Assembly: GCF_000375485.1 (NCBI RefSeq)
Contig: NZ_AQXE01000014.1
Span: 19,197-80,468, forward strand
Reading direction: 5' to 3'
Length of the DNA: 61,272 nucleotides
Source: Desulfovibrio oxyclinae DSM 11498
Lineage (GTDB): Bacteria > Desulfobacterota > Desulfovibrionia > Desulfovibrionales > Desulfovibrionaceae
Of the stretch, positions 1 through 61,272 are shown piece after piece. A model generated the notes under the pieces. The model was not told the DNA's origin and searched no databases. It was given only the letters and a program-made list of their open reading frames with translations. The position numbers were made by a program, and so were the translations under genes. The number at the start of each line of letters is the position of its first letter. Position 1 is the first letter of the stretch.

Positions 1-580
1 CTTCTTGGACTGCGCTAAAGATGGCACCTACTATTTTTAATATAACCACAAAATCCTGCCTGATGCAAAGCCCAGAAGTCGATGAGTCGATATTAATCTC
101 CCGGGACGTACGATTGGTTTCAGGGCTTCACCTCTCATTACGCAGTTGTTTCCGAACAAGTCACAGGCGGGAACACTTGCCCCGAAAGAAGACTCCCGAA
201 CGAAGAGCCATACGGGTAAACGTGGATGAGTTTAGGCTTTGGTCGGGTTCGGTTGAGAGGGGGGAGTTCATGTAGTGGGCCTTTCGCATTTCGCAGAAAA
301 GGCTTTTTCCTGAGGTTTTTATAGAAACAGTGCCATTTCACATTCGTGTGAAAATGTCCTTTGCGTTGATTGCGTGCCGAAGTTTTTGCTTGAAAAAAAG
401 AAGTGATTTTTGCCAATAATGTTGTTTCTTGCTGCGTAATGAGTGCTTTTTAGTGGCTTTTTGGTCGAAAAAAGGGCTGAAAATGTCAAAAGTATGCATT
501 TAGGGGTGACACCGCATTGCGTTATTGGTATTGCCCTTCGCACTGTTATTCATGATCCATATGGAAGGAGAATCCAAATA
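1..580. other. Intergenic region, no supported gene
   Basis: No convincing coding region is visible here. The open frames are short, overlap on opposite strands and have no ribosome binding site or recognisable protein motif. The stretch from about 290 to 560 is clearly more AT-rich than the genes that follow, as expected for an upstream regulatory region of the glutamate synthase-family gene starting at 581. I could not fix a promoter or a riboswitch in it. Confidence 0.5.
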
Positions 581-2206
581 ATGAATTGGTCAAAAAGCAA
601 TGATGTTCTGGGAAGCGTAAACCGCGGGAATGCCGTTGAATCCGGTCTGTGCACTCTTTGCCGGGCCGATTGTCAGGGCAAATGTGAGACATGGATGTCC
701 TCGATGCGTGGACGTGAAATTCTGTACCCCCGCGACTTCGGGTTGGTCACTGCGGGCAGTGGCAACACCACGCATGTCGGCGTTTCCTACAACTCCCTTC
801 GCATTCAGGGGCTGAATTACGGCGCTACCGGCCCCGTTAACAGCGATGAGGACCTCCTCTTTACCGACGTGAATCTGGAAACGTCCTTCGGTGCATCTGA
901 AAAGACCAAATGTCGCGTGCCGTTTATGACCGGTGCTCTCGGCTCGACATTCATCGCCGCCAAATACTGGGACTCCTTTGCCGCAGGTTGCGCTCTGGTT
1001 GGCGCGCCCATCGTGGTCGGCGAAAACGTGGTCGGTGTGGACCGCGAGGCCGAAATGAGCAACGGTCGCATCACCAAGGCTCCCGAACTGGAGCGTCGCA
1101 TCGACACCTACATGCGCTACTACGACGGCTACGGCGCCATCATCGTCCAGATGAACGTCGAGGACACTCGCAATGGCGTGGCCGAATACCTTGCCGAAAA
1201 ATACGGCGACAAGGTCATCGTGGAGCTCAAGTGGGGGCAGGGCGCCAAGAACATCGGTGGCGAGATCGAAGTCTCCAGCCTCGACTACGCGCTCTTCCTC
1301 AAGAAGCGCGGCTACCTTGTGGACCCGGACCCGGAAAAGCCCGAGGTTCAGGAGGGTTTCCATCAGGGCGCCATCAAGCATTTTGCCCGTCACAGCCGTC
1401 TGGGATACACCAACCTTTCCTCTTACGAGCAGGTGCGTGACGAGTTCTACGAAACCGTCAACTACCTGCGCGAGCTCGGCTTCAAGCGCATCTCCCTGAA
1501 GACCGGCTCCTACGGCATGGAAGCGAACTTGATGGCCATGGCCAGCGCTTCCGAAACCGAGCTGGACCTGCTCACCATGGACGGCTCCGGCGGCGGTACC
1601 GGCATGAGCCCTTGGAACATGATGGAAAGCTGGGGCGTGCCGTCCATCCTGCTGCATTCCAAGGCGCACGAGTATGCATCGCACCTCGCCGCCAAGGGTC
1701 AGCGCGTGCCGGACATGTCCTTTGCCGGCGGCTTCGGCAAGTGCAGCAACATCTTCAAGGCGCTGTCGCTTGGCGCGCCGTTTACCAAGATGATTTGCAT
1801 GGGCCGCGCCATGATGATCCCCGGGTTCCTCGGTGCCAACATCGAAGGCGTGCTGCATCCCGAGCGCCGCGAAGCCGTCAACGGCAACTGGGACAAGCTC
1901 CCGGCTTCCGTTGCCCGTTACGGCAGCACCGCCGAAGAAATCTTCACCAGTTATCAGGACGTGCAGAAGAAGGTCGGCAAGGACGAGATGAAGAACGTGC
2001 CGCTCGGCGCCGTGGCCATCTGGGGTCTCGTGGACAAGCTCTCTGCCGGACTGCAGCAGTTGCTGTGCGGTGCGCGCAAGTTCTCCCTTGAGGAAATCTC
2101 GCGTTACGACATCGCTTCCGGCAACCGCGAAACCGAACGTGAAACCGGCGTCCCGTTCATTACAGACGTCATGGACGAGACCGCCAAGCGGATTCTCGAC
2201 ATGTAA
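581..2206 (+). CDS. FMN-binding glutamate synthase-domain protein
   Basis: This 541-residue protein resembles the FMN-binding synthase domain of glutamate synthase, as a stand-alone protein. The N-terminus has a compact Cys cluster (C24, C27, C31, C35; C-x2-C-x3-C-x3-C) that could hold an Fe-S centre. The glycine-rich TMDGSGGGTG and the KWGQGAKNIGGE segment match the FMN/2-oxoglutarate core of that family, whose role is to make glutamate with reducing power from a partner. No amidotransferase (GltB N-terminal) or GltD-type domain is present, so ammonia or a separate glutaminase subunit would be needed. The ATG at 581 is chosen over an upstream in-frame start at 443 because AAGGAG lies at 565-570. 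The family assignment is firm; the substrate is inferred. Confidence 0.88.
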   Translation: MNWSKSNDVLGSVNRGNAVESGLCTLCRADCQGKCETWMSSMRGREILYPRDFGLVTAGSGNTTHVGVSYNSLRIQGLNYGATGPVNSDEDLLFTDVNLETSFGASEKTKCRVPFMTGALGSTFIAAKYWDSFAAGCALVGAPIVVGENVVGVDREAEMSNGRITKAPELERRIDTYMRYYDGYGAIIVQMNVEDTRNGVAEYLAEKYGDKVIVELKWGQGAKNIGGEIEVSSLDYALFLKKRGYLVDPDPEKPEVQEGFHQGAIKHFARHSRLGYTNLSSYEQVRDEFYETVNYLRELGFKRISLKTGSYGMEANLMAMASASETELDLLTMDGSGGGTGMSPWNMMESWGVPSILLHSKAHEYASHLAAKGQRVPDMSFAGGFGKCSNIFKALSLGAPFTKMICMGRAMMIPGFLGANIEGVLHPERREAVNGNWDKLPASVARYGSTAEEIFTSYQDVQKKVGKDEMKNVPLGAVAIWGLVDKLSAGLQQLLCGARKFSLEEISRYDIASGNRETERETGVPFITDVMDETAKRILDM

Positions 2207-2265
2207 TATTGCAGTATGCGTGCGTCGCTGTGAAGTGGCGAGACGCGCTGCACCCCATTGTGATA

Positions 2266-2297
2266 AAAGGGCCGACGGATTGATCCGTCGGCCCTTT
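2266..2297. terminator. Bidirectional intrinsic terminator
   Basis: A 15-bp perfect stem (AAAGGGCCGACGGAT paired with its complement) with a 2-nt loop lies between two convergent genes. The plus-strand side ends in CCCTTTCCTTT and the minus-strand side in CCCTTTTATC, so it can serve both the glutamate synthase-family gene and the amphi-Trp gene. Confidence 0.85.
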
Positions 2298-2333
2298 CCT
2301 TTGATTGGTCGGGGGTAAAGTGATTGGACGCAA

Positions 2334-2609
2334 TCAGTCTATAGTGACACCTTGCGCGGCCGAGGCGTCTTCACCTTCCGCCCATTCGATTTCGAGTTCC
2401 AGTGAGCGTTTGAGCGTCCTGCCTTCCTCTTCCTCGGCCTTGATTTCAAGGGTGACCTGTGACGGAATATCCAGCGTCACCTGTGTGTCCTGAGCCGTCA
2501 GCGTGATGGAACCGGTCTCTATCTTGTCCGCGACGGTTCTCAGCACGGCTGCGGCCTCTGCCGAAGATTTGCGCTCTTCACTTTTGAAAAGAATGGTCTC
2601 GCGTCCCAT
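2334..2609 (-). CDS. amphi-Trp domain-containing protein
   Basis: A 91-residue acidic protein starting MGRETILFKSEERKS and ending in a Glu-rich segment containing EIEWAEGED. This order, a basic start, an Ala-rich helix (SAEAAAVLRTVADK), short beta strands and the EIEW motif, fits the small amphi-Trp domain family. Its biochemical role is unknown. The start at 2609 is preferred to an in-frame start at 2639 because AAGGAGG sits six bases upstream. It is monocistronic and convergent with the preceding gene. Confidence in the family is good; no function can be claimed. Confidence 0.8.
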   Translation of the reverse strand: MGRETILFKSEERKSSAEAAAVLRTVADKIETGSITLTAQDTQVTLDIPSQVTLEIKAEEEEGRTLKRSLELEIEWAEGEDASAAQGVTID

Positions 2610-2706
2610 GGAAGCCTCCTTGAAAGGGTATTGCCGCAATCATATTCCAAGGCGCCGGGCGTGGCAAACGGTTCCGAGCGAAATAGGCGCTCCCAACGGG
2701 ATGAGC

Positions 2707-5700
2707 CTAGTTCATTGTCCCGTGCCTGTTCTTTACCGAGGAAAGCACTTTCCTGAGCTCGGCAAGATCAACAGGCTTTGAGAGATAGTCATCCATGCCG
2801 CAGGCGATGAATCGCTCCCGGTCACCGGACATGGAGTAGGCGGTCATGGCAATGAGATGGATATCCTTGACGGCTTCACCGGCCATCCCGTCACGGATCG
2901 CCTTCGTGGTTTCCTCTCCGTTGAGAACCGGCATCTGGATGTCGAGCATGGCAAGGTCAAAGGCATCTTTCCGCAAAGCGTCCAATGCTTCCTGTCCATT
3001 CTCCACGGCAATGACTTCGTGGCCTATCTTTTCGAGCATCCGTTGCATGCTGAGCTGGCTTATGCGGTCATCCTCTGCGAGCAACACGCGAAGGTTCTCG
3101 GTGTCCCAGGATTCGGTAATACGGGGGCTTGCGTTTGCGTTCTCCTCCACTGGCTTGCAGGGGATTGCTACGTGAAATTCGGTCCCTTCGCCTTCCCGGC
3201 TGGACACTTCTATGCTGCCTCCCATGAGGTTGAGCAGATCTCGTGAGATGGCCAATCCGAGTCCGGCTCCCTGAAAATGGCGCTTATATTCACCTTCTGC
3301 CTGCGTGAAGGCTTCAAAGAGCTTGCTTTGCATGCCTTCGGCAATGCCGATGCCGGTGTCGGCCACCACGAACAGCAGTCGGGGAGTGTTGGTGTGGGTG
3401 TCCGGAATGAAGTGGGTCCTGAGTTCAACGTACCCCTTATCCGTGAACTTGATGGCATTGCCGATGAGGTTGCTCAGAATCTGCTGGATTCGCAGCGAAT
3501 CGCCGGAGAGGAAGGTCGGGGTGGCCGGGTCGATGTGCGCCCGAAGTTCAAGGCCTTTCTGCCGGGCGACCGGACGAAAGAGCTGCACCATGGCGTCCAT
3601 GGCCTCCTGAAAATCGAAAGGCGCGTCGGTGAGCTTCATCCGACCGGCCTCGACGCGCGAGAGATCCAGAATATCGCTCAGAAGCTGGGTGAGGCGTTTG
3701 CTGGACTGAAGGGCGGTCTGTGCGTACTCGCTCTGCTCCTCGTCCAGCTCGGTGGTCTGCATGAGTTGCAACATGCCGGTGACCCCGTTGAGGGGCGTGC
3801 GGATTTCGTGACTCATGTTGGCGAGGAAAATGGATTTCGACCTGTTGGCGGCCAGCGCCTGATCCTTGGCCACGAGCAGGGATTCCTCGGCGCGCTTGCG
3901 GGCGCTGATGTCGGTACAGGTGCCGACCATCCGTGCAGGTTCGCCATCCACGTGGCTGACGACCTGACCTCGGCTCTGGACCCAGAGCCAGTCGTCGTCG
4001 GCAGTCATGTAGCGAAATTCTATGTTGAAGGCCTTCATGTCGCGAATCTGCTGCCCCATAGAGGTTACGGTCGTCTCTCTGTCGTCAGGGTGCAATAGCT
4101 CATCCCATGATCCCATGTGAATCGAGAAGGCGTTTTCCTCGAAGCCGAGCATTTCGAACGATCGACGGTCCCAGCCTATTTCACCGGTAAGCATGTTCCA
4201 GTCCCACATGCCGTCGCGGACCGCCACGATCGTCAGGCGGTAGCGTTCCTCGCTTTCACGAAGCTCTTCTTCGACCTTCTTTCGTCGTGCCACTTCCTCG
4301 CGCAGACGTCCCGTGGCTTCGGCCAGGTCGCGTGCCTGTCGTTCGGCGTCCTGTCGCTTGAGGGATTCCTCGGACCGGATTTCCTTGGAGCGCAGAAGGT
4401 CGATCTGCCTTTCGATGAGCGACGAACGGACCAGATCGAGGTCTCTGGGAGCGCCTGCGCTGCCTGCGGGGACGGCGTGGGTCAGCAACTGGCGGAAGCG
4501 GTCTTCCATGGCCTGTGTCTTCGCATCCGCCCCCCATTCGTCATAACCGTTGTAGGCCTGCTGCCAGTATGTCTGCGCCACCTGTCCGATTCCGCGCCCT
4601 TCCCAGAACAGCGCAGCGCGTTCATTGGCCAATGCCTGCCACTGGATGAATCCTCCCTGCTGTGCGGCGGCGATGGCGCTTTCATAATGAACCATGGCCG
4701 GCCCCGGCTCTCCGCGCAGCCGGGCCATTTCCGCATTTGCGAGGAGGCGCTTGAATTCGTAGTTGGCCGGGCAGTGGGTTGCCCAGTGCTCCAACAGATC
4801 GAGGGTTTGCTCCATTTCACCGTCCTGATCGGAACCGGTGCCGTTGTCGTGCAGGGCGGCAAGAATCATGAATCTTATGAACAGGTGCTCGGGCCACGGG
4901 AGCAGGCCCTGCGTGCCGACGGTATAGATGATCTCGTGCGCCTCGTCTGACACGGCTTTTGCGTGTCCGTAGTCGCCCATGACCAGCAGATGGAAGGAAC
5001 GCATCACTTTGTAAATGCACAGGACCTGAATGTTGTGATGTCTTTCTACTCGCTTGAGATACGCTTTTTCCCAATTATGGGCCGAACCATGGTCGCCGCC
5101 GCTGCCGGAAAGCTGCTCGACGATAAAAATACCGCCTTCAAGCAGGTCAATGGCCCATTGATTGAATCGAGTGCGGCTGAACGCGAGTGAACTGTTCGCT
5201 TCCTTTTTCAGCGCTGTCAGCGGCATTCCCTGAAAGAGTCGGCAATACATGTTGTGGCCGAACGCGTATGCCGCATACTGAAGATTGCCGGATCGCGAGC
5301 CAATCTCATAGGCGTCCGCATAATCCTGCGAGCTGTGGTTCATGTGGTTGAACCAGTGGCGGGCGGAGCTGCCGATCATGAGGTAGAACACGCTTCTGTC
5401 GGAAGGAGTATCGAATGTGGTGGTGAGGAGTTTTGCGGCGAGATCCGTGAATTCCCTGGCAAGGTTCAGATCGTTGTTCACCCAGACCAGCAGACCGGCC
5501 AGTGCGGTATGGCTGTATCCGGCCTCGGGCATGTTGCCGTGTTCAAGAATCAGGTTGACGACCTTGGGGACAAGCACGGACCAAAGCCGCTGGTGGGCCC
5601 TGTAGCAGGGCGGTCCCATGGTGATGAGCAGTTGCGTGGCCATGCGGGTGTCTTCACGGCTCATGACCGGCATGTCGTAGAACGAGCTGACCTCGTGCGC

Positions 5701-7524
5701 ATCGAGATTTCTCCGGATCTGGCGCAGTTCATGGTCGCGGGCGGCTTCGTAGTCCTCTTCCGGCAGTTCGACCCCAAGGGCATTGAGCCCGCTGATGCCT
5801 GCGGCGATGGCTGCGGGATATCGGGCCAGCAAGGTGTACTGGACAATGAGAACCCGCTGGGCTTCGGCTAGCTCCAGCGGTGTTCGCGCGTGTTTCATGG
5901 CGGCTTGGATATGTTGCCGGAATTCGGATTGATCTCCTTCGAGGAATTCGCTTTCCGCCCAGCCCAGATGCAGAGCCATGGTGGACTCATGATGCTCTTT
6001 CCATGCCTTGTCTGATGTGGCGGCGTCTGCCAGAAGGCTTCCCGCGGCACGGTGAAACTGGAGCGCGGCCTGATACGCGGTGGCGGCCCGGGCCTTGCCT
6101 GCGGCACGGATATTCAGGTCCAGCAGGCGGATGCGCTCATCGATGTCATCCATGAGCGTTTGGCCTGCGTTGAGATGCTCGGTTATTTCGAAAAGGTGCT
6201 CGTTTGCCTGACGCTCATCCAGCTTGGAGAGCAGCGCCCTGCCGATGGAAAGGCGCTCAAGGGGAAGTTCTTCATCGGGGACAAGACCATAAGCCGCCTG
6301 TTGGACCCTGTCGTGAACGAATTGAAATGTGGCGATGGTTTCGTCCGACTGAGCGTGGCTGTGCGAAAGCGGTTGTCTGATGAAGAAAGGGGTCATCTTC
6401 GTGGATGTCAGCAGGTCGATGCATTGGGCGCTTGAGTATCCGCTGACCACGGCGAGGATGTCGGTTCGGAACCGGCTGCCCAGACAGGCCGCCTTGAATA
6501 TGAGGTCCTGTTCGTTCTCCTCGTACTGCTTGAATTCTCGGCTGAAAAGTTCCACCACGTCGCCGGGAAGTTCCGCACAATGTTTGCGCTCGTCCATCCA
6601 GGTCCAGATATGCTGCTCGGAGTTGTACTGCAGAATACCTGTCTGGTGGATGAATCCGAGGAAGGCGTGCATGAAGAACGGATTGCCACGGGTACGTTCG
6701 TGGATGATTTCGACCAGCCCGGAAGGCGCCTCTACGGCAGGACGTAAACTGTCCCGGATGAACCGGTCAACGTCGCTGAATTCCAGTGGAGCCACGTATT
6801 CCGTGGTGATGGGCGTTTCGCGGATGCGCAGGTCGCGCAATGCGGCGTGGAACGGATGGTCCTCACCCACCTCGTTGTCCCGGTAGGCGGCAATGACCAG
6901 CAGGTAACGCAGGTCCTCGCCAATGCGCAGTTGTTTCAGCAGTTCCAGCGATGCAGGGTCTGCCCACTGCCAGTCATCGATGAACAGGACCAAGGGGTTG
7001 TCCGGCTTGCTGAACACCTTCAGGGCGTTGCGAAGCACCTGAGTGAAGCGATGTCTGGCCTCCTGGGGGCTGATGCCCGGAACATCGGGTTGCGGACCGA
7101 TGATGAGTTCGAACTTCGGAGAGAGGTCTATGAGCAGCTGGCCGAGGTTTCCCACTGCCTCAAGGAGCTGGCGGCTCCATATTGCAAGTTGTTCCTGCGG
7201 CTCCCGAAGCAGGTGTTCCAGAAGATCGTCAACAGCCTGCCGGATGGCGAAGTACGGGACGTTCTTGCGGAACTGGTTGAATTTTCCCCTGCAAAAGAAG
7301 CCATTGCGTTCGGCAATGGGGGATTCGAGCTGCATCACCAGTGCCGTCTTGCCCACTCCGGAATAACCGGGAACGAGCATCAACCTCCCATCTCCCAGAC
7401 AGACATCTTCGAAGGCCGCGAGCATCCTCTCGATTGCACCTTCGCGCCCGTACAGCTTGGAAGTGATGTTCAGTGCGAAGGATGGAGAATAATCCCGGCA
7501 CGTTTGCAGGTTGGTGTTGTGCAT
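2707..7524 (-). CDS. AAA-ATPase/PAS hybrid sensor histidine kinase with receiver
   Basis: A 1605-residue multidomain signalling protein. Residues about 25-300 form an AAA/STAND-type ATPase with a P-loop at 53-60 (GYSGVGKT) and a Walker B-like LVLFIDDWQWAD. A long helical, probably TPR-like region follows (about 450-1000), then a coiled coil and a PAS/PAC domain (about 1075-1190). The histidine kinase core has the H-box FLANMSHEIRTPLNG and ATP-lid motifs DTGIGIAEG and GAGLGLAIS. A C-terminal receiver holds the phospho-acceptor in LAMLDIQMPVLNG and a conserved Lys in YLSKPVD. The better-known relatives carry a protein kinase domain ahead of the ATPase; that domain is absent here. No membrane segment is visible, so it is likely cytoplasmic. 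No good Shine-Dalgarno precedes the ATG at 7524. Confidence 0.9.
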   Translation of the reverse strand: MHNTNLQTCRDYSPSFALNITSKLYGREGAIERMLAAFEDVCLGDGRLMLVPGYSGVGKTALVMQLESPIAERNGFFCRGKFNQFRKNVPYFAIRQAVDDLLEHLLREPQEQLAIWSRQLLEAVGNLGQLLIDLSPKFELIIGPQPDVPGISPQEARHRFTQVLRNALKVFSKPDNPLVLFIDDWQWADPASLELLKQLRIGEDLRYLLVIAAYRDNEVGEDHPFHAALRDLRIRETPITTEYVAPLEFSDVDRFIRDSLRPAVEAPSGLVEIIHERTRGNPFFMHAFLGFIHQTGILQYNSEQHIWTWMDERKHCAELPGDVVELFSREFKQYEENEQDLIFKAACLGSRFRTDILAVVSGYSSAQCIDLLTSTKMTPFFIRQPLSHSHAQSDETIATFQFVHDRVQQAAYGLVPDEELPLERLSIGRALLSKLDERQANEHLFEITEHLNAGQTLMDDIDERIRLLDLNIRAAGKARAATAYQAALQFHRAAGSLLADAATSDKAWKEHHESTMALHLGWAESEFLEGDQSEFRQHIQAAMKHARTPLELAEAQRVLIVQYTLLARYPAAIAAGISGLNALGVELPEEDYEAARDHELRQIRRNLDAHEVSSFYDMPVMSREDTRMATQLLITMGPPCYRAHQRLWSVLVPKVVNLILEHGNMPEAGYSHTALAGLLVWVNNDLNLAREFTDLAAKLLTTTFDTPSDRSVFYLMIGSSARHWFNHMNHSSQDYADAYEIGSRSGNLQYAAYAFGHNMYCRLFQGMPLTALKKEANSSLAFSRTRFNQWAIDLLEGGIFIVEQLSGSGGDHGSAHNWEKAYLKRVERHHNIQVLCIYKVMRSFHLLVMGDYGHAKAVSDEAHEIIYTVGTQGLLPWPEHLFIRFMILAALHDNGTGSDQDGEMEQTLDLLEHWATHCPANYEFKRLLANAEMARLRGEPGPAMVHYESAIAAAQQGGFIQWQALANERAALFWEGRGIGQVAQTYWQQAYNGYDEWGADAKTQAMEDRFRQLLTHAVPAGSAGAPRDLDLVRSSLIERQIDLLRSKEIRSEESLKRQDAERQARDLAEATGRLREEVARRKKVEEELRESEERYRLTIVAVRDGMWDWNMLTGEIGWDRRSFEMLGFEENAFSIHMGSWDELLHPDDRETTVTSMGQQIRDMKAFNIEFRYMTADDDWLWVQSRGQVVSHVDGEPARMVGTCTDISARKRAEESLLVAKDQALAANRSKSIFLANMSHEIRTPLNGVTGMLQLMQTTELDEEQSEYAQTALQSSKRLTQLLSDILDLSRVEAGRMKLTDAPFDFQEAMDAMVQLFRPVARQKGLELRAHIDPATPTFLSGDSLRIQQILSNLIGNAIKFTDKGYVELRTHFIPDTHTNTPRLLFVVADTGIGIAEGMQSKLFEAFTQAEGEYKRHFQGAGLGLAISRDLLNLMGGSIEVSSREGEGTEFHVAIPCKPVEENANASPRITESWDTENLRVLLAEDDRISQLSMQRMLEKIGHEVIAVENGQEALDALRKDAFDLAMLDIQMPVLNGEETTKAIRDGMAGEAVKDIHLIAMTAYSMSGDRERFIACGMDDYLSKPVDLAELRKVLSSVKNRHGTMN

Positions 7525-7637
7525 GGAGGTTATGTATCATCCCAATGAAAAAACGGTCTTTTATAATGGGTGTCTTTTGGCCCGATAATAAAGGATTGAC
7601 GGGAGACTTCCCAAGGCGACGAAGCGGAGTGGTGTCG

Positions 7638-7673
7638 TAAAAAAGGCGGGACGCGGACAAGCCGCGCCCCGCC
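7638..7673 (-). terminator. Intrinsic terminator of the cus operon
   Basis: On the minus strand a GC-rich hairpin (arms GGCGGGGCGCGGC and its near-complement, 4-nt loop) is followed directly by TTTTTT. It lies just after the stop codon of the Met/His-rich gene at 7696 and so ends the metal-efflux operon. Confidence 0.88.
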
Positions 7674-7695
7674 GGGTTCCGAACGCCGGACGAGC

Positions 7696-8253
7696 CTACA
7701 TCTGGCCCTTCATGGAATCCACGGTGGACTCCATGCCTTCAAGGCCTTCCATCATCATGGGGACGGCCTGATCCGGGTTTTTCTTCATGAGGCCCATACC
7801 CTTCATGGTGGTCATCATGTCTTTGTCAAGGCGCTTCATGGACTTCTGCATGCCGGTGTTGCCGGTGGAGTGGGCGTGATCCTTCACGGACTTCATGCCC
7901 ATGTGCATGTCCATCATGTGCTTGTTCATGGCCTTCATGGCGGCGTCGCGTCCCGCCGCAGATTTCATGGCCTCGACGTCCTTCTTCATGAGTTCGAGGT
8001 TGGTCTCCATCTGCATCATGCCTTTTTGGGCGTTGGCTGCGCCCTGCATGTTCATGTTGCCATGATCCATGCCGGAGTCGCTGCTCATGTTGCTGTGGTC
8101 CATGCCGGAGCTGGTACCCATGTTGCTGTGGTCCATGCTGCCGTGGTTCATGCCGCCGTTGTCGTTGCCGTGGCCCATGCCTTTTGCCGAAGCGAATCCG
8201 GCCATGGAAAGGGTCAGGGTCAGTGCCAGAGCGAAAAGAGTCAGTTTCTTCAT
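7696..8253 (-). CDS. Met/His-rich periplasmic metal-binding protein
   Basis: A 185-residue exported protein. Residues 1-23 are a signal peptide ending in ASA. The next 50 residues contain repeated MDHSNM, MNHG and MDHGNM units, giving a very high Met, His and Asp content that suits Cu(I)/Ag(I) binding. The C-terminal half is helical and also Met-rich (MKKDVEAM, MNKHMMDMHMG). It is the last gene of the efflux operon, 24 bases after cusA, with AAGGAG before the ATG. By position and composition it could be a periplasmic copper/silver chaperone or sponge, in the manner of CusF, PcoE or SilE, but it does not obviously belong to any of those folds. The role is inference. Confidence 0.8.
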   Translation of the reverse strand: MKKLTLFALALTLTLSMAGFASAKGMGHGNDNGGMNHGSMDHSNMGTSSGMDHSNMSSDSGMDHGNMNMQGAANAQKGMMQMETNLELMKKDVEAMKSAAGRDAAMKAMNKHMMDMHMGMKSVKDHAHSTGNTGMQKSMKRLDKDMMTTMKGMGLMKKNPDQAVPMMMEGLEGMESTVDSMKGQM

Positions 8254-8277
8254 GTCGATCTCCTTGGAGTTTTACCT

Positions 8278-11200
8278 TTATGCCGAGGTCGAGTCGGACA
8301 TTTCCGCATCGAGCCTGGCTGTTTTTTGTGCGTTCTTCAGTTTGATTTCCTCGACCAGCGAGTAGAGCACCGGCACCACGAAGACGGTCAGGATGGCTAT
8401 GGTCATGCCGCCGAAGGACGGGATGGCCATGGGAACCATGATGTCCGCGCCGCGCCCGGTGGAGGTGAGCACCGGAATGAGCGCGAGGATGGTGGTGGCG
8501 GAAGTCATGAGCGCAGGCCGGATGCGGCGCTTCGCGCCCTCCACGATGGCCTCGCGCACCGCCGGAATGTTGGACATGTCCCGTCTGTCGCGGCTCTCGT
8601 CGAGGTAGGTTGCCATGATGACCCCGTCATCCGAGGCGATGCCGAACAGGGCGAGGAAGCCCACCCAGATGGCGACGCTCAGGTTGATGGAGTGCATCTG
8701 GAACAACTCGCGCATGTGTGTTCCGAACACGCTGAAGTTGAGGAACCAGTCCTGCCCGTAGAGCCATATCATCATGAATCCGCCGGACCACGCCACGAGG
8801 ATGCCGGAGAAGACCATGAGCGTCGTGGCCATGGACTTGAACTGCAGGTACAGGATGATCACGATGACCAGCAGCGCAAGCGGCAGGATGACCGCCAGCT
8901 TCTTCTGCGCGCGTACCTGATTCTCGTAGTTCCCGGCGAATTCGTAGGAGACTCCGCTGGGAACAGTCAGTTCTCCCGAGGTTATCTTGCTCTGGAGGTA
9001 GGCGCGGGCCTGCTCCACGACGTCCACCTCGGCATAGCCGGACTTCTTGTCGAAGAGCACGTAGCCGATGAGGAACGTGTCCTCGCTCTTGATGACCTGC
9101 GGGCCGCGCACGTAGCGCAGCTCCGCCAGCTGTTTGAGCGGGATCTGTTCGCCGGACGGCGCAGCCACGAGGATGTTCTCCAGCTCGTCGATGCTGTCGC
9201 GCAGCTCGCGCTGGTAGCGCACGCGCATGGGGTAGCGTTCGCGTCCTTCAACGGTGGTGGATATCTGGCTGCCCCCCACGCCGACTTCAATGACGTCCTG
9301 CACCTTGGCAAGCTTGATGCCGTATCGGGCGATGGCCTCGCGGTCGATGACGATCTCAAGGTAGGGCTTGCCGACGATGCGGTCCGCGACAACCGCGGCG
9401 GGCTGCACCGAGGGCACCTCCTTGAGCAGTGTCTCAAGCTGCAGACCGAAGGATTCGATGGACTTGAGGTCCGGCCCCTTGATCTTGATGCCCATGGGGG
9501 CGCGCATGCCGGACTGAAGCATGACGATGCGGGCCGCGATGGGCTGCAGCTTCGGAGCAGAGGTCGTTCCGGGCATGTCGGCGGCTTCTGTAATGGCCTC
9601 CCATATGTCGTCCGGGTCGTCGATGCCTCCCCATGCCTCGCGTCCGGGGTTCAGGGCCGGGTCGAGGGGACTTCTCCAGAGGCGGAAGGGTTTGCCGTCA
9701 GGGTCGGGGATGAGTCGTCCCTGCTCGTCGCGGGGGTAGTAGCCCCGCACCAGATATGGCAGCCCGTCCCCGGCCGGAAGCGGTTCGCCATCCTCGGAGC
9801 GGAAGTAGTCCTTCTGGTCCGGGTCGAACCGGAAGCGCTTGCGGGTGCCGGACTCGTCCACCAGGTATTCGGGCTTGTAGTTGATTACCGTCTCGATCAT
9901 GGAGACCGGTGCCGGGTCCAGTGGTGTTTCAGCGCGGCCCAGTTTGCCCACGGCTTCATCCACTTCCGGTATGTCCAGCATGGCCATGTCCTGTTTGGCG
10001 AGTACGTCCTTGACCTCGCCGATGGACGCGTGGGGCATGGTGGTGGGCATGTACAGGAACGACCCTTCATCCAGCGGCGGCATGAACTCCTTGCCAAGGC
10101 CGGGCATGGCGTGCACCAGCGCGGATACGGGCCGGGAGGCACGCACCGAGTCCGGCAGCCAGGAGGTAAGCGGACCCGCTCCGAACCATACCAGTGCGCC
10201 GAAAAGGATCACCGCCGATGGCAGGCACAGGAATGCCGCCTTGTGGTTCAGAGTCCAGCGGAGCATGGTCGGGTATCCTCGCTGGAAGATCTGGAAGAAG
10301 CCCATGATTCCGCCGATGAGCGCTGCCACGAACAGGAAGTTGAGCAGGTCGCCTTTTTCCGGTCCCAGCGGCAGCCAGTGGTCGGAAAGTACCACTCCCA
10401 CCAGCAGGATTACGCCGATGTTCTCCGTGTGGCCGAACAGGCTTTCGACGCGTCTGGGCATCCTGTTGGCGAACAGGCGATGCATGGCGGGCAGCAGCAG
10501 AAACGCCCCGATCCACCACTTGACGTAGAAAGCGACAGCTGCCGCGGCCACAAAATACATGGCGGTCACGAGGTGGCTGGAGAAGCGGAATCCCCTGCCT
10601 TTCCTGCGCTTGTATATGAGGTGCGCAATGGTCGGCAACACGGTCAGGGCCACGATGATGGAGGCGATGAGCGCGAAGGTCTTGGTGTAGGCAAGCGGCT
10701 TGAAGAGCTTGCCTTCCGGGCCTTCCATGGCGAACACGGGCAGGAAGCTGACGATGGTGGTGGCCACCGCCGTCATGATGGCTCCGCCCACCTCGGAGGC
10801 GCCCTCGAATATGAGCTTCATCCTGTTGCAGTCGAGCGTGGCCCGCTCCAGTTTTCGCAGGATGTTCTCGCAGATGATGATGCCCATATCCACCATGGTG
10901 CCGATGGCGATGGCGATGCCTGAAAGCGCCACGATGTTCGCGTCCACGCCGAAGGCCTTCATGCCGATGAAGCACATCATCACGGCCATGGGCAGAAGCG
11001 AGGATATGAGCAGGGAGCTCTTCAGGTGCATCACCGCGATGAGCACCACGATGATGGTGATGAGGATTTCCTCAGTCAGCGCGCTGTCGAGTGTTCCGAG
11101 CGTCTCCTTGATAAGCCCGGAGCGGTCGTAGAAGGGCACGATGGTCAGTTTGCTGACCGTGCCGTCCTCAAGGGTCTTGGTCGGCAGGCCCGGAGATATC

Positions 11201-12216
11201 TCCTCGATCTTGGCCTTGACGTTCTTGATGACCTGAAGCGGGTTCTCGCCGTATCTGGCGACCACCACGCCGCCCACCGCTTCGGCGCCGCCCTTGTCGA
11301 GCACGCCGCGGCGCAGGGCCGGGCCGAGGCTGACCTCTGCCACGTCCTTCACACGGATGGGGACGTTGTTGACCACCTTGACCACCGATTCGCCGATGTC
11401 TTCAAGGTTCTTGACGAACCCGATACCACGAATCAGGTATTCGACGCTGTTGACCTCGATGGTTCGCGCGCCCACGTCGAGGTTGGACATCTTCACGGCC
11501 GAGAACACGTCTTCGAGACTTACGTTTGCGGCGAAGAGCTCGTCCGGATCCACGTCTATCTGGTATTCCTTGACGAAGCCGCCCGCCGAGGCCGCTTCAC
11601 TCACGCCGTCCGCAGAGAGCAGAGCGTAGCGGACGTACCAGTCCTGTATGCTTCTGAGTTCGTCGAGGTCCCAGCCACCGGTTGGGTTGCCGTCCTTGTC
11701 GCGTCCTTCAAGGGTGTACCAGAAGACCTGCCCGAGCGCGGTGGCATCGGGCCCGAGGGTTGGCTGCACCCCCTGCGGCAAGGTCCCCGGCGGCAGGCTG
11801 TTGAGTTTCTCCAGCAGCCGGGAGCGCGACCAGTAGAATTCCACGTCCTCATCGAAGATGACGTATATGGTCGAGAATCCGAACATGGAGTAGCTGCGGA
11901 CCGTCTTGACGCCCGGAATGCCCAGCAGGGCGACCGTGAGCGGATAGGTGACCTGGTCCTCCATGTCCTGAGGGGAGCGACCGGTCCACTGCGTGAAGAC
12001 GATCTGCTGGTTCTCGCCGATGTCCGGGATCGCGTCCACGGGAACCGGGTCGCGCGGCACGTCGCCGATGTTCCAGTCGAAGGGCGCGACCATCATGCCC
12101 CAGCCCATGGTCAGCAGGACAAGCAGCACCACCACGAGTTTCTGCTCAAGGCAGAACCTGATTATCTTGTCAGTGAAGCTCTTGGCTTCAATCCTGTTCT
12201 CTGTATTGTTCTCCAT
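8278..12216 (-). CDS. cusA: CusA/CzcA-family heavy-metal efflux RND pump
   Basis: A 1312-residue inner-membrane RND pump driven by proton influx. It opens with a cytoplasmic stretch and TM1, followed by VPVDAIPDIGENQQIVFTQW, typical of heavy-metal RND proteins. The TM4 segment ALSGIAIAIGTMVDMGII carries the conserved Asp of the proton relay. It is about 250 residues longer than Escherichia coli CusA; the excess lies roughly between residues 550 and 900 and includes extra hydrophobic segments and a charged periplasmic insert. Partner genes cusB (16 bp upstream) and tolC support a tripartite pump. Substrate is likely Cu(I)/Ag(I) given the Met/His-rich downstream protein, though zinc/cobalt cannot be excluded. 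Confidence 0.93.
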   Translation of the reverse strand: MENNTENRIEAKSFTDKIIRFCLEQKLVVVLLVLLTMGWGMMVAPFDWNIGDVPRDPVPVDAIPDIGENQQIVFTQWTGRSPQDMEDQVTYPLTVALLGIPGVKTVRSYSMFGFSTIYVIFDEDVEFYWSRSRLLEKLNSLPPGTLPQGVQPTLGPDATALGQVFWYTLEGRDKDGNPTGGWDLDELRSIQDWYVRYALLSADGVSEAASAGGFVKEYQIDVDPDELFAANVSLEDVFSAVKMSNLDVGARTIEVNSVEYLIRGIGFVKNLEDIGESVVKVVNNVPIRVKDVAEVSLGPALRRGVLDKGGAEAVGGVVVARYGENPLQVIKNVKAKIEEISPGLPTKTLEDGTVSKLTIVPFYDRSGLIKETLGTLDSALTEEILITIIVVLIAVMHLKSSLLISSLLPMAVMMCFIGMKAFGVDANIVALSGIAIAIGTMVDMGIIICENILRKLERATLDCNRMKLIFEGASEVGGAIMTAVATTIVSFLPVFAMEGPEGKLFKPLAYTKTFALIASIIVALTVLPTIAHLIYKRRKGRGFRFSSHLVTAMYFVAAAAVAFYVKWWIGAFLLLPAMHRLFANRMPRRVESLFGHTENIGVILLVGVVLSDHWLPLGPEKGDLLNFLFVAALIGGIMGFFQIFQRGYPTMLRWTLNHKAAFLCLPSAVILFGALVWFGAGPLTSWLPDSVRASRPVSALVHAMPGLGKEFMPPLDEGSFLYMPTTMPHASIGEVKDVLAKQDMAMLDIPEVDEAVGKLGRAETPLDPAPVSMIETVINYKPEYLVDESGTRKRFRFDPDQKDYFRSEDGEPLPAGDGLPYLVRGYYPRDEQGRLIPDPDGKPFRLWRSPLDPALNPGREAWGGIDDPDDIWEAITEAADMPGTTSAPKLQPIAARIVMLQSGMRAPMGIKIKGPDLKSIESFGLQLETLLKEVPSVQPAAVVADRIVGKPYLEIVIDREAIARYGIKLAKVQDVIEVGVGGSQISTTVEGRERYPMRVRYQRELRDSIDELENILVAAPSGEQIPLKQLAELRYVRGPQVIKSEDTFLIGYVLFDKKSGYAEVDVVEQARAYLQSKITSGELTVPSGVSYEFAGNYENQVRAQKKLAVILPLALLVIVIILYLQFKSMATTLMVFSGILVAWSGGFMMIWLYGQDWFLNFSVFGTHMRELFQMHSINLSVAIWVGFLALFGIASDDGVIMATYLDESRDRRDMSNIPAVREAIVEGAKRRIRPALMTSATTILALIPVLTSTGRGADIMVPMAIPSFGGMTIAILTVFVVPVLYSLVEEIKLKNAQKTARLDAEMSDSTSA

Positions 12217-12232
12217 TGTCTTCCGACCCCGA

Positions 12233-14356
12233 TCAGCGCTTGAGTTGGCGGTTCACCTCGCCGCAGCCGAGCATGGCCGCGCCGAAGTAGGGGTTGCGCA
12301 CTTCCTCGTCGCTCTGGAGCCACGTGGCGCCTTCGTAATCGAAGGCCATGGGGCAGAACATCTCGTAGGCGGGACCGCCGGTCTCGGCATCCAGCTTGAG
12401 GACGGCATCGGTCAGGCCGGTGGAGAGCGGTTCGAATCCGGCGCGGATGCCCACCAGATCTCCCGCTTCGCGCATGGCTGCCAGTCCGTCGTTCATGCGG
12501 GTCAGGGCCGAGGTCCAGATGTTGTGCGAAGGCCCGTCGAGGACCGAAGGATCGACCTGTTGCAGGGCTGCGTGTACGGACTCGGTAGCCTTGCGCGCCG
12601 CCTCAAGGTCGTCGGCAGCCAGCGCTGCCGCCAGCTCCACGTATTCGCGGTAGACCGCTCCGAGTTCTTCGCTGAAGATCCGGGGAACAGTGGATTCTCC
12701 GCCACCGAACTGAAGGTCGAAGGCGTTTCTGAGCTGGGCGTAATGCTGTTTCATCTCGCCGAAGATTTCATCAAGGCGCTTCGTGTCAGGCGCCTCGGAA
12801 GCGAGGATGGCGTCGTTGCTCAGGAGCATGGAATACTCCCGCCACTTCAGGGACGCGTCACCCTCCAGAGAGTCGTCGTCAATGGTGCGAATTTCCTTGT
12901 TGAAGCTGCCGAAAGCCAGATGCGTCTTGTCCAGGTCACCGGAGGCGACTGCCTTTTCCAGCTCGACAAAGCTCTGGTGAAGCAACCGCAGCTTGGAACG
13001 GAACAGCTCGGGAAGTTCCTGCTCGGCCGTTCCGGCCGCGACGCTTGAGGGATTCATCATGCTGGGCTTGGCCACGATCTGCACGGCGCTGTCGATCTTG
13101 AAGTTGCCCTTGGTGACCACGAGTTCGCCTTCCTCAAGGCCGTTCTTGACGATGTAGAAGTCGCCGGCCTTGGGGCCGAGAACTATCTCGCGTCCCTCAT
13201 AGGTGCCGTCATTGCCTTCGCCCGCCACGTAGACCACGGCGCGCTTGCCGGTGATCAGCGGTGCGGAGGCCGGGATTACCAGCGGAGAGTCCTTGCCGCC
13301 TTCGGCCGGGGAGTCACTCTGTTGCACGGCCTTGACCAACATGCCCGGCTTGAGGCTGCCGTCCTTGTTGGACACGGAAAGGCGCACCCGTACCGTGCGG
13401 GTATCTTCGTCCACCAGCGGGTCTATGTAGACCACTTCGCCGGAAAACCGCTTGCCGGGATAGGCTTCCGTGCGGAATTCGACCTTCTTGCCGAGTTCGA
13501 TCCACGGCAGGTCGGACTCGTAGGCTTCAAGCTCCACCCAGAGCGCGGAGAGGTCGGCCACGGAATAAATGGTCGTGCCGGTGTCTACGTACTGGCCTTC
13601 ATTGACTTCCTTTTCGATGACCACGCCGCTCAGGGGCGAATAGAGGGTAATGTGATCGCGGGGCTCACCGCGATCCACTACCTGCTGAATCTGTTTGCGG
13701 GTCAGGCCGAGCAGACGGAGCTTTTCACGCGCGGCCTTCTCGGTGCGCACGGCGCTTTTGCGCACGAGTTCAAGAGAACTGTCCCTGAGCTCGCGAACGG
13801 CCTTGACTGCCTGAATGAGTTCTGCCTGCGCGGTGAGCAGCTCCGGGCTGTAAATGGAGACCATCGGCTGGCCCTGTTTGACCTCGCTGCCGGTGAAGTC
13901 CACGTACATCCGGTCGATGCGTCCTCCGGTCCAGGCGGTGATGGCCCGGACTCGGGTTTCGTCGTAGTTGACCTTACCCACCATGCGTGTCTGGACCGCG
14001 ACGTCCAGCCGCTTGACCTTCTCCACGCTGATGCCCGCGAGCTTGCGGGCTTCCGGAGAGAGCCTGATCTCGCGAAGGCTCTGCTTTTCGCCGCCTTCCT
14101 CGGGTTCGAGGGGAATCAGGTCCATGAAACATATGGGGCATTTGCCCGGCTCCGGGAGCTGAATCTGCGGATGCATGGAGCAGGTCCAGATGACTTCGCC
14201 CGATTCATCAGTCGTGGCTTCGACGCCGTGTTCGGCGTGTTCTTCGACACTTTCGGTCTGGCTCTGCGGCGCCTGTCCGCCACGCAGTGCGTATCCTGCC
14301 AGAAACGCTGCGGCTACAAGGATGACCGCGAAAAGGATGAGTTTCTTTTTGCTCAT
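12233..14356 (-). CDS. cusB: CusB-type periplasmic adaptor of metal efflux pump
   Basis: A 707-residue membrane-fusion protein. It begins with an N-terminal hydrophobic anchor (LILFAVILVAAAFLAGYAL), then a heavy-metal-binding domain with WTCSMHPQIQ and GKCPICFMDL. Adaptor domains follow (barrel-sandwich and helical hairpin, about 110-420; LYSPLSGVVIEKEVNEGQYV). The C-terminal third has two helical DUF3347-like segments, ending in CPMAFDYEGATW and NPYFGAAMLGCGE, a conserved-looking Cys/Met motif probably binding metal. It links CusA to the outer-membrane channel and may hand metal to the pump. It is longer than E. coli CusB (about 400 residues) because of the added terminal domains. Confidence 0.92.
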   Translation of the reverse strand: MSKKKLILFAVILVAAAFLAGYALRGGQAPQSQTESVEEHAEHGVEATTDESGEVIWTCSMHPQIQLPEPGKCPICFMDLIPLEPEEGGEKQSLREIRLSPEARKLAGISVEKVKRLDVAVQTRMVGKVNYDETRVRAITAWTGGRIDRMYVDFTGSEVKQGQPMVSIYSPELLTAQAELIQAVKAVRELRDSSLELVRKSAVRTEKAAREKLRLLGLTRKQIQQVVDRGEPRDHITLYSPLSGVVIEKEVNEGQYVDTGTTIYSVADLSALWVELEAYESDLPWIELGKKVEFRTEAYPGKRFSGEVVYIDPLVDEDTRTVRVRLSVSNKDGSLKPGMLVKAVQQSDSPAEGGKDSPLVIPASAPLITGKRAVVYVAGEGNDGTYEGREIVLGPKAGDFYIVKNGLEEGELVVTKGNFKIDSAVQIVAKPSMMNPSSVAAGTAEQELPELFRSKLRLLHQSFVELEKAVASGDLDKTHLAFGSFNKEIRTIDDDSLEGDASLKWREYSMLLSNDAILASEAPDTKRLDEIFGEMKQHYAQLRNAFDLQFGGGESTVPRIFSEELGAVYREYVELAAALAADDLEAARKATESVHAALQQVDPSVLDGPSHNIWTSALTRMNDGLAAMREAGDLVGIRAGFEPLSTGLTDAVLKLDAETGGPAYEMFCPMAFDYEGATWLQSDEEVRNPYFGAAMLGCGEVNRQLKR

Positions 14357-14441
14357 GATTCGGTCCGGGGTGTTTTGCTGACAGGCAGAATGTTGCGCTG
14401 GCCAGCCTGGATGAACAGTGCATGCCGAAAAGTATGACGCA

Positions 14442-15824
14442 TCAGGATTCTCCTTCCTGTTCGTTGAGCGGGTCGGTCTTCAGCAACGAGCCGTGGAAGG
14501 TGCAGGGGAGTTCCCGGCCCACCAGCATTTCGATCTCGGCCATGCGCTCGGCCTGATTGGTAAGGGCGCGGTAGTAGGAAAGCTGGAGTTCCAGCAGAGT
14601 CTGTTCGGCGTCCACAAGATCGAGCGAGGAGCCGGAGCCGGTCATGAAAGCTTCCATGATAACGCCAAGAGACTGCTCCGCCTTGGGGATCAGCGCACTC
14701 TTGTAGAGTTCGAGTTTGCGGCCCGCGTCGCGGTATTTGTAGAGCGCCAACTGTAGATCGGCCTCCAGCTTGCGTTCCAGACCGGCGCGGCTGCGGCGGG
14801 CTGCTCTTGCCTTGGCGCGGTTCTCGTCCACGGCTGCCTGTTTGTCGTTGAACCAAACGGGAAGATTGAAAGACATGGAAACCATGACCGGATTCTGTCC
14901 GTCGCCGGTGACGTGGGTGGGCGCGCGGGAGTCATCCACTTCCGTGGACTCCACCCCGAAAGTGAAGTCGGGATAGAAGTCGTGCTCCGCCAACTCGGCA
15001 CCGGTCTCTTCGCTGGCTTCCTTCATGTCCCAGTATCGCAGGCCGGGGTTCGATTCCTTCATCTCGGCTACGAGGCTTTCCTCTTCCTCGGTGATGACCA
15101 TGACCGGAATCGATGGCGGCAGGGGCACCTCGGTTCCTTCGGGGCGATCCAGCAGAGCATTGATGCGGGCAGCCTGTGGGCGCTTGAGGTCTCGAAGGGA
15201 GCGCAGGCGGTCTTCCAGTTTGCCGAGCTCTACCTGCGGGCGGATCACGTCGGAGTGGGAGGCGGAGCCGGTTGTGAAACGGGCATTGGCGATCCGTTCC
15301 AGATACTCCATGAGCGCGATGGTCTCGCGGGTGATGTCGATGGCGCGGGCGAGATAGGCATACTCGTAGTAAGCCTTCTTGACCTCATAAAATGTTTTGA
15401 GCTTGAGTTCGTCCAGCTGTGCTTTGAGTCCGTCCGCTTCGCGTAGGGCCTGCTGCTCTTTCAAGTCCAGCTTGCCGAAAAATGGCAGGGTCTGGGAAAG
15501 GCCGTACTTGTAACGGGCCGGACCGCCTCGCGTTTCAAGCGGCGTGGTGTAATAAGCGAAGGTGAACTTGGGGTCGGGCAGCACGTCGGCATGGACCGAC
15601 CGCTTGACCGCCGCCCGCCAACGCTGGAACGCGGCTCGGAGTTCATTGTTGTTTTCGGCGGCGCGGCTCAGGTAACCCCGCAGATCCTGCAGCTCGGGCC
15701 TGTCGCCGATGTAGCCGCCGGCCGCAGTTTCCTGAGGTGCGTCCTCGGACTGGGCGGCAGCCATGTGTGCGCTGCCGATCAGGATGAACATGGCAAGTGG
15801 GATGATGATTTTTTTTGCGTACAT
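14442..15824 (-). CDS. TolC-family outer-membrane channel of metal efflux system
   Basis: A 460-residue outer-membrane efflux protein, first gene of the operon. Signal peptide at 1-25 (LAMFILIGSAHMAAAQ). The rest is a duplicated long-helix pattern of the TolC/CusC/CzcC type, with segments such as KYGLSQTLPFFGKLDLKEQQ and LPVWFNDKQAAVDENRAKA in matching positions of the two halves. There is no lipobox Cys near the signal cleavage site, so it is probably not a lipoprotein as E. coli CusC is. AAGGAAG lies just before the ATG. An 85-base gap separates it from cusB. Confidence 0.88.
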   Translation of the reverse strand: MYAKKIIIPLAMFILIGSAHMAAAQSEDAPQETAAGGYIGDRPELQDLRGYLSRAAENNNELRAAFQRWRAAVKRSVHADVLPDPKFTFAYYTTPLETRGGPARYKYGLSQTLPFFGKLDLKEQQALREADGLKAQLDELKLKTFYEVKKAYYEYAYLARAIDITRETIALMEYLERIANARFTTGSASHSDVIRPQVELGKLEDRLRSLRDLKRPQAARINALLDRPEGTEVPLPPSIPVMVITEEEESLVAEMKESNPGLRYWDMKEASEETGAELAEHDFYPDFTFGVESTEVDDSRAPTHVTGDGQNPVMVSMSFNLPVWFNDKQAAVDENRAKARAARRSRAGLERKLEADLQLALYKYRDAGRKLELYKSALIPKAEQSLGVIMEAFMTGSGSSLDLVDAEQTLLELQLSYYRALTNQAERMAEIEMLVGRELPCTFHGSLLKTDPLNEQEGES

Positions 15825-16219
15825 GGGTGCTTCCTTTATGTAGATCCCTTAACAATAAGCGTGCCGAACGAGAATGTTTCATAAAAACATAATGTTACAC
15901 GAGTTTCGATTGATTTCCATACCCAAGAAGTATAAAAAAGTGCAAGCTTTTTCCTTTTTTTGTGCACTTATGTGCAGCGGCGGGACAGCAAGTGTGCATA
16001 CCACCTCTATTACTGGAAGGGTGATATGAAACTCTATAAGATGGAATTATAACACGGATACGATGAACAAGGCTAGACTGGCCCTGTGCAAATGAAAGGA
16101 ATTTGTTTTTCAGACAGGAGGAAGCGAGAAGGGGGAGCGAGCGGCGGGAACCGGGAACGCCCCTTCCCGGTTCCCGCCTTCAGCCCCCCATTGAGCGGAA
16201 AAGTGATACTGCGAACCAA
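15825..16219. other. Intergenic region upstream of metal-efflux operon
   Basis: No gene is seen. The part at 15840-16080 is AT-rich and should hold the promoter of the efflux operon. It contains a GTGCAC palindrome with another GTGC nearby (15961-15975), but I could not match it to a known metal-regulator site. At 16143-16178 there is a perfect 15-bp inverted repeat (GGCGGGAACCGGGAA) with a 6-nt loop. It is well placed to end transcription of the histidine kinase gene at 16220, though no T-run follows on that strand. Confidence 0.5.
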
Positions 16220-17734
16220 TCAGGAGATCGGGCCGGAGCTCAGGCAGGCGAGGTCAGATGCCTTGTTGTGATGCCAGCGGCAGGTGGCGGGCAAAAGAAT
16301 GGTGAAGCAGGTGCCTTCCCCGAGCTCGGATTCGACCTCGATCTTGCCGCCATGCTGTTCGATGACGTCGTTGGCGATGAACAGGCCAAGGCCCGTGCCC
16401 TTGCTTCCTTTTGAGGAAAAAAACAGGGAGAACATCTTGCCGAGCGTCTCGCGGTCCATGCCCGGTCCGTTGTCGCAAACCTTGAAGATGACGTGACCGT
16501 TCTGGCGGGAGACACTGAAGAGGATCTCGTGATCTTTTTCAGGGTCATCGTCCCGGCAGGCCTCAATGGCGTTTTCAAGGATGTTGACCAGCGCACAGGA
16601 GACCACGGAAGGGTCGATGTCGAACACGCCAAGAGAGCTGTCTATGTCGCGGACGAGACGGATATCCTCGTTCTTGGCCTTGGCGTCCACCACGGCGGCG
16701 ATTTCGTCCGCGAACTCCACGACATTCACGTTCTCCCAGTTGAGATCGCGTTCCTTGGCGTAGAAGAGGATGTCCAGAACCGTGTTGCGAACGCGGTTGG
16801 CCATAAGCTTGATCAGGTCGGCCCCTTCCTCGATTTTGTCATAATCCTTGCGTTTGACACCGGATTCCAGCTTGTACATGCCGCCGTCGAGGGCAGTGAG
16901 CATGCCTTTGATGCCATGAGAAATGGAGCCGATCATCAGCCCGAGGTTGGTCAGGTGGTCCTGCAGCTCGCGAATCTGTGTGATGTCGGTCGCGATCTCC
17001 ATGACATGGGTGATTTCACCGGAGTCATCGCGGATGGGGGCTGTCCAGATGAGTACGTTGTGCTGCTCGCCGGACTTGGTGGTGACGATTTCCTCGGTCT
17101 GGTGAGGTTTGCCGTCGAAAAATGTGTTTTCCACCGGGCAGTTGGGGCAGGGCGTGGTGCGGTATTTGTAAATATGGTAACAATGCCCGCCGATTTCATC
17201 GCCGAAGTCTTCCTTGAAGCGGCGGTTGGCCCGGGTGATGCGCAGGTTCCGGTCCTGCACGGAGATGTAGCAGGGCACTTCGTCAAAGAGCTGCTGAAAG
17301 GTGAGCTGGGGTGCGTCGAAAGGAGCCGGAAGCTGAGCCGAGGCTTCGCACCCGTCGGTGCGAAGCCTCTGGTCGGCTCGTTTCAGGCACACGTCCAGCG
17401 CGTCCCGAGTGATCGGTTCCACCATGAAATCGGAGGCGTCGAGTTGGAGCGCCTTGACCCCCTGCTCGATTTCATCGGGACCGACCGCGACCACGGTCCG
17501 GGCATTTGCGCGCGTGCTGCGAATCCGTTCGACAAGGTCCAGTCCAGTCATGTCGGCCGGATGCAGGTCGCACAGAACTATGAAGTCGCCGCCATCGGTT
17601 CCGGAGTCGAGCGTGGACAGAACCTCGGCACCCGTCGCGCAGAGCGTGACGGGCCGTCCGGATTCGGCCGCCATGTTTGCAATGGCTTCGGTGCGAGATG
17701 TGTCTTTGCCCGTGAGGAGAACCCGTGTCTTCAT
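16220..17734 (-). CDS. Histidine kinase with degenerate receiver and Cys-rich PAS
   Basis: A 504-residue cytoplasmic sensor kinase. Residues 1-125 look like a receiver with a phospho-acceptor candidate D56 (LCDLHP). The early acidic pair is not clear and the conserved Lys-Pro is replaced by Glu-Pro (FMVEP), so this domain is probably not a working receiver. A PAS/PAC domain (about 145-255) carries C185, C196 and C199 (PCPNCP). The kinase core has H273 (ISHGIKG), an N-box (NILENAIEA), DNGPGMD and [10 protein letters not shown] response regulator gene lies 100 bp upstream on the same strand and is the obvious partner. The Cys-rich PAS suggests redox or metal sensing, which is inference. Confidence 0.88.
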
Positions 17735-17833
17735 AGCTGCCTTTCTGCGGTCTCGGGGTTGCCGGAGGAAATCCGGCCCGGCGGAGGAGATGACGTTGTG
17801 AGGCGTCCACCGGGCCGGAAGGTTGCCGGAAAG

Positions 17834-18193
17834 CTACTCGCCGAGCGTCTCTTTGACGATCCCGAGCAGTTCTTCCCTGTCAAAGGGCTTCGAGAGGCTT
17901 GCAACAGCCTTCTGAATGGCGTACTGATTGCTCTCGAGGCCTGAAATGACGATCACGGGGATATCCCTGTATTCGTCGTCCTGCTGCGTGAGTTTGCGAT
18001 AGAACCGCGGGCCCCATTCCTTCGGCATTTCAAGGTCGAGGGTGATGAGGTCGGGCTTTTCGCTCTTCACGAGGTCCACGGCCCCGGCTCCGTCACTGGT
18101 GGAGCAGGTCTGGTAACCGTTGTCCGTGAACAGGTCGTCGAGATACGAGACGATATTCGGATCGTCGTCGATGATGAGTATTTTTTTAGCCAT
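17834..18193 (-). CDS. Stand-alone response regulator (receiver only)
   Basis: A 119-residue CheY-like single receiver. The acidic pocket is IIDDDPN, the acceptor Asp is in LITLDLEMP, and a switch Ser (VIVISG) and Lys-Pro (LSKPFD) are present. There is no output domain. The start at 18193 is chosen because GAGGAG precedes it; the longer frame to 18298 has no binding site. It lies in the same direction as the SQR/DUF1641 genes upstream and the histidine kinase downstream, so it probably receives phosphate from that kinase. Confidence 0.88.
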   Translation of the reverse strand: MAKKILIIDDDPNIVSYLDDLFTDNGYQTCSTSDGAGAVDLVKSEKPDLITLDLEMPKEWGPRFYRKLTQQDDEYRDIPVIVISGLESNQYAIQKAVASLSKPFDREELLGIVKETLGE

Positions 18194-18393
18194 AATGCTC
18201 CTCGCATTGTGGCCCCGGCCGGACCTGAGGTCCGTAGCCTGAAGGCCGGTAGCTATTTTCAGGCCCGCAATGATTCCAAAGCGGGCCCATGCCGCCAAAG
18301 GACCAGTTCCAGTCCTTGAGGTTGAGGTGAGGAAGCGGCATGGGCCGTCATGGAGTCCTGACTGATTGGCAGAACTATTGCGGCCTGTATGTG

Positions 18394-18437
18394 AACCCCG
18401 GCGGGAGCGGCGCGTAAAGCGTCAAGCCCGCCGGGGT
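18394..18437 (-). terminator. GC-rich hairpin after the DUF1641 gene
   Basis: A 12-bp perfect stem (AACCCCGGCGGG with its complement) around a 20-nt loop starts 7 bases after the stop codon of the DUF1641 gene. No T-run follows, so it may be a partial terminator, a processing site or an mRNA-stabilising structure separating the flavoprotein genes from the two-component genes. Confidence 0.5.
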
Positions 18438-18444
18438 TGGCCTT

Positions 18445-19149
18445 TTATGCCTTTTCCTTGGTCTCGGCAGGCTTGCCGTGACCGTCCACCTTGGGAACTT
18501 CCATACCGATCTTGCCAAGCGTCTTGGTCATTTCGAGCATGATGCCCAGGCCGCGCTTGGCGTCCTTGGAGGCCATGCCGCCGACCATGCCCAGCGGGCC
18601 GGTGGGCTTGACGTCGGTGAGGTCCAGTTCCGAGAAGGCGTTCGCCGCGCCTTCGATCATCATGCGCACCTTCGGGTCGCTCAGCTTTTCCAGCATGCCG
18701 ATGAGGAAGACGAAGGAGTCGCCCATGTTGCGGATGTTTTCGACGCCGTAAGTCTCGGCAACCTTCGCGCGGATATCGATCATGGCGCGGTAGGTTTCGA
18801 AAACGCCCTTTTGTTCCATCTCGTCCAGATACTGGATGAGCTGGGGGACCGAGGAGTGCAGAAGCGGCTCCATGGTCTGCCAGAGGTCGATGGCGTCTTC
18901 CATCTTGTCCAGCATGTAGGTCAGGTTATTGATGTTGAGCATCAGCTTCTTGATGAACTCGGTGAGGTCTTCAAGCTGAAAGCCGTGCTCGATGCTGCCG
19001 AATTCCGTCATCAGCACCTTGAAGCCATCGTGAAAGATGGGCGTCAGGTCCTGCTTGAGCTCTTCGGTGGCTCTCGCGCGTTCGGTCAGGAACGCTATGT
19101 TTTCCTCGATCTTGTCGAGGCGTTCCATAATAGCTGCTTCGTTACTCAT
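18445..19149 (-). CDS. DUF1641 domain-containing protein
   Basis: A 234-residue, mostly helical soluble protein. The N-terminus (MERLDKIEENIAFLTERAR) is likely a coiled coil. The central part (VENIRNMGDSFVFLIGMLEKLSDP) followed by a Gly-Met-rich segment (GPLGMVGGMASKDAKRGLGIM) matches the DUF1641 family. Members are often found beside sulfide:quinone oxidoreductase-like flavoproteins, as here (18 bases downstream of that gene), and are thought to act with them, but the function is not established. It has no signal peptide, no metal site and no membrane segment. A GGAGGC lies before the ATG. Confidence 0.82.
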   Translation of the reverse strand: MSNEAAIMERLDKIEENIAFLTERARATEELKQDLTPIFHDGFKVLMTEFGSIEHGFQLEDLTEFIKKLMLNINNLTYMLDKMEDAIDLWQTMEPLLHSSVPQLIQYLDEMEQKGVFETYRAMIDIRAKVAETYGVENIRNMGDSFVFLIGMLEKLSDPKVRMMIEGAANAFSELDLTDVKPTGPLGMVGGMASKDAKRGLGIMLEMTKTLGKIGMEVPKVDGHGKPAETKEKA

Positions 19150-19167
19150 GATATTGCCTCCGCAGGG

Positions 19168-20403
19168 TTATTTGCCTGCCATGTGGCGCATCTTGCCTGC
19201 CATGAACATCTGCGATTCGAGCGGCAGTTCGTGTCCCTTGAGCATCAGGTTGAAGTAGGCCCACTTGAACATCATCTTGCCCCAGTAGTTCTGGTGGTTC
19301 TCGCCGAGCAGCGCGAAGGGTCCGAGACCCGGGAACGGGTACTTGCCCGGCAGCGGCTCGACATCGTAGTTGAAGTCGATGAGGTAGGCCTTTTCGTAAC
19401 CGGAGACGATGAAGCAGGTGGAATGTCCGTCGTAGTCCGGGCGCGGCTCTTCGCCGTCCATTTCACGCAGCATGTTGTCCACCACGATGTCGGCCTCGTA
19501 GTGCGCCACGGAGCCGGCCTTGGAGGTCGGGCAGTTGGTGGCGTCGCCGATGATGTACATGTTTTCGTACTGAGCGGACTTCAGGGTGTGCTTCTCGGTG
19601 TCCATGTAACCCATGGGATCGGAGATCTCGGAGTCCATGAGGAACTGGGCGCCGAAGTTCGGCGGAATGGAGACCAGCAGGTCGTAGGGAACCTGCTCGC
19701 CCATGACGTCCTCGATGACCTTCTTGCCCGGGTCAACGTTGTCGATGTTGAAGTTGGGCACGACGTTGATGTTCTTTTCCTTGCACACGCGACCGAGAAT
19801 TTCTGCGGCAACGGGCTTGGTGAACGCGCCGGTGAGCGGGGTGACGAGGTCGATTTCGATGTTGTCGCGCACGCCGTTGACGGTGAAGAACCAGTCGGCG
19901 AGGTAAACGAATTCGAGCGGAGCAACCGGGCACTTGATGGGCATTTCCGCAATGTTCAGAACCACGCGGCCTTTCTTCATGTACTTCCACTTCTTGAACA
20001 GGGCTTCCGCTCCGTCGGGGGTGTAGAAGTCATGGATGTCGCCGCGCCAGTCGTCCATCATGCCGTCGATTTCGTCGGGCACGATGCGGCAGCCGGTGCC
20101 GACCACGATCCAGTCGTACTCGTACTTGCCTTCCTTGCAGGTGACGACTTTCTTTTCGGGGTCGAGGTTCTGGATGGTGTCCTGCACGAAGTTCACGCCG
20201 TGCAGGAAGTCGGCCTTGGGCTTTTCGCAGTCGTCGAGGGTGTAGATGCCGAAGGGCACGAACAGCCAGCCGGCCTGGTAGTGATGCTTCCAGTCGCGGT
20301 CGATGACGGTGATTTCCCATTCCTTGGGATCGAGCTTTTCGCGCATCTTGGTCGCGACCATGGTGCCGCCCGCGCCCGCGCCGAGAATAACCAGTTTTTT
20401 CAT
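19168..20403 (-). CDS. Sulfide:quinone oxidoreductase-like FAD protein
   Basis: A 411-residue flavoprotein of the SQR/FCSD family. The FAD-binding GAGAGG is at residues 8-13 and a second nucleotide-binding motif (IIGDATNCPTSKAGSVAH) is at about 285-300. C105, C158 (in IKCPVAPLEF) and C330 (HSTCFIV) lie where the three redox Cys of SQRs are expected. The C-terminal region has amphipathic, aromatic-rich helices (WGKMMFKWAYFNLML) that could dock to the membrane. It likely oxidises sulfide or another sulfur species and passes electrons to quinone. Neighbours encoding DUF1641 and rhodanese proteins support a sulfur role. CAAAGGAG precedes the ATG. The exact substrate is not proven by sequence. Confidence 0.85.
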   Translation of the reverse strand: MKKLVILGAGAGGTMVATKMREKLDPKEWEITVIDRDWKHHYQAGWLFVPFGIYTLDDCEKPKADFLHGVNFVQDTIQNLDPEKKVVTCKEGKYEYDWIVVGTGCRIVPDEIDGMMDDWRGDIHDFYTPDGAEALFKKWKYMKKGRVVLNIAEMPIKCPVAPLEFVYLADWFFTVNGVRDNIEIDLVTPLTGAFTKPVAAEILGRVCKEKNINVVPNFNIDNVDPGKKVIEDVMGEQVPYDLLVSIPPNFGAQFLMDSEISDPMGYMDTEKHTLKSAQYENMYIIGDATNCPTSKAGSVAHYEADIVVDNMLREMDGEEPRPDYDGHSTCFIVSGYEKAYLIDFNYDVEPLPGKYPFPGLGPFALLGENHQNYWGKMMFKWAYFNLMLKGHELPLESQMFMAGKMRHMAGK

Positions 20404-20487
20404 TTCAGGACTCCTTTGAAACTTAATGTATGCTTCTCCGGCCCCTCCGGAACTGTGGAGAGACCTGTTGCCTTGGTCGTGAGCGGC

Positions 20488-22107
20488 CTACAGCTTGACG
20501 CCGCTCTGTCTGAGGGCGGACATGCCGCCGTCAACGTTGATCACATCCTCGAAACCGGCGTGCCTCAGGGTCACCTGCGCCTCGTAGGAGCGGGTGCCGG
20601 TGTTGCAGACCAGAACGATCTTCGAGTCTTCGGGGACTTCATCGAGCCGCCGGGCCAGTTCGCCCTGCGGGATGTGATTCCAGTGCAGGGGGTGCCGTTC
20701 CAGAAACGGCTGAGCGTTGCCCAGTTCCCTGCAGTCCAGAAAAAAGTGGTCGCCGTTTTCACGCTCGTCCCAGAGACGGCGGAATTCTCGGGCGTCGATG
20801 CCGTTGTTGATCCCGGCCAGCATGTTGTCGGCCACGTTCGCCGCGGTGTTGAGCACGTCCATGGCCGAGGCGAAGGGGGGCGAATAGGCGACTTCAAGGT
20901 TGGCGACATCTTCGATGTAGGGCTTCTTGGTCAGCATGGCGGAAACCGCACTGATGCGGCCGCTAAGGGCGTCGCCCATGGTGCTGATGCCCTGAATGCC
21001 GAGCACTCGGCGCGTAGGCCCGTCGAAGACCAGTTCAAGGGTCATGAGGGCGGCGTCCGGCATGAAATGAGCGCGGTCGAACTGGATCACCGTGGAACTC
21101 ATGGCGGTGAATCCGCAGCGACGGGCGGCGTCAACGGTCAACCCTGCGCCGGCGGCGGTCAGGTCTCCCAACTTGACGGAGTAGGCGCAGGCCGGAGCTG
21201 CGAAAACCGGTTCGGCTCCTGCCAGAGCTGCGGCCAGCACCGTGGCTTGCCGGAGTTCCGTGGAGCGGATCGCGGTGCCCGGGATGGGTGTCTTGCAGTT
21301 GACGTTCTTGAAGGCGGCGCAGCTGCCGCAGGCGAAGATATCGGAAATGCTGGTGTGCAGGCTCTCGTTCACGATCACCGCACCGGTCTGGGCGATTTCG
21401 AGCCCGGCGTCGGCGGCGATGGCGCTCAGGGGCCTGCTGAACTGGGCGTTGATGATGCGGTCGGCATTGATGGTTGCCCGGTCGGTAACGACTCTCAACC
21501 CGTCCTTGTCCCGTTCGATTCTTTGAAGCTCATGCCCCTCGTGGATGGCGACGCCTTTTTCGGTCATGTGGTGGGCGACCATGTCCATGAGGCTGCCGGA
21601 AAGTGGATCAAAGCCCTGCGGGCAGGGGCCGGAGATGATTTCGATTTGGTCGCGACCATGCTGCATCAGGGCGGAAACCGTGAGCAGCAGGTTGTGGCCG
21701 CTGCCGATCACGACGGTTTTGCCGTCGGTCGGGCGCAGGCGGCGCGCATCTTCGTCCGTGGCGATGCGGGAAATGTCCGTGAGATGCTCGCCGGGAACGT
21801 CCAGATCGGAGGGGGCCGCCGCAGTGGCAAAGACGAGCTTGTCGTATTCAAGGGTTGACTCGGAGCCTGAAACGATGTCGCGGACGAGCACGCGGCGATT
21901 CTTTGTATCAGCACTCAACGCGCGCAGTCGTTCGGGAAAGTCTATGCCGCGTCCGAGATACTGCTCAAGCGCGGAGCACGAGAACTCCGGCAGCGGGTTC
22001 TCTTCAGGGTAGAGGACGACAGCTTCCGCAGGACGGGAGTCGATATATTTCAGAACGCCGTTGAGCGCGGGGGCGTCGGCGCCAATGATGATAATTCGTT
22101 CCGGCAT
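20488..22107 (-). CDS. CoA-disulfide reductase-like flavoprotein with C-terminal rhodanese
   Basis: A 539-residue fusion. Residues 1-330 resemble pyridine nucleotide-disulfide oxidoreductases of the CoA-disulfide reductase/NPSR type, with C44 (FSCSALEQYL) in the position of the single active Cys. The usual N-terminal dinucleotide motif is degenerate (IIIIGADAPALNG), while the second one (VVIGSGHNLLL) is only partly kept. Residues 330-430 form the dimerisation domain. Residues 445-539 are a rhodanese domain with an intact active-site loop (VCNTGTRS). Such fusions reduce persulfides or polysulfide with NAD(P)H. It begins the sulfur operon and is followed by the SQR-like gene after 84 bp. Confidence 0.83.
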   Translation of the reverse strand: MPERIIIIGADAPALNGVLKYIDSRPAEAVVLYPEENPLPEFSCSALEQYLGRGIDFPERLRALSADTKNRRVLVRDIVSGSESTLEYDKLVFATAAAPSDLDVPGEHLTDISRIATDEDARRLRPTDGKTVVIGSGHNLLLTVSALMQHGRDQIEIISGPCPQGFDPLSGSLMDMVAHHMTEKGVAIHEGHELQRIERDKDGLRVVTDRATINADRIINAQFSRPLSAIAADAGLEIAQTGAVIVNESLHTSISDIFACGSCAAFKNVNCKTPIPGTAIRSTELRQATVLAAALAGAEPVFAAPACAYSVKLGDLTAAGAGLTVDAARRCGFTAMSSTVIQFDRAHFMPDAALMTLELVFDGPTRRVLGIQGISTMGDALSGRISAVSAMLTKKPYIEDVANLEVAYSPPFASAMDVLNTAANVADNMLAGINNGIDAREFRRLWDERENGDHFFLDCRELGNAQPFLERHPLHWNHIPQGELARRLDEVPEDSKIVLVCNTGTRSYEAQVTLRHAGFEDVINVDGGMSALRQSGVKL

Positions 22108-22121
22108 TGGGGACTCCAGTT

Positions 22122-22379
22122 TTACGACTCGACAGCTTTGTTGCCGGGAGGTTCAGAGTGGGCGTTCTTCACTTCCCGCAACGATGCGGTAGAAGGTGCT
22201 TGAGCGGATATTCTGACGCCGGGGCGGTTGGGCAGTTGTGGGACGAGGGCGTCGGGACCGTCACAGGCATCGGCTTCCAGCACGGCGTGGTCCGCCGAGA
22301 AAACGAAAACCTCGCGATGCCTCGGTGCCTCGTAGTGGAGCGATTTGCTCGTGTGTCGGTACGTGTCGGCTCTGTTCAC
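22122..22379 (-). CDS. Possible small hypothetical protein, 85 residues
   Basis: An open frame beginning with GTG whose stop lies 14 bases before the rhodanese-flavoprotein ATG. Third codon positions are mostly G or C, as in neighbouring genes, and it lies in the predicted leader of the sulfur operon. It has only a weak binding site (GAGAG), one Cys, no signal peptide and no motif I recognise. A competing frame on the other strand (22107-22436) is no better. It may be a first small gene of the operon or untranslated leader. Confidence 0.3.
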   Translation of the reverse strand: MNRADTYRHTSKSLHYEAPRHREVFVFSADHAVLEADACDGPDALVPQLPNRPGVRISAQAPSTASLREVKNAHSEPPGNKAVES

Positions 22380-22462
22380 GTCTCTCGCCCTATCCTCGGG
22401 ACAGCGTCCCTTTTGTTCCTGCGCAGACTCGCCTGAGCCTGAAATGGGGAACGATTCAAATA

Positions 22463-22543
22463 TCCGACAAAGTCAATCGGAATTGATTTGGTCCGAAATG
22501 AGAATAATTCGTACCGATTTATTTCCGATTGGATGAGTCCGGA
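22463..22543. promoter_or_regulatory. Cluster of TCCGA half-sites, candidate operator
   Basis: An AT-rich stretch carries TCCGA at 22463, its inverse TCGGA at 22477, TCCGA at 22492 and 22524, and TCCGGA at 22538. The first three are spaced 14 and 15 bases apart and alternate in orientation. They lie between the Rrf2 gene and the sulfur operon, just downstream of a predicted minus-strand promoter. Binding by the Rrf2 protein is a guess. Confidence 0.35.
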
Positions 22544-22570
22544 TTAACCGGAAAATTGTATACTTGTCAA
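22542..22570 (-). promoter_or_regulatory. Candidate sigma-70 promoter of sulfur operon
   Basis: On the minus strand TTGACA (complement of 22565-22570) is followed after 17 bases by TTAATC (complement of 22542-22547). The -35 is consensus, the -10 is weak. It would give a leader of about 430 nt before the rhodanese-flavoprotein start. Confidence 0.4.
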
Positions 22571-22720
22571 GGGGGGGTATTTTTAAGATGTTCTTTTAGA
22601 ACAGTGTGTTATGAAAAAACCGATTGAGATTGCGATTTTTTTAACATGAAAATCTGGTAAAAATGAGGGGTGCCGACAGCTCGAAGAGAGCAAGGGAGGG
22701 GCGGTTCGGACGTGGGCGGA

Positions 22721-23146
22721 TCAGTCGAAGAAGGGTGAGCCTTCGGGCGATTCCATGAGGTCGGCAAGGGTGATGGAATCAAGCTCTTCTTCAAGAACCT
22801 TGGATGCCCGTTGCCAGACCTGCCTGGTTCGACAGACTGATGTCCGTTCGCAAAGGCCCTCGTCATTGATGCAGTCGGTAAGACGGATGCCGCCTTCCAT
22901 GATGCGCACCACGTCACCGACGGTGATGTCGGCGGGGTCCTTGTCCAGAATGTGTCCACCGGCGGCACCACGTACGGATGTTATCAGTCCCTCTTTCTTC
23001 AAGGGCCGAATGATCTGCTCAATGAACTGGGCGGAAATACCCGTGGATTCGGATAAAACCGTGGTGCATTGCGGCATGTCTGTCTGGCGCAGCGCCAGAT
23101 CGAGAAGCAACCGAGTCGCGTAGCGGGAGCGTGCGGAAAGTTTCAT
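22721..23146 (-). CDS. Rrf2-family Fe-S transcriptional regulator
   Basis: A 141-residue winged-helix regulator. The N-terminal part (KLSARSRYATRLLLDLA, then ESTGISAQFIEQIIRPLKK and SVRGAAGGH) matches the DNA-binding half of the Rrf2/IscR family. C92, C99 and C105 correspond closely in spacing to the cluster Cys of E. coli IscR, so an Fe-S cofactor is likely. It is transcribed toward the sulfur flavoprotein operon and is the best candidate for controlling it. It could sense Fe-S status, sulfide or redox stress. GAGGA precedes the ATG. Confidence 0.9.
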   Translation of the reverse strand: MKLSARSRYATRLLLDLALRQTDMPQCTTVLSESTGISAQFIEQIIRPLKKEGLITSVRGAAGGHILDKDPADITVGDVVRIMEGGIRLTDCINDEGLCERTSVCRTRQVWQRASKVLEEELDSITLADLMESPEGSPFFD

Positions 23147-23205
23147 GGTCCTCAGGGGGATAAGGATTGAAGGATATATTCCGTTTTAGACGAGTTATAA
23201 TTCTA

Positions 23206-23228
23206 CTTGATTAGGCAGATAAATCAAG
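23206..23228. promoter_or_regulatory. CTTGATT inverted repeat, candidate Rrf2 operator
   Basis: CTTGATT at 23206-23212 is repeated inverted as AATCAAG at 23222-23228, with 9 bases between. On the minus strand the repeat overlaps a possible -35 (TTGATT), followed after 16 bases by TAGAAT, about 60 bases upstream of the Rrf2 gene. This is the layout expected for autoregulation. Confidence 0.4.
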
Positions 23229-23465
23229 ATTTGACGCGTCTCGAAAGCAATGAATGTGATGATTGAAAGCCTGCTTGGTGGTGCAGAAAGACGGGGTCGC
23301 GTTTTTTTATCCTCAACCGCCTTTTGCAAATGGACTATTTTTCGCTGGGTAAAAACGGCTCACCGATTTTTACCGAAATTGTTCCCTTCATGGTGCTCTT
23401 TGTTTTCGGCAATATGCTTACCGTCGGAAAACTTGGTTTCAATGAACCGAAAACAAGGAGGTTCC

Positions 23466-24104
23466 ATGCGATACATCAAGCTGACGACATGTATGACAAC
23501 GGCAATGATGCTGGTTCTTTTTACCGCGCTGACCGCTGTTGCGGCAGACCCCGCCGGAGCCAGGAACGATTCGTGGATCACTTTCAGCGGCACGGTTGAA
23601 GAGGTGCAGGCCAACTCTTTTCTGGTTGATTACGGAGACGGAAAAATCACCGTCGAGATGGATGACGGAGACCGTGACGCCGATGGCTACAAGCTGGTAA
23701 AGGGCGATGAGGTAACCGTTTCCGGTCGTGTCGATGACGATGTGTACGAAAAGCGAACAATCGAGGCTTCAAGCGTATACGTCGAAAAGCTGAACACCTA
23801 TTTCTACGCGAGCCCCGCGGATGAAGAGGATTTCGCGCTGACCTACTACGGGCGCGTGGAATACGGCGACATGATTCTGCGAGGCGTGGTGACGGATATC
23901 GTGGGTGACGAGGAGTTCAAGCTCGACACGGGCCTTCGCGAAGTCATCGTAGAAGTGGACGAGCTGCCGTTCAACCCGCTGGACAATGAAGGATATCAGC
24001 GCATTGACGTAGGCGACGTGGTCAGCGTCACCGGCAACATGGACGAGGACCTTTTCGAAGGCCGTGAATTCGTTGCCGACTCCGTGATGACCATCGCTGA
24101 ATAG
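23466..24104 (+). CDS. Periplasmic protein with two tandem OB-fold (BOF-like) domains
   Basis: A 212-residue exported protein. Signal peptide at 1-27 ends in AVAA. The mature part holds two related modules of about 75 residues. Each begins with a strand like FSGTVEEVQ or LRGVVTDIVG, has a charged middle, then KGDEVTVSGRVDDD or VGDVVSVTGNMDED, and ends in a V-V-like strand. This is the pattern of bacterial OB-fold proteins such as YgiW/YdeI. The protein is very acidic. The start at 23466 is chosen for AAGGAGG six bases upstream; a longer frame from 23250 lacks a binding site and would bury the signal peptide. Function unknown, perhaps envelope stress or cation binding. Confidence 0.82.
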   Translation: MRYIKLTTCMTTAMMLVLFTALTAVAADPAGARNDSWITFSGTVEEVQANSFLVDYGDGKITVEMDDGDRDADGYKLVKGDEVTVSGRVDDDVYEKRTIEASSVYVEKLNTYFYASPADEEDFALTYYGRVEYGDMILRGVVTDIVGDEEFKLDTGLREVIVEVDELPFNPLDNEGYQRIDVGDVVSVTGNMDEDLFEGREFVADSVMTIAE

Positions 24105-24125
24105 ATGACGAGATACGAAACAGAG

Positions 24126-24157
24126 AAAGGGCGGGAGGTTTTCCTCCCGCCCTTTTT
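24126..24157. terminator. Intrinsic terminator, possibly bidirectional
   Basis: A 13-bp perfect stem (AAAGGGCGGGAGG) with a TTTT loop is followed by TT and A-T-rich sequence, 21 bases after the OB-fold gene. The 3' edge touches the stop codon of the convergent GGDEF-EAL gene, so it may serve both directions. Confidence 0.88.
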
Positions 24158-27100
24158 ATTGTTCGGGTTGCGGCAGCGTGAAGCCGTCCTCGTCCAGTTT
24201 CTGGCTGAATTCGGACGCAGGAATTGGTGGTGAGAACAGGAAGCCCTGAATGCAATTGCATCCTTCGGCCATGAGATATTTGAGCTGTTCGGGCGTTTCC
24301 ACGCCTTCGGCCACGGTGTTCAGCCCCAGTTCCCGCGCGAGGGTTACGATGGTCCGCACGAAAGTTCTCCCTTCGGCGTCCTCGCTGTCAAGCATCCAGA
24401 TGAAGCTGCGGTCGATCTTCAGCGTGCTGAAAGGCAGTCGCTTCAGGTAGTAGAGTGACGAATAACCCGTGCCGAAGTCGTCAAGTGAGAAGACGACGCC
24501 CCGAGCGGTCAATTGTTTCATGGCTGAGGCAGCGGCCTCGAAGTTCTTCATGAGCGTGGTCTCGGTGATTTCCAGCGTGAGCAGCTTCGGTGGCAGCTGG
24601 GTGCGCTCCAGCACGCCGAAAACTTCTTCAACCAGTCCCTCCTGCATAAAATGGTTGGCGGAGAGGTTGATGGAAACCGGGCGCATGATGCCCGTGCACC
24701 GATACCAGTCCAGCGTATCGCGGCAGGCTCTCTCCATGACGAAAAGATCTATGCTCTTGATAAGTCCGGTTTTTTCGGCGAAGGGGATGAATTCCCCGGG
24801 AGGCACGAGGTTTCCGTCGCGTCGCCAGCGCACAAGCCCTTCCATGCCGATGATGCGTCCGGTGCCGTCGGAGACATCCACCTTGGGCTGGTACCACACT
24901 TCCATCTCATCACGGTCCAGCGCGTGCCGCAGGGCGTTTTCGATTTCAAGGTGATCGCGCGAGCGCTGATTGAGCGCCTCCGTGAAGAAGCTGAAGGTGT
25001 TTTTGCCCATCTGTTTGGACTGGTACATGGCCAGGTCGGTGGAGCGGACGATATCTTCGGTCCGTTCGCCGTCCTCGGGAGCCACGGCGATACCGATGCT
25101 GGCGCCGAGATAGATGCTGGCGCCGCCCACGGAGAAGGGAGTCTGAAAGCAGTCGAGCAGGACGACTGCCTTGTCGCTCAGGCCGTCTCGGCCCAGCTCG
25201 GTTTCTGAAAGAATTCCGAACTCGTCACCGCCCAGCCGGACAAGCAGGTCGCCGGACTCCAAATTCTGTTGCAGGCGGCTGCCCACATCCGCCAGCAGCG
25301 TGTCGCCGGCAGCGTGGCCGAACGTGTCGTTGATGTTCTTGAATTCATCAATGTCGAGCATGAACATGCCCAGAACCCGTTTCGTTCCGGTGATTTCCGG
25401 AATCCGTCTGTCGAGCTCGTCCATGAGATAGTAGCGGTTCGGCAGGTTGGTGACGCTGTCGTGGTAGGCCTTTTTGGCCAGCTCGTTCTCCACCGCCTTG
25501 CGCCGGGTGATGTCCAGCAGCGAGGCCACGCTCATGGAGGTCTCCGGAACCATGCCGACGGTGAGTTCCACGTTTCGGATGCCGCCGCCGGAGGTGAGGA
25601 CGCGGGCTTCATAGGAGCGCGGTGCGCTGTTGGGGTCCTCGCGCCGTCTGTTGTGATATTCGAGCATCCAGACGGCGTCGTCCGGGTGGAAGAAATCCAT
25701 CCAGCGGGAACTGTGAACCACCACCTCTTCGGAGGGCGCTTCCACCAGTTTGCAGAACTCTCCGTTGGCCATGACGATGGTGCAGTCGTCATCAATGAGG
25801 ATGGTGGCCGTACCCGTATTCATGAAAATCGTGCGATACAGGTTCTCGGATTCTGCAAGTTCATGGCGGACTTTTTCCTGCTCAGTGATGTCCACAAAGG
25901 ATTCGAGCAGGAAGGTGGCACCGTGGCGCGTGACGGGAACCACGGATTTGAGAATGTGTTTGCGCGTGCCGTCGGCGGTGACGATCTCGCATCGGCGCAT
26001 TTCGCCGCTCATGCCCCTGTCGAGTATGGGGCAGTCGTCGTTGTTCTGCGGGCAGATGACCTTCTGGCAGGGCACTCCGAGCACGTCGTCCGCCGCGAGG
26101 CCGATCATCTCGGTGGCCTTGCGATTGACCTGCACCACGGTGCGGGTGTCGGCGGAAACCATGGCTACCCCCACCTGCATCGAATCTATGAGCTCCTGCT
26201 GGAAGGTCTCGTGCGCCCGCAATTCACGGATCACGGTATTCATGTCCTGCGCAAGATCGGTCACTTCGTCATTGCCGCGCAGTTCAATGAAGCGTTTGCC
26301 TTCACGGTCACCCGCCACGGTGGCGAGCTGGTTCCGGATGTTCATGATGCGGTCCGTCACGCGAACCCTGAACTGTCTGTAGGCTATGCCGGACAACACG
26401 AAACTGGCGACGACCAGCATGCCCAGCAGGGTGTACATGGTACGGTAGCCGGTTTCGGAGATGCGGGTCGGCAGCGTGGTCGAAACCCCGAGGACCGGCC
26501 TGCCCAGAACATCGTCCACCACGGTCGAAGCCTTCAGCAGGTCTCCCTCTCTGGTTAGCGTTGCCCCTTCGGATCGGGGCACTCGCTCCGGCGATGAAAC
26601 GGAAAGGTTCACCTGAGCCTGCTCTGCGATCCTGTCGAGCATCGCCGCGTCCAGAAGACGGCTCATGAGCATCCAGCCGCGCGAAGGGCCGCTCAGGTCG
26701 CTGGTGCGAATACGCTCTATGGATATCATGTGGATTCGTTCGCCCAGTGCGAGCAATCCCTTGAGGTGGCCTGTTTCGTCCTGGGCGGCTTTCGGTGCCC
26801 ATTGCTGCATGAAGGCTTCCAGCTGCCATGGAATCTGCACGAGGGAGCGGTCGTCGTCCGCGAGCCCCTCGCCCCATATGACCTGTCCCTTCGGGGTGAA
26901 AAAGGCCACTATCTGCAGATTGGTTTCCGTGTAGGTGGAGGGGACCAGGTTCGATTGCAAAAATGCCTGATTCCGGTCCTTGACGAAGGCATAGGTGTCG
27001 TCCCACCATGCCCAGTCCCGCGTCAGGTCTTGCAGGCTGTCCACCGAATGCTCGATGGCTTTGACCGCGCGCACGGCGTTGGTGTGAACCTGTGTCCGTT

Positions 27101-27218
27101 CGATTTTTTCGAATTCCGGAAGCAGAAACGCATGAAAAATAATGAAAGCGGACATCACTGTGGCCGCAAAGGTGCCCGCCAGAATCAGCAGGGTGGTGGA
27201 GCGAATGGTTGTGCGCAT
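24156..27218 (-). CDS. CHASE4-HAMP-PAS-PAS-GGDEF-EAL cyclic-di-GMP protein
   Basis: A 1020-residue membrane sensor. TM1 is at about 7-33. A periplasmic CHASE4 domain carries the signature DWAWWDDTYAFV. TM2 is at about 260-281, then HAMP (about 282-335), a PAS domain with a Cys-rich insert (C384, C389, C396, C410), a second PAS (about 455-575), GGDEF (about 585-745) and EAL (about 760-1010). The cyclase motif GGDEF is intact; the RxxD inhibitory site is absent (ESGD in its place). The EAL signature reads EGL (MEGLVRW). Other phosphodiesterase motifs (NLSA, EITE, DDFGTGYSSL, KIDRSF, AEGVET) are present, so both activities are possible. ATG at 27218 has GAGGT upstream; a GTG at 27236 is the alternative. 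Confidence 0.92.
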   Translation of the reverse strand: MRTTIRSTTLLILAGTFAATVMSAFIIFHAFLLPEFEKIERTQVHTNAVRAVKAIEHSVDSLQDLTRDWAWWDDTYAFVKDRNQAFLQSNLVPSTYTETNLQIVAFFTPKGQVIWGEGLADDDRSLVQIPWQLEAFMQQWAPKAAQDETGHLKGLLALGERIHMISIERIRTSDLSGPSRGWMLMSRLLDAAMLDRIAEQAQVNLSVSSPERVPRSEGATLTREGDLLKASTVVDDVLGRPVLGVSTTLPTRISETGYRTMYTLLGMLVVASFVLSGIAYRQFRVRVTDRIMNIRNQLATVAGDREGKRFIELRGNDEVTDLAQDMNTVIRELRAHETFQQELIDSMQVGVAMVSADTRTVVQVNRKATEMIGLAADDVLGVPCQKVICPQNNDDCPILDRGMSGEMRRCEIVTADGTRKHILKSVVPVTRHGATFLLESFVDITEQEKVRHELAESENLYRTIFMNTGTATILIDDDCTIVMANGEFCKLVEAPSEEVVVHSSRWMDFFHPDDAVWMLEYHNRRREDPNSAPRSYEARVLTSGGGIRNVELTVGMVPETSMSVASLLDITRRKAVENELAKKAYHDSVTNLPNRYYLMDELDRRIPEITGTKRVLGMFMLDIDEFKNINDTFGHAAGDTLLADVGSRLQQNLESGDLLVRLGGDEFGILSETELGRDGLSDKAVVLLDCFQTPFSVGGASIYLGASIGIAVAPEDGERTEDIVRSTDLAMYQSKQMGKNTFSFFTEALNQRSRDHLEIENALRHALDRDEMEVWYQPKVDVSDGTGRIIGMEGLVRWRRDGNLVPPGEFIPFAEKTGLIKSIDLFVMERACRDTLDWYRCTGIMRPVSINLSANHFMQEGLVEEVFGVLERTQLPPKLLTLEITETTLMKNFEAAASAMKQLTARGVVFSLDDFGTGYSSLYYLKRLPFSTLKIDRSFIWMLDSEDAEGRTFVRTIVTLARELGLNTVAEGVETPEQLKYLMAEGCNCIQGFLFSPPIPASEFSQKLDEDGFTLPQPEQ

Positions 27219-27441
27219 GTTTTTACCTCGGAACACGATATCAGGGTGTTCTCAAAAAACAAGCGGATTAGACAGGAGGGAGGCTGTGCTCCGGCGAAGC
27301 GGCAAACGGCTGCCGGAACAAGTTTTTGCTTCGGGTTGACGGAAGCTTACGGTTTGCAATAAATTCCGGGTTGAATGGACAACTCGAAACATGCGTCCGG
27401 GCCGGTTGTGGCTCGGAACTGGCCAACGCCCGGAGGATGAC

Positions 27442-28347
27442 ATGGCAATCGGCAAGCTCGGCATCATTGAAGCAATGGATATGATCCGCGAAGAGAAAGC
27501 GGTTTTGGTGGATGTGCTGGTCCCGGAACATTTCGAGCGGCGACACATTCCCGGCGCGGTGAATGCCTGCGTCTACGAGGTTGGTTTTCTTGCGCTCATG
27601 CAGAAGATCATTCCGGACAAAAATGCGGCGGTCCTGCTTTACGGTGCCGGTCCTGGATCGCTGGACTGCCTGGCCGCGGCCGAGAAGCTTGAACGGGCCG
27701 GATATGCCCATGTGTATTATTTCCCGGGCGGTTTGGAAGAGTGGCGCGAGGAAGGGTATCCGCTGGAAGGGTCGGCCGTGCGCGCCGTGGATCCGCCGCA
27801 TCCGGAGCTGGTGCTGGAGCAGCGGGTATACCCTGTGGCGGCTCGGGCGAGCGTGATCCGCTGGACCGGCCGAAGCGCCAACGGCTCGCATTACGGCCTG
27901 CTGCCGGTGAGCGCTGGGGAATTCGATGCCCGCAGCATGACCGGCGAATTCAAGCTGGACATGCTCGGGCTCAAGAACCTTGACCTTGAAGGGGACGAGC
28001 TTCACCCCGTGCTGGAAGAGCATCTGCATTCGGACGACTTCTTCTTCACGTCCCTTTTCCCTGACGCCGTGTTCCGCATCACCGGAATGCAGGCCATCCC
28101 CGACGCCCCGGCCACGCTGCCGAACTACCGTGTCATGGGCGACCTGACCATGTGCGGAGCCAGTCGTGACGTCTTTTTCGCAGCCCAACTCCGAAATGCG
28201 GCCGAGGGAGTATCCCTTCAGGGAAATCTCGACCTCGACCGCACCGAATGGGGCATCATCTATGGTTCGTCCCGCTTTTTCCAGCACCTTGGCTACCACG
28301 TGGTCTTTGACCTCATCAGCGTGGATTTCCGGATGCTGCTGGTCTGA
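27442..28347 (+). CDS. Rhodanese-like/YceI-like fusion protein
   Basis: A 301-residue protein with no signal peptide. Residues 1-110 have the rhodanese fold pattern (VLVDVLVPEHFERRHIPGAVNA, YYFPGGLEEWREEGYPLE). The active-site loop reads LLYGAGPGSLDC: the catalytic Cys is replaced by Gly, so sulfurtransferase activity is unlikely. Residues about 125-301 resemble the YceI lipid-binding barrel (SVIRWTGRSANGSHYGLL, FKLDMLGLKNLDL, SDDFFFTSLFPDAVFRI, VMGDLTMCGASRDV). YceI proteins are usually exported and bind isoprenoid-type lipids; this fusion is predicted cytoplasmic. CGGAGGA precedes the ATG at 27442. The two-domain call is good; the role is unknown. Confidence 0.8.
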   Translation: MAIGKLGIIEAMDMIREEKAVLVDVLVPEHFERRHIPGAVNACVYEVGFLALMQKIIPDKNAAVLLYGAGPGSLDCLAAAEKLERAGYAHVYYFPGGLEEWREEGYPLEGSAVRAVDPPHPELVLEQRVYPVAARASVIRWTGRSANGSHYGLLPVSAGEFDARSMTGEFKLDMLGLKNLDLEGDELHPVLEEHLHSDDFFFTSLFPDAVFRITGMQAIPDAPATLPNYRVMGDLTMCGASRDVFFAAQLRNAAEGVSLQGNLDLDRTEWGIIYGSSRFFQHLGYHVVFDLISVDFRMLLV

Positions 28348-28353
28348 CCGGAA

Positions 28354-28644
28354 TCAGGTGGCGAACTCCATGGCTTCGAAGATGGTGTCCTCGTCGTAGA
28401 GTTCCGGGTCCAGCTTGGAGACCGCCTCGAAGAACGCGTCCCAGCCCTTGACTTCGTCGATTTTCTTGTTGTCCACGAAAATCTTGAAGGTCAGGCCTTC
28501 GGGACATTTGGTCATGTTCAGCACCAGCTCGCCCTTGGGCGTGTGCTCTGTCCAGAAGGCGGACCACGACGTGCGGTCGCCTTCAGTCTTCTTGTACTTT
28601 TCGAAATAGGCGTCGAAGATGTCTTTGATTCGCTGCTTTTCCAT
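28354..28644 (-). CDS. Conserved-looking small hypothetical protein, 96 residues
   Basis: I do not recognise this gene. It encodes a 96-residue acidic, soluble protein beginning MEKQRIKDIFDAYFEKYKK, with a mixed middle (ELVLNMTKCPEGLTFKIFVDNKK) and an acidic helical end. There is a single Cys and no signal or membrane segment. GGAGGT lies directly upstream of the ATG at 28644, and codon use matches the neighbours, so it is very likely translated. It is convergent with the rhodanese/YceI gene, with 6 bases between stops. Confidence 0.7.
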   Translation of the reverse strand: MEKQRIKDIFDAYFEKYKKTEGDRTSWSAFWTEHTPKGELVLNMTKCPEGLTFKIFVDNKKIDEVKGWDAFFEAVSKLDPELYDEDTIFEAMEFAT

Positions 28645-28853
28645 GTAAATACCTCCACTTTCCATACTGCGGCAAATCCTGTCGCGATGCAAGGGACTGT
28701 TGCTTCCCGGGCGCATATCGGGTAGTTGCCGGATGGATGTCGCAAATGCGTTCGGGACGGGGAACGGTTTGCGTCGAGGACGGGGCGCACTGCTAGAGGG
28801 TGCGGCTTCGGTGCATGGCCTCGGGCGTATAAACGCATTATGTGAGGGGTTAC

Positions 28854-29585
28854 GTGAGCGAGAGGGAGATTCTGGGGGTCTACTCCCACAGTACGCGCTA
28901 TCAGTACAAGGTTGGTGAGCGCGGGTCCCGGTACCGCAACGGTACCTACTGGTTCGTCTGCAAACTGCACGACGAGGCCTATGAGGTGCAGCCGCTCAAT
29001 GCCAACAGTCTTCCCTCCGGTGTCCGCCGCATCGTGGACCGCGAGGAATTTCTCAAATACTACACTCCGGAACTGGACTACTACCAGCAACGGACCCTTC
29101 CCTGCATGGAGACCCTGTACCGCAAGGTGAAGCTCGGCAGGCGTTATTTCAACCTTGGCAAGCTCACGGACGCGGAGCGCGAATTCTGCGAGGTCGTGGT
29201 CATGCAGGAGGAAAACGTTGATGCCAACATCGGGCTTACCGACGTCTACTCGGAGCAGCGCGAATTCTCCAAACTGCGGGAAGTGCTGGATAGACTGTTG
29301 AACAATGACGAGGTCTTCCGCGAAGAGCAGCGCCACAAGTTCAACGAGTTCGGCATCAACCTGAGAAAACGCGAGTTCTACGACGACGCCATTCGCTTCT
29401 ATGTCAAGGCCATGGAGATCAATGGCGAGGACGACCACCTGCACTTCAACGCGGCCCGCGCGTGGTACGAGAAAGGCAAGCTCGAAGACTGCCGCGACCA
29501 TCTCAAGCAGGCCCTGAAGCTCAACCCGCGTTTCCCCGAAGCCGAGGCGTTTCTCGTGCTCGTCACCAAGAAGATGGGCTGCTAG
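28854..29585 (+). CDS. Tetratricopeptide repeat protein (Desulfovibrio type)
   Basis: A 243-residue cytoplasmic protein. The N-terminal 75 residues (SEREILGVYSHSTRYQYKVG, TYWFVCKLHDEAYEVQPLNAN) form a basic beta-rich segment that I associate with a TPR family common in Desulfovibrio. The rest has several TPR-like helix pairs (LGRRYFNLGKLTDAEREFCE, GINLRKREFYDDAIRFYVKA, ARAWYEKGKLEDCRDHLKQA). Probably a scaffold for protein-protein contacts; partner unknown. A GTG start at 28854 with GAGG upstream is preferred; GTG at 28842 is possible. Its stop overlaps the stop of the convergent hydrolase gene by 3 bases. Confidence 0.82.
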   Translation: MSEREILGVYSHSTRYQYKVGERGSRYRNGTYWFVCKLHDEAYEVQPLNANSLPSGVRRIVDREEFLKYYTPELDYYQQRTLPCMETLYRKVKLGRRYFNLGKLTDAEREFCEVVVMQEENVDANIGLTDVYSEQREFSKLREVLDRLLNNDEVFREEQRHKFNEFGINLRKREFYDDAIRFYVKAMEINGEDDHLHFNAARAWYEKGKLEDCRDHLKQALKLNPRFPEAEAFLVLVTKKMGC

Positions 29586-30283
29586 CGCTCCCGAAGCGTT
29601 TCGATCAGCGTTCCGGCGATCATGTCCTGTACCCGCGAGGCGGCGGGGGCCTCGAAGCAGTCGTTGCCCACGTCGGCGAATCCGTGCTCCACGTCGCGCA
29701 GCAGCACCATATCCCACTCGGCTCCGGCCGCGTTCATCTCTTCTTCAAAGTCCGATGCCTGTTTTTCGGGCACCACAGGGTCTTCGGCCACTCGCACCAC
29801 AAGCAGTTGCGCACGGATGTCTCCGGCCTGTGCCGGATGTGACGTGTCCAGATATCCGTAGATGCTCACGGCGCAGTCGATGGGCGCATCGGTGCGGGCC
29901 AACTCCAGTGCGGCTCCGCCGCCGAATGAGAATCCCAGCGCGCCGAGACGGCTTTCGTCCACCGCGGAATGCTGGGCGATCGCATCGAGGCAAGCTCTGG
30001 CCCGACGACGCATGAACGGCCTGTCGTCACGAAAGACGCGATGGGCCGTGGCTGCTTCGTCGCGCGTGGCGGGACGCAGTTCGGAGCCATAGAAATCCGC
30101 GGCCAGCACCGCGAATCCTTCGGCGGCAAGGGCGCGGGCATGGTCGAGGGTGGACTCTCCGAGGCCCGTGAACTCGTGAATCAGCAGCACGCCGGGAAAC
30201 GGGCCATCGCCGTCCGGCAGAACCAGAACGCTTTGCAGCCGCGTGCCGTCGTGTTCGTGCTCGAAATCCTGTTCCCGTATCAT
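29582..30283 (-). CDS. Dienelactone hydrolase-family protein
   Basis: A 233-residue alpha/beta hydrolase. The N-terminal PFPGVLLIHEFTGLGE oxyanion region, the nucleophile elbow GFSFGGG, an Asp in VAEDPVVP and a His in VEHGFAD give a complete triad. The nucleophile is Ser rather than the Cys of classical dienelactone hydrolases, so a general esterase role is likely. No signal peptide. Its ATG overlaps the stop of the sialidase-like gene (ATGA), so the two are translationally coupled. Confidence 0.85.
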   Translation of the reverse strand: MIREQDFEHEHDGTRLQSVLVLPDGDGPFPGVLLIHEFTGLGESTLDHARALAAEGFAVLAADFYGSELRPATRDEAATAHRVFRDDRPFMRRRARACLDAIAQHSAVDESRLGALGFSFGGGAALELARTDAPIDCAVSIYGYLDTSHPAQAGDIRAQLLVVRVAEDPVVPEKQASDFEEEMNAAGAEWDMVLLRDVEHGFADVGNDCFEAPAASRVQDMIAGTLIETLRER

Positions 30284-31812
30284 TTGAAATCATCCCTTGA
30301 AAAACGTGTACCCATGATTCGCGATGACAGGCCGGGAGCGTAATCCGGCTCTTCGCCCCCGCCGTGGTGATAGGCGCAGAAAAAGTCCCCGTCCGGGGTG
30401 ACGCACCAGCCCGAGTAGCCGAAATCCGCCCATGCCGCATGGCGGTCGTTTTTCAGCTCCAGCACGCTATCCCGCATCCAGCGGTCCGGCAGGCCCTGCG
30501 TGTGGTCCCACGTAAATTGATGTTCGCGCAGTTCGCGCGGTTCATTGACGTTCAGTTTCACGTCCCGCCAGACGCAGTCCACCTCGTTGTCTTCAAAGGG
30601 CAGGGGCGCGCCGACCATGATGCCGCGCGTCTCCGCGCCGTCGGGAGGCACGGTCATGGCGATGCGGTCGCGGTCGTTGACCGTCAGTTCGCAGACCCCG
30701 CCCGAGTAGCTCAGGCGGAAGTGGTTGAATTGCCCGGACTTCAGCGGCAGCACGTGCTCGCCTTCCGACTCGACGCGGTCCGGAAAGACGCGCCACCAGC
30801 AGCCAAGGCGCAGGCCGCAGCCGTTCTGCCCGGCACGGTCCACGCGCAGGGTGGCTTCAAGCTCGGCGGTGGCGGAGCGCGGATCGGTCATGGGCCGCAG
30901 GGCAAAGCGGGTGACATCGGGGCCAGGGCCGTTTCGCACGCGCATCCCCTCGGTGGTGAATTCCGGCGGCGACGCCTGCGATATTCTGCCGTGCACGCGG
31001 AAACCCGAAGTGAGTTCGTCCAGCTCGCCAAGCCATGCTGCGGTTCCCCAGTCCGGTCCCACGTTGCGGTAGGTCACCAGCAGCTTTCCGCCCGGGGTGA
31101 GTCCCAGCGTGGGCCGATGGCCGATGAGCGGAGTTGGGATCGGGTCGGACCATGTGTTGCCGCCGTCATCGCTCAGGCTCAGGTACATGGGCTCATAGAC
31201 CATGCTGTTTTCGCGCATGAGGCAGGCCAACCTGCCGTCGGGGAGCAGGCACAGGCTACCTTCGCACAGCACCAGATTGCGGTGGCGGGCAATGGGGGCG
31301 TGCATCTTCCACGTGGCACCCCGGTCATCGGAGCGGTAGAGCATCTGCTCCGTCGGCGCCTGCCGGATGGCAGGATGCGCCGCCTGTCCTCGGTGACAGT
31401 GGCCGGTGGTGAGCAGGGTCTCGGTGTCAAGGGCCAGCGGTCGGTCCAGCAGCCCGTGCCCGGTGATCTTCACGCGGTCGTCCGTCACCCAGTGCTCGCC
31501 TTCGTCCGTGGACCATGTGGCGTTGGGCGGCACGTCGTCCATGAGCAGAATCTGTCCGTCAGAGAGTGCGCTGAGGCGCGGGCAGTGGCTGCGGCGGGCG
31601 CGGATCATCCTCGGCCCGGACCATGTGCGGCCGCCGTCCTTGCTGCGCTGCTGCATGAGCCTGCGGCGGTTGCCCACGTGCCGATCATATTCATTGTAGA
31701 CCACGAGCAGGCTGCCGTCGTCCATGGTGCGCACGTCCGGAAAACAGAGGTAATGCCCCTGCCGATGGTCGATGACCACGTGGCGGGAAGCGTCGTCGGA
31801 AATGCTTGGCAC
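30280..31812 (-). CDS. Sialidase/BNR-repeat family protein
   Basis: A 510-residue protein with four Asp-box motifs: SKDGGRTWSGP, STDEGEHW, SDDRGATWK and SDDGGNTWSDP. These mark a six-bladed beta-propeller of the sialidase superfamily in the first 270 residues. Residues about 300-430 look like an inserted concanavalin-like/beta-sandwich domain (GCGLRLGCWW, FNHFRLSYSGG). There is no signal peptide, so it would act in the cytosol unless exported otherwise; the real substrate may not be sialic acid. GTG start with AAGGAG upstream. It lies 42 bases after the PaaK gene and overlaps the hydrolase gene. Confidence 0.78.
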   Translation of the reverse strand: MPSISDDASRHVVIDHRQGHYLCFPDVRTMDDGSLLVVYNEYDRHVGNRRRLMQQRSKDGGRTWSGPRMIRARRSHCPRLSALSDGQILLMDDVPPNATWSTDEGEHWVTDDRVKITGHGLLDRPLALDTETLLTTGHCHRGQAAHPAIRQAPTEQMLYRSDDRGATWKMHAPIARHRNLVLCEGSLCLLPDGRLACLMRENSMVYEPMYLSLSDDGGNTWSDPIPTPLIGHRPTLGLTPGGKLLVTYRNVGPDWGTAAWLGELDELTSGFRVHGRISQASPPEFTTEGMRVRNGPGPDVTRFALRPMTDPRSATAELEATLRVDRAGQNGCGLRLGCWWRVFPDRVESEGEHVLPLKSGQFNHFRLSYSGGVCELTVNDRDRIAMTVPPDGAETRGIMVGAPLPFEDNEVDCVWRDVKLNVNEPRELREHQFTWDHTQGLPDRWMRDSVLELKNDRHAAWADFGYSGWCVTPDGDFFCAYHHGGGEEPDYAPGLSSRIMGTRFSRDDFK

Positions 31813-31854
31813 GGCGTTCTCCTTGTGACCCCTCGGGGCGGGTCTGCGGTTGGA

Positions 31855-33147
31855 TCAGGTATCGGCCCTGTCGTCCTGCACGCGCTTGGTCTTGCCGAAA
31901 CTGCGTGGAAGCTCGCCGGGGTTGACGATCTGTACTTCGCTGCGAACGAGGATGTGCTTTCTGATCTCGTCGCCCACGGCCCGCGCCAGCGCCTGATCGC
32001 TGTCGGCGCTTTCCCCTGGCCTGCGTTCCACGCGCACGGCCATGTGGTCCAGCCCGTCGCGGCGGGTGAGCTGAATGAGGTATTCGGCGGAGACGCCGGG
32101 CACGTGTCCCAGCACTTCGGCGATCTGGCCGGGGTAGATGTTCACGCCGCGGAAGATGAACATGTCGTCCGAGCGGCCAAGAATTTTGTCGTGACGCGGC
32201 ATGGAAACGCCGCAGTCGCAAGTGCCGGGGATCAGGCGCGTCAGGTCGCGGGTGCGATAACGGATCAGCGGGGAGGCTTCCTTGGAAAGGGTGGTGACCA
32301 CCATCTCGCCCACTTCGCCCGGTGCCACGGGTTGCAGGGTGTTCGGGTCGAGAATCTCCAGAATGTAGATGTCCGCCCAGTAGTGGACGCCGTCGTGGGC
32401 GGGACAGTCCAGCCCCGCGCCCGGACCGTAAAGTTCGGTCATACCCGTGATGTCGAAGCTGTCTTCCAGTCCCAGCGCTTCGCCGAACTGCTTGCGCATC
32501 TTCTCGGAGTGCGCCTCGCCGCCGAAGATGGCCTTCTTGAGGGAGATGCGCTCCAGCAGGCCGTTCTTCTGCACTTCCTCGCCCATGAGCAGGGCCATGG
32601 AGGCCGTGGAACACAGGCAGGTGGGGCTTAGATCTTCCAGAATCTGAAGCTGGATTTCCAGCATCCCCGGGCCGATGGGCAGGGCCATGGCCCCGAAATG
32701 TTCACAGCCGAGCTGAAAACCGGCGCCGGCGGTCCAGAGCCCGTAGCCCACGCATATCTGTACACGATCCTCCACGGTCAGTCCGGCCAGCTCGTAGCAG
32801 CGGGCGAACATGTGCTTCCAGGTGTCGATGTCGCGCTGGGTGTAGCTGAGAATCTTGCGCTTGCCCGTGGTGCCGCTGGAGCCGTGGATGCGCACCACGT
32901 CCGCCTCGGGCACGGCCAGCAGCGGCAGGGGGTACCCCGCCTTGAGGTCCTCCGCCGTGGTGAAGGGCAGTTTGGTGATGTCGTCCAGGGAGGTGACGTC
33001 GCCCGGCTCCACTCCGGCCTCGCGCAGTTTCGCCTCGTAGAAGGGGCTGTTCTCGAACGAGTGCTTCACGGTCCACTGAAGCCCCCTGCTCTGGATGTCG
33101 GCGATTTCGTCTTGCGAAAGGTGCGGTATGAATCGATGCTCGGACAT
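31855..33147 (-). CDS. paaK: Phenylacetate-CoA ligase family protein
   Basis: A 430-residue adenylate-forming enzyme, the normal length for PaaK. The ATP-binding loop is HGSSGTTGKRK, and GMTELYGPGAG and YRTRDLTRLIPG are the A5 and A8-like motifs; the C-terminal GELPRSFGKTKRV is as in PaaK. It activates an aryl acid such as phenylacetate or indoleacetate with CoA. In anaerobes such ligases often act in aromatic amino acid degradation with indolepyruvate oxidoreductase, which is not seen in this window. GAGGGAG precedes the ATG at 33147; the longer frame lacks one. It heads a three-gene unit with the sialidase-like and hydrolase genes. Confidence 0.9.
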   Translation of the reverse strand: MSEHRFIPHLSQDEIADIQSRGLQWTVKHSFENSPFYEAKLREAGVEPGDVTSLDDITKLPFTTAEDLKAGYPLPLLAVPEADVVRIHGSSGTTGKRKILSYTQRDIDTWKHMFARCYELAGLTVEDRVQICVGYGLWTAGAGFQLGCEHFGAMALPIGPGMLEIQLQILEDLSPTCLCSTASMALLMGEEVQKNGLLERISLKKAIFGGEAHSEKMRKQFGEALGLEDSFDITGMTELYGPGAGLDCPAHDGVHYWADIYILEILDPNTLQPVAPGEVGEMVVTTLSKEASPLIRYRTRDLTRLIPGTCDCGVSMPRHDKILGRSDDMFIFRGVNIYPGQIAEVLGHVPGVSAEYLIQLTRRDGLDHMAVRVERRPGESADSDQALARAVGDEIRKHILVRSEVQIVNPGELPRSFGKTKRVQDDRADT

Positions 33148-33344
33148 GGTCTCCCTCGAATGATTCCGTGTGGACCCGGCTTGTGCGCGGGCTGGAAATG
33201 AAGTAGCCAAAATGGCGAGAACGTCCGGGAGCCGCGTGGTGGTCCCGGCGGTCGGAGGGGGCAGTGCGCAAAGCTTGCGGTATCGACTGCCCGCTACGCG
33301 CCATTCATGCATAATTCCGACGCATTCATCAAGTGGGAAGCCTC

Positions 33345-34109
33345 ATGCCGTCACCGGATGCCATACCCGAAACACTGTGGATCGCCCTGCCGTTCGCCAT
33401 GGTCGCAGGGCTGTTTCTCGGCAGTCTGTGCACCCTTTTCGTGCATCGCTACGTGGAGGAAAAGCCGCTGCTGTCGCCGTTTCGCTTCCCCATGCCGCTT
33501 CGCTGGCTCTTTTCGCCCGCTCCCGCTGGCAACCCGGAGCGGCCCCACGGACCGGCCATCGAGGTAACCTTTGTGCTCTGGGCGGCCGCGCTCTCACTCA
33601 AATTCGGGCTGTCGTGGTTCTGGCTGGCGAACATGGTTTTCGGCGCGCTGTTCATCTTCGGCAGCTTCGTGGACCTGCGAACGTTCATCCTGCCGGATCG
33701 CGTGACGCTCGGCGGTTTCGTGCTGGCGATCGCCTACAAGGCCATTGTCGGCCTGCATCTCGGCAATATCCTGATGCCGCTCAAACCCGCGCTTCTGGGT
33801 GCGGGGTTCGCCGCCGGACTGTTCTGGGTCATGCAGCGGGTCTACCGCATCGTGCGAAAAGAAGAAGGCCTCGGCACCGGCGACGTGAAGCTCATGCTGC
33901 CGGTGGGGGCGCTCGTGGGGCCGGCGGGGCTGCCATTCACCATTCTCGCCGCCGCGCTCGGCGCCATGGTCGGCAGTTTCATCTACATGCGACTGCCCGG
34001 TTCATCCGGCTTCAAGACCAGAATTCCCTTTGGCCCCTTCCTGTGTTTCGGTGCCATGCTTTACATCCTCGTGGGGGAAGCGGCCATGCGCTGGTACGTC
34101 TCCCTGTAG
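33345..34109 (+). CDS. A24-family prepilin peptidase-like protein
   Basis: A 254-residue polytopic membrane protein with about seven hydrophobic segments. The two catalytic Asp motifs of type IV prepilin peptidases are present: SFVDLRTFILPD and GLGTGDVKLM. The N-terminal cytoplasmic part (LGSLCTLFVHRYVEE) resembles the methylase-domain region of PilD, but the paired CxxC zinc motifs are absent, so N-methylation is doubtful. It cleaves prepilin-like leader peptides at the inner membrane. No pilus genes are nearby. The ATG at 33345 has only a weak GGGAAG upstream; GTG at 33333 is possible. Divergent from the PaaK gene. Confidence 0.85.
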   Translation: MPSPDAIPETLWIALPFAMVAGLFLGSLCTLFVHRYVEEKPLLSPFRFPMPLRWLFSPAPAGNPERPHGPAIEVTFVLWAAALSLKFGLSWFWLANMVFGALFIFGSFVDLRTFILPDRVTLGGFVLAIAYKAIVGLHLGNILMPLKPALLGAGFAAGLFWVMQRVYRIVRKEEGLGTGDVKLMLPVGALVGPAGLPFTILAAALGAMVGSFIYMRLPGSSGFKTRIPFGPFLCFGAMLYILVGEAAMRWYVSL

Positions 34110-34112
34110 CGA

Positions 34113-35285
34113 TCAATCTTCACCGAGAGCCTGTGCGCAGGCGTGCGCCGAGGCCCATGCCCACTGGAGATTGTAGCCGCCGAGCCGCCCCGTTACGTCC
34201 AGCACCTCGCCGATGAAATACAGTCCCGGCACCTTCCCGCATTCGAAAGTCTTGGAAGAAATTGCGTCCGTGTCCACTCCGCCCGCCGTGACTTCAGCCT
34301 TGGTGTAGCCTTCGGTTCGGCGTGGAAGCAGCTCGCGGCGGTGCAGCAGGTCGGCGGCCCGTGTCGCATCTTCTTTTGACAGTTCGGCCAGCGGCCTGCG
34401 TATCAGGGTGTCCGGCAGCAGGGCGACGCACCGCTTCGGCAGATGCTTTTCCAGCAGTTTCCCCAGCTTCATGGGACCGCGATTGTTCTCGACGAGTTCG
34501 GTAAGCTGTTGACCGGGAAGAAAATCCACAATGAGCGGGGCGCCAGGCTTCCAGTGCAGGGATGCCTGCATGGGAGCGGGGCCGGAGATGCCCTTGTGCG
34601 TGAACAGCAGGTCGTCGAGGTGGACGGTTCCGCCGGTCTCGATCCGTGCGGGAAGCGCGGTCCCGGCGAGTGAGCGGCACAGTTCGGCATCAGGAGCGGA
34701 GAGCTCGAATCCCACCAGCGCGGGGCGGGGCTTGATGACCTTCAGGCCGTACTGCCGGGCGATGTCGAATCCGAGACTGCTGGCTCCGGCCTGCGGCCAC
34801 GACGGTGCGCCAAGCGCCACCACGAGCTTCGAGGCGGTGTACTCCGCGCCCTTGAAGCGCACGGTGAACGGCCCTTCGCCGAAAACGGCGTCGATGCTGC
34901 CGTTGAGAACGATTTCGACCCCCGCCTTTTTGGCGCGGTCCACCAGTTCCCCGGCGAGCTTGCCGGCCTTTTCCACGCAGAAAAGCTGCCCTGCGGTCTT
35001 TTCCTCGTAGCTTAGCCCGCATTCCGAGAAAAAGGCCACCACATCCCACGGCGTGTGGCGGGCCAGCGCGGATTTGCAGAAGTGCGGGTTGGCGCAGAGG
35101 TAGTCCTCCGGGCCGGTCTCCAGATTGGTGAAGTTGCAGCGGCCGCCGCCCGAAACGCGGACCTTCATGGCGGGCTTCTGCCCATGGTCGAGCACGGTGA
35201 CGCTCTGACCCGAGCGGGCCGCGTGGATGGCGCAATACAGGCCGGATGCCCCGGCTCCGAGGATGATGACGTCGCTTTCTGGCAT
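34113..35285 (-). CDS. HI0933/YhiN-family FAD-dependent oxidoreductase
   Basis: A 390-residue flavoprotein. The N-terminal FAD motif is GAGASGLYCA, followed by MKVRVSGGGRCNFTN, the signature of the HI0933 (YhiN) family. The central insertion domain contains FTHKGISGPA, and the C-terminal GEVLDVTGRLGGYNLQWAWASG-like segment completes the FAD site. The physiological reaction of this widespread family is not known. No binding site is obvious before the ATG at 35285. Convergent with the prepilin peptidase gene, 3 bases between stops. Confidence 0.9.
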   Translation of the reverse strand: MPESDVIILGAGASGLYCAIHAARSGQSVTVLDHGQKPAMKVRVSGGGRCNFTNLETGPEDYLCANPHFCKSALARHTPWDVVAFFSECGLSYEEKTAGQLFCVEKAGKLAGELVDRAKKAGVEIVLNGSIDAVFGEGPFTVRFKGAEYTASKLVVALGAPSWPQAGASSLGFDIARQYGLKVIKPRPALVGFELSAPDAELCRSLAGTALPARIETGGTVHLDDLLFTHKGISGPAPMQASLHWKPGAPLIVDFLPGQQLTELVENNRGPMKLGKLLEKHLPKRCVALLPDTLIRRPLAELSKEDATRAADLLHRRELLPRRTEGYTKAEVTAGGVDTDAISSKTFECGKVPGLYFIGEVLDVTGRLGGYNLQWAWASAHACAQALGED

Positions 35286-35432
35286 GGCGGATTTGTACGG
35301 CAGGGGGCCGCCGCTGGCAAGCGGGAACGCGTTTGCCTTTCAGCGTCGCGGGTGCTTTTCAACCATGGAAAGTTTTGTTATGGAGTTCGGACTTATGGCG
35401 TAGATTCGCCGCAATCGAGGAGGGTAAGGCTT

Positions 35433-35522
35433 ATGATGGGTTTCTTTTGGTTTTTTCTGGGTCTGATCGCCGTCATCGCCACGTTGGTAATGATCAAGGT
35501 CAGCACGCCCAACGAAGACTAG
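35433..35522 (+). CDS. Predicted 29-residue single-pass membrane peptide
   Basis: A short frame, MMGFFWFFLGLIAVIATLV then a charged tail MIKVSTPNED, preceded by GAGGAGGG (35417-35424). A second ATG at 35436 is equally possible. It would form one transmembrane helix with a short hydrophilic C-terminus. No family is recognised. Support comes from the strong binding site, the clean membrane-helix composition and a hairpin downstream; conservation was not checked. Confidence 0.5.
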   Translation: MMGFFWFFLGLIAVIATLVMIKVSTPNED

Positions 35523-35557
35523 GACTGGTCGCCCGGTGACGGGCGAAGCATCTTTTC

Positions 35558-35601
35558 CGCAAGGGAGCCGTCCCCGAATTGGCGGGGGTGGTTCCCTTGC
35601 G
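35558..35601 (+). terminator. Long hairpin, possible terminator
   Basis: CGCAAGGGAGCCGTCCCCG and CGGGGGTGGTTCCCTTGCG pair as a nearly perfect 19-bp stem with a 6-nt loop, after the small membrane peptide and just before exonuclease III. There is no T-run, so termination may be partial. Confidence 0.45.
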
Positions 35602-35618
35602 TGTTCCCGGGAGGCCGG

Positions 35619-36386
35619 ATGATCATCTATTCGTGGAACGTGAACGGTTATCGCGCCGTGCTCAAGAAGGGCTTCGAGGACTGGCTGGATGCCTGTGGTG
35701 GTGACGTGGTCATGCTACAGGAGACCAAGGCGCATCCCGACCAGCTCACGGAAGAGGGCAGGGCTCCGGAATCCTACGAGCATCACTACTGGAACTGGGC
35801 CACGGTCAAGAAAGGATACTCCGGCACCGCCTGCTTTTCCCGCCCGGAACCGCTCTCCGTGCACTACGGTCTTCCCGACGAAGCCTATCAGGGCGAAGGG
35901 CGCGTGGTGCGGCTGGAATATCCCGAATTCTGGCTCTTCAACATCTACTATCCCAACGGGCAGATGTCCGACGAACGCCTCGGCTACAAGATGGGTTTTT
36001 ACGACGCGTTTCTGGCCCACGCCGAAGAGCTGCGCAAGGACAAGCCCATCGTGGTCGGCGGCGACTTCAATACCGCTCACACCGAGATCGACCTCAAGAA
36101 TCCCAAGTCCAACTCCGAGCGCTCCGGGTTTCTGCCCGAGGAACGGCAGTGGCTCGACAAGTTCATCGAGCACGGCTATGTGGACACCTTCCGTATGTTC
36201 GAGGACGGACCGCACCACTACACGTGGTGGTCGTACCGCTTCAATGCCCGCAAGAACAACGCGGGGTGGCGCATAGATTATTTTTTTGTCTCCGAGGAAC
36301 TGCGCGAGAAGGTGCTGCGCTCGTGGATAGAGCCGGATGTCATGGGCTCCGACCATTGTCCCATCGGCATTGAACTGGACCTTTAG
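35619..36386 (+). CDS. xth: Exodeoxyribonuclease III
   Basis: A 255-residue AP endonuclease/3'-5' exonuclease of base excision repair. All family motifs are present in order: WNVNGYRA, MLQETKAHPDQL (metal Glu), YYPNGQMS, GGDFNTAHTEIDL (catalytic Asp-Asn pair), WRIDYFFVS and GSDHCPIGIEL (catalytic His). Length is normal. The ATG at 35619 has GGGAGG five bases upstream. It is likely followed in the same transcript by a lipoprotein gene and purN. Confidence 0.95.
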   Translation: MIIYSWNVNGYRAVLKKGFEDWLDACGGDVVMLQETKAHPDQLTEEGRAPESYEHHYWNWATVKKGYSGTACFSRPEPLSVHYGLPDEAYQGEGRVVRLEYPEFWLFNIYYPNGQMSDERLGYKMGFYDAFLAHAEELRKDKPIVVGGDFNTAHTEIDLKNPKSNSERSGFLPEERQWLDKFIEHGYVDTFRMFEDGPHHYTWWSYRFNARKNNAGWRIDYFFVSEELREKVLRSWIEPDVMGSDHCPIGIELDL

Positions 36387-36455
36387 AGGGCCGGGGTTTT
36401 TCTTGAGCATCCCGTCCGCTTGCATTACAAGGACCGCACGCAAGCGGGGGAAGAC

Positions 36456-36986
36456 ATGAACAGGATGCTTTTCAAAGGGCTGCTCGCGGCCCTGATTCTT
36501 TGCACCGTGCTGAGCGGCTGCCTGCCCGCATCGGTGGAGCCGATGGTCTACGAAGACGCCGTCGGGCTGCCGGAAAGCTGGCTCGGCGAATGGCAATACG
36601 TCGCCGTAAGCGACGAATCCCCCGGCGACTGTGGTGTCGACCCCGTAGTGGTCATCGGCAGAAGCGGACCCGAGTGGCACGCCCAGGCCTTCGGTTGCGG
36701 GGAGAGCTACGGCGGCAGGTTCGTGGCTTCAAAGGTGCCCGGCACGGACATCCGGGTCCTGAGCTTTTCGCGGTTCACCGTCGATGGCGACGGCGGCAGC
36801 GAAGACTTCAAAAACGTTTTCTTTCTGGCACGCAAGCGGGGAGACCGGCTCTATTGCTGGGACCTGTTGCACGCCGGACTCGGGACCCTGCCATGGGGGA
36901 ACAAGGAAGTCCGTCACTGGCTGGAAACCAAGGGCCTGGAGCTGGCCGACGACAAGGCCGGACTGGTTTTTCAACGCACGCATTAA
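36456..36986 (+). CDS. Hypothetical lipoprotein
   Basis: A 176-residue protein with a lipoprotein signal: MNRMLFKGLLAALILC then a lipobox LSGC, so the mature lipid-modified Cys is at residue 22. The mature part includes WLGEWQYVAVSDE, GCGESYGGRFV, LSFSRFTVDG and VFFLARKRGDRLYCWDL, suggesting a small beta-barrel. Several Cys could form disulfides. I do not recognise the family. It ends 13 bases before purN. Confidence 0.75.
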   Translation: MNRMLFKGLLAALILCTVLSGCLPASVEPMVYEDAVGLPESWLGEWQYVAVSDESPGDCGVDPVVVIGRSGPEWHAQAFGCGESYGGRFVASKVPGTDIRVLSFSRFTVDGDGGSEDFKNVFFLARKRGDRLYCWDLLHAGLGTLPWGNKEVRHWLETKGLELADDKAGLVFQRTH

Positions 36987-36999
36987 GGGAGATTCCGAC

Positions 37000-37707
37000 A
37001 TGGCGCTGCCCCTAGCAGTTCTCGTCTCGGGCGGAGGGTCCAACCTTCAGTCCATCATAGACCGCATCGAGGAGGGCTCGCTCGACGCGGAAGTCCGGCT
37101 GGTCATTTCCAACAAGGCGGGAGCTTACGGCATCACCCGCGCCCGCAACAACGGCATCCCCACCAAGGTCATGTCCCATAAGGACTACGCCAGCCGCGAA
37201 GCCTTTGACCGGGACATGGTCGCGGCCATGCGCGAACACGGCGTCACCGCCCCCGAGGGGGCCGTTGTCATGGCGGGCTTCATGCGCATCGTCACTCCGG
37301 AGTTGCTGGATGCCTTTCCCGACCGCGTGGTGAATATCCATCCCGCGCTCCTGCCGAGCTTTCCCGGCATCCACGGGCAGGGCGACGCTGCCGAATACGG
37401 AGTGAGGATCTCCGGCTGCACGGTTCACTTCGTGGACGAGAAAATGGATAATGGACCGATCATCATTCAGGCCGCCGTTCCGGTGCAGGCGGGTGAAGAC
37501 GGCGATTCCCTCGGCCCGCGCATCCTCAAGCTCGAACACCGCATCCTGCCGCAGGCCCTGCAGTGGCTGGCGGAAGAGCGGCTGACCGTGGACGGGCGGC
37601 ATGTCCATGTGAAAGTCGGCCCCAAGCCGCTTGCTGCCCAGCCTCGGGCCGATTCGGAGCCCTCGGCGCCCGCTCTTGTCTGGCCGCCGCTTGAGGAAGG
37701 ATTCTAG
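37000..37707 (+). CDS. purN: Phosphoribosylglycinamide formyltransferase
   Basis: A 235-residue folate-dependent GAR transformylase of purine synthesis. SGGGSNLQSI is the phosphate-binding loop, NIHPALLPSFPGIHG carries the catalytic Asn/His, and GCTVHFVDEKMDNGPII carries the catalytic Asp. The last 30 residues are a Pro/Ala-rich extension beyond the usual end near residue 205. ATG at 37000 has AAGGGA upstream. Confidence 0.94.
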   Translation: MALPLAVLVSGGGSNLQSIIDRIEEGSLDAEVRLVISNKAGAYGITRARNNGIPTKVMSHKDYASREAFDRDMVAAMREHGVTAPEGAVVMAGFMRIVTPELLDAFPDRVVNIHPALLPSFPGIHGQGDAAEYGVRISGCTVHFVDEKMDNGPIIIQAAVPVQAGEDGDSLGPRILKLEHRILPQALQWLAEERLTVDGRHVHVKVGPKPLAAQPRADSEPSAPALVWPPLEEGF

Positions 37708-37728
37708 CAGACGACTCTCAGACGCAAT

Positions 37729-37772
37729 GCAAAGAGGCCGGGACGAACCAAGGTTCGTCCCGGCCTCTTTGC
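37729..37772. terminator. Bidirectional intrinsic terminator
   Basis: A 21-bp perfect stem (GCAAAGAGGCCGGGACGAACC) with a 2-nt loop lies between convergent purN and larB. Both flanks of the upper stem give short T-runs (CTCTTTGC), so it can end both transcripts. Confidence 0.85.
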
Positions 37773-37805
37773 CGTTCGCAATGCGCTCGGCGGGAAAAGG
37801 TTCGC

Positions 37806-38555
37806 TCAGGAGCCGAGATTGTTGATTTTACAGGCTGCGCAGGCAGCGCCGAAGCCGTTGTCTATGTTGACCACGCTCACGCCGCTGGCGCATGAGGTGA
37901 GCATTCCGAGCAGCGCGGACAGGCCCGAGAATGACGCCCCGTAGCCGACCGAAGTCGGCACTGCGATGATGGGCTGCGAGACAAGGCCGCCGACCACGCT
38001 GGCCAGCGCGCCCTCCATTCCCGCGATGACGATGATCACCCGCGCCTTTCGGAGCTGTTCGACGCGCTCCAGCAGGCGGTGAATGCCCGCGACTCCCACG
38101 TCACAGACAATGGAGGCGTGGCTGCCGAGCATCCGGCAGGTGTCAAGCGCCTCTTCGGCCACGGGCAGATCGGACGTGCCCGCGGTGACGATGGCGATTT
38201 CCCCGTCCCGGTATTCCACCGGCGTGCGGGTCAGGGTCAGGGTGCGGCCCGCGGCGTTGTGTTCGGCGTCCGGACAGACCCGCAACACGTGCTCGGCCAT
38301 TTCCGCAGAGACGCGGGTGGCCAGAATGTTGGTGTGATCTCCCATTCTGGTGAAAATTTCGCCGACCTGTTCCGGGGTCTTGCCTTCGCCGTAGATCACT
38401 TCAGGAAATCCGTTTCGTAAAGGGCGGTGCAGATCGAACTTGGTGTGCCCCAGATCCATGTACGGCAGGTCGCGCAGTCTGTCGGCCCCGTGCTCCACGG
38501 TTACCTTGCCGTCCCGGATGTCCTCAAGCAGCCTGGTCAGCGCATCATTCGTCAT
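37806..38555 (-). CDS. larB: Nickel-pincer cofactor synthesis protein LarB
   Basis: A 249-residue PurE-like enzyme. LarB carboxylates nicotinic acid adenine dinucleotide and cleaves the phosphoanhydride, the first step to the nickel-pincer nucleotide of lactate racemase. The family core is visible: IAIVTAGTSDLPVAEEA, ASIVCDVGVAGIHRLL, VIIVIAGMEGALASVVGGL, VPTSVGYGAS, and the terminal NIDNGFGAACAACKI. The start at 38555 overlaps the end of larE by 11 bases. It is the last gene of the unit aldo/keto reductase-larC-larE-larB. Confidence 0.93.
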   Translation of the reverse strand: MTNDALTRLLEDIRDGKVTVEHGADRLRDLPYMDLGHTKFDLHRPLRNGFPEVIYGEGKTPEQVGEIFTRMGDHTNILATRVSAEMAEHVLRVCPDAEHNAAGRTLTLTRTPVEYRDGEIAIVTAGTSDLPVAEEALDTCRMLGSHASIVCDVGVAGIHRLLERVEQLRKARVIIVIAGMEGALASVVGGLVSQPIIAVPTSVGYGASFSGLSALLGMLTSCASGVSVVNIDNGFGAACAACKINNLGS

Positions 38556-39390
38556 TTGCGGCGTCCTCTTCGTGCGCGTCACGCGTCACTTCGTTCATGT
38601 TGCCCATGCGGTAGCCAGCAAGATCCACGGAAACGTGACGATAGCCCAGCTCCTTGAGGGCGAGGTCTATCCGCTCGCGAAGCCCGGAGTCGAGACAGGC
38701 CGTGATATCCTCCGGCGGCAGCTCCAGACGGGCCAAGGGACCGTGGCTGCGAAGTCGAACCGCCGCGAAGCCGATGGACTTCAGAAAGGCCTCGCCCCGG
38801 TCGATGCGTTCAAGCTCGCTTTCCTCCACGAGAGTGTCGTGGGGGAGGCGCGTCATGAGACAGGCGGCGGCCGGTTTGTCCCACGTGGCAAGGCCCAGCG
38901 CGCGGGAGTGATCGCGAATGTCCTGCTTGGTCATTCCCGCCTCAAGCAGGGGGCTGCGTATCCCGAGTTCCTTGATGGCCCTGCGTCCGGGCCGGTGATC
39001 GCCAAGGTCGTCGCGGTTGCTGCCGTCAAGAATATGCTCGATGCTTTGCTCTTCGGCCAGCCGGACAAGCTCGCCAAACAGCACTTTCTTGCACAAATAG
39101 CATCGCTGTGGCGGATTCTGTCTGATGCTGTCCGGCATGGCCATTTCGATAACCCTGTGCGGAACGCCCAGCTCCCTGCACATCTGTGCCGAGAACGCGA
39201 CTTCGGATTCGGGGAAGAAGGGCGTGTCAAACGTCACCGCCAAGGCATTTTCGCCGAGGGCCTCGTGCGTGGCGTGAAGCAGCAGGGCGCTGTCCACTCC
39301 GCCCGAGAACGCCAAGATGGCGCGTTTCATGGAACGAAGTTCCCCGACAAGCCGGGCGTACTGCTCCTTCTGTCCTGCCGTGAGTGTCAT
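38545..39390 (-). CDS. larE: Sulfur transferase LarE, three-Cys type
   Basis: A 281-residue PP-loop ATPase (AFSGGVDSALLL) that adenylates the pyridinium carboxylates and inserts sulfur during nickel-pincer synthesis. C97, C100 (QRCYLCKK) and C177 (AAACLMTR) are all present. The single-Cys enzyme of Lactobacillus plantarum uses one sacrificial Cys; enzymes with three Cys are thought to hold an Fe-S cluster and act catalytically, which suits an anaerobe. That functional choice is inference from the Cys pattern. Confidence 0.93.
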   Translation of the reverse strand: MTLTAGQKEQYARLVGELRSMKRAILAFSGGVDSALLLHATHEALGENALAVTFDTPFFPESEVAFSAQMCRELGVPHRVIEMAMPDSIRQNPPQRCYLCKKVLFGELVRLAEEQSIEHILDGSNRDDLGDHRPGRRAIKELGIRSPLLEAGMTKQDIRDHSRALGLATWDKPAAACLMTRLPHDTLVEESELERIDRGEAFLKSIGFAAVRLRSHGPLARLELPPEDITACLDSGLRERIDLALKELGYRHVSVDLAGYRMGNMNEVTRDAHEEDAANDE

Positions 39391-39398
39391 GCGCCTTC

Positions 39399-40583
39399 CT
39401 ATTCAAGCCTGCCGATGACGGCGTAGATTTCGGCCAGTGGGAGATCATGCTTCCGGGCCAGTTCGCGGCAGTCCTCGTATTCCGGTTTGGACCGGATGAC
39501 CTTGCCGTCCAGCAAGGTCCGTTTCATGCTCACCGGTCCCAGAGGGGTTTCCAGTGTGTCGAATCGCCGTTGAAGGGCGGTCTTGTCCAGTGCGAAGCTC
39601 TTGACGCCGAGCGTGGTGGTGTGCCGGAACAGCAGCTCCTTGAAGCGCGGCTCCTCGTTTTCGGCGCAAAGCAGGGAGACCATGGTGGCCGGGCGGTTTT
39701 TCTTCATCATCACGGAGGAAAAGTGGATGTCCATGGCGCCTTCATCCATGAGCAGTTCCATGGCGTGGCCGAGCGCTTCTCCGGTCATGTCGTCGATGTT
39801 GCATTGCAGCAGCCGGGCCCGGCTGCCGTCACTGTGGTCCTGCTCTTCAACTTTCGCCAGATGGACACGCAGCAGGTTGGGGCGCGTGGTCTCGCGGTGG
39901 CCGACGCCGTAGCCCGTTCGGGTGACGGTCATGGTCGGCGTGGTGATGAATTCGTCCGTCAGGGCTGCGATGATGGCCGCGCCCGTCGGGGTGGTAGCCT
40001 CATGGTCGGTGTTGCCGCGGGAGGTCGGCACGTTCTGCAGAATTTCCACCGTGGCTGGGGCCGGAACAGGCATTTCACCGTGGGCGCACCGCACAAAACC
40101 GCCGCCCAGTTCCACGGGCGCCGCCCATACCGCGTCCACGTCGAGCTGGTGGTAGCAGATGGCCGCGCCCACGATGTCCACGATGGAATCGGTTGCACCG
40201 ACCTCGTGAAAATGCACCTCGTCCACTGCCTTGCCGTGGACCTTGGCCTCGGCTTCGGCCACCCGGCGGAAGATGCGCAGGCTGGTTTTCTTGACCGCAT
40301 CCTGCAGGCCGCTGGACATGATGATTTTACGGATATCGGCAAACGTGCGGTGATGGCCGTGCCCGTGATGATGATCGTGCCCGGCCGACAGGTTTACGTC
40401 CGCGCGGGTTCCTCGGATGCCGTTTCGCATTTCCTCGGAGATGACCAGCTGGAATTCCCGACTCAGGCCGAGCTTGTCCAGCTCCGCCGAAAGGTGTGCC
40501 GGTTCAACGCCCAGGTCGATCATGGCGGCAAGGTTCATGTCGCCGCTCAGCCCGGCGAAGCAGTCATAGTAGAGTATGTTCAT
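39399..40583 (-). CDS. larC: Nickel insertion protein LarC
   Basis: A 394-residue cyclometallase that places nickel in the pincer cofactor using CTP. The start MNILYYDCFAGLSGDM, a His-rich stretch (AGHDHHHGHGHHR) and DEVHFHEVGATDSIVDIVG mark the first half; CNIDDMTGEALGHAMELL and KPEYEDCRELARKHDLPL mark the second. The gene is one continuous frame, unlike the frameshifted larC1/larC2 of L. plantarum. ATG at 40583 with weak GGAA upstream; TTG at 40586 is possible. Eight bases separate it from larE. Confidence 0.94.
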   Translation of the reverse strand: MNILYYDCFAGLSGDMNLAAMIDLGVEPAHLSAELDKLGLSREFQLVISEEMRNGIRGTRADVNLSAGHDHHHGHGHHRTFADIRKIIMSSGLQDAVKKTSLRIFRRVAEAEAKVHGKAVDEVHFHEVGATDSIVDIVGAAICYHQLDVDAVWAAPVELGGGFVRCAHGEMPVPAPATVEILQNVPTSRGNTDHEATTPTGAAIIAALTDEFITTPTMTVTRTGYGVGHRETTRPNLLRVHLAKVEEQDHSDGSRARLLQCNIDDMTGEALGHAMELLMDEGAMDIHFSSVMMKKNRPATMVSLLCAENEEPRFKELLFRHTTTLGVKSFALDKTALQRRFDTLETPLGPVSMKRTLLDGKVIRSKPEYEDCRELARKHDLPLAEIYAVIGRLE

Positions 40584-40667
40584 CAATCTTTTCCATGCCG
40601 TATCAGTCTCCGCGGCGAGCGGGCGGTATGCGCGCCCGCTTGCCGCGAAAACGGAATTCGACGGTTC

Positions 40668-41810
40668 CTATTCAAACTCGCTGACGACCTGCTTCAGAAC
40701 CTCGGGAATGTCGATGTTCTGCGGACATTTCTCTATGCATTCGCCGCACTCCACGCACTGGGAGGCATAGCCGGGGTTGCGCTGCAGCACCGTTCCTTCG
40801 GCAAAGATGCCGTACATCCGCTTGGCCTCAGTGAAGTCGAACATCTGCGACTTGTTCAGGAGGTCGAAGCAGGTGGGAATCTGCACCTCGGCGGGGCAGG
40901 GCATACAGTAGCCGCAGCCGGTACAGCCGACCCGCATCAGCTTACGGTAGGTGTCGGCCACGCGGCGGCACAGGTCCAGCTCGCCGGTGGTCATGGAGTT
41001 GGCTTCGGCGTCGCTCGCGATTTCCATGTTCTGGCGCACGTGCGCTTCCTCGTTCATGCCGGACAGCACGACGGTGACTTCCGGATGGTTCCAGACCCAG
41101 CGCAGAGCCCATTCCACGGGCGGACGCTTGGTGTCGGCGAGATCCCAGATGTCGGCCACGGCCTGCGGCGGCGTGGGCAGTCCGAGGTTGCCGCCGCGCA
41201 GCGGTTCCATGACGATGACGCCCATATCCTTGGACGCCGCGTATTCAAGGCCCTTTTTTCCGGCCTGAAACTCCGTGTCGAGCAGGTTATACTGAATCTG
41301 GCAGAAAACCCACGGATAGTCATCGACGATAGGCTGAAAATCCTCGGCAAGACCGTGGAAGGAGAAGCCTGCATTGACGATGCGACCGTCCTTTCTGGCC
41401 TTGTTCAGGAAATCGATGACGCCGAGCTTCTTGATGGATTCCCATGACGGACCCGAAAGCGCATGGATGAGGTAGTAGTCGATGTGGTCGGTGCCGAGCT
41501 TTTCCAGCTGCGCGTTCAGGAAGGAGTCCATGTCTTCGCGGGTCTTGATCATCCACGTCGGCAGCTTGGTGGCAATCTTGACCTTGTCGCGATATCCGTC
41601 CTTCAGGGCTTTGCCAAGCAGCGGCTCGCTCTCGCCGTCGTGATACGGCCAGGCGGTGTCGAGATAGTTCACGCCCTCGTCAATGGCCGTGCGGATCTGG
41701 GAAATGGCCCGCTCCTCGTCGATCTTGCCGTCGACCATGGGCATACGCATGCAGCCGAAGCCCAGCGCGGAAAGACTGTCGCCGTTTTGGGGCATTGTTC
41801 TGTATAGCAC
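40668..41810 (-). CDS. Aldo/keto reductase with C-terminal [4Fe-4S] domain
   Basis: A 380-residue protein. The N-terminal 285 residues are an aldo/keto reductase barrel (LGFGCMRMPMVDG, NYLDTAWPYHDGESE, IATKLPTW, DYYLIHAL). The C-terminus adds a ferredoxin-like unit with CTGCGYCMPCP and CVECGECIEKCP. The family is common in anaerobes; physiological substrates are mostly unknown. GTG at 41810 is chosen because AAGGAGG precedes it and homologous proteins start near LYR-MP. It lies 84 bases upstream of larC in the same direction and may share its transcript. A divergent AraC regulator gene is adjacent. Confidence 0.88.
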   Translation of the reverse strand: MLYRTMPQNGDSLSALGFGCMRMPMVDGKIDEERAISQIRTAIDEGVNYLDTAWPYHDGESEPLLGKALKDGYRDKVKIATKLPTWMIKTREDMDSFLNAQLEKLGTDHIDYYLIHALSGPSWESIKKLGVIDFLNKARKDGRIVNAGFSFHGLAEDFQPIVDDYPWVFCQIQYNLLDTEFQAGKKGLEYAASKDMGVIVMEPLRGGNLGLPTPPQAVADIWDLADTKRPPVEWALRWVWNHPEVTVVLSGMNEEAHVRQNMEIASDAEANSMTTGELDLCRRVADTYRKLMRVGCTGCGYCMPCPAEVQIPTCFDLLNKSQMFDFTEAKRMYGIFAEGTVLQRNPGYASQCVECGECIEKCPQNIDIPEVLKQVVSEFE

Positions 41811-42229
41811 TCTTGCCTCCTTGCAGTGTGGATATTGAGTCGGCCGGAGCGCGTCCGGTCGGTGTGGGTATTCTGTAGCCGTATTGGTCAAAACCTGCAT
41901 GCCTCACCGTGGCGAATTTTTGCCTGATCCTCCGAAGGGGGCGGTCCCGGATGGCGGCGCAAAACGGCATCCTAAATGATTCGCGCCGGAAAATACATAA
42001 CCGGAAAAAGGCTCACGCCGAGAGTGTGGTGCTTGCAACCGGTTGCTTTGAAGGGCTGGGAAGGATTGATCGTGGCGCACATGTGAGCTTTACGTATTCA
42101 TACGGCCAAAGAGCGGTAGCTGTATAGACTGATCCTCTTTCATTCTTGCCCGATATTCCGGGATGTGGGCCTTGTTGCTTGCCCGGCGGATGATGAGTCT
42201 GCTATCGAACCCTTCAAAGGAGAATGGTG
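41811..42229. other. Divergent intergenic region between AKR and AraC genes
   Basis: A 419-base gap with no supported gene. It must hold both promoters. The section from about 41960 to 42130 is more AT-rich than its surroundings, and AAAGGAG at 42217-42223 serves the AraC gene. A sigma-54-like TGGCG-TTTTTGC at 41910-41923 has wrong spacing. No clear inverted repeat operator was identified. Confidence 0.45.
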
Positions 42230-43168
42230 ATGAGCGATACTCGCGATGGTCAGGTGGCTGCGACACGCAGCAGGTTGGCGGAACATATTTCTCGCTGGGC
42301 CCGGCAGAGTGGGCACATGCCGTCGGAGGTTCCGGGCATGATCTTTTTTCGATACGACGAACCGACCCAACCCAAGAGCGCCATGTACGACCCGAGCATC
42401 TGCCTTGTGGCGCAGGGGGCCAAACGTGTGCGCCTTGGTGACGAGGAGTACGTGTATGACGAGAATCACCTGCTGGTCAGCTCCGTGGGAATGCCGGTGG
42501 TGAGCAACGTCATTGAAGCGAGTCCGGATGTGCCGCTGCTGGGGCTGGTGCTCAGGCTGGACCTAGCCATGCTGGCCCAGTTGCTGGTGGACAACGACCT
42601 GCCTGACGCGCGGGCCAGCCGCTCCGGCAGGGGCATGGCGGTTTGCGAAGTCTCCGGGCCGCTTCTCGACAGTTTTCAGCGACTGGTGGAGTTGCAGGAC
42701 GAACCGAGGGACATCCCCATTCTCGCGCCTTTGATTCACAAGGAGATTCTCTACCGTCTGCTCATGGGCGAACTCGGACCGCGATTGCGGCAGATCGCCA
42801 CGGCGGGCAGTCACGGGCAGGAGATCGCCCGGGCCATCGGCTGGCTGAAGGACAACTACGCCAAGCCTGTTCGGGTGGAAGGTCTGGCAAGGGAGAGCGG
42901 CATGAGTGTGTCCACGTTCCATCATCATTTCCGCGCCATGACTGCCATGAGTCCGCTCCAGTTCCAGAAATGGCTCAGGCTCAACGAGGCAAGGCGCCTC
43001 ATGCTCACGGAAAATCAGGACGCCACCACCGCCGCCCTGCAGGTGGGGTACGAAAGCCCGTCGCAGTTCAGCCGGGAGTACAAGCGCCAGTTCGGCGCTC
43101 CCCCGCTGCGCGACATCAAGAACCTGAACCTCGGCGGCCAGCCGGAAGCAGTCTCCGGCGCGGCGTGA
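42230..43168 (+). CDS. AraC-family transcriptional regulator
   Basis: A 312-residue regulator. Residues about 20-185 match the AraC N-terminal cupin-type domain found in regulators next to oxidoreductases (PSICLVAQGAKRVRLGDE, DENHLLVSSVGMPVVS). The C-terminal 100 residues hold two helix-turn-helix motifs (VEGLARESGMSVSTFHHHF and TAALQVGYESPSQFSREYKR). It is divergent from the Fe-S aldo/keto reductase gene, the usual layout for local control, so it probably activates that gene and perhaps the lar genes. ATG at 42230 is best placed relative to AAAGGAG. Confidence 0.9.
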   Translation: MSDTRDGQVAATRSRLAEHISRWARQSGHMPSEVPGMIFFRYDEPTQPKSAMYDPSICLVAQGAKRVRLGDEEYVYDENHLLVSSVGMPVVSNVIEASPDVPLLGLVLRLDLAMLAQLLVDNDLPDARASRSGRGMAVCEVSGPLLDSFQRLVELQDEPRDIPILAPLIHKEILYRLLMGELGPRLRQIATAGSHGQEIARAIGWLKDNYAKPVRVEGLARESGMSVSTFHHHFRAMTAMSPLQFQKWLRLNEARRLMLTENQDATTAALQVGYESPSQFSREYKRQFGAPPLRDIKNLNLGGQPEAVSGAA

Positions 43169-43175
43169 TGAAGCC

Positions 43176-44054
43176 TTACTTCTTCCCCACGAACCGGCTC
43201 GCGTTGTAACTCGAACGTACAAGCGGAGCCGAGAACATGTGCGGGATGCCTTTGGCTTCACCCGCGGCCGCGAATTCGTCGAAGTGTGCCGGGGGCACGT
43301 AACGTCTGACCGGCGGGTGATCCTTGGTGGGGCGCATGTACTGGCCGATGGTCACGATGTCGCAGTCCACGGCCGCCAGATCGTCGAGCACGCGCATGAC
43401 TTCCGTGTCCTCTTCGCCAAGTCCGAGCATGAGCCCGCTCTTGGTGGGAATGTCCGGGGCAATCTCCTTGGATCGCCTCAGCACTTCGAGGCTCTGGGCG
43501 TAGTCCGCCTGCGGGCGGATGCTCTCATACAGGCGGGGCACGGTCTCCACGTTGTGGTTCATGATATCCGGCCGTTCGTCCAACACCGTGCGCAAAGCCT
43601 GTTTCTCACCCTGAAAATCCGGAATGAGCACTTCCACGCTGGCATCGGGGAGCTTTTCGCGCACCGCGCGGATGGTGGCTGCGAAATGTGACGCGCCGCC
43701 GTCGGGCAGGTCGTCGCGCGTGACCGAGGTGATGACCACGTGCCGTAGTTCCAGCCGTTCGGCTGCTTCAGCCACGCGGCCCGGCTCGGTCGGGTCTAAT
43801 GGTTCGAGGTCGCCGGAGGTGATGTTGCAGAAGCGGCAGTTGCGCGTGCAGATGCCGCCCATGATGAGGAATGTGGCTACCTTTTTGCCGAAGCATTCCC
43901 ATGTGTTGGGGCACTTGGCGCTCTGGCAGACGGTGTTGAGGCCCAGATCGCGGATCAGGCTGGAGGTGCAGGAGTAGTTATTGCCCTGCGGCAGCTTGGT
44001 CCTGAGCCACGGCGGAATCCGCAAAGGTTTTTCTGAATTCTTCGGCGAAGACAT
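43176..44054 (-). CDS. lipA: Lipoyl synthase
   Basis: A 292-residue radical SAM enzyme that inserts two sulfurs into octanoyl groups on lipoyl-carrier proteins. The auxiliary cluster ligands are C43, C48 and C54 ([12 protein letters not shown]); the radical SAM cluster ligands are C69, C73 and C76 (CTRNCRFC); the C-terminal RSSYNA serine ligand is also present. It overlaps the 3' end of lipB by 77 bases and has GAGGAAG before its ATG. It is the last gene of the long minus-strand operon. Confidence 0.96.
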
Positions 44055-44643
44055 TCTTGACTTCCTCGACGCTTATTTCCCTTCCGGCCTCGGCGCTCAT
44101 GGACGTGGGGGACGCGCCCTGTATGCCGCAAAGGGTGATGAGATTGAAAAGGCTCACGTCCGAGCCGACGTTGAGGGCCAGCCCGTGATAGGTGACCCAT
44201 TTGCGCACGCCGATGCCCATGGAGCATATTTTGCGGGTCTCGTCCACCCAGACGCCGGGGTGCCCCTCGCGTCTGGCGCAGCGGATGCCGAAAGCCGCGC
44301 AGGTATCGATGACGGCCTGCTCCATGTCGTGAAAGAAGGCCCGCATACCGCCGGGCCGCTTCTCCACGCGCCATATTGGATAGGCCACGAGCTGGCCGGG
44401 GAAGTGGCAGGTGATGTTGCCGCCCCGCGCGGTCTGGGCGGCTTCGATGCCCTGTTCGGCCAGATAGCTCTCCGGCACGTGCAGATTTTCCCCGCCGCCC
44501 TGTCTGCCGTAGGTGATTACCTTGGGGTGCTCCAGCAGGTACAGAGTGTTCTCGCGCTCGCCGTCGATGACGGACTGCAGCGTTTCCAGTTGCAGCGCTT
44601 CAGCGTCCTTGTAGGAAATGAGGCCAAGATCCTTGATGATCAT
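43978..44643 (-). CDS. lipB: Octanoyl-ACP:protein octanoyltransferase
   Basis: A 221-residue enzyme that moves octanoate from acyl carrier protein to lipoyl domains. The family motifs [30 protein letters not shown], catalytic K138 (TRKICSMGI) and catalytic C172 ([12 protein letters not shown]) are all present. Its start overlaps the stop of the Rsm22-like gene by 4 bases (ATGA). The 3' end continues 77 bases into lipA, adding a hydrophilic tail. Confidence 0.95.
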
Positions 44644-45782
44644 TTCTTCGGCGTTTTCTTTTTAAAGTTCACGGGTAGTTCCGCAGCGCCGGATTTGGGG
44701 TCGAAGGAGTCTTGCTCGGGCCAGCGGGCGGTGATGGACTGTCCGGGGAAAAGCGTCGGGGTGCCGCCGGGGTAGCGCAGCAGGGTCAGGCCGCGCGCCG
44801 CGCATCCGTACTGGGCCTTGCCGCCCTCCACGTCAAAGGGTTCGGAGACCGCCCGCACCATTTGCTCCGGCGGCTGAAAGTCGCGGGTCATGTACAGCAG
44901 GTTCAGGCTGACGCTCTTCTTGGTCAGCCGAGCCTTGCGGGTGATGTCCTCCAGCCACTGCGGCGCGCCGTTCACGTCGAAGTTGAAGTGGCACCAGCGG
45001 CCGTGGCTCGTGCCGGGCATGGGACACTCCTTCACGTGCGGGCACGGGGCCAGCGGCGCGAGTCCAGCGTCGATGAGTTGTTCGCGCATCAGGCTGATGA
45101 TGCGTCCGGTGAGCCGCACGCCGGTTTCCACCACGAGCAGTTTTCCGTCCGGCTTCAGGCCGCCCGTCAGGGTTTTGGCCACTTTCTGGCCAAGGCTGTC
45201 GGCATTTTTTCCGGCCCAGTTCAGTTCGTTGAGCGTGTTGGCGGCGATGACCAGATCCGACTTCTCGCGGATCGGCTTGAGGATGTCGCCTTTGACCATC
45301 TTGATTTCCCACGGGCTGCCCGCTTCCATGGCCCGGTTCAGCGATTTGTAGACGTCCATGCCGGTGTGCATGGCGGCCGGGGCCTTGTCTATGCATATGA
45401 AGCGCAGCTTGCGTGAGCGCAGTTCCGGACGGGAAATCCAGAGGGCCAGCGGCGCGGTGAGCGGGCCAGAGCCAAGGTCGGTGATGGTTGCGCCCTCGGG
45501 CAGGTCCGGGGCGAGGCCGGTGAACAGCCGGGAGAGCCGGTACAGGTTCCACGGCAGGAAATAGTAGATATACGCGCCCAGATGCTTGCCTTCGCTCATG
45601 TACATCTTGCGCGCCTCGGCCCGGTCGGTGGTCAGCGCGGCGGACATGTCCCGAATATTGTTGGGCAGGAATTTGAAATGTTTGCCCTTGAGGGGGAACG
45701 CCTCGCGCAGGGCGGGGCCCACGTTGTCGAGAATCTGGGCGGTCTCATCGGGCAGCGGCGGGAAAAGTGTTTCAGCCCACAT
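44640..45782 (-). CDS. Rsm22-like SAM-dependent methyltransferase
   Basis: A 380-residue protein of the small-subunit ribosome-associated Rsm22 family. [13 protein letters not shown] precedes the SAM-binding motif [15 protein letters not shown], with [10 protein letters not shown] as motif II and IAANTLNEL as motif IV. The C-terminal half has Cys and His residues ([22 protein letters not shown]) in the arrangement of the Fe-S/metal site reported for Rsm22. Mitochondrial members support small ribosomal subunit assembly; the bacterial role is unclear. It overlaps both neighbours (11 bases with the upstream gene, 4 with lipB). Confidence 0.85.
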
Positions 45783-47319
45783 GGGTGAATCGCATCCTTT
45801 TGACGTATTCGTCAGTGAAATCGTTAGCCTCGGTCAGATCGAGGAGTCGTGTGTTTACCGGCAGTTCCAGCGCGCGCCGTCTGGCTTCTTCCGAGCGCAG
45901 GAGCAGCAGCGAGCCGCGCAGCGAGGTGTTCCCGGAGCGTTTGACCCGTCCGGCAGCGCCCGAGGGCAGGAAGCCGAGCCGCTCAAGGTCGCCTATGCCC
46001 ACGTGTTCGCCAAGGGCCCCGGCAAGGTGGAAGGTCTTCAGCGCCGACGGACCGATCCCGGCTTCGCGAAGCAATGCGGAAACCGCCAGATCAAACGCCG
46101 CCTTCACTTTGAGGATTTCCTCCACGTCCGAGGCGGGCAGGAAAAGGCCGTCCCCGCAGTCGAAGGCGGGTTCGCCACGGTGCTTCACCACGTGCGCCGC
46201 AAATCGTGCGGCCAACGGTGTGGTTCCATGACCGAAACGGCCGGATTCGTCAAGCAGGCCGAGGGAAAGCAGATTGGCGCACAGGGAAAGATAGGCCGTG
46301 CCGGTCATGCCCGGATGTTCGGTCCGGCCGGGCAATCGGCGCGGGTGAAGTCCCTTGGGCGTCAGGTCGAATCCGGTGACGCTGCCCGGTCCTGCGGTGC
46401 GGCCGAAAGCCAGTCCGACGCCTTCCAGTGCGGGACCCATGGGGACACTGGCGATGAGCCGTTCTTTCGGAGAGAGAGCGAGCACGAATTCGCCGTTGGT
46501 GCCGAGGTCCGCCAGCAGGTAGGGATACTCCGGCGGCTGGCCGTTTATTTCCACGGCAAGGAGGCCCGCGCTGATGTCCGCTCCCACGAAGGGAGCGAGC
46601 AGTGGCGGAATATAGGCAACCGGAATGCCATCGGCGATGGTCCGTTCGTCGCCTCCACGGTATTCCAGACCGTAAGGCGCCGAGGAAAGTGGGCGAGGAT
46701 CCATGCCGAGCAGCAGGTAGACCATGGCGGCGTTGCCGGAGATCACGAGCTTGCCACAACGTCCATCGGAGACTTCCTCCAGCGTGAGGACAAGCTTTCG
46801 GATGCGCCGGGAAACGAGATCGCACAGAGTCTGTGCGCCTTCGGGGGCGGCGGCGTGGGCCAGTCGCGACATGATTTCCGCGCCGAGGCCGTTTTGCGGA
46901 TTGAGTTCGCCGCCTTCCGCGATCACCTCGTCGCCGGACGCGGCGGCCCAGTGCATGGTGGTGGTGCCCAGATCCACGGCCAGATCGAAGGATTCCAGTT
47001 TGGGGACGGCGCGCAGGCCGGTCCGGGCGGCCCGGACAGGTTCGGGAATATCCACGTCGCAGGGATTGGCCGGATGTAGACAGGCGAGCCTCCAGCCAGT
47101 GGCGAGTTCTTCGCGACTGAATCTGCGGCGATCCTCTGCGGCAGGCTTGGGCGGTTTGGAGCGAAAGCGCACCCGGCAGAGTCCGCAGCGGCCAAGGCCC
47201 GAGCAGAGCGGCACGCCCGCCCAGACGCCGGTCAGAAAGATGGCCTGTTCAAGGGTCGCGTCCGAGTTGGCCTCGGTGCGGACCACGTGTCCTTCGTGGG
47301 TACGGATGGATATGCTCAT
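45772..47319 (-). CDS. RACo-like [2Fe-2S]/ASKHA corrinoid-protein activator
   Basis: A 515-residue protein. The N-terminal ferredoxin-like domain has C39, C45, C48 and C80 (CSGLGRCGLC...LAC) for a [2Fe-2S] cluster. The rest matches the ASKHA/DUF4445 domain of reductive activators of corrinoid proteins: LAVDLGTTTMHWA phosphate loop, LADLGTNGEFVLAL, GPALEGVGLAFG, HLAGALGEHVGIGDL. Such proteins use ATP to reduce Co(II) corrinoids to Co(I) in methyltransferases. Placement after cobalt and corrin genes supports this. The target corrinoid protein is not in the window. Confidence 0.88.
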   Translation of the reverse strand: MSISIRTHEGHVVRTEANSDATLEQAIFLTGVWAGVPLCSGLGRCGLCRVRFRSKPPKPAAEDRRRFSREELATGWRLACLHPANPCDVDIPEPVRAARTGLRAVPKLESFDLAVDLGTTTMHWAAASGDEVIAEGGELNPQNGLGAEIMSRLAHAAAPEGAQTLCDLVSRRIRKLVLTLEEVSDGRCGKLVISGNAAMVYLLLGMDPRPLSSAPYGLEYRGGDERTIADGIPVAYIPPLLAPFVGADISAGLLAVEINGQPPEYPYLLADLGTNGEFVLALSPKERLIASVPMGPALEGVGLAFGRTAGPGSVTGFDLTPKGLHPRRLPGRTEHPGMTGTAYLSLCANLLSLGLLDESGRFGHGTTPLAARFAAHVVKHRGEPAFDCGDGLFLPASDVEEILKVKAAFDLAVSALLREAGIGPSALKTFHLAGALGEHVGIGDLERLGFLPSGAAGRVKRSGNTSLRGSLLLLRSEEARRRALELPVNTRLLDLTEANDFTDEYVKRMRFTHVG

Positions 47320-47379
47320 GCGAAAACTCCCGGTCCCCGAAGATGTACCCCGCCGGGGAGTTTCTGTAAACGCGCGCGG

Positions 47380-48177
47380 CTAGCGGCGGTCGAGAAAACC
47401 CATGGCGTCGGAGAGGTGATCCATCCAGATGCGGGCGAAAGCGTCGTATTCACCGAGGCCGCGTTTGACGCTTTCTACTTCGAATCCTTCGCTTTCCAGC
47501 CGGGTTTGCCACGAATCGTCGTGGTTGCCGCTCATATCCTCGGCCACGTGGTAGCCGGAGGCGAACATCAGCGGCTGGAGCGTCACGCGTTTAATGCCGG
47601 TTTCCCGAAAGCGCTTGATGACGGTGTCGAGGCTTGGTTCCAGTTTCATGGCTCCGAGGTGCGCGTGCGGCACGTGGTCGCGAAGATACTGGTCCAGATG
47701 CTGGTAGTAGCTGTGCCCGTGATGCCGGGAGCCGTGGGCCATGAGCAGCAGGGCGCTTGCCGGGTCGCCGTCGTCCGGAAATTCACTTTTTACCGCTTCG
47801 GCAACGCGTTGCATCTCATCCTCGGTTTCCGCGCCAAGAAGCGGCTCGCCCAGCTCCACGCGCGAGAACGCGCCTTTTTTCATGAACTTTCGGGCGGTGT
47901 GGCGCATCTTGTCGAAGCCCCCGCCGGGAATCACGTGCAGGGACTGGATAGCCACACGCTCCACGTCATCGTCGCTTAGGCGTGTCAGCACGTCTTCCAG
48001 CGATTCCACGTCATCGCCCTCGTCTTCCATCATCCGGCGGATGTGATGGGAGGCCACCACGGGTTCGAGACGCACGTCCGGCCAGCGCGCTCCGGCGCGG
48101 CGGATCATGCTGTTCATGGCGGCGGCCGCCTTGAGATGTCGGGAGCCGTAGGCGGCGAGGACGATGGCTGTGCTCAT
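47380..48177 (-). CDS. cbiK: Cytoplasmic sirohydrochlorin cobaltochelatase CbiK
   Basis: A 265-residue class II chelatase that inserts Co(II) into sirohydrochlorin for anaerobic B12 synthesis. Catalytic residues are recognisable as H148 (LMAHGSRHHGHS), E180 (MKLEPSLD) and H210 (SGYHVAED), with the spacing of Salmonella CbiK (His145, Glu175, His207). No signal peptide. The ATG at 48177 overlaps the stop of cbiL (ATGA). This is the second CbiK of the same operon; the other is exported. Confidence 0.93.
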   Translation of the reverse strand: MSTAIVLAAYGSRHLKAAAAMNSMIRRAGARWPDVRLEPVVASHHIRRMMEDEGDDVESLEDVLTRLSDDDVERVAIQSLHVIPGGGFDKMRHTARKFMKKGAFSRVELGEPLLGAETEDEMQRVAEAVKSEFPDDGDPASALLLMAHGSRHHGHSYYQHLDQYLRDHVPHAHLGAMKLEPSLDTVIKRFRETGIKRVTLQPLMFASGYHVAEDMSGNHDDSWQTRLESEGFEVESVKRGLGEYDAFARIWMDHLSDAMGFLDRR

Positions 48178-48923
48178 TCGGTGTTTCCTGATTCGCAGTC
48201 GCGGCCCGGGATGGTGCCCCGGTTCTTCTTGACGATGGCCAGCGAGAAGTAGTGCGGTTTGACGGGTGCGTCCTTGATGTCCATGAGCACGGATTCGCCT
48301 TCCATGCCCAAGCGGGATACCAGTACCGTGTCCTCCGCCAACCGGAGCTGTTCCAGCGTATCCCGTATGGCGGAAAAATTGCGGTAAGTCTTCATTATCA
48401 CGGCATTGTCCGCCGAGTCCAGCGCCTGCTCCAGTTCTTCGGGGGAACACACGCCGGGGATGACCACGAGGTTCTCGCCGGATTCGCAGAGCGGAGCGCC
48501 CACCTTGGCGGCGGCAGCCTGATAGGAGGTAATGCCCGGCACGGTCTCGATGCGCGTGTCGGGCGCCATGTCCAGCAGGGTGCGCAGCAGGTAGCCGAAG
48601 GTGCTGTAGGTCAGCGGATCGCCGAGCGTCAGAAAGGCGGCGTTGCGACCGGAGGCGAGCACCTCGTCCACTTTCTGTGCGTTCTTTTCCCACGCGCGGC
48701 GAAGCTCCCCGCCCTCACGGGTCATGGGAAAGCCGAGCTGCACGATCTGCGCGTCCGGCTTCATGTGCGGACGGGCGATGCCCAGCGCGGTGGAGTAGTC
48801 GTTCTTGGTGGACGACGCGGCAAAGATCACGTCCGCGTCGCTCAGGACGCGTACGGCCTTGAAGGTCAGCAGTTCCGGGTCGCCGGGGCCGACCCCGACG
48901 CCGAAAAGGGTTCCTCGTTGCAT
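48174..48923 (-). CDS. cbiL: Cobalt-factor II C20-methyltransferase
   Basis: A 249-residue SAM-dependent tetrapyrrole methylase. The N-terminal FGVGVGPGDPELLTFKAV and the central FLTLGDPLTYSTFGYL and VPGITSYQAAAAKVGAPL motifs are diagnostic of CbiL/CobI. It methylates C20 of the corrin precursor right after cobalt insertion, matching its position beside cbiK. GAGGAT precedes the ATG. A 55-base gap separates it from the binding-protein gene upstream. Confidence 0.93.
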   Translation of the reverse strand: MQRGTLFGVGVGPGDPELLTFKAVRVLSDADVIFAASSTKNDYSTALGIARPHMKPDAQIVQLGFPMTREGGELRRAWEKNAQKVDEVLASGRNAAFLTLGDPLTYSTFGYLLRTLLDMAPDTRIETVPGITSYQAAAAKVGAPLCESGENLVVIPGVCSPEELEQALDSADNAVIMKTYRNFSAIRDTLEQLRLAEDTVLVSRLGMEGESVLMDIKDAPVKPHYFSLAIVKKNRGTIPGRDCESGNTE

Positions 48924-48978
48924 GATATATCCTCAAATGATGCGGGTGGACGGACAGTGTCCTTTTCCCGCCTGTTGG

Positions 48979-49872
48979 TCAATGGTGGAACAGCATCTCC
49001 CGCAGGGTCCGCGCTCCTTCGAGTAAATCCGGGGTAGGGCGCGACACAAGCGCTTCATCCACGAGCAGGACGCGACCTTCGCGAACGGCCTCAATCGCCG
49101 TAAAGCCGGGCTCCTCGGTGATGGTCCGTTCCGTCACCGGGTTCATGCGTCCGACCTGCGCCACGTAGGCGTCGATGCGATGTCCCGAGGCCAGCAGGCG
49201 CTCCCTGCCGCAGTCCGCGATATTGCTTCCGCGCCGGGCCGGTGCGTCGGGGAAGGCGTTGACCCCGCCCGCTGCGCGCAAAACAAGAAGCGGCATGGAG
49301 CCGGGGCTGAAGGTGCGGTAATATCGGTGGATGGACTCGAAAAAGACCACGGGCCGTTCGGACTGCGGACGGGCTTCGGCCTGCTCCAGCATGGTTTTCA
49401 GTTCACTGCGGAACGTATCCGTCATTGTTTGCGCCGCCTCGGCTTTGCCCGAAAGCAGGCCAAGGTCGAGCCAGTAGTCGTACATTTCCTGCGGGGTGCC
49501 GGGCTGTATGGCGAGTACCGTCACGCCGTGCGCCCGGAGCTGCTGCCAGATGCCCGAATGCGCGCGCTCGTGCATGGGGCGGATGAGAACCAGATCGGGC
49601 CGGTGGGCAAGAAACCGCTCCGCGCCGTCGCGGGAACCGAGCATGGCGCGACCTTCGGCAGTGGATTCGTTCGCCGAGCGGGAAACCCCGATCAGCCGAT
49701 CCCCGGCGTCCATGAGCAGCAGGTTCCGTGTGTGCGCGGCATACAGTGACACGATTCGTTCAAACGGTTGGTCAAACGTGATGGTCCTGCCGAGGCTGTC
49801 CGTGACGCTTGCGGCTCCGGCGGCTTGCGGCGTCAGGAGCAGAAGCATTGTCGCCAGAAAAATGCGGATCAT
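48979..49872 (-). CDS. B12/iron-type ABC transporter substrate-binding protein
   Basis: A 297-residue periplasmic binding protein. Signal peptide at 1-20 (FLATMLLLLTPQAAGA), not a lipoprotein. The two-lobe family III pattern is visible: TDSLGRTITFDQPFERIVSLY, RPDLVLIRPMHER, PVVFFESIHRYY, and ERTITEEPGFTAIEAVREGRV. The cargo may be a corrinoid, heme or a metal chelate. Position next to the periplasmic CbiK and under a cobalamin riboswitch favours cobalamin/cobalt-related cargo. It overlaps the ATPase gene by 4 bases. Confidence 0.85.
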   Translation of the reverse strand: MIRIFLATMLLLLTPQAAGAASVTDSLGRTITFDQPFERIVSLYAAHTRNLLLMDAGDRLIGVSRSANESTAEGRAMLGSRDGAERFLAHRPDLVLIRPMHERAHSGIWQQLRAHGVTVLAIQPGTPQEMYDYWLDLGLLSGKAEAAQTMTDTFRSELKTMLEQAEARPQSERPVVFFESIHRYYRTFSPGSMPLLVLRAAGGVNAFPDAPARRGSNIADCGRERLLASGHRIDAYVAQVGRMNPVTERTITEEPGFTAIEAVREGRVLLVDEALVSRPTPDLLEGARTLREMLFHH

Positions 49873-50657
49873 TCCGACGGTCTCCTCAAGGCGATGCGGG
49901 GGCGTCCGGTGAACGGGTCGTCGTCCACGAATGCTTCCACGCCGAATACTTGAGAAATGATCTCCGGGACAAGCGCGGCCTCCACGGAACCGGACGTCGC
50001 AACGCGGCCCCGGTGCAGGACGGTGACGCCGTCGGCAAACGCGGCAGCGAGATTCAGATCGTGCAGCACCGCGATGACGCTGCCGTCGTTTCGGCAGATG
50101 TCGCGCAGCAGGTGCATGGTCTCAAGCGCGTGATGCGGGTCCATGCTCGCCGTGGGTTCGTCAAGGAGCATGAGCGGCGCGTCCTGCGCCAGTGTGCGCG
50201 CAAGAGCGGTGCGTTGGCGTTCACCGCCCGAAAGGTCAGTGGCGGGGCGCTCGGCCAGAGCGGTCATGTCCACGGCCCTGAGTGCCTCATCAACCTTGGC
50301 ACGGTCCTGGGGCGATGGCGGTGAGAAACGCGGAATGTGAGGATGGCGGCCCATCATGACGGTTTCGCGCACGGTGTAGGCGAACCCGGCGTGTTCTTTC
50401 TGGGGCATGTAGGCCAGACGTCTTGCGCGTTCGGCAGGCGAAAGATGCGAAACAGGCTCCGCGTCAAGCAGGATGGATCCGGAATCGGGCGTTCGGTATC
50501 CCGCCATCAGATCCAGCAGGGTGGACTTGCCCGACCCGTTGGGGCCGACGATGACGTGAAGACTCCCTTGTGCAATCTGTATGGAGAGGTTGTCGATAAC
50601 CCTTCGTTCTCCATGGGCGAAGCACAGGGTGTCTGCCGTAACGATGGTGTCAGTCAT
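49869..50657 (-). CDS. BtuD/FecE-type ABC transporter ATPase
   Basis: A 262-residue nucleotide-binding subunit. Walker A GPNGSGKSTLL, Q-loop MPQKEH, signature DLSGGERQR, Walker B LMLLDEPTASMD and the switch His (VLHDLNLAAAF) are all intact. ATG at 50657, with GGAGGGG upstream, is chosen over an earlier in-frame start. It overlaps the permease by 8 bases and the binding-protein gene by 4. Confidence 0.95.
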   Translation of the reverse strand: MTDTIVTADTLCFAHGERRVIDNLSIQIAQGSLHVIVGPNGSGKSTLLDLMAGYRTPDSGSILLDAEPVSHLSPAERARRLAYMPQKEHAGFAYTVRETVMMGRHPHIPRFSPPSPQDRAKVDEALRAVDMTALAERPATDLSGGERQRTALARTLAQDAPLMLLDEPTASMDPHHALETMHLLRDICRNDGSVIAVLHDLNLAAAFADGVTVLHRGRVATSGSVEAALVPEIISQVFGVEAFVDDDPFTGRPRIALRRPSE

Positions 50658-51678
50658 GGACCCCTCCGGCATGACGCTGGCGAAAGAGCCAGCAGAACAC
50701 GGGGCCGCCGATCAGCGCGGTAAGGACGCCGATGGGCACCTCGTGCGGCAGCACGGCGCGTGTCAGGGTGTCGGCGGCCAGCAGCAGCACGGCACCGGCA
50801 AGGCCGGAGGCGGGCAGCAGCACGCGGTTGTCCGGGCCGGAGACGAGCCGGATCAGGTGCGGCACCACGAGCCCCACAAAGCCGATGATGCCGGCCGAGG
50901 CCACACAGATGGCGCTTACGAGGGACGCCCCGCACAGCAGGGCGAGTCGGACACGTCCCGGATTCACGCCCAGCGACGACGCCGAGCGGCCGCCGAGGGA
51001 CATGACGTTGAGATCGCGTGCGAACCACAGGCACCAGAGCAGTCCGGCGATGCCCGCTCCCCAGACCATGGCGGCCCGGTCCCATCCGGCTCCGGCAAAG
51101 CTGCCCATGAGCCAGAATATGATGGCGGAGACGCGCTCGTCCGCGAGATACTTCAGGAAACTCAGCCCCGCCGACAGTATGGACGCGGTGATGATCCCTG
51201 CCAGCACGAGTGTCGCCGGGGATCGGGAGCTGTCGCCGCGTGCGATGAACAGCACGGCCAGCAGGGTGAGGCTGGCTCCGGCGAAGGCAAAGACCGGCAG
51301 CGTGGCCGGACCGAGAAAGGCCAGCCCGAGCACGAGGCACAGCGCCGCTCCAAAGGCCGCCCCGGAGGACACCCCGAGGGTGAAGGGGTCGGCCAGCGGA
51401 TTGAGCAGCACGCCCTGAAAGACCGCGCCGGCCACGCCGAGGCCGAATCCGGCCCCGGCGGAGGTCAGGATGCGCGGCAGCCGGATGTCCATGACGATGG
51501 CCCGGAACTGCGGCCCGGCTTCGGTTCCGGGCAGGCCCAACGCTATCCCGAGAGCGTCGCCTGCGGGGATGCTGACGAATCCCATGACGAGGGATGCCGC
51601 CGCGATCAGTGCGAGGGCCGCGCCCAGTGCCGCCGGGAGCAACACCGCCCGGACCGTTGCCGATGCATTTTGATTCAC
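50650..51678 (-). CDS. BtuC/FecCD-type ABC transporter permease
   Basis: A 342-residue polytopic membrane protein of the FecCD family with about ten hydrophobic segments. Typical motifs are RLPRILTSAGAGFGLGVAG, GVSSGAAFGAALCL, LGVNPGRVRL and GIIGFVGLVVPHLIRL (coupling helix region). GTG start. It follows the periplasmic cbiK gene after 9 bases. Confidence 0.93.
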   Translation of the reverse strand: MNQNASATVRAVLLPAALGAALALIAAASLVMGFVSIPAGDALGIALGLPGTEAGPQFRAIVMDIRLPRILTSAGAGFGLGVAGAVFQGVLLNPLADPFTLGVSSGAAFGAALCLVLGLAFLGPATLPVFAFAGASLTLLAVLFIARGDSSRSPATLVLAGIITASILSAGLSFLKYLADERVSAIIFWLMGSFAGAGWDRAAMVWGAGIAGLLWCLWFARDLNVMSLGGRSASSLGVNPGRVRLALLCGASLVSAICVASAGIIGFVGLVVPHLIRLVSGPDNRVLLPASGLAGAVLLLAADTLTRAVLPHEVPIGVLTALIGGPVFCWLFRQRHAGGVHD

Positions 51679-51687
51679 GTTTGCCCG

Positions 51688-52641
51688 TTATTCCATGGCC
51701 TGCTTGAGATTCTTCACGTACAGATCGGCCCAGCCGTCCACGGAGCCGAGTCCGCGAAGTTGGGTCTGGACTCTGTACCCCGCCTTTTTGAGCAGGATTT
51801 TCCAGGAGTCGTCCTCGTCGCCCGCCATGTCATTGGAGGCGTGGTCACCGGCGACTACCATGAAGGGCTTCATGAGCACGTTGGCCTTGCCGGATTCGCG
51901 CAGCTTGGGCAGCACGTGGTCGAATGAGGGATACCCTTCCACGCAGCCCACGAAGACTGGGTAATTATACTCCGCCTGCATGGCGGCGGCGAATTCCGCA
52001 TAGATTCCGGTGGAGAAATAGTCGTTGCCGTGGCCCATGTAGAGCAGGGCCGCGTTGGCTTCTCTGGCCTCTTTCACGTCCGAGGCCAGTGCCTTGACCG
52101 CCTCGTCGATATCCTCGGTGTAAGGATGCCGCTCACCGGGCATCCCCAGAGCCGGTCGCCCGAGGCTCAAGCGCTGGAACGGCCGATGCCGGGGCTTCAG
52201 GGAGCTGATGGAGCGCAGGGAGGACACCAGCGTGATCAGGTCGTGGAATTCCTCGCCCGCAAAGACGTGCAGAGACTGAACGGTGATATCCCGGTATCCG
52301 TCATTTTGCAGGTCGGCAATGGTGGCCAGCGGGTGCTTGACGTGGAGCACGTCACGCGGGACTTCGGGGTGGTCCTTGCTCCACTGTGGATCGTTGGCGC
52401 GCTTCTGCCACTTCTTGCGGATGATGTCCGAGGTGAACGCGAGGCGCACCGGGGTTTCGGGAAAGGCCTGCACGACCTTGTCGCGGATAGTCAGGATGGA
52501 TTGAAGCGCCTTGGGGTAGCTGGTCCCGAACGCGGCGAGCACGATGGCCTTTTTTGCAGGGCCTTCGGCATGAGAATGCCCGGCGAGGGCCGCTGTGGGG
52601 AATAGCAGACAGAGTGCCAGAACAAGGGATGCGATGCGCAT
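51688..52641 (-). CDS. cbiK: Periplasmic cobaltochelatase CbiK (CbiKP type)
   Basis: A 317-residue exported chelatase. Signal peptide at 1-20 (VLALCLLFPTAALA), then an HSHAEG start of the mature chain. Catalytic residues H204 (YMGHGNDYF), E235 (VGCVEGYP) and H267 (AGDHASND) keep the CbiK spacing. The known periplasmic CbiKP of D. vulgaris lies beside an ABC transporter and a CbiL gene, the same order as here; it binds heme and its role is thought to involve metal or tetrapyrrole handling in the periplasm. TGGAGG precedes the ATG at 52641. First gene after the cobalamin riboswitch. Confidence 0.92.
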   Translation of the reverse strand: MRIASLVLALCLLFPTAALAGHSHAEGPAKKAIVLAAFGTSYPKALQSILTIRDKVVQAFPETPVRLAFTSDIIRKKWQKRANDPQWSKDHPEVPRDVLHVKHPLATIADLQNDGYRDITVQSLHVFAGEEFHDLITLVSSLRSISSLKPRHRPFQRLSLGRPALGMPGERHPYTEDIDEAVKALASDVKEAREANAALLYMGHGNDYFSTGIYAEFAAAMQAEYNYPVFVGCVEGYPSFDHVLPKLRESGKANVLMKPFMVVAGDHASNDMAGDEDDSWKILLKKAGYRVQTQLRGLGSVDGWADLYVKNLKQAME

Positions 52642-52676
52642 GAATGCCTCCAGGGTATGGAGGGGCTTGTTTAGGG

Positions 52677-52712
52677 AAAGAAAAGACCCCCGGCGCGGGT
52701 ATGGCCGGAAGG
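52677..52712 (-). terminator. Riboswitch-linked terminator
   Basis: On the minus strand a CCGGC/GCCGG stem, extended by G-U pairs, is followed by GGGTCTTTTCTTT just before the cbiK start. It lies between the riboswitch aptamer and the first gene, the usual place for a B12-controlled attenuator. Confidence 0.6.
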
Positions 52713-52774
52713 GCTTGCTTCCCGAGAGATGGCCCGGACGGACAAAAGCCCCGTTGTCGCCCGGCTGAACCGGA

Positions 52775-52932
52775 AACAGGCTTCGGCAGGTCTTCCGGCT
52801 GCCCCTCCCATCCCGGCCTTCCCGGAACATATTCCAGTGGCTCACTCGGGGACGGGATTCGCGGGGGTCACGGCGGCGGGTCCGCTCCCGATTTTCACGG
52901 GATTCCCTATCAAGTCCTTACGGACACCTGAA
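52775..52932 (-). promoter_or_regulatory. Cobalamin riboswitch
   Basis: The minus strand carries the conserved elements of the cobalamin aptamer in order: AGGTGTCC at the 5' end, GGGAATCCCGTGAAAATCGG, then GAGCGGACCCGCCGCCGTGA, a GAGTGAGCCACTGG arm and the 3' core GGAAGACCTGCC followed by GAAGCC. High adenosylcobalamin should switch off the downstream cobalt/corrinoid operon, probably through the terminator at 52677-52712. Confidence 0.93.
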
Positions 52933-52941
52933 GCGATTTCG

Positions 52942-52970
52942 AATTAAGGAGATTGTGCGGCTGATGTCAA
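52942..52970 (-). promoter_or_regulatory. Sigma-70 promoter of the riboswitch operon
   Basis: TTGACA (complement of 52965-52970) and TTAATT (complement of 52942-52947) are separated by exactly 17 bases. Transcription would start near 52935, a few bases upstream of the riboswitch. The -35 overlaps the stop codon of the CheA-like gene. Confidence 0.75.
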
Positions 52971-54625
52971 GGCTGATGGCCGACTTCCCCGGCGCTGTTG
53001 AGCAGCTCCTCGGTATCCACCACGAGCGCGTCGGATTCTCCCATCATGCCGAAGCCGAGGATGGGCAGGTGGAAGACTTCCTCCACGGGAACCGTAAAGC
53101 GCGTGATGACCACCTGCTGCTGCTTGAGCACTTCGTCCACGAGGATGGCGGCCTTGTATTCTCCCACGCGCACCACCACGCACTGGGCCTTCTCGATGTC
53201 ATCCACCTTGGGCTTGATGTCCAGAAAATCGCCGAGGCGCAGCAGGGAGTGCACTTCGCCGCGCACGTCCACGGTCTCGCGACCGTCGGGCAGTTCGACC
53301 ACTTCCTGCTTGGTGGGGACGTAAATCTCCATCACGTCGCGACTGGGGATGATGAAAATATCGTCGCCGAGCCGGGTGATAATGGCGTCCACGATGCCTT
53401 CGTTGGCCGAGCGGTCCAGCGGGATGACGATGGTGAAGGTCGCCCCCTTGCCCAGCACGCTGTCGATGCGGATGTCGCCGTCGAGGCCCACGCGGATGGC
53501 GTTGACCACGGCATCCATGCCCACGCCGCGGCCGGAAACGTCCGTGACCTGCGCCGCGGTGCTGAAGCCGGACTCCAGCACGAACTGGAGGATTTCCTTG
53601 TCGGAATAATCCCTGTCCGGATCGGCGATGCCCTTTTCAATCGCCTTGGCGTGAATGCGTTCGGGGTCGAGCCCCTTGCCGTCGTCACGAACCTCGATGA
53701 AGGCTTCCTCGCCTTTTCGCCACGCGGAGAGCGTCACCGAACCCGTCTCGGGTTTGCCGGTAGCCGCGCGCTCTTCGGGGTTTTCAAGACCGTGGTCCAC
53801 CGCGTTGCGCAGCAGGTGCACCAGCGGCTCGTTGAGGCTTTCCACGATGGTTTTGTCCAGCGCAAGTTCTTCGCCTTTGATGACAAATTCGAGCTTTTTC
53901 CCGATCTTCTGGGAGAGGCTCTTCACCAACCGGTGCATGGGCATGAAAATCTGCTTGAGGGGCACGAGGCGGATGGCGTCAACCTCGTTCTGGAGCTTGT
54001 TGATGACCGTGTCCAGCTCGCGAAGACTGGCCGAAGTCTTCTGGGCGTTCTTGCCACTGCTCTGGGCTATGACAGCGTAGGTGACCATGAGCTTGCCCAC
54101 GTGTTCTATGACGCGGTCAAGGCGGTCGGTGGCGACTCGGATGGAAGAGATGGCCTGCGGCTGCGCCTGTTTTTCCTCCTTGGACTGCGAGGGCGGCTGA
54201 GGCTTACGGGTGGCAGGCTGCTCATCAGGCGCAGCTTCGTTGTCGGGGGCGACTTCCTCACCGCTCATGGCAGCGACGGCAGCGGCTTCGGCCTCGGCTT
54301 CCGCCTGACTGGCTTCTGCCTGAGCCTCGGCGATTTCCTCTTCGCTCTTGGTTTCCACGGCTCCGAGGTCGAGAATGCCCGCAAGGGACATGAGAAATTT
54401 CTTCTGCGCTTCGGTAACGCCGAGCATGGCCGTGACGATTTCCTGCGAGACCGGCGTGATGCCGTCCGAGAGCATGTCGAGCAGGGCGATGACCTGCGCG
54501 GAGGACAGCTTCATGTGGCTCAGGCCCATCATGTCCATGGCCTCGACCACCTGAGCCTTGCCCTGTTCGGCGTCGAGGATGCGTTTCTCGAATTCCTCAA
54601 TGCATTCGCGGATGCCGTCGCGCAT
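52967..54625 (-). CDS. CheA-type histidine kinase lacking its own Hpt domain
   Basis: A 552-residue kinase. Residues 1-95 are helical and contain no HxxKG phosphotransfer motif. An Ala/Glu/Pro/Gln-rich linker follows (about 95-155). The P3 dimerisation domain (about 158-235), P4 ATPase (LVHLLRNAVDHGLE, RDDGKGLD, GRGVGMDAV, GKGATFTIVIP) and P5 CheW-like domain (about 405-545) are intact. In ordinary CheA the phosphorylated His sits in an N-terminal P1 domain; here that function appears to be in the separate Hpt-STAS gene 8 bases upstream. No cheW, cheB, cheR or receptor gene is near. Confidence 0.9.
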   Translation of the reverse strand: MRDGIRECIEEFEKRILDAEQGKAQVVEAMDMMGLSHMKLSSAQVIALLDMLSDGITPVSQEIVTAMLGVTEAQKKFLMSLAGILDLGAVETKSEEEIAEAQAEASQAEAEAEAAAVAAMSGEEVAPDNEAAPDEQPATRKPQPPSQSKEEKQAQPQAISSIRVATDRLDRVIEHVGKLMVTYAVIAQSSGKNAQKTSASLRELDTVINKLQNEVDAIRLVPLKQIFMPMHRLVKSLSQKIGKKLEFVIKGEELALDKTIVESLNEPLVHLLRNAVDHGLENPEERAATGKPETGSVTLSAWRKGEEAFIEVRDDGKGLDPERIHAKAIEKGIADPDRDYSDKEILQFVLESGFSTAAQVTDVSGRGVGMDAVVNAIRVGLDGDIRIDSVLGKGATFTIVIPLDRSANEGIVDAIITRLGDDIFIIPSRDVMEIYVPTKQEVVELPDGRETVDVRGEVHSLLRLGDFLDIKPKVDDIEKAQCVVVRVGEYKAAILVDEVLKQQQVVITRFTVPVEEVFHLPILGFGMMGESDALVVDTEELLNSAGEVGHQP

Positions 54626-54633
54626 TCGTTACC

Positions 54634-55377
54634 TCATTGGCGCTGTTCGCGCCCTTTGAAAAAAGCCTGCTCGTCCTCGAAGGCCGCGATGGTCCTGTCG
54701 AAGGCCCATGAGTAGAAGACGTCCTTGCAGGAGGCTGACAGGCAGCAGACGGAGATGTCGAAGATGCCCACCAGTTCGGCGATGGCCTCCCACGAGGAAG
54801 AATTGAAGGTCAGCACCTCGCTCATGTCCATGAGGACTGGCGTGCCTGCCCCGGCCTGAATGATGGCGCTGGTGATGGGTTTGCGGTGCGGTTCAAAGTG
54901 TACGCGCCGGTCTTTGATGTGAATGACGGTGACGCCGTCCTTTTCCTCCACCTCGACCCCGGCGGCTTCCGGTCCTGCGTCGCCTCCGCCGCCTTCCGTG
55001 GCCTCGCGGATGAGCCCCTGAATTCGTTGGGTCTCGCCCTCGTCCGGCTGGCCCGTGTCGCGCAGTTGCTCCAGCACCTGAAAAATCATGTTCACGGCCT
55101 CGGAGAGAACCGCGATGTTCGAAGGGTCCGCAGGGACTTCACCGGATTGGACCTTCTTCATGAAGTCTTCGACCTTGTGGGTGAACGATGATGCGTACTC
55201 GAACCCGGCCATGAAGCCGGTGACGCCCTTGATGGTGTGCAGGGGGCGCGAAAGGACCTCGATCCCATCCTGTGTCAGGCCGAAATCGAGCTGTTCAAGC
55301 CCCTCGACAACCTGAGGGTAGTACTTGTCGTTGACCTCCGAGAAGAACTCGTCGACCATTGCATCGTCTTCACTCAT
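54634..55377 (-). CDS. Hpt-STAS two-domain protein
   Basis: A 247-residue soluble protein. Residues 1-110 form a histidine phosphotransfer domain with H47 in RPLHTIKGVTGFMAG. After a Gly/Glu linker, residues about 140-240 look like a STAS-type domain (GVTVIHIKDRRVHF, GTPVLMDMSEVLTFNSSSWEAI, CCLSASCKDVFYSWAFD). It is most likely the phospho-acceptor for the P1-less CheA encoded next to it. The STAS part may bind a partner or hold an anti-sigma-type switch. It lies between the receiver gene (14 bases) and the kinase gene (8 bases). Confidence 0.82.
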   Translation of the reverse strand: MSEDDAMVDEFFSEVNDKYYPQVVEGLEQLDFGLTQDGIEVLSRPLHTIKGVTGFMAGFEYASSFTHKVEDFMKKVQSGEVPADPSNIAVLSEAVNMIFQVLEQLRDTGQPDEGETQRIQGLIREATEGGGGDAGPEAAGVEVEEKDGVTVIHIKDRRVHFEPHRKPITSAIIQAGAGTPVLMDMSEVLTFNSSSWEAIAELVGIFDISVCCLSASCKDVFYSWAFDRTIAAFEDEQAFFKGREQRQ

Positions 55378-55391
55378 GCCGATCTCCGCGG

Positions 55392-55784
55392 TTATTCCTT
55401 GAGCAGGCCCACTCGTTCGAGTTCCTTGAAGAGCTTTTCCTTGTCCACGGGCTTGACCAGATATCCCGAAGCCTGCCCTTCATGGAAGGATTTGAGAACG
55501 GTCTTGGGATCATCCAGCGCCGAGGTCATGATGACCTTGGAACGGGGGCCTTCCTGTTTGCTTTCCATGTCGCGAATGGCTGCAAGCGCTTCGATTCCGT
55601 CGATCTCCGGCATCATGATGTCCATGAGCACCAAGTTGTATGGGCGCTTTTCCTCCATGGCGAGTCGGACGGCTTCTATGGCTTCGCGGCCATTGACTAC
55701 TATGTCCACTTCAAAAAGTGACATAAGGAACGATTTCAAAACCTTGCGGCTAAGAAACTCGTCTTCGACTATCAATGCCCGCAT
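55392..55784 (-). CDS. Single-domain response regulator (CheY-like)
   Basis: A 130-residue receiver: LIVEDEFLS acidic pocket, acceptor Asp in LVLMDIMMPEIDG, switch Thr/Ser in VIMTSA, and Lys-Pro in YLVKPVD. It has no output domain. It is the first gene of the receiver/Hpt-STAS/CheA-like unit and is the probable phosphate target of it. Confidence 0.9.
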   Translation of the reverse strand: MRALIVEDEFLSRKVLKSFLMSLFEVDIVVNGREAIEAVRLAMEEKRPYNLVLMDIMMPEIDGIEALAAIRDMESKQEGPRSKVIMTSALDDPKTVLKSFHEGQASGYLVKPVDKEKLFKELERVGLLKE

Positions 55785-55919
55785 GCTTCCTCCGGTGGTT
55801 GGGCGATACTATCTTGGTCTTCGGGTATGATGTCCCGATGGTTAAAATAATGTCAATGACTTATTCTTTATAAATCTATTCTCTTGCCTGACGCGCCGGG
55901 ACGGGCTATTGAGCCGTCC

Positions 55920-56510
55920 ATGGTTCGCGAAATCACTGATACGAGAAAAAAGCGCGTGGACGAGGTGCTCGCCAGACGCCAGAAGGACCTGACCCTCGTC
56001 ATGGACAACATCTGGGATCCGCACAACGTTTCGGCCGTGTTGCGCAGCTGCGACGCGTTCGGCGTGAACCGGGTGCATCTTTACTACACCACCGCCAAAT
56101 GGCCAGAGCTGGGCAAGAAGAGTTCGGCCTCCGCCAAGAAATGGGTGGAGCGTGTGCGTCACGAGGACCACGCAGCCATGATCGGCGACATGCGCGAGCA
56201 GGGTTACCAGATCCTGCGCACCGGTTTTTCTCCTACCGCGCGCACGGTGATGGATTTCGACTACACCGGCCCCACGGCAGTGATTCTGAGCAACGAGCAC
56301 CGCGGCACCGCCCCGGAACTTGCAGAACTGGTGCCGGACGAGGTGTACATCCCCATGCAGGGGATGGTGCAGAGCTTCAACGTCTCCGTGGCTGCCGCCC
56401 TTATCCTTTATGAAGCGTTCACGCAGCGTAACGCCAAGGGCATGTACGACAGTCCTTCCTATTCCCCCGAGGAACTGGAGCGATTGCGCAGCGAGTGGTA
56501 CACCCGCTGA
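55920..56510 (+). CDS. trmH: tRNA (guanosine-2'-O-)-methyltransferase TrmH
   Basis: A 196-residue SPOUT-class methyltransferase for Gm18 of tRNA. Motif 1 is DNIWDPHNVSAVLRSCDAFGV, motif 2 is AVILSNEHRGTAPEL, motif 3 is YIPMQGMVQSFNVSVAAAL. Length and the N-terminal DEVLARRQKDLTLVM fit TrmH. The ATG at 55920 is preferred; a TTG at 55884 is possible, and neither has a clear binding site. Divergent from the receiver gene. Confidence 0.9.
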   Translation: MVREITDTRKKRVDEVLARRQKDLTLVMDNIWDPHNVSAVLRSCDAFGVNRVHLYYTTAKWPELGKKSSASAKKWVERVRHEDHAAMIGDMREQGYQILRTGFSPTARTVMDFDYTGPTAVILSNEHRGTAPELAELVPDEVYIPMQGMVQSFNVSVAAALILYEAFTQRNAKGMYDSPSYSPEELERLRSEWYTR

Positions 56511-56573
56511 GTTATCTATAATAGCATCCCGCGGGATAATCCCATTACTTTCGATGCAGGAAGGCGCATCCTC

Positions 56574-57200
56574 ATGAACAGCACGCCCGATCAACTTCAG
56601 GCTGTGGCCGACGCGCTGCGAAACGGCGGGGTTGCCGTGTACCCCACGGAAACCCTTTATGCCATCGGTTGTCGCGGGGACAGCGAGGAAGCCGTCCGGA
56701 ACGTATCCCGCCTCAAGGCGCGGCCGGAAGGAAAGCCGCTGCCGCTTCTGGTGGGAAGCATGGACGGTCTTGAAAAGGTCTGCGGCCCCGCGACCGATGT
56801 GGCGGCTAGGCTCATGAACACTTTCTGGCCCGGTCCGCTGTCCATCCTGGTTCCGGCCGGGGCACACCTCGCTTCCGGAGTCAGCGACGAACGCGGGCTG
56901 ACGTCGGTTCGCTGGACCGCTCATCCTGTAGCGGCTCGGTTGAGCGAGATGGTGGGAGCGCCGCTGGTGGCCACAAGCGCCAATCGCAGCGGTCAGCCCC
57001 CTGCGGCTCTGCCGGAAGAGTTGGACAAGGAGCTTCTGGCTGGAGCGGATGCATTCTACTCCGGACGACCTTACCCGTCCGGTGGCGCGCCTTCCACTGT
57101 GGTGGAAGTTCTGGATGACGGCTCGTTGCGGCTCGTGAGAGTCGGTGCCGTGTCCGGAAGGGCGCTCCTTCAAGAGGGGTTTGCCCTGGAAAGGGAATAG
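56574..57200 (+). CDS. tsaC: Threonylcarbamoyl-AMP synthase (Sua5/YrdC/TsaC family)
   Basis: A 208-residue protein of the tRNA t6A pathway that makes threonylcarbamoyl-AMP from threonine, bicarbonate and ATP. Motifs VYPTETLYAIGC, LKARPEGKPLPLLVG, FWPGPLSILVPA, SVRWTAHPVA and ATSANRSGQ are those of the family. Single-domain form without the Sua5 C-terminal extension. GGAAGG precedes the ATG. It lies 63 bases after trmH and 9 bases before the double-receiver kinase gene. Confidence 0.93.
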   Translation: MNSTPDQLQAVADALRNGGVAVYPTETLYAIGCRGDSEEAVRNVSRLKARPEGKPLPLLVGSMDGLEKVCGPATDVAARLMNTFWPGPLSILVPAGAHLASGVSDERGLTSVRWTAHPVAARLSEMVGAPLVATSANRSGQPPAALPEELDKELLAGADAFYSGRPYPSGGAPSTVVEVLDDGSLRLVRVGAVSGRALLQEGFALERE

Positions 57201-57209
57201 TTACCGTAC

Positions 57210-58697
57210 ATGCGGGAGTGCGCCGTGACCTGCAGCGAGAATCCGCCGATAATACTGGTAGTGGAAGACAGCAAGTCCATCCTTCAGGAGTTGCAGCGCA
57301 GGATTCCTGAAGAGCTCGGATTCACGGTGGAGGCGGCCGCCGATTTCGCTGGGGCCGAGCGGCTTGTGCAGGACAACCCCGAACGCTTTTATTGCGCAGT
57401 TCTCGACCTGAATCTCCCTGATGCGCCTGACGGTGAAATCGTCGATCTGGCACTCAATACGGGAATCCCTGCCGTCGTCTTTACTTCCGGCATGGATGAA
57501 CAACTGCGCCGGACGGTTCTGGATAAAGGCGTTGCCGACTACATTTTCAAGGACTCCAGAGCAGTCTGCAACCTTGTTCGCTCGCTTGGACGGCTGTGGG
57601 CCAATCGCGACTGCAAGGTGTTGGTCTGCGAGGATTCCCGTTCCATGCGCGAACACGTTTCGACCGTACTTCGCAGGCGGATGTTCCAGGTGCTGACAGC
57701 CGCGGACGGCAAGGAAGCGCTGGAAGTGCTGGAACGTGAACCCGGCGTGCGGGTGGTGGTCACGGATTTTGCCATGTCCGGCATGGACGGGCTCAGTCTC
57801 GTGCGAAAGGTCCGGGAGACCCGCAGCAACGAGCAAGTCGCGCTCATAGGTATTTCCTCCAACGATACCGGCCCGCTTTCCGTCTGGTTTCTCAAGGCCG
57901 GGGCCGACGATTTCCTTCGCAAGCCGTTCCTCACTGAAGAGATCATCTGCCGTGTCGAGCAGAACCTTGAGCGCCTTGAGCGGGTTGAAAAACTCAAGGA
58001 TGTGAACGAGTCCCGGCTTCGTTTCCTTGGTTTCGTGGCGCATGACCTGCGCAACCCCATCAACGGTATCAGAGGCTTTGCCAACCTTCTCAAGGGCGAG
58101 CTGACGGATATAGACGGCGAACAGCAGCAGGTGCTGGATATCATCGCCCAGTCCGCCGACAATATGTTGTTGCTGGTGGACGACCTGCTGGGCGTTTCCG
58201 CCATTCAGTCTGGCAAGCTGGAGTTGCGGCCCGCGGTCACGGACCTGCGATCCGTAGTGCGTGACAGGGTTACGGCCAACAAGCTCATGGCCAAGCGCAA
58301 AAGCATTGGGATTGATCAGGATCTCGAAGAACTTCCCCTTGTCTCTGTGGACGCCGCCCGCATCGGGCAGGTGCTGGACAACCTGCTGTCCAATGCCATC
58401 AAGTTTTCCATGCCGGGCACGACGATTTCCGTGAGGCTGGCCCGTTCGGAAGAGGATATTCTGCTTTCCGTTTGCGATCAGGGGCCCGGGATAGATCCGG
58501 AAGAGCAGGGAAGGCTTTTCCAAGATTATCACAAGGGCAAGGCCGCCCCGACCGGCGGCGAATCCAGCACGGGACTCGGGCTGTTTATCGTTCAGAGTGT
58601 CATCAAGGCACACGGCGGAAGCATCGATGTGGCGTCTGAAAAGGGGGCCGGGGCATGTTTTCATGTTCGGCTGCCGTTCACGCCTGTAGAGGAGTAG
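57210..58697 (+). CDS. Histidine kinase with two N-terminal receivers
   Basis: A 495-residue cytoplasmic protein. Receiver 1 (about 13-125) has LVVEDSKS, LDLNLPD, FTSG and a Lys (DYIFKD). Receiver 2 (about 134-255) has LVCEDSRS, VTDFAMSGMDG and FLRKPF. After a short coiled coil, the kinase core has the H-box FVAHDLRNPINGIRG, N-box NLLSNAIKF, DQGPGIDPEE and GLGLFIVQ. No sensor or membrane segment is present, so input probably comes through phosphorylation of the receivers. A GTG at 57225 with GGGAG upstream is an equally good start. It shares a transcript with tsaC. Confidence 0.9.
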   Translation: MRECAVTCSENPPIILVVEDSKSILQELQRRIPEELGFTVEAAADFAGAERLVQDNPERFYCAVLDLNLPDAPDGEIVDLALNTGIPAVVFTSGMDEQLRRTVLDKGVADYIFKDSRAVCNLVRSLGRLWANRDCKVLVCEDSRSMREHVSTVLRRRMFQVLTAADGKEALEVLEREPGVRVVVTDFAMSGMDGLSLVRKVRETRSNEQVALIGISSNDTGPLSVWFLKAGADDFLRKPFLTEEIICRVEQNLERLERVEKLKDVNESRLRFLGFVAHDLRNPINGIRGFANLLKGELTDIDGEQQQVLDIIAQSADNMLLLVDDLLGVSAIQSGKLELRPAVTDLRSVVRDRVTANKLMAKRKSIGIDQDLEELPLVSVDAARIGQVLDNLLSNAIKFSMPGTTISVRLARSEEDILLSVCDQGPGIDPEEQGRLFQDYHKGKAAPTGGESSTGLGLFIVQSVIKAHGGSIDVASEKGAGACFHVRLPFTPVEE

Positions 58698-58862
58698 AGT
58701 TTTTTGAACCCCGATGTGGCGGATATGGCCGTTTCTACGGAACCCTGTTCAATAATTTTTACTGGTAGCCCCCGTGGGTTACCCCGGGGTTGATGGCAGA
58801 CGGTTTGTTAACATCCTGATTTTGATGTGATAAATTTTTTTTGAAAGGGTTTGTGTCTGATT

Positions 58863-58878
58863 TGGCACGGCGGTTGCT
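58863..58878 (+). promoter_or_regulatory. Sigma-54 (RpoN) promoter
   Basis: TGGCACG-GCGG-TTGCT matches the -24/-12 consensus at every conserved base, with GG and GC separated by exactly 10 bases. Transcription would start near 58889. The upstream 60 bases are AT-rich, suitable for an activator-bent region. Confidence 0.78.
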
Positions 58879-58888
58879 CTAATCTTTT

Positions 58889-58954
58889 TACCTTCTTTCT
58901 TTTGCTAATGGTTTACGAAAACGGCTCTCCGGGACGGTCCCGGGGAGCTTTTTT
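58889..58954 (+). ncRNA. Candidate RpoN-driven small RNA, about 65 nt
   Basis: Between the sigma-54 promoter and an intrinsic terminator lies a short stretch with no good gene. The predicted RNA has a pyrimidine-rich single-stranded 5' part (TTTTTACCTTCTTTCTTTT) that could pair with purine-rich ribosome binding sites, followed by the terminator hairpin. The start is estimated from the promoter; no expression data are available. Confidence 0.45.
58924..58954 (+). terminator. Strong intrinsic terminator
   Basis: GCTCTCCGGG pairs with CCCGGGGAGC (ten base pairs, one G-U) around a 5-nt loop and is followed directly by TTTTTT. It lies about 46 bases after the sigma-54 promoter and 80 bases before the NUDIX gene start. 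Confidence 0.88.
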
Positions 58955-59035
58955 CGTTGCATGGGCTGGACAGGCGGAAGCCGGTCGGCAACAATCAAGT
59001 GTATTCTCATGAATCGGCAGCAAAAGGAGAGAGAC

Positions 59036-59506
59036 TTGAAGACCAAACCTTGTCCCGAATGTGGCGCTGACGTTCCCATCTACCGTAATCCCGTCCCCAC
59101 TGTGGATGTTGCTGTGCTCGTGCCCTCACAAGACAGAGGCGTGCCGGGCGTGGTGCTGGTGGAGCGGGCCAATCCGCCACATGGCTGGGCGCTGCCCGGC
59201 GGTTTCATCGATTACGGCGAGCCCTGCGAGGCGGCTGCCGTACGCGAACTGGAAGAAGAGACCGGCCTCAAAGCAACGCTGACAGGAATCCTCGGTGTCT
59301 ATTCCGATCCCTCCCGCGATCCGCGAATGCATACCATGAGCGTGGTCTATACCGCTGTGGCGGATCTGACCGATCTTCAGGCCGGAGACGATGCAGCCAA
59401 TGCGCGTGTCTTCCCGCTGGACAAACTGCCGGCTCTTGCCTTCGACCATCCTGAAATCCTTGCTGATCTGCGTGCAGTGCTGGACAAGGCCAATCCGGGC
59501 CGCTAA
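59036..59506 (+). CDS. NUDIX hydrolase
   Basis: A 156-residue pyrophosphohydrolase. The Nudix box is complete (GGFIDYGEPCEAAAVRELEE then ETGL). The N-terminus has a CPECG Cys pair, found in NUDIX proteins with a small zinc ribbon, though a second pair is not seen. The region after the box (YSDPSRDPRMHTMSVVY) suggests an ADP-ribose pyrophosphatase-like substrate, which is tentative. A TTG start at 59036 is chosen because AAAGGAG lies seven bases upstream; ATG at 59009 is the alternative. pdxA follows after 25 bases. Confidence 0.87.
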   Translation: MKTKPCPECGADVPIYRNPVPTVDVAVLVPSQDRGVPGVVLVERANPPHGWALPGGFIDYGEPCEAAAVRELEEETGLKATLTGILGVYSDPSRDPRMHTMSVVYTAVADLTDLQAGDDAANARVFPLDKLPALAFDHPEILADLRAVLDKANPGR

Positions 59507-59531
59507 TGTTTTTCGAAAGGATGGCCCAACC

Positions 59532-60530
59532 ATGGATGAAAAGACGCTCTGCATTACCCTTGGAGACCCCTGCGGCCTCGGCCCCGAGCTGGTGGTGCGG
59601 TATTTCGCCGACCCCCGTGAAGGGAAATACCTGCTCATCGGTCCGGTCGCAGCTCTAGAACGGGAGCTTGAGCGGGCTGGGAGTCCTTCGTTTTTCACCA
59701 AAATCAACGATCCCGATGAGCTGGATGGACTTCCTGGTGGAGTATATATTTTTGAACCGCCGGAGCTGTCGCGGCTGGGCTTCCCGGCAGGTTGCCAGAC
59801 CGTGGAGGGCGGGCTTGCAGCTGGTGTGAGTCTTGAGAAGGCCGTGGAGTTGCTTCGCAATGGGACCGTACATGGCTTGACGACCTGCCCGCTGAACAAG
59901 GCCATGCTGCAACAGGCCGGGTTCGAATTTCCCGGCCATACAGAATTTCTTGCAGAACGGCTCGGCGTGGGGCGCGAGGGCGTGTGCATGCATCTGTGCG
60001 GAGAAAACGAAGACGGCTCCAATGCGCTGCGGGTCAGCCTCGTGACGACGCATCCACCCCTCTCCGAAGTACCGCGACTCGTGACCCGCGAGCGCATCCG
60101 GCATTGTCTGAATCTCACCGCCGATTTTCTGAAACGCCTCGGCAAGAGCGGAACCATCGGCGTCTGCGGTCTCAATCCGCACGCAGGGGAGTCAGGCCGC
60201 ATCGGCCACGAAGATCAGGACACCGTCGAACCCGCTGTCGTCGAAGCAAGGCGCGCCGGAATCGACTGCGAAGGCCCTATCCCGGCGGACACGCTTTTCC
60301 ATTTCGCCGCAGCCGGACGCCATCACGCCGTGCTCGCCATGTATCACGATCAGGGCCTTGCTCCGCTGAAGCTCCTGCACTTCGGCAAAGCGGTCAATGT
60401 AACGCTCGGCCTGCCGTATCCGCGCACCTCGCCCGATCACGGAACCGGTTACGACCTCTGCGGAACCGGAACCGCCTGCGTACACAGCTTCGCCAAGGCC
60501 GTGGAACTCGCCCGGAAGATGATGGCCTAG
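59532..60530 (+). CDS. pdxA: 4-hydroxythreonine-4-phosphate dehydrogenase
   Basis: A 332-residue enzyme of pyridoxal phosphate synthesis (DXP-dependent route). The family motifs are present: ITLGDPCGLGPEL, TTCPLNKAMLQQAGFEFPGHTEFLA with a metal-site His, GLNPHAGESGRIG, GPIPADTLFHFA, AMYHDQGLAPLK and TSPDHGTGYD. The usual GDPAGIGPE is GDPCGLGPE here. ATG at 59532 with AAAGGA upstream. It sits between the NUDIX gene and gmhB. Confidence 0.94.
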   Translation: MDEKTLCITLGDPCGLGPELVVRYFADPREGKYLLIGPVAALERELERAGSPSFFTKINDPDELDGLPGGVYIFEPPELSRLGFPAGCQTVEGGLAAGVSLEKAVELLRNGTVHGLTTCPLNKAMLQQAGFEFPGHTEFLAERLGVGREGVCMHLCGENEDGSNALRVSLVTTHPPLSEVPRLVTRERIRHCLNLTADFLKRLGKSGTIGVCGLNPHAGESGRIGHEDQDTVEPAVVEARRAGIDCEGPIPADTLFHFAAAGRHHAVLAMYHDQGLAPLKLLHFGKAVNVTLGLPYPRTSPDHGTGYDLCGTGTACVHSFAKAVELARKMMA

Positions 60531-60579
60531 CCGATACAACCCACAACGACCCCACCGGATCCACTCCCAAGGAGGGCGC

Positions 60580-61116
60580 ATGAACAGGTACATCCTTCTC
60601 GATCGCGACGGCACCGTTATTCACGACAGGCATTATCTCAAGGACCCGGAAGAAGTGGAACTGCTGCCAGGTGCTGCCGAAGGTCTGCGCAAACTGCGCC
60701 GAATCGGATACCGGCTCGCCATCCTCACCAATCAGAGCGGCGTCGGCAGAGGCTATTACACCGAAGACGAGGTCCGAGCCTGCAACCGCAGACTCGAAGA
60801 GCTCCTGCGAAAGGAAGGCGTGGTCATAGACGCCACCCTGCACTGCCCCCACGCTCCGGAAGACAACTGCGACTGTCGCAAGCCCGCCCCCGGACTCATG
60901 TATCAGGCCGCGGAAGAGCTCGGCTTCGACCCGGAAAAAGCGTGGATGATAGGCGACAAATACGCCGACATCCGCCTCGGAGCCGACACCGGCGCAACCC
61001 CGGTCCTGGTACGAACAGGCAAGGGAGCAAAGGAAGAAGCCCGCTGCTCAGACCTTGCCCGATATGTCGTGGACAATCTCAAGGAAGCCGCCGACCGGAT
61101 AGCGGAGACCGACTGA
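60580..61116 (+). CDS. gmhB: D-glycero-D-manno-heptose-1,7-bisphosphate 7-phosphatase
   Basis: A 178-residue HAD-superfamily phosphatase for the ADP-heptose branch of lipopolysaccharide core synthesis. D8 and D10 (LLDRDGTV), the LTNQSGVGRGYY loop, zinc ligands C89, H91, C97 and C99 (CPHAPEDNCDC), and MIGDKYADIRLG are all typical. It follows pdxA by 49 bases, with AAGGAGG before the ATG. A histidinol phosphatase-type role is less likely because of the zinc loop and length. Confidence 0.92.
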   Translation: MNRYILLDRDGTVIHDRHYLKDPEEVELLPGAAEGLRKLRRIGYRLAILTNQSGVGRGYYTEDEVRACNRRLEELLRKEGVVIDATLHCPHAPEDNCDCRKPAPGLMYQAAEELGFDPEKAWMIGDKYADIRLGADTGATPVLVRTGKGAKEEARCSDLARYVVDNLKEAADRIAETD

Positions 61117-61157
61117 GTCGGTATGCCTCCGGCGGCTCTCCGAGGGCCCTCCGGGGG

Positions 61158-61189
61158 CTTAAGAACCCTTTTGCAAAAGGGTTCTTAAG
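61158..61189. terminator. Long perfect inverted repeat after gmhB
   Basis: CTTAAGAACCCTTTT and its exact complement form a 15-bp stem with a 2-nt loop. It is preceded by CTCCGGCGGCTCTCCGAGGGCCCTCCGG, the kind of sequence often found at gene ends in Desulfovibrio. No T-run follows the stem, but A-rich and T-rich arms could end transcription in either direction. Confidence 0.6.
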
Positions 61190-61272
61190 AATCTCCCAAA
61201 AACATTTGTGTTGCCAAGCCGCACGAGGCTTTCCGAAAGCTGAGGCGTATAGGCGGCTTGGCGGGAGGCTGA

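Follow-up and report, generated by a model that had tools for sequence, protein, structure and literature searches.

The window analysed here, a stretch of 61,272 nucleotides from Desulfovibrio oxyclinae DSM 11498, holds what appears, judging from its sequence and its relatives, to be a member of an unnamed small RNA (sRNA) family of Desulfovibrionales, one without an Rfam match and apparently switched on by sigma-54. Comparison supports the view that this sRNA does not stand alone: its genome has three copies, and the family they belong to extends over the order and is complementary to a porin leader. The most probable job of the family is to silence the major porin, and the reading that we hold with good confidence is that an enhancer-binding protein switches on sRNAs that would block porin translation.

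The features on which the argument draws are as follows (window coordinates).

57210..58697, + strand: upstream neighbor, a REC-REC-HisKA-HATPase hybrid kinase gene (Pfam); synteny varies.
58692..58711, no strand: candidate UAS (enhancer) palindrome GAGTAGAGTTTTTTGAACCC, placed 171 bp ahead of the -24 box; best motif match in the window, 18.7 bits.
58745..58764, no strand: second candidate UAS CTGTTCAATAATTTTTACTG, placed 118 bp ahead of the -24 box; second-best match in the window, 13.9 bits.
58863..58878, + strand: sigma-54 promoter TGGCACGGCGGTTGCT (-24/-12), the only exact match in the window and conserved in the family.
58888..58905, + strand: 5′ seed TTACCTTCTTTCTTTTGC, complementary to the porin mRNA at its Shine-Dalgarno region (-29.9 kcal/mol by RNAduplex, computed against the porin leader of the same genome).
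58889..58954, + strand: predicted small RNA of ~65 nt, from sequence anatomy and covariance-model matches.
58923..58954, + strand: intrinsic terminator, a 12-pair hairpin plus six T, from sequence and from a consensus hairpin in 22 sequences taken as orthologues.
59009..59506, + strand: downstream neighbor, a NUDIX hydrolase gene, then pdxA (Pfam); synteny markers only.

Promoter and anatomy of the window sRNA

A sigma-54-driven small RNA had been proposed for this site by a sequence-only reading, starting from an RpoN box with 10 bases between GG and GC. We find the same box, with GG at 58864-65 and GC at 58876-77 of TGGCACGGCGGTTGCT, and the pattern TGGCACN5TTGCW has this single match at 0 mismatches in the 61,272 bases scanned. 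When up to 2 mismatches are allowed, 20 matches are found in the window vs. 31 in shuffled sequence, so such loose matches can be put down to chance. A weak sigma-70-like match (9 of 12), with TG before the -10, lies upstream of the sigma-54 box at 58808-58836.

The RNA start at 58889 was placed 12 nt past the C of the -12 element, and the end was placed in the T run. The predicted 5′ end reads UACCUUCUUUCUUUUGC; the seed 15-mer, CCTTCTTTCTTTTGC, covers 58891-58905, and the first base of the longer seed TTACCTTCTTTCTTTTGC may precede the RNA start. When the modelled RNA (58890 on) is folded alone, its first ten bases stay unpaired, followed by a weak stem and the terminator. The terminator hairpin, which had also been read earlier as strong and as followed by six T, spans 58923-58949 with 12 pairs, 8 of them GC, and the six T are 58949-58954. 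It has the highest pair count among 7 terminator-like sites in 56000-61272 (shuffles give a mean of 5.0 sites). As the same reading had it, the only frame inside, from an ATG at 58908, runs through the terminator. At the Rfam gathering threshold the window sRNA was unmatched, and a search of 16 family loci returned two tRNAs and no sRNA family. The only Rfam match in the window is a cobalamin riboswitch aptamer at 52768-52947 on the minus strand (100.4 bits). The promoter and its conservation are read directly from the DNA; we infer that the RNA is made.

A family spread over the order

Similar stretches were found by blastn in the same genome and in relatives. With a 331-base region as the query against 60 relatives the output was mostly noise, 53 of the 60 giving some match at E <=1, and among the matches inspected the informative ones were those over the RNA itself. 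The 15-mer pattern, with at most one mismatch, has matches in 24 of the 36 genomes of the genus; those with a sigma-54 box also carry the hairpin (by eye), and more than half of the one-mismatch matches listed are without an upstream sigma-54 box and were dropped. A covariance model built from 8 genus sequences (R1) matched all 36 genus genomes at E <=0.5, the best match per genome having E <=3.1e-6. The better R1 matches alone yield 94 candidate genes with a sigma-54 box and a C/U-rich seed, one to five in each of the 36 genomes and at least two in 34 of them among the loci fetched; one match in this count, on C2 of the own genome, we place outside the family.

A broader model (R2), made from 32 sequences, has only 3 base pairs and is in effect a sequence profile. 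Among 199 genomes of the order, representing 43 genera, it matched 166, from 36 genera, at E <=0.001. The window sRNA itself, which was used in training both models, scores 4.3e-19 with R1 and 1.1e-21 with R2. When 395 genomes were drawn from the phylum, 19 were matched by R2 at E <=0.0001, 16 of them in the taxonomic family of the window (own genome included); the three outside it are weak, with E from 2e-5 to 9e-5. Named records with members include Salidesulfovibrio brasiliensis and Pseudodesulfovibrio, Nitratidesulfovibrio, Humidesulfovibrio and Desulfovibrio species. Two loci (G019:C1:746991-747826 and G137:C44:5393-6241) have three tandem copies each at ~320-420 bp spacing, which look as if they were locally amplified. 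A pattern search of wider sequence records returned 115 stretches, many of them in Flavobacteria and other unrelated groups; seven that were printed are without the family anatomy by eye, two (L249 and L293) are ambiguous by eye, and the remaining ones from unrelated groups were dropped uninspected.

The sequence-only reading had suggested looking for the promoter, the hairpin and their spacing in relatives, with a lack of conservation counting against it; all three are conserved. Since the promoter, the 5′ pyrimidine stretch, the hairpin and the spacing recur in relatives, more than chance must be at work. In an alignment of 22 sequences taken as orthologues, the synteny of only a few of them having been inspected, there is one hairpin, in which both partners have changed in 4 of the 17 pairs and most others hardly vary. 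Many of these orthologues have only TTTCTCG after the stem, i.e., a poor T run, which counts against a simple terminator reading, and a strict terminator filter kept 61 candidate genes and rejected the others.

Two other explanations of the window locus bear on this family evidence. The first, a chance sigma-54-like box beside the terminator of the kinase gene, could appeal to the chance level of loose matches in the window; the box, seed, hairpin, spacing and palindromes nevertheless recur across genus and order, and we give it next to no weight. The second would take the site as a sigma-54 promoter and attenuator of a NUDIX-pdxA operon, the leader not being an independent RNA. It lies ahead of the NUDIX gene on the same strand, 54 bp from one candidate start (59009 ATG) and 81 bp from the other (59036 TTG), yet the family occurs at several unrelated loci, where the 5′ seed and hairpin are conserved and the neighbor is not, and this makes the attenuator very improbable. 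Occurrence at unrelated loci is the ground on which both were rejected in favor of a separate sRNA gene.

Complementarity to the leader of the major porin

A search of the own genome with the 15-mer at no more than one mismatch returned three sites: the sRNAs on C14 (the window copy) and C12 and, in antisense, the Shine-Dalgarno sequence of a porin gene on C1. The target prediction suggested earlier for the pyrimidine-rich part of the RNA leads to a porin Shine-Dalgarno region, and comparative evidence supports the proposal of a sigma-54 small RNA with an anti-Shine-Dalgarno 5′ end. The gene on C1 encodes an outer-membrane homotrimeric porin (NCBIfam NF033939, E 3.2e-148), which shares 37 percent identity with a porin from Nitratidesulfovibrio that falls under this model too. 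DVU0799 is described as the major, homotrimeric porin of D. vulgaris in the available part of its report (PMC5686591), and from name, trimer and length we take the own porin to belong to the DVU0799 family.

A protein search found the porin in 34 of the 36 genus genomes, and 37 porin leaders were collected from 35 genomes, with none from G014. In all 37, GCAAA stands ahead of an AAGGAAG-type Shine-Dalgarno that closely precedes the start, and the best sRNA of the same genome is predicted to pair over the Shine-Dalgarno region. Many leaders have a second upstream pairing block, e.g., ACTTGG with CCGAG. The leader pattern gave 68 matches in the 36 genomes vs. 12 for a reversed control; sRNA genes read backwards are among the matches. 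Outside the genus it occurs in 17 of 21 further genomes, which were taken via named sRNA loci; in 12 of the 21 it precedes a porin-like gene (N-terminus judged by eye; two were tested and both are NF033939), and a porin-like match was not found in the other nine. A conserved GTTAAGGCGTTAACTTGG-like element, about -60 to -25 from the start codon, is present in L058 and other porin leaders; sRNA pairing accounts for only part of this element upstream of the Shine-Dalgarno.

With the own porin leader, the C12 copy has a predicted energy of -46.3 kcal/mol (29 pairs with one interruption), the C5 copy -31.5 and the window copy -29.9, the weakest porin pairing of the three members. The match on C2 (270293-270398, minus strand), where a sigma-54-like box is followed by CCTTCATCCTCCCCCC and a hairpin with a T run, pairs poorly (-14.8) and is without the palindrome described below; it may represent another kind of sigma-54 small RNA.

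One alternative is that the sigma-54 small RNA is real and has broad anti-Shine-Dalgarno targets, of which the porin would be just one. The seed is C/U-rich, any such RNA can pair with a purine-rich Shine-Dalgarno, the copies are not alike beyond the seed, and the extended match of the C12 copy is missing from the window copy. With seeds of the same length, the porin values are -46.3 (C12), -31.2 (C5) and -27.6 (window copy), and a few other starts reach -27 to -32 kcal/mol, the best non-porin values being -31.7, -27.2 and -27.0 over 911 sampled starts (355 genes, 492,976 own bases). The scan itself missed the porin, probably because at most three starts were taken per open frame, and the porin energies were computed separately. 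On these figures the porin ranks first for all three sRNAs over the 911 starts, narrowly for the window copy, and mononucleotide shuffling of the window seed (1000 rounds) gave values down to -29.3. Against broad targeting stand the three-site outcome of the genome-wide 15-mer search, co-variation that tracks the porin, and a palindrome that, in the 516 kb sampled, marks the sRNAs and the porin and, save for one pdxA site, nothing else. We consider broad targeting unlikely, and the major porin remains the preferred target.

Co-variation of sRNA and porin

The pairing partners fall into two lineage-specific classes. In class i (six genomes) the mRNA has GCAAAAGAAGGAAGG with CCTTCTTTCTTTTGC or a variant in the sRNA, and in class ii (the other genomes) the mRNA has GCAAAAAAAGGAAGA with TCTTCCTTTTTTTGC or variants. 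Flanking positions change together as well, AATTGC with GCAATT and AATCGC with GCGATT, and in G003, G004 and G016 six A stand opposite six T. The class-i flanking pair is A-T in G000, G009 and the second G017 pair, and G-C in G015, G017, G021 and G024. Class-i porins have a mean energy of -35.1 with class-i sRNAs vs. -25.4 with class-ii sRNAs; class-ii porins hardly discriminate (-24.4 and -25.7).

The mean best own-genome energy is -29.13, vs. -25.78 (sd 0.44) with genome labels permuted, and 0 of 5000 permutations were as low, kinship being left in. Kinship is equally left in within the classes, where 6 of 5000 permutations inside the 29 class-ii genomes reach the observed mean and 2 of 720 orderings inside the six class-i genomes are as good, the true one included. 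A partner-shuffling test favors the observed pairing because its sRNA is preselected for the own porin, and the label permutation is free of that bias. In six class-ii genomes (G005, G025, G026, G029, G034 and G035), 43 to 75 percent of foreign sRNAs pair equally well or better. The two porins of G017 in the set have different own sRNAs as their best partners, which suggests that sRNA and porin were co-duplicated there. The porin genes of this genome lie side by side (G017:C1:906500-913200). Complementarity and its co-variation are features of the sequences themselves; that the pairing represses is the step we infer from them.

A palindrome shared by sRNA and porin genes

An EM script run on the 94 sRNA upstream regions, window copy included, learned a palindrome of about GTTAAAAATTTTGTAC. 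These regions were both training and scored sequences, and the porins and other records stood outside the training. The palindrome is present in 90 of the 94 training regions. Of the 94, 71 have their best site 110-121 bp ahead of the -24 box and 19 have it 140-175 bp ahead, and 62 have sites of at least 10 bits in both zones. In the window, the histidine kinase gene overlaps the distal site GAGTAGAGTTTTTTGAACCC with its 3′ end. A third match (13.0 bits), at 59740-59759 inside pdxA, may be chance or an intragenic site, and the fourth match in the window has 4.2 bits.

Beyond the training set, the palindrome reaches at least 10 bits in 30 of 36 upstream regions of other records, most of which have Desulfovibrio or Nitratidesulfovibrio in their titles (shuffles 0.08), and at least 12 bits upstream of 37 of 37 genus porin genes (shuffles 0.22). 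At the porin genes, a sigma-70-like promoter recognized by eye follows it. Some Nitratidesulfovibrio porins (L374-L376 and L383) are without it. In 515,775 bases of the own genome, partly chosen around these loci, eight matches reach 12 bits: two at the porin, five at the three sRNAs and one in pdxA. Sigma-54 promoters require an enhancer-binding protein (EBP), and the common palindrome is therefore its likely site, as a candidate. A search for the activator through EBP genes near the sRNAs gave no consistent partner: seven fetched loci, some in unrelated bacteria, have an EBP-like motif, six of them with an sRNA-like match.

Proposed mechanism

A sigma-54 enhancer-binding protein bound to the palindromes ~118 and ~171 bp upstream would switch on the ~65-nt RNA, whose unstructured 5′ end would pair with the leader of the mRNA for the major homotrimeric porin. 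The duplex would cover the Shine-Dalgarno and block porin translation. The three sRNAs (C14, C12 and C5) would act on one porin gene (C1), as a multi-copy brake without Hfq or ProQ. Profile searches of 37 genomes of the order, in which a diverged protein could be missed, found neither Hfq (PF17209) nor ProQ (PF04352) in any of them; Hfq matched 5 of 14 controls (E. coli and four others), and ProQ matched E. coli.

The opposite effect, in which the RNA pairs with the porin leader and activates or stabilises the message, would draw on the predicted pairing of the window copy, which extends from -48 to -3, about the whole leader as we place it, and could protect it. A Shine-Dalgarno inside a duplex normally blocks ribosome binding, and it lies inside the predicted duplex in 37 of 37 cases; activation is thus quite improbable, and repression of the porin is the outcome we favor.

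The elements could also form a closed circuit, for and against which we give equal weight. One dedicated sigma-54 activator would bind the same palindrome at the major porin gene and at one to five sigma-54 sRNA genes, whose chief role would be that of the porin's own translational brake. At the porin, which has a sigma-70-like promoter, the site is placed as expected for an activator or a distant repressor. The result would be a controller of outer-membrane permeability across Desulfovibrionales without Hfq/ProQ. Its duplexes would be long (about 18-29 bp in this genome), and paralogues of sRNA and porin would duplicate together in matching pairs, as G017 suggests.

Relation to known systems

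The Qrr small RNAs of Vibrio have a sigma-54 promoter, several near-redundant copies, a conserved pairing stretch and an intrinsic terminator, and their targets are quorum-sensing mRNAs. The present sRNAs resemble them in a sigma-54 promoter (by sequence), three copies with a common pairing stretch (C14, C12 and C5) and an intrinsic terminator. They differ in that the likely target is a porin leader, the pairing stretch is at the very 5′ end and there is no Rfam match; Hfq dependence, too, finds no counterpart in the PF17209 search (0 of 37 genomes). MicF, MicC and RybB are trans-encoded sRNAs that silence porins by pairing at the translation start region of the mRNA. Predicted pairing with the ribosome-binding region of a porin mRNA (37 of 37 leaders, in silico) is shared with these, whereas the sigma-54 promoter, the multiple copies, the lack of an Rfam match and the outcome of the Hfq and ProQ searches set the present family apart.

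NcS25 of Burkholderia is, in the available part of its report, a conserved sRNA that pairs with the Shine-Dalgarno region of a porin mRNA, and its authors found no upstream sigma-54 motif (PMC10117139). As far as that text goes, the likeness is that of a conserved sRNA on a porin Shine-Dalgarno; porin and sequence differ, and a sigma-54 box is present here.

Within the sulfate reducers, the response regulator DVU0679 is reported to target Dv_sRNA2, of unknown function (Rajeev 2011; PMC3333781), and 4 non-coding RNAs are listed in the sigma-54 regulome of D. vulgaris (Kazakov 2015; PMC4641369). The available parts of these two articles describe short intergenic RNAs of the same order under sigma-54 regulation by response regulators or one-component EBPs, as would apply here, and they give no sequence family, target or porin link; the word "porin" has 0 occurrences in their main texts. 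Some of these RNAs may belong to the family of the window sRNA. The sequence-only reading would have regarded a sigma-54 sRNA between a phosphorelay kinase and cofactor genes of a sulfate reducer as new. The proposed sRNA stands; as a class, however, sigma-54-controlled non-coding RNAs of Desulfovibrio have precedents in the listed D. vulgaris cases (PMC3333781, PMC4641369). A title and abstract search of the literature gave no porin-directed sRNA of Desulfovibrio among the matches listed.

The family would give sigma-54 RNAs of sulfate reducers, listed without a target in the available parts of those reports, a concrete and testable target and mechanism, and would tie sigma-54 to the control of the main solute pore. 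The major porin prefers anions, and its discoverers relate this preference to sulfate uptake in the available part of their article (PMC5686591). The family may also serve as a natural system for trans-acting sRNAs in a Gram-negative order where profile searches did not find Hfq or ProQ, and its dozens of RNA-target pairs would allow pairing rules to be tested.

Genomic setting of the window copy

The genes of the window were named by Pfam and those at other loci by likeness. By eye, the order in G025 (L070) is SpoU methylase, Sua5, sRNA, NUDIX, pdxA and HAD, and in G021 (L105) it is SpoU, kinase, sRNA, NUDIX, pdxA and HAD; a gene similar to the upstream kinase thus adjoins the sRNA at L105, and there is none at L070. 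In G024 (L106), pdxA and HAD are called beside the sRNA, and Sua5 and pdxA are seen by eye at an sRNA locus of another genus (L280). Judged by eye from gene order, the window copy appears to share its setting with these four loci. Within 59009-59040, the leader of the NUDIX gene, if translation starts at 59036, reads GCAAAAGGAGAGAG. Of the 911 sampled starts, this non-porin site gives the C5 sRNA its lowest energy (-27.2), and this NUDIX leader is a possible second target beside the window sRNA gene.
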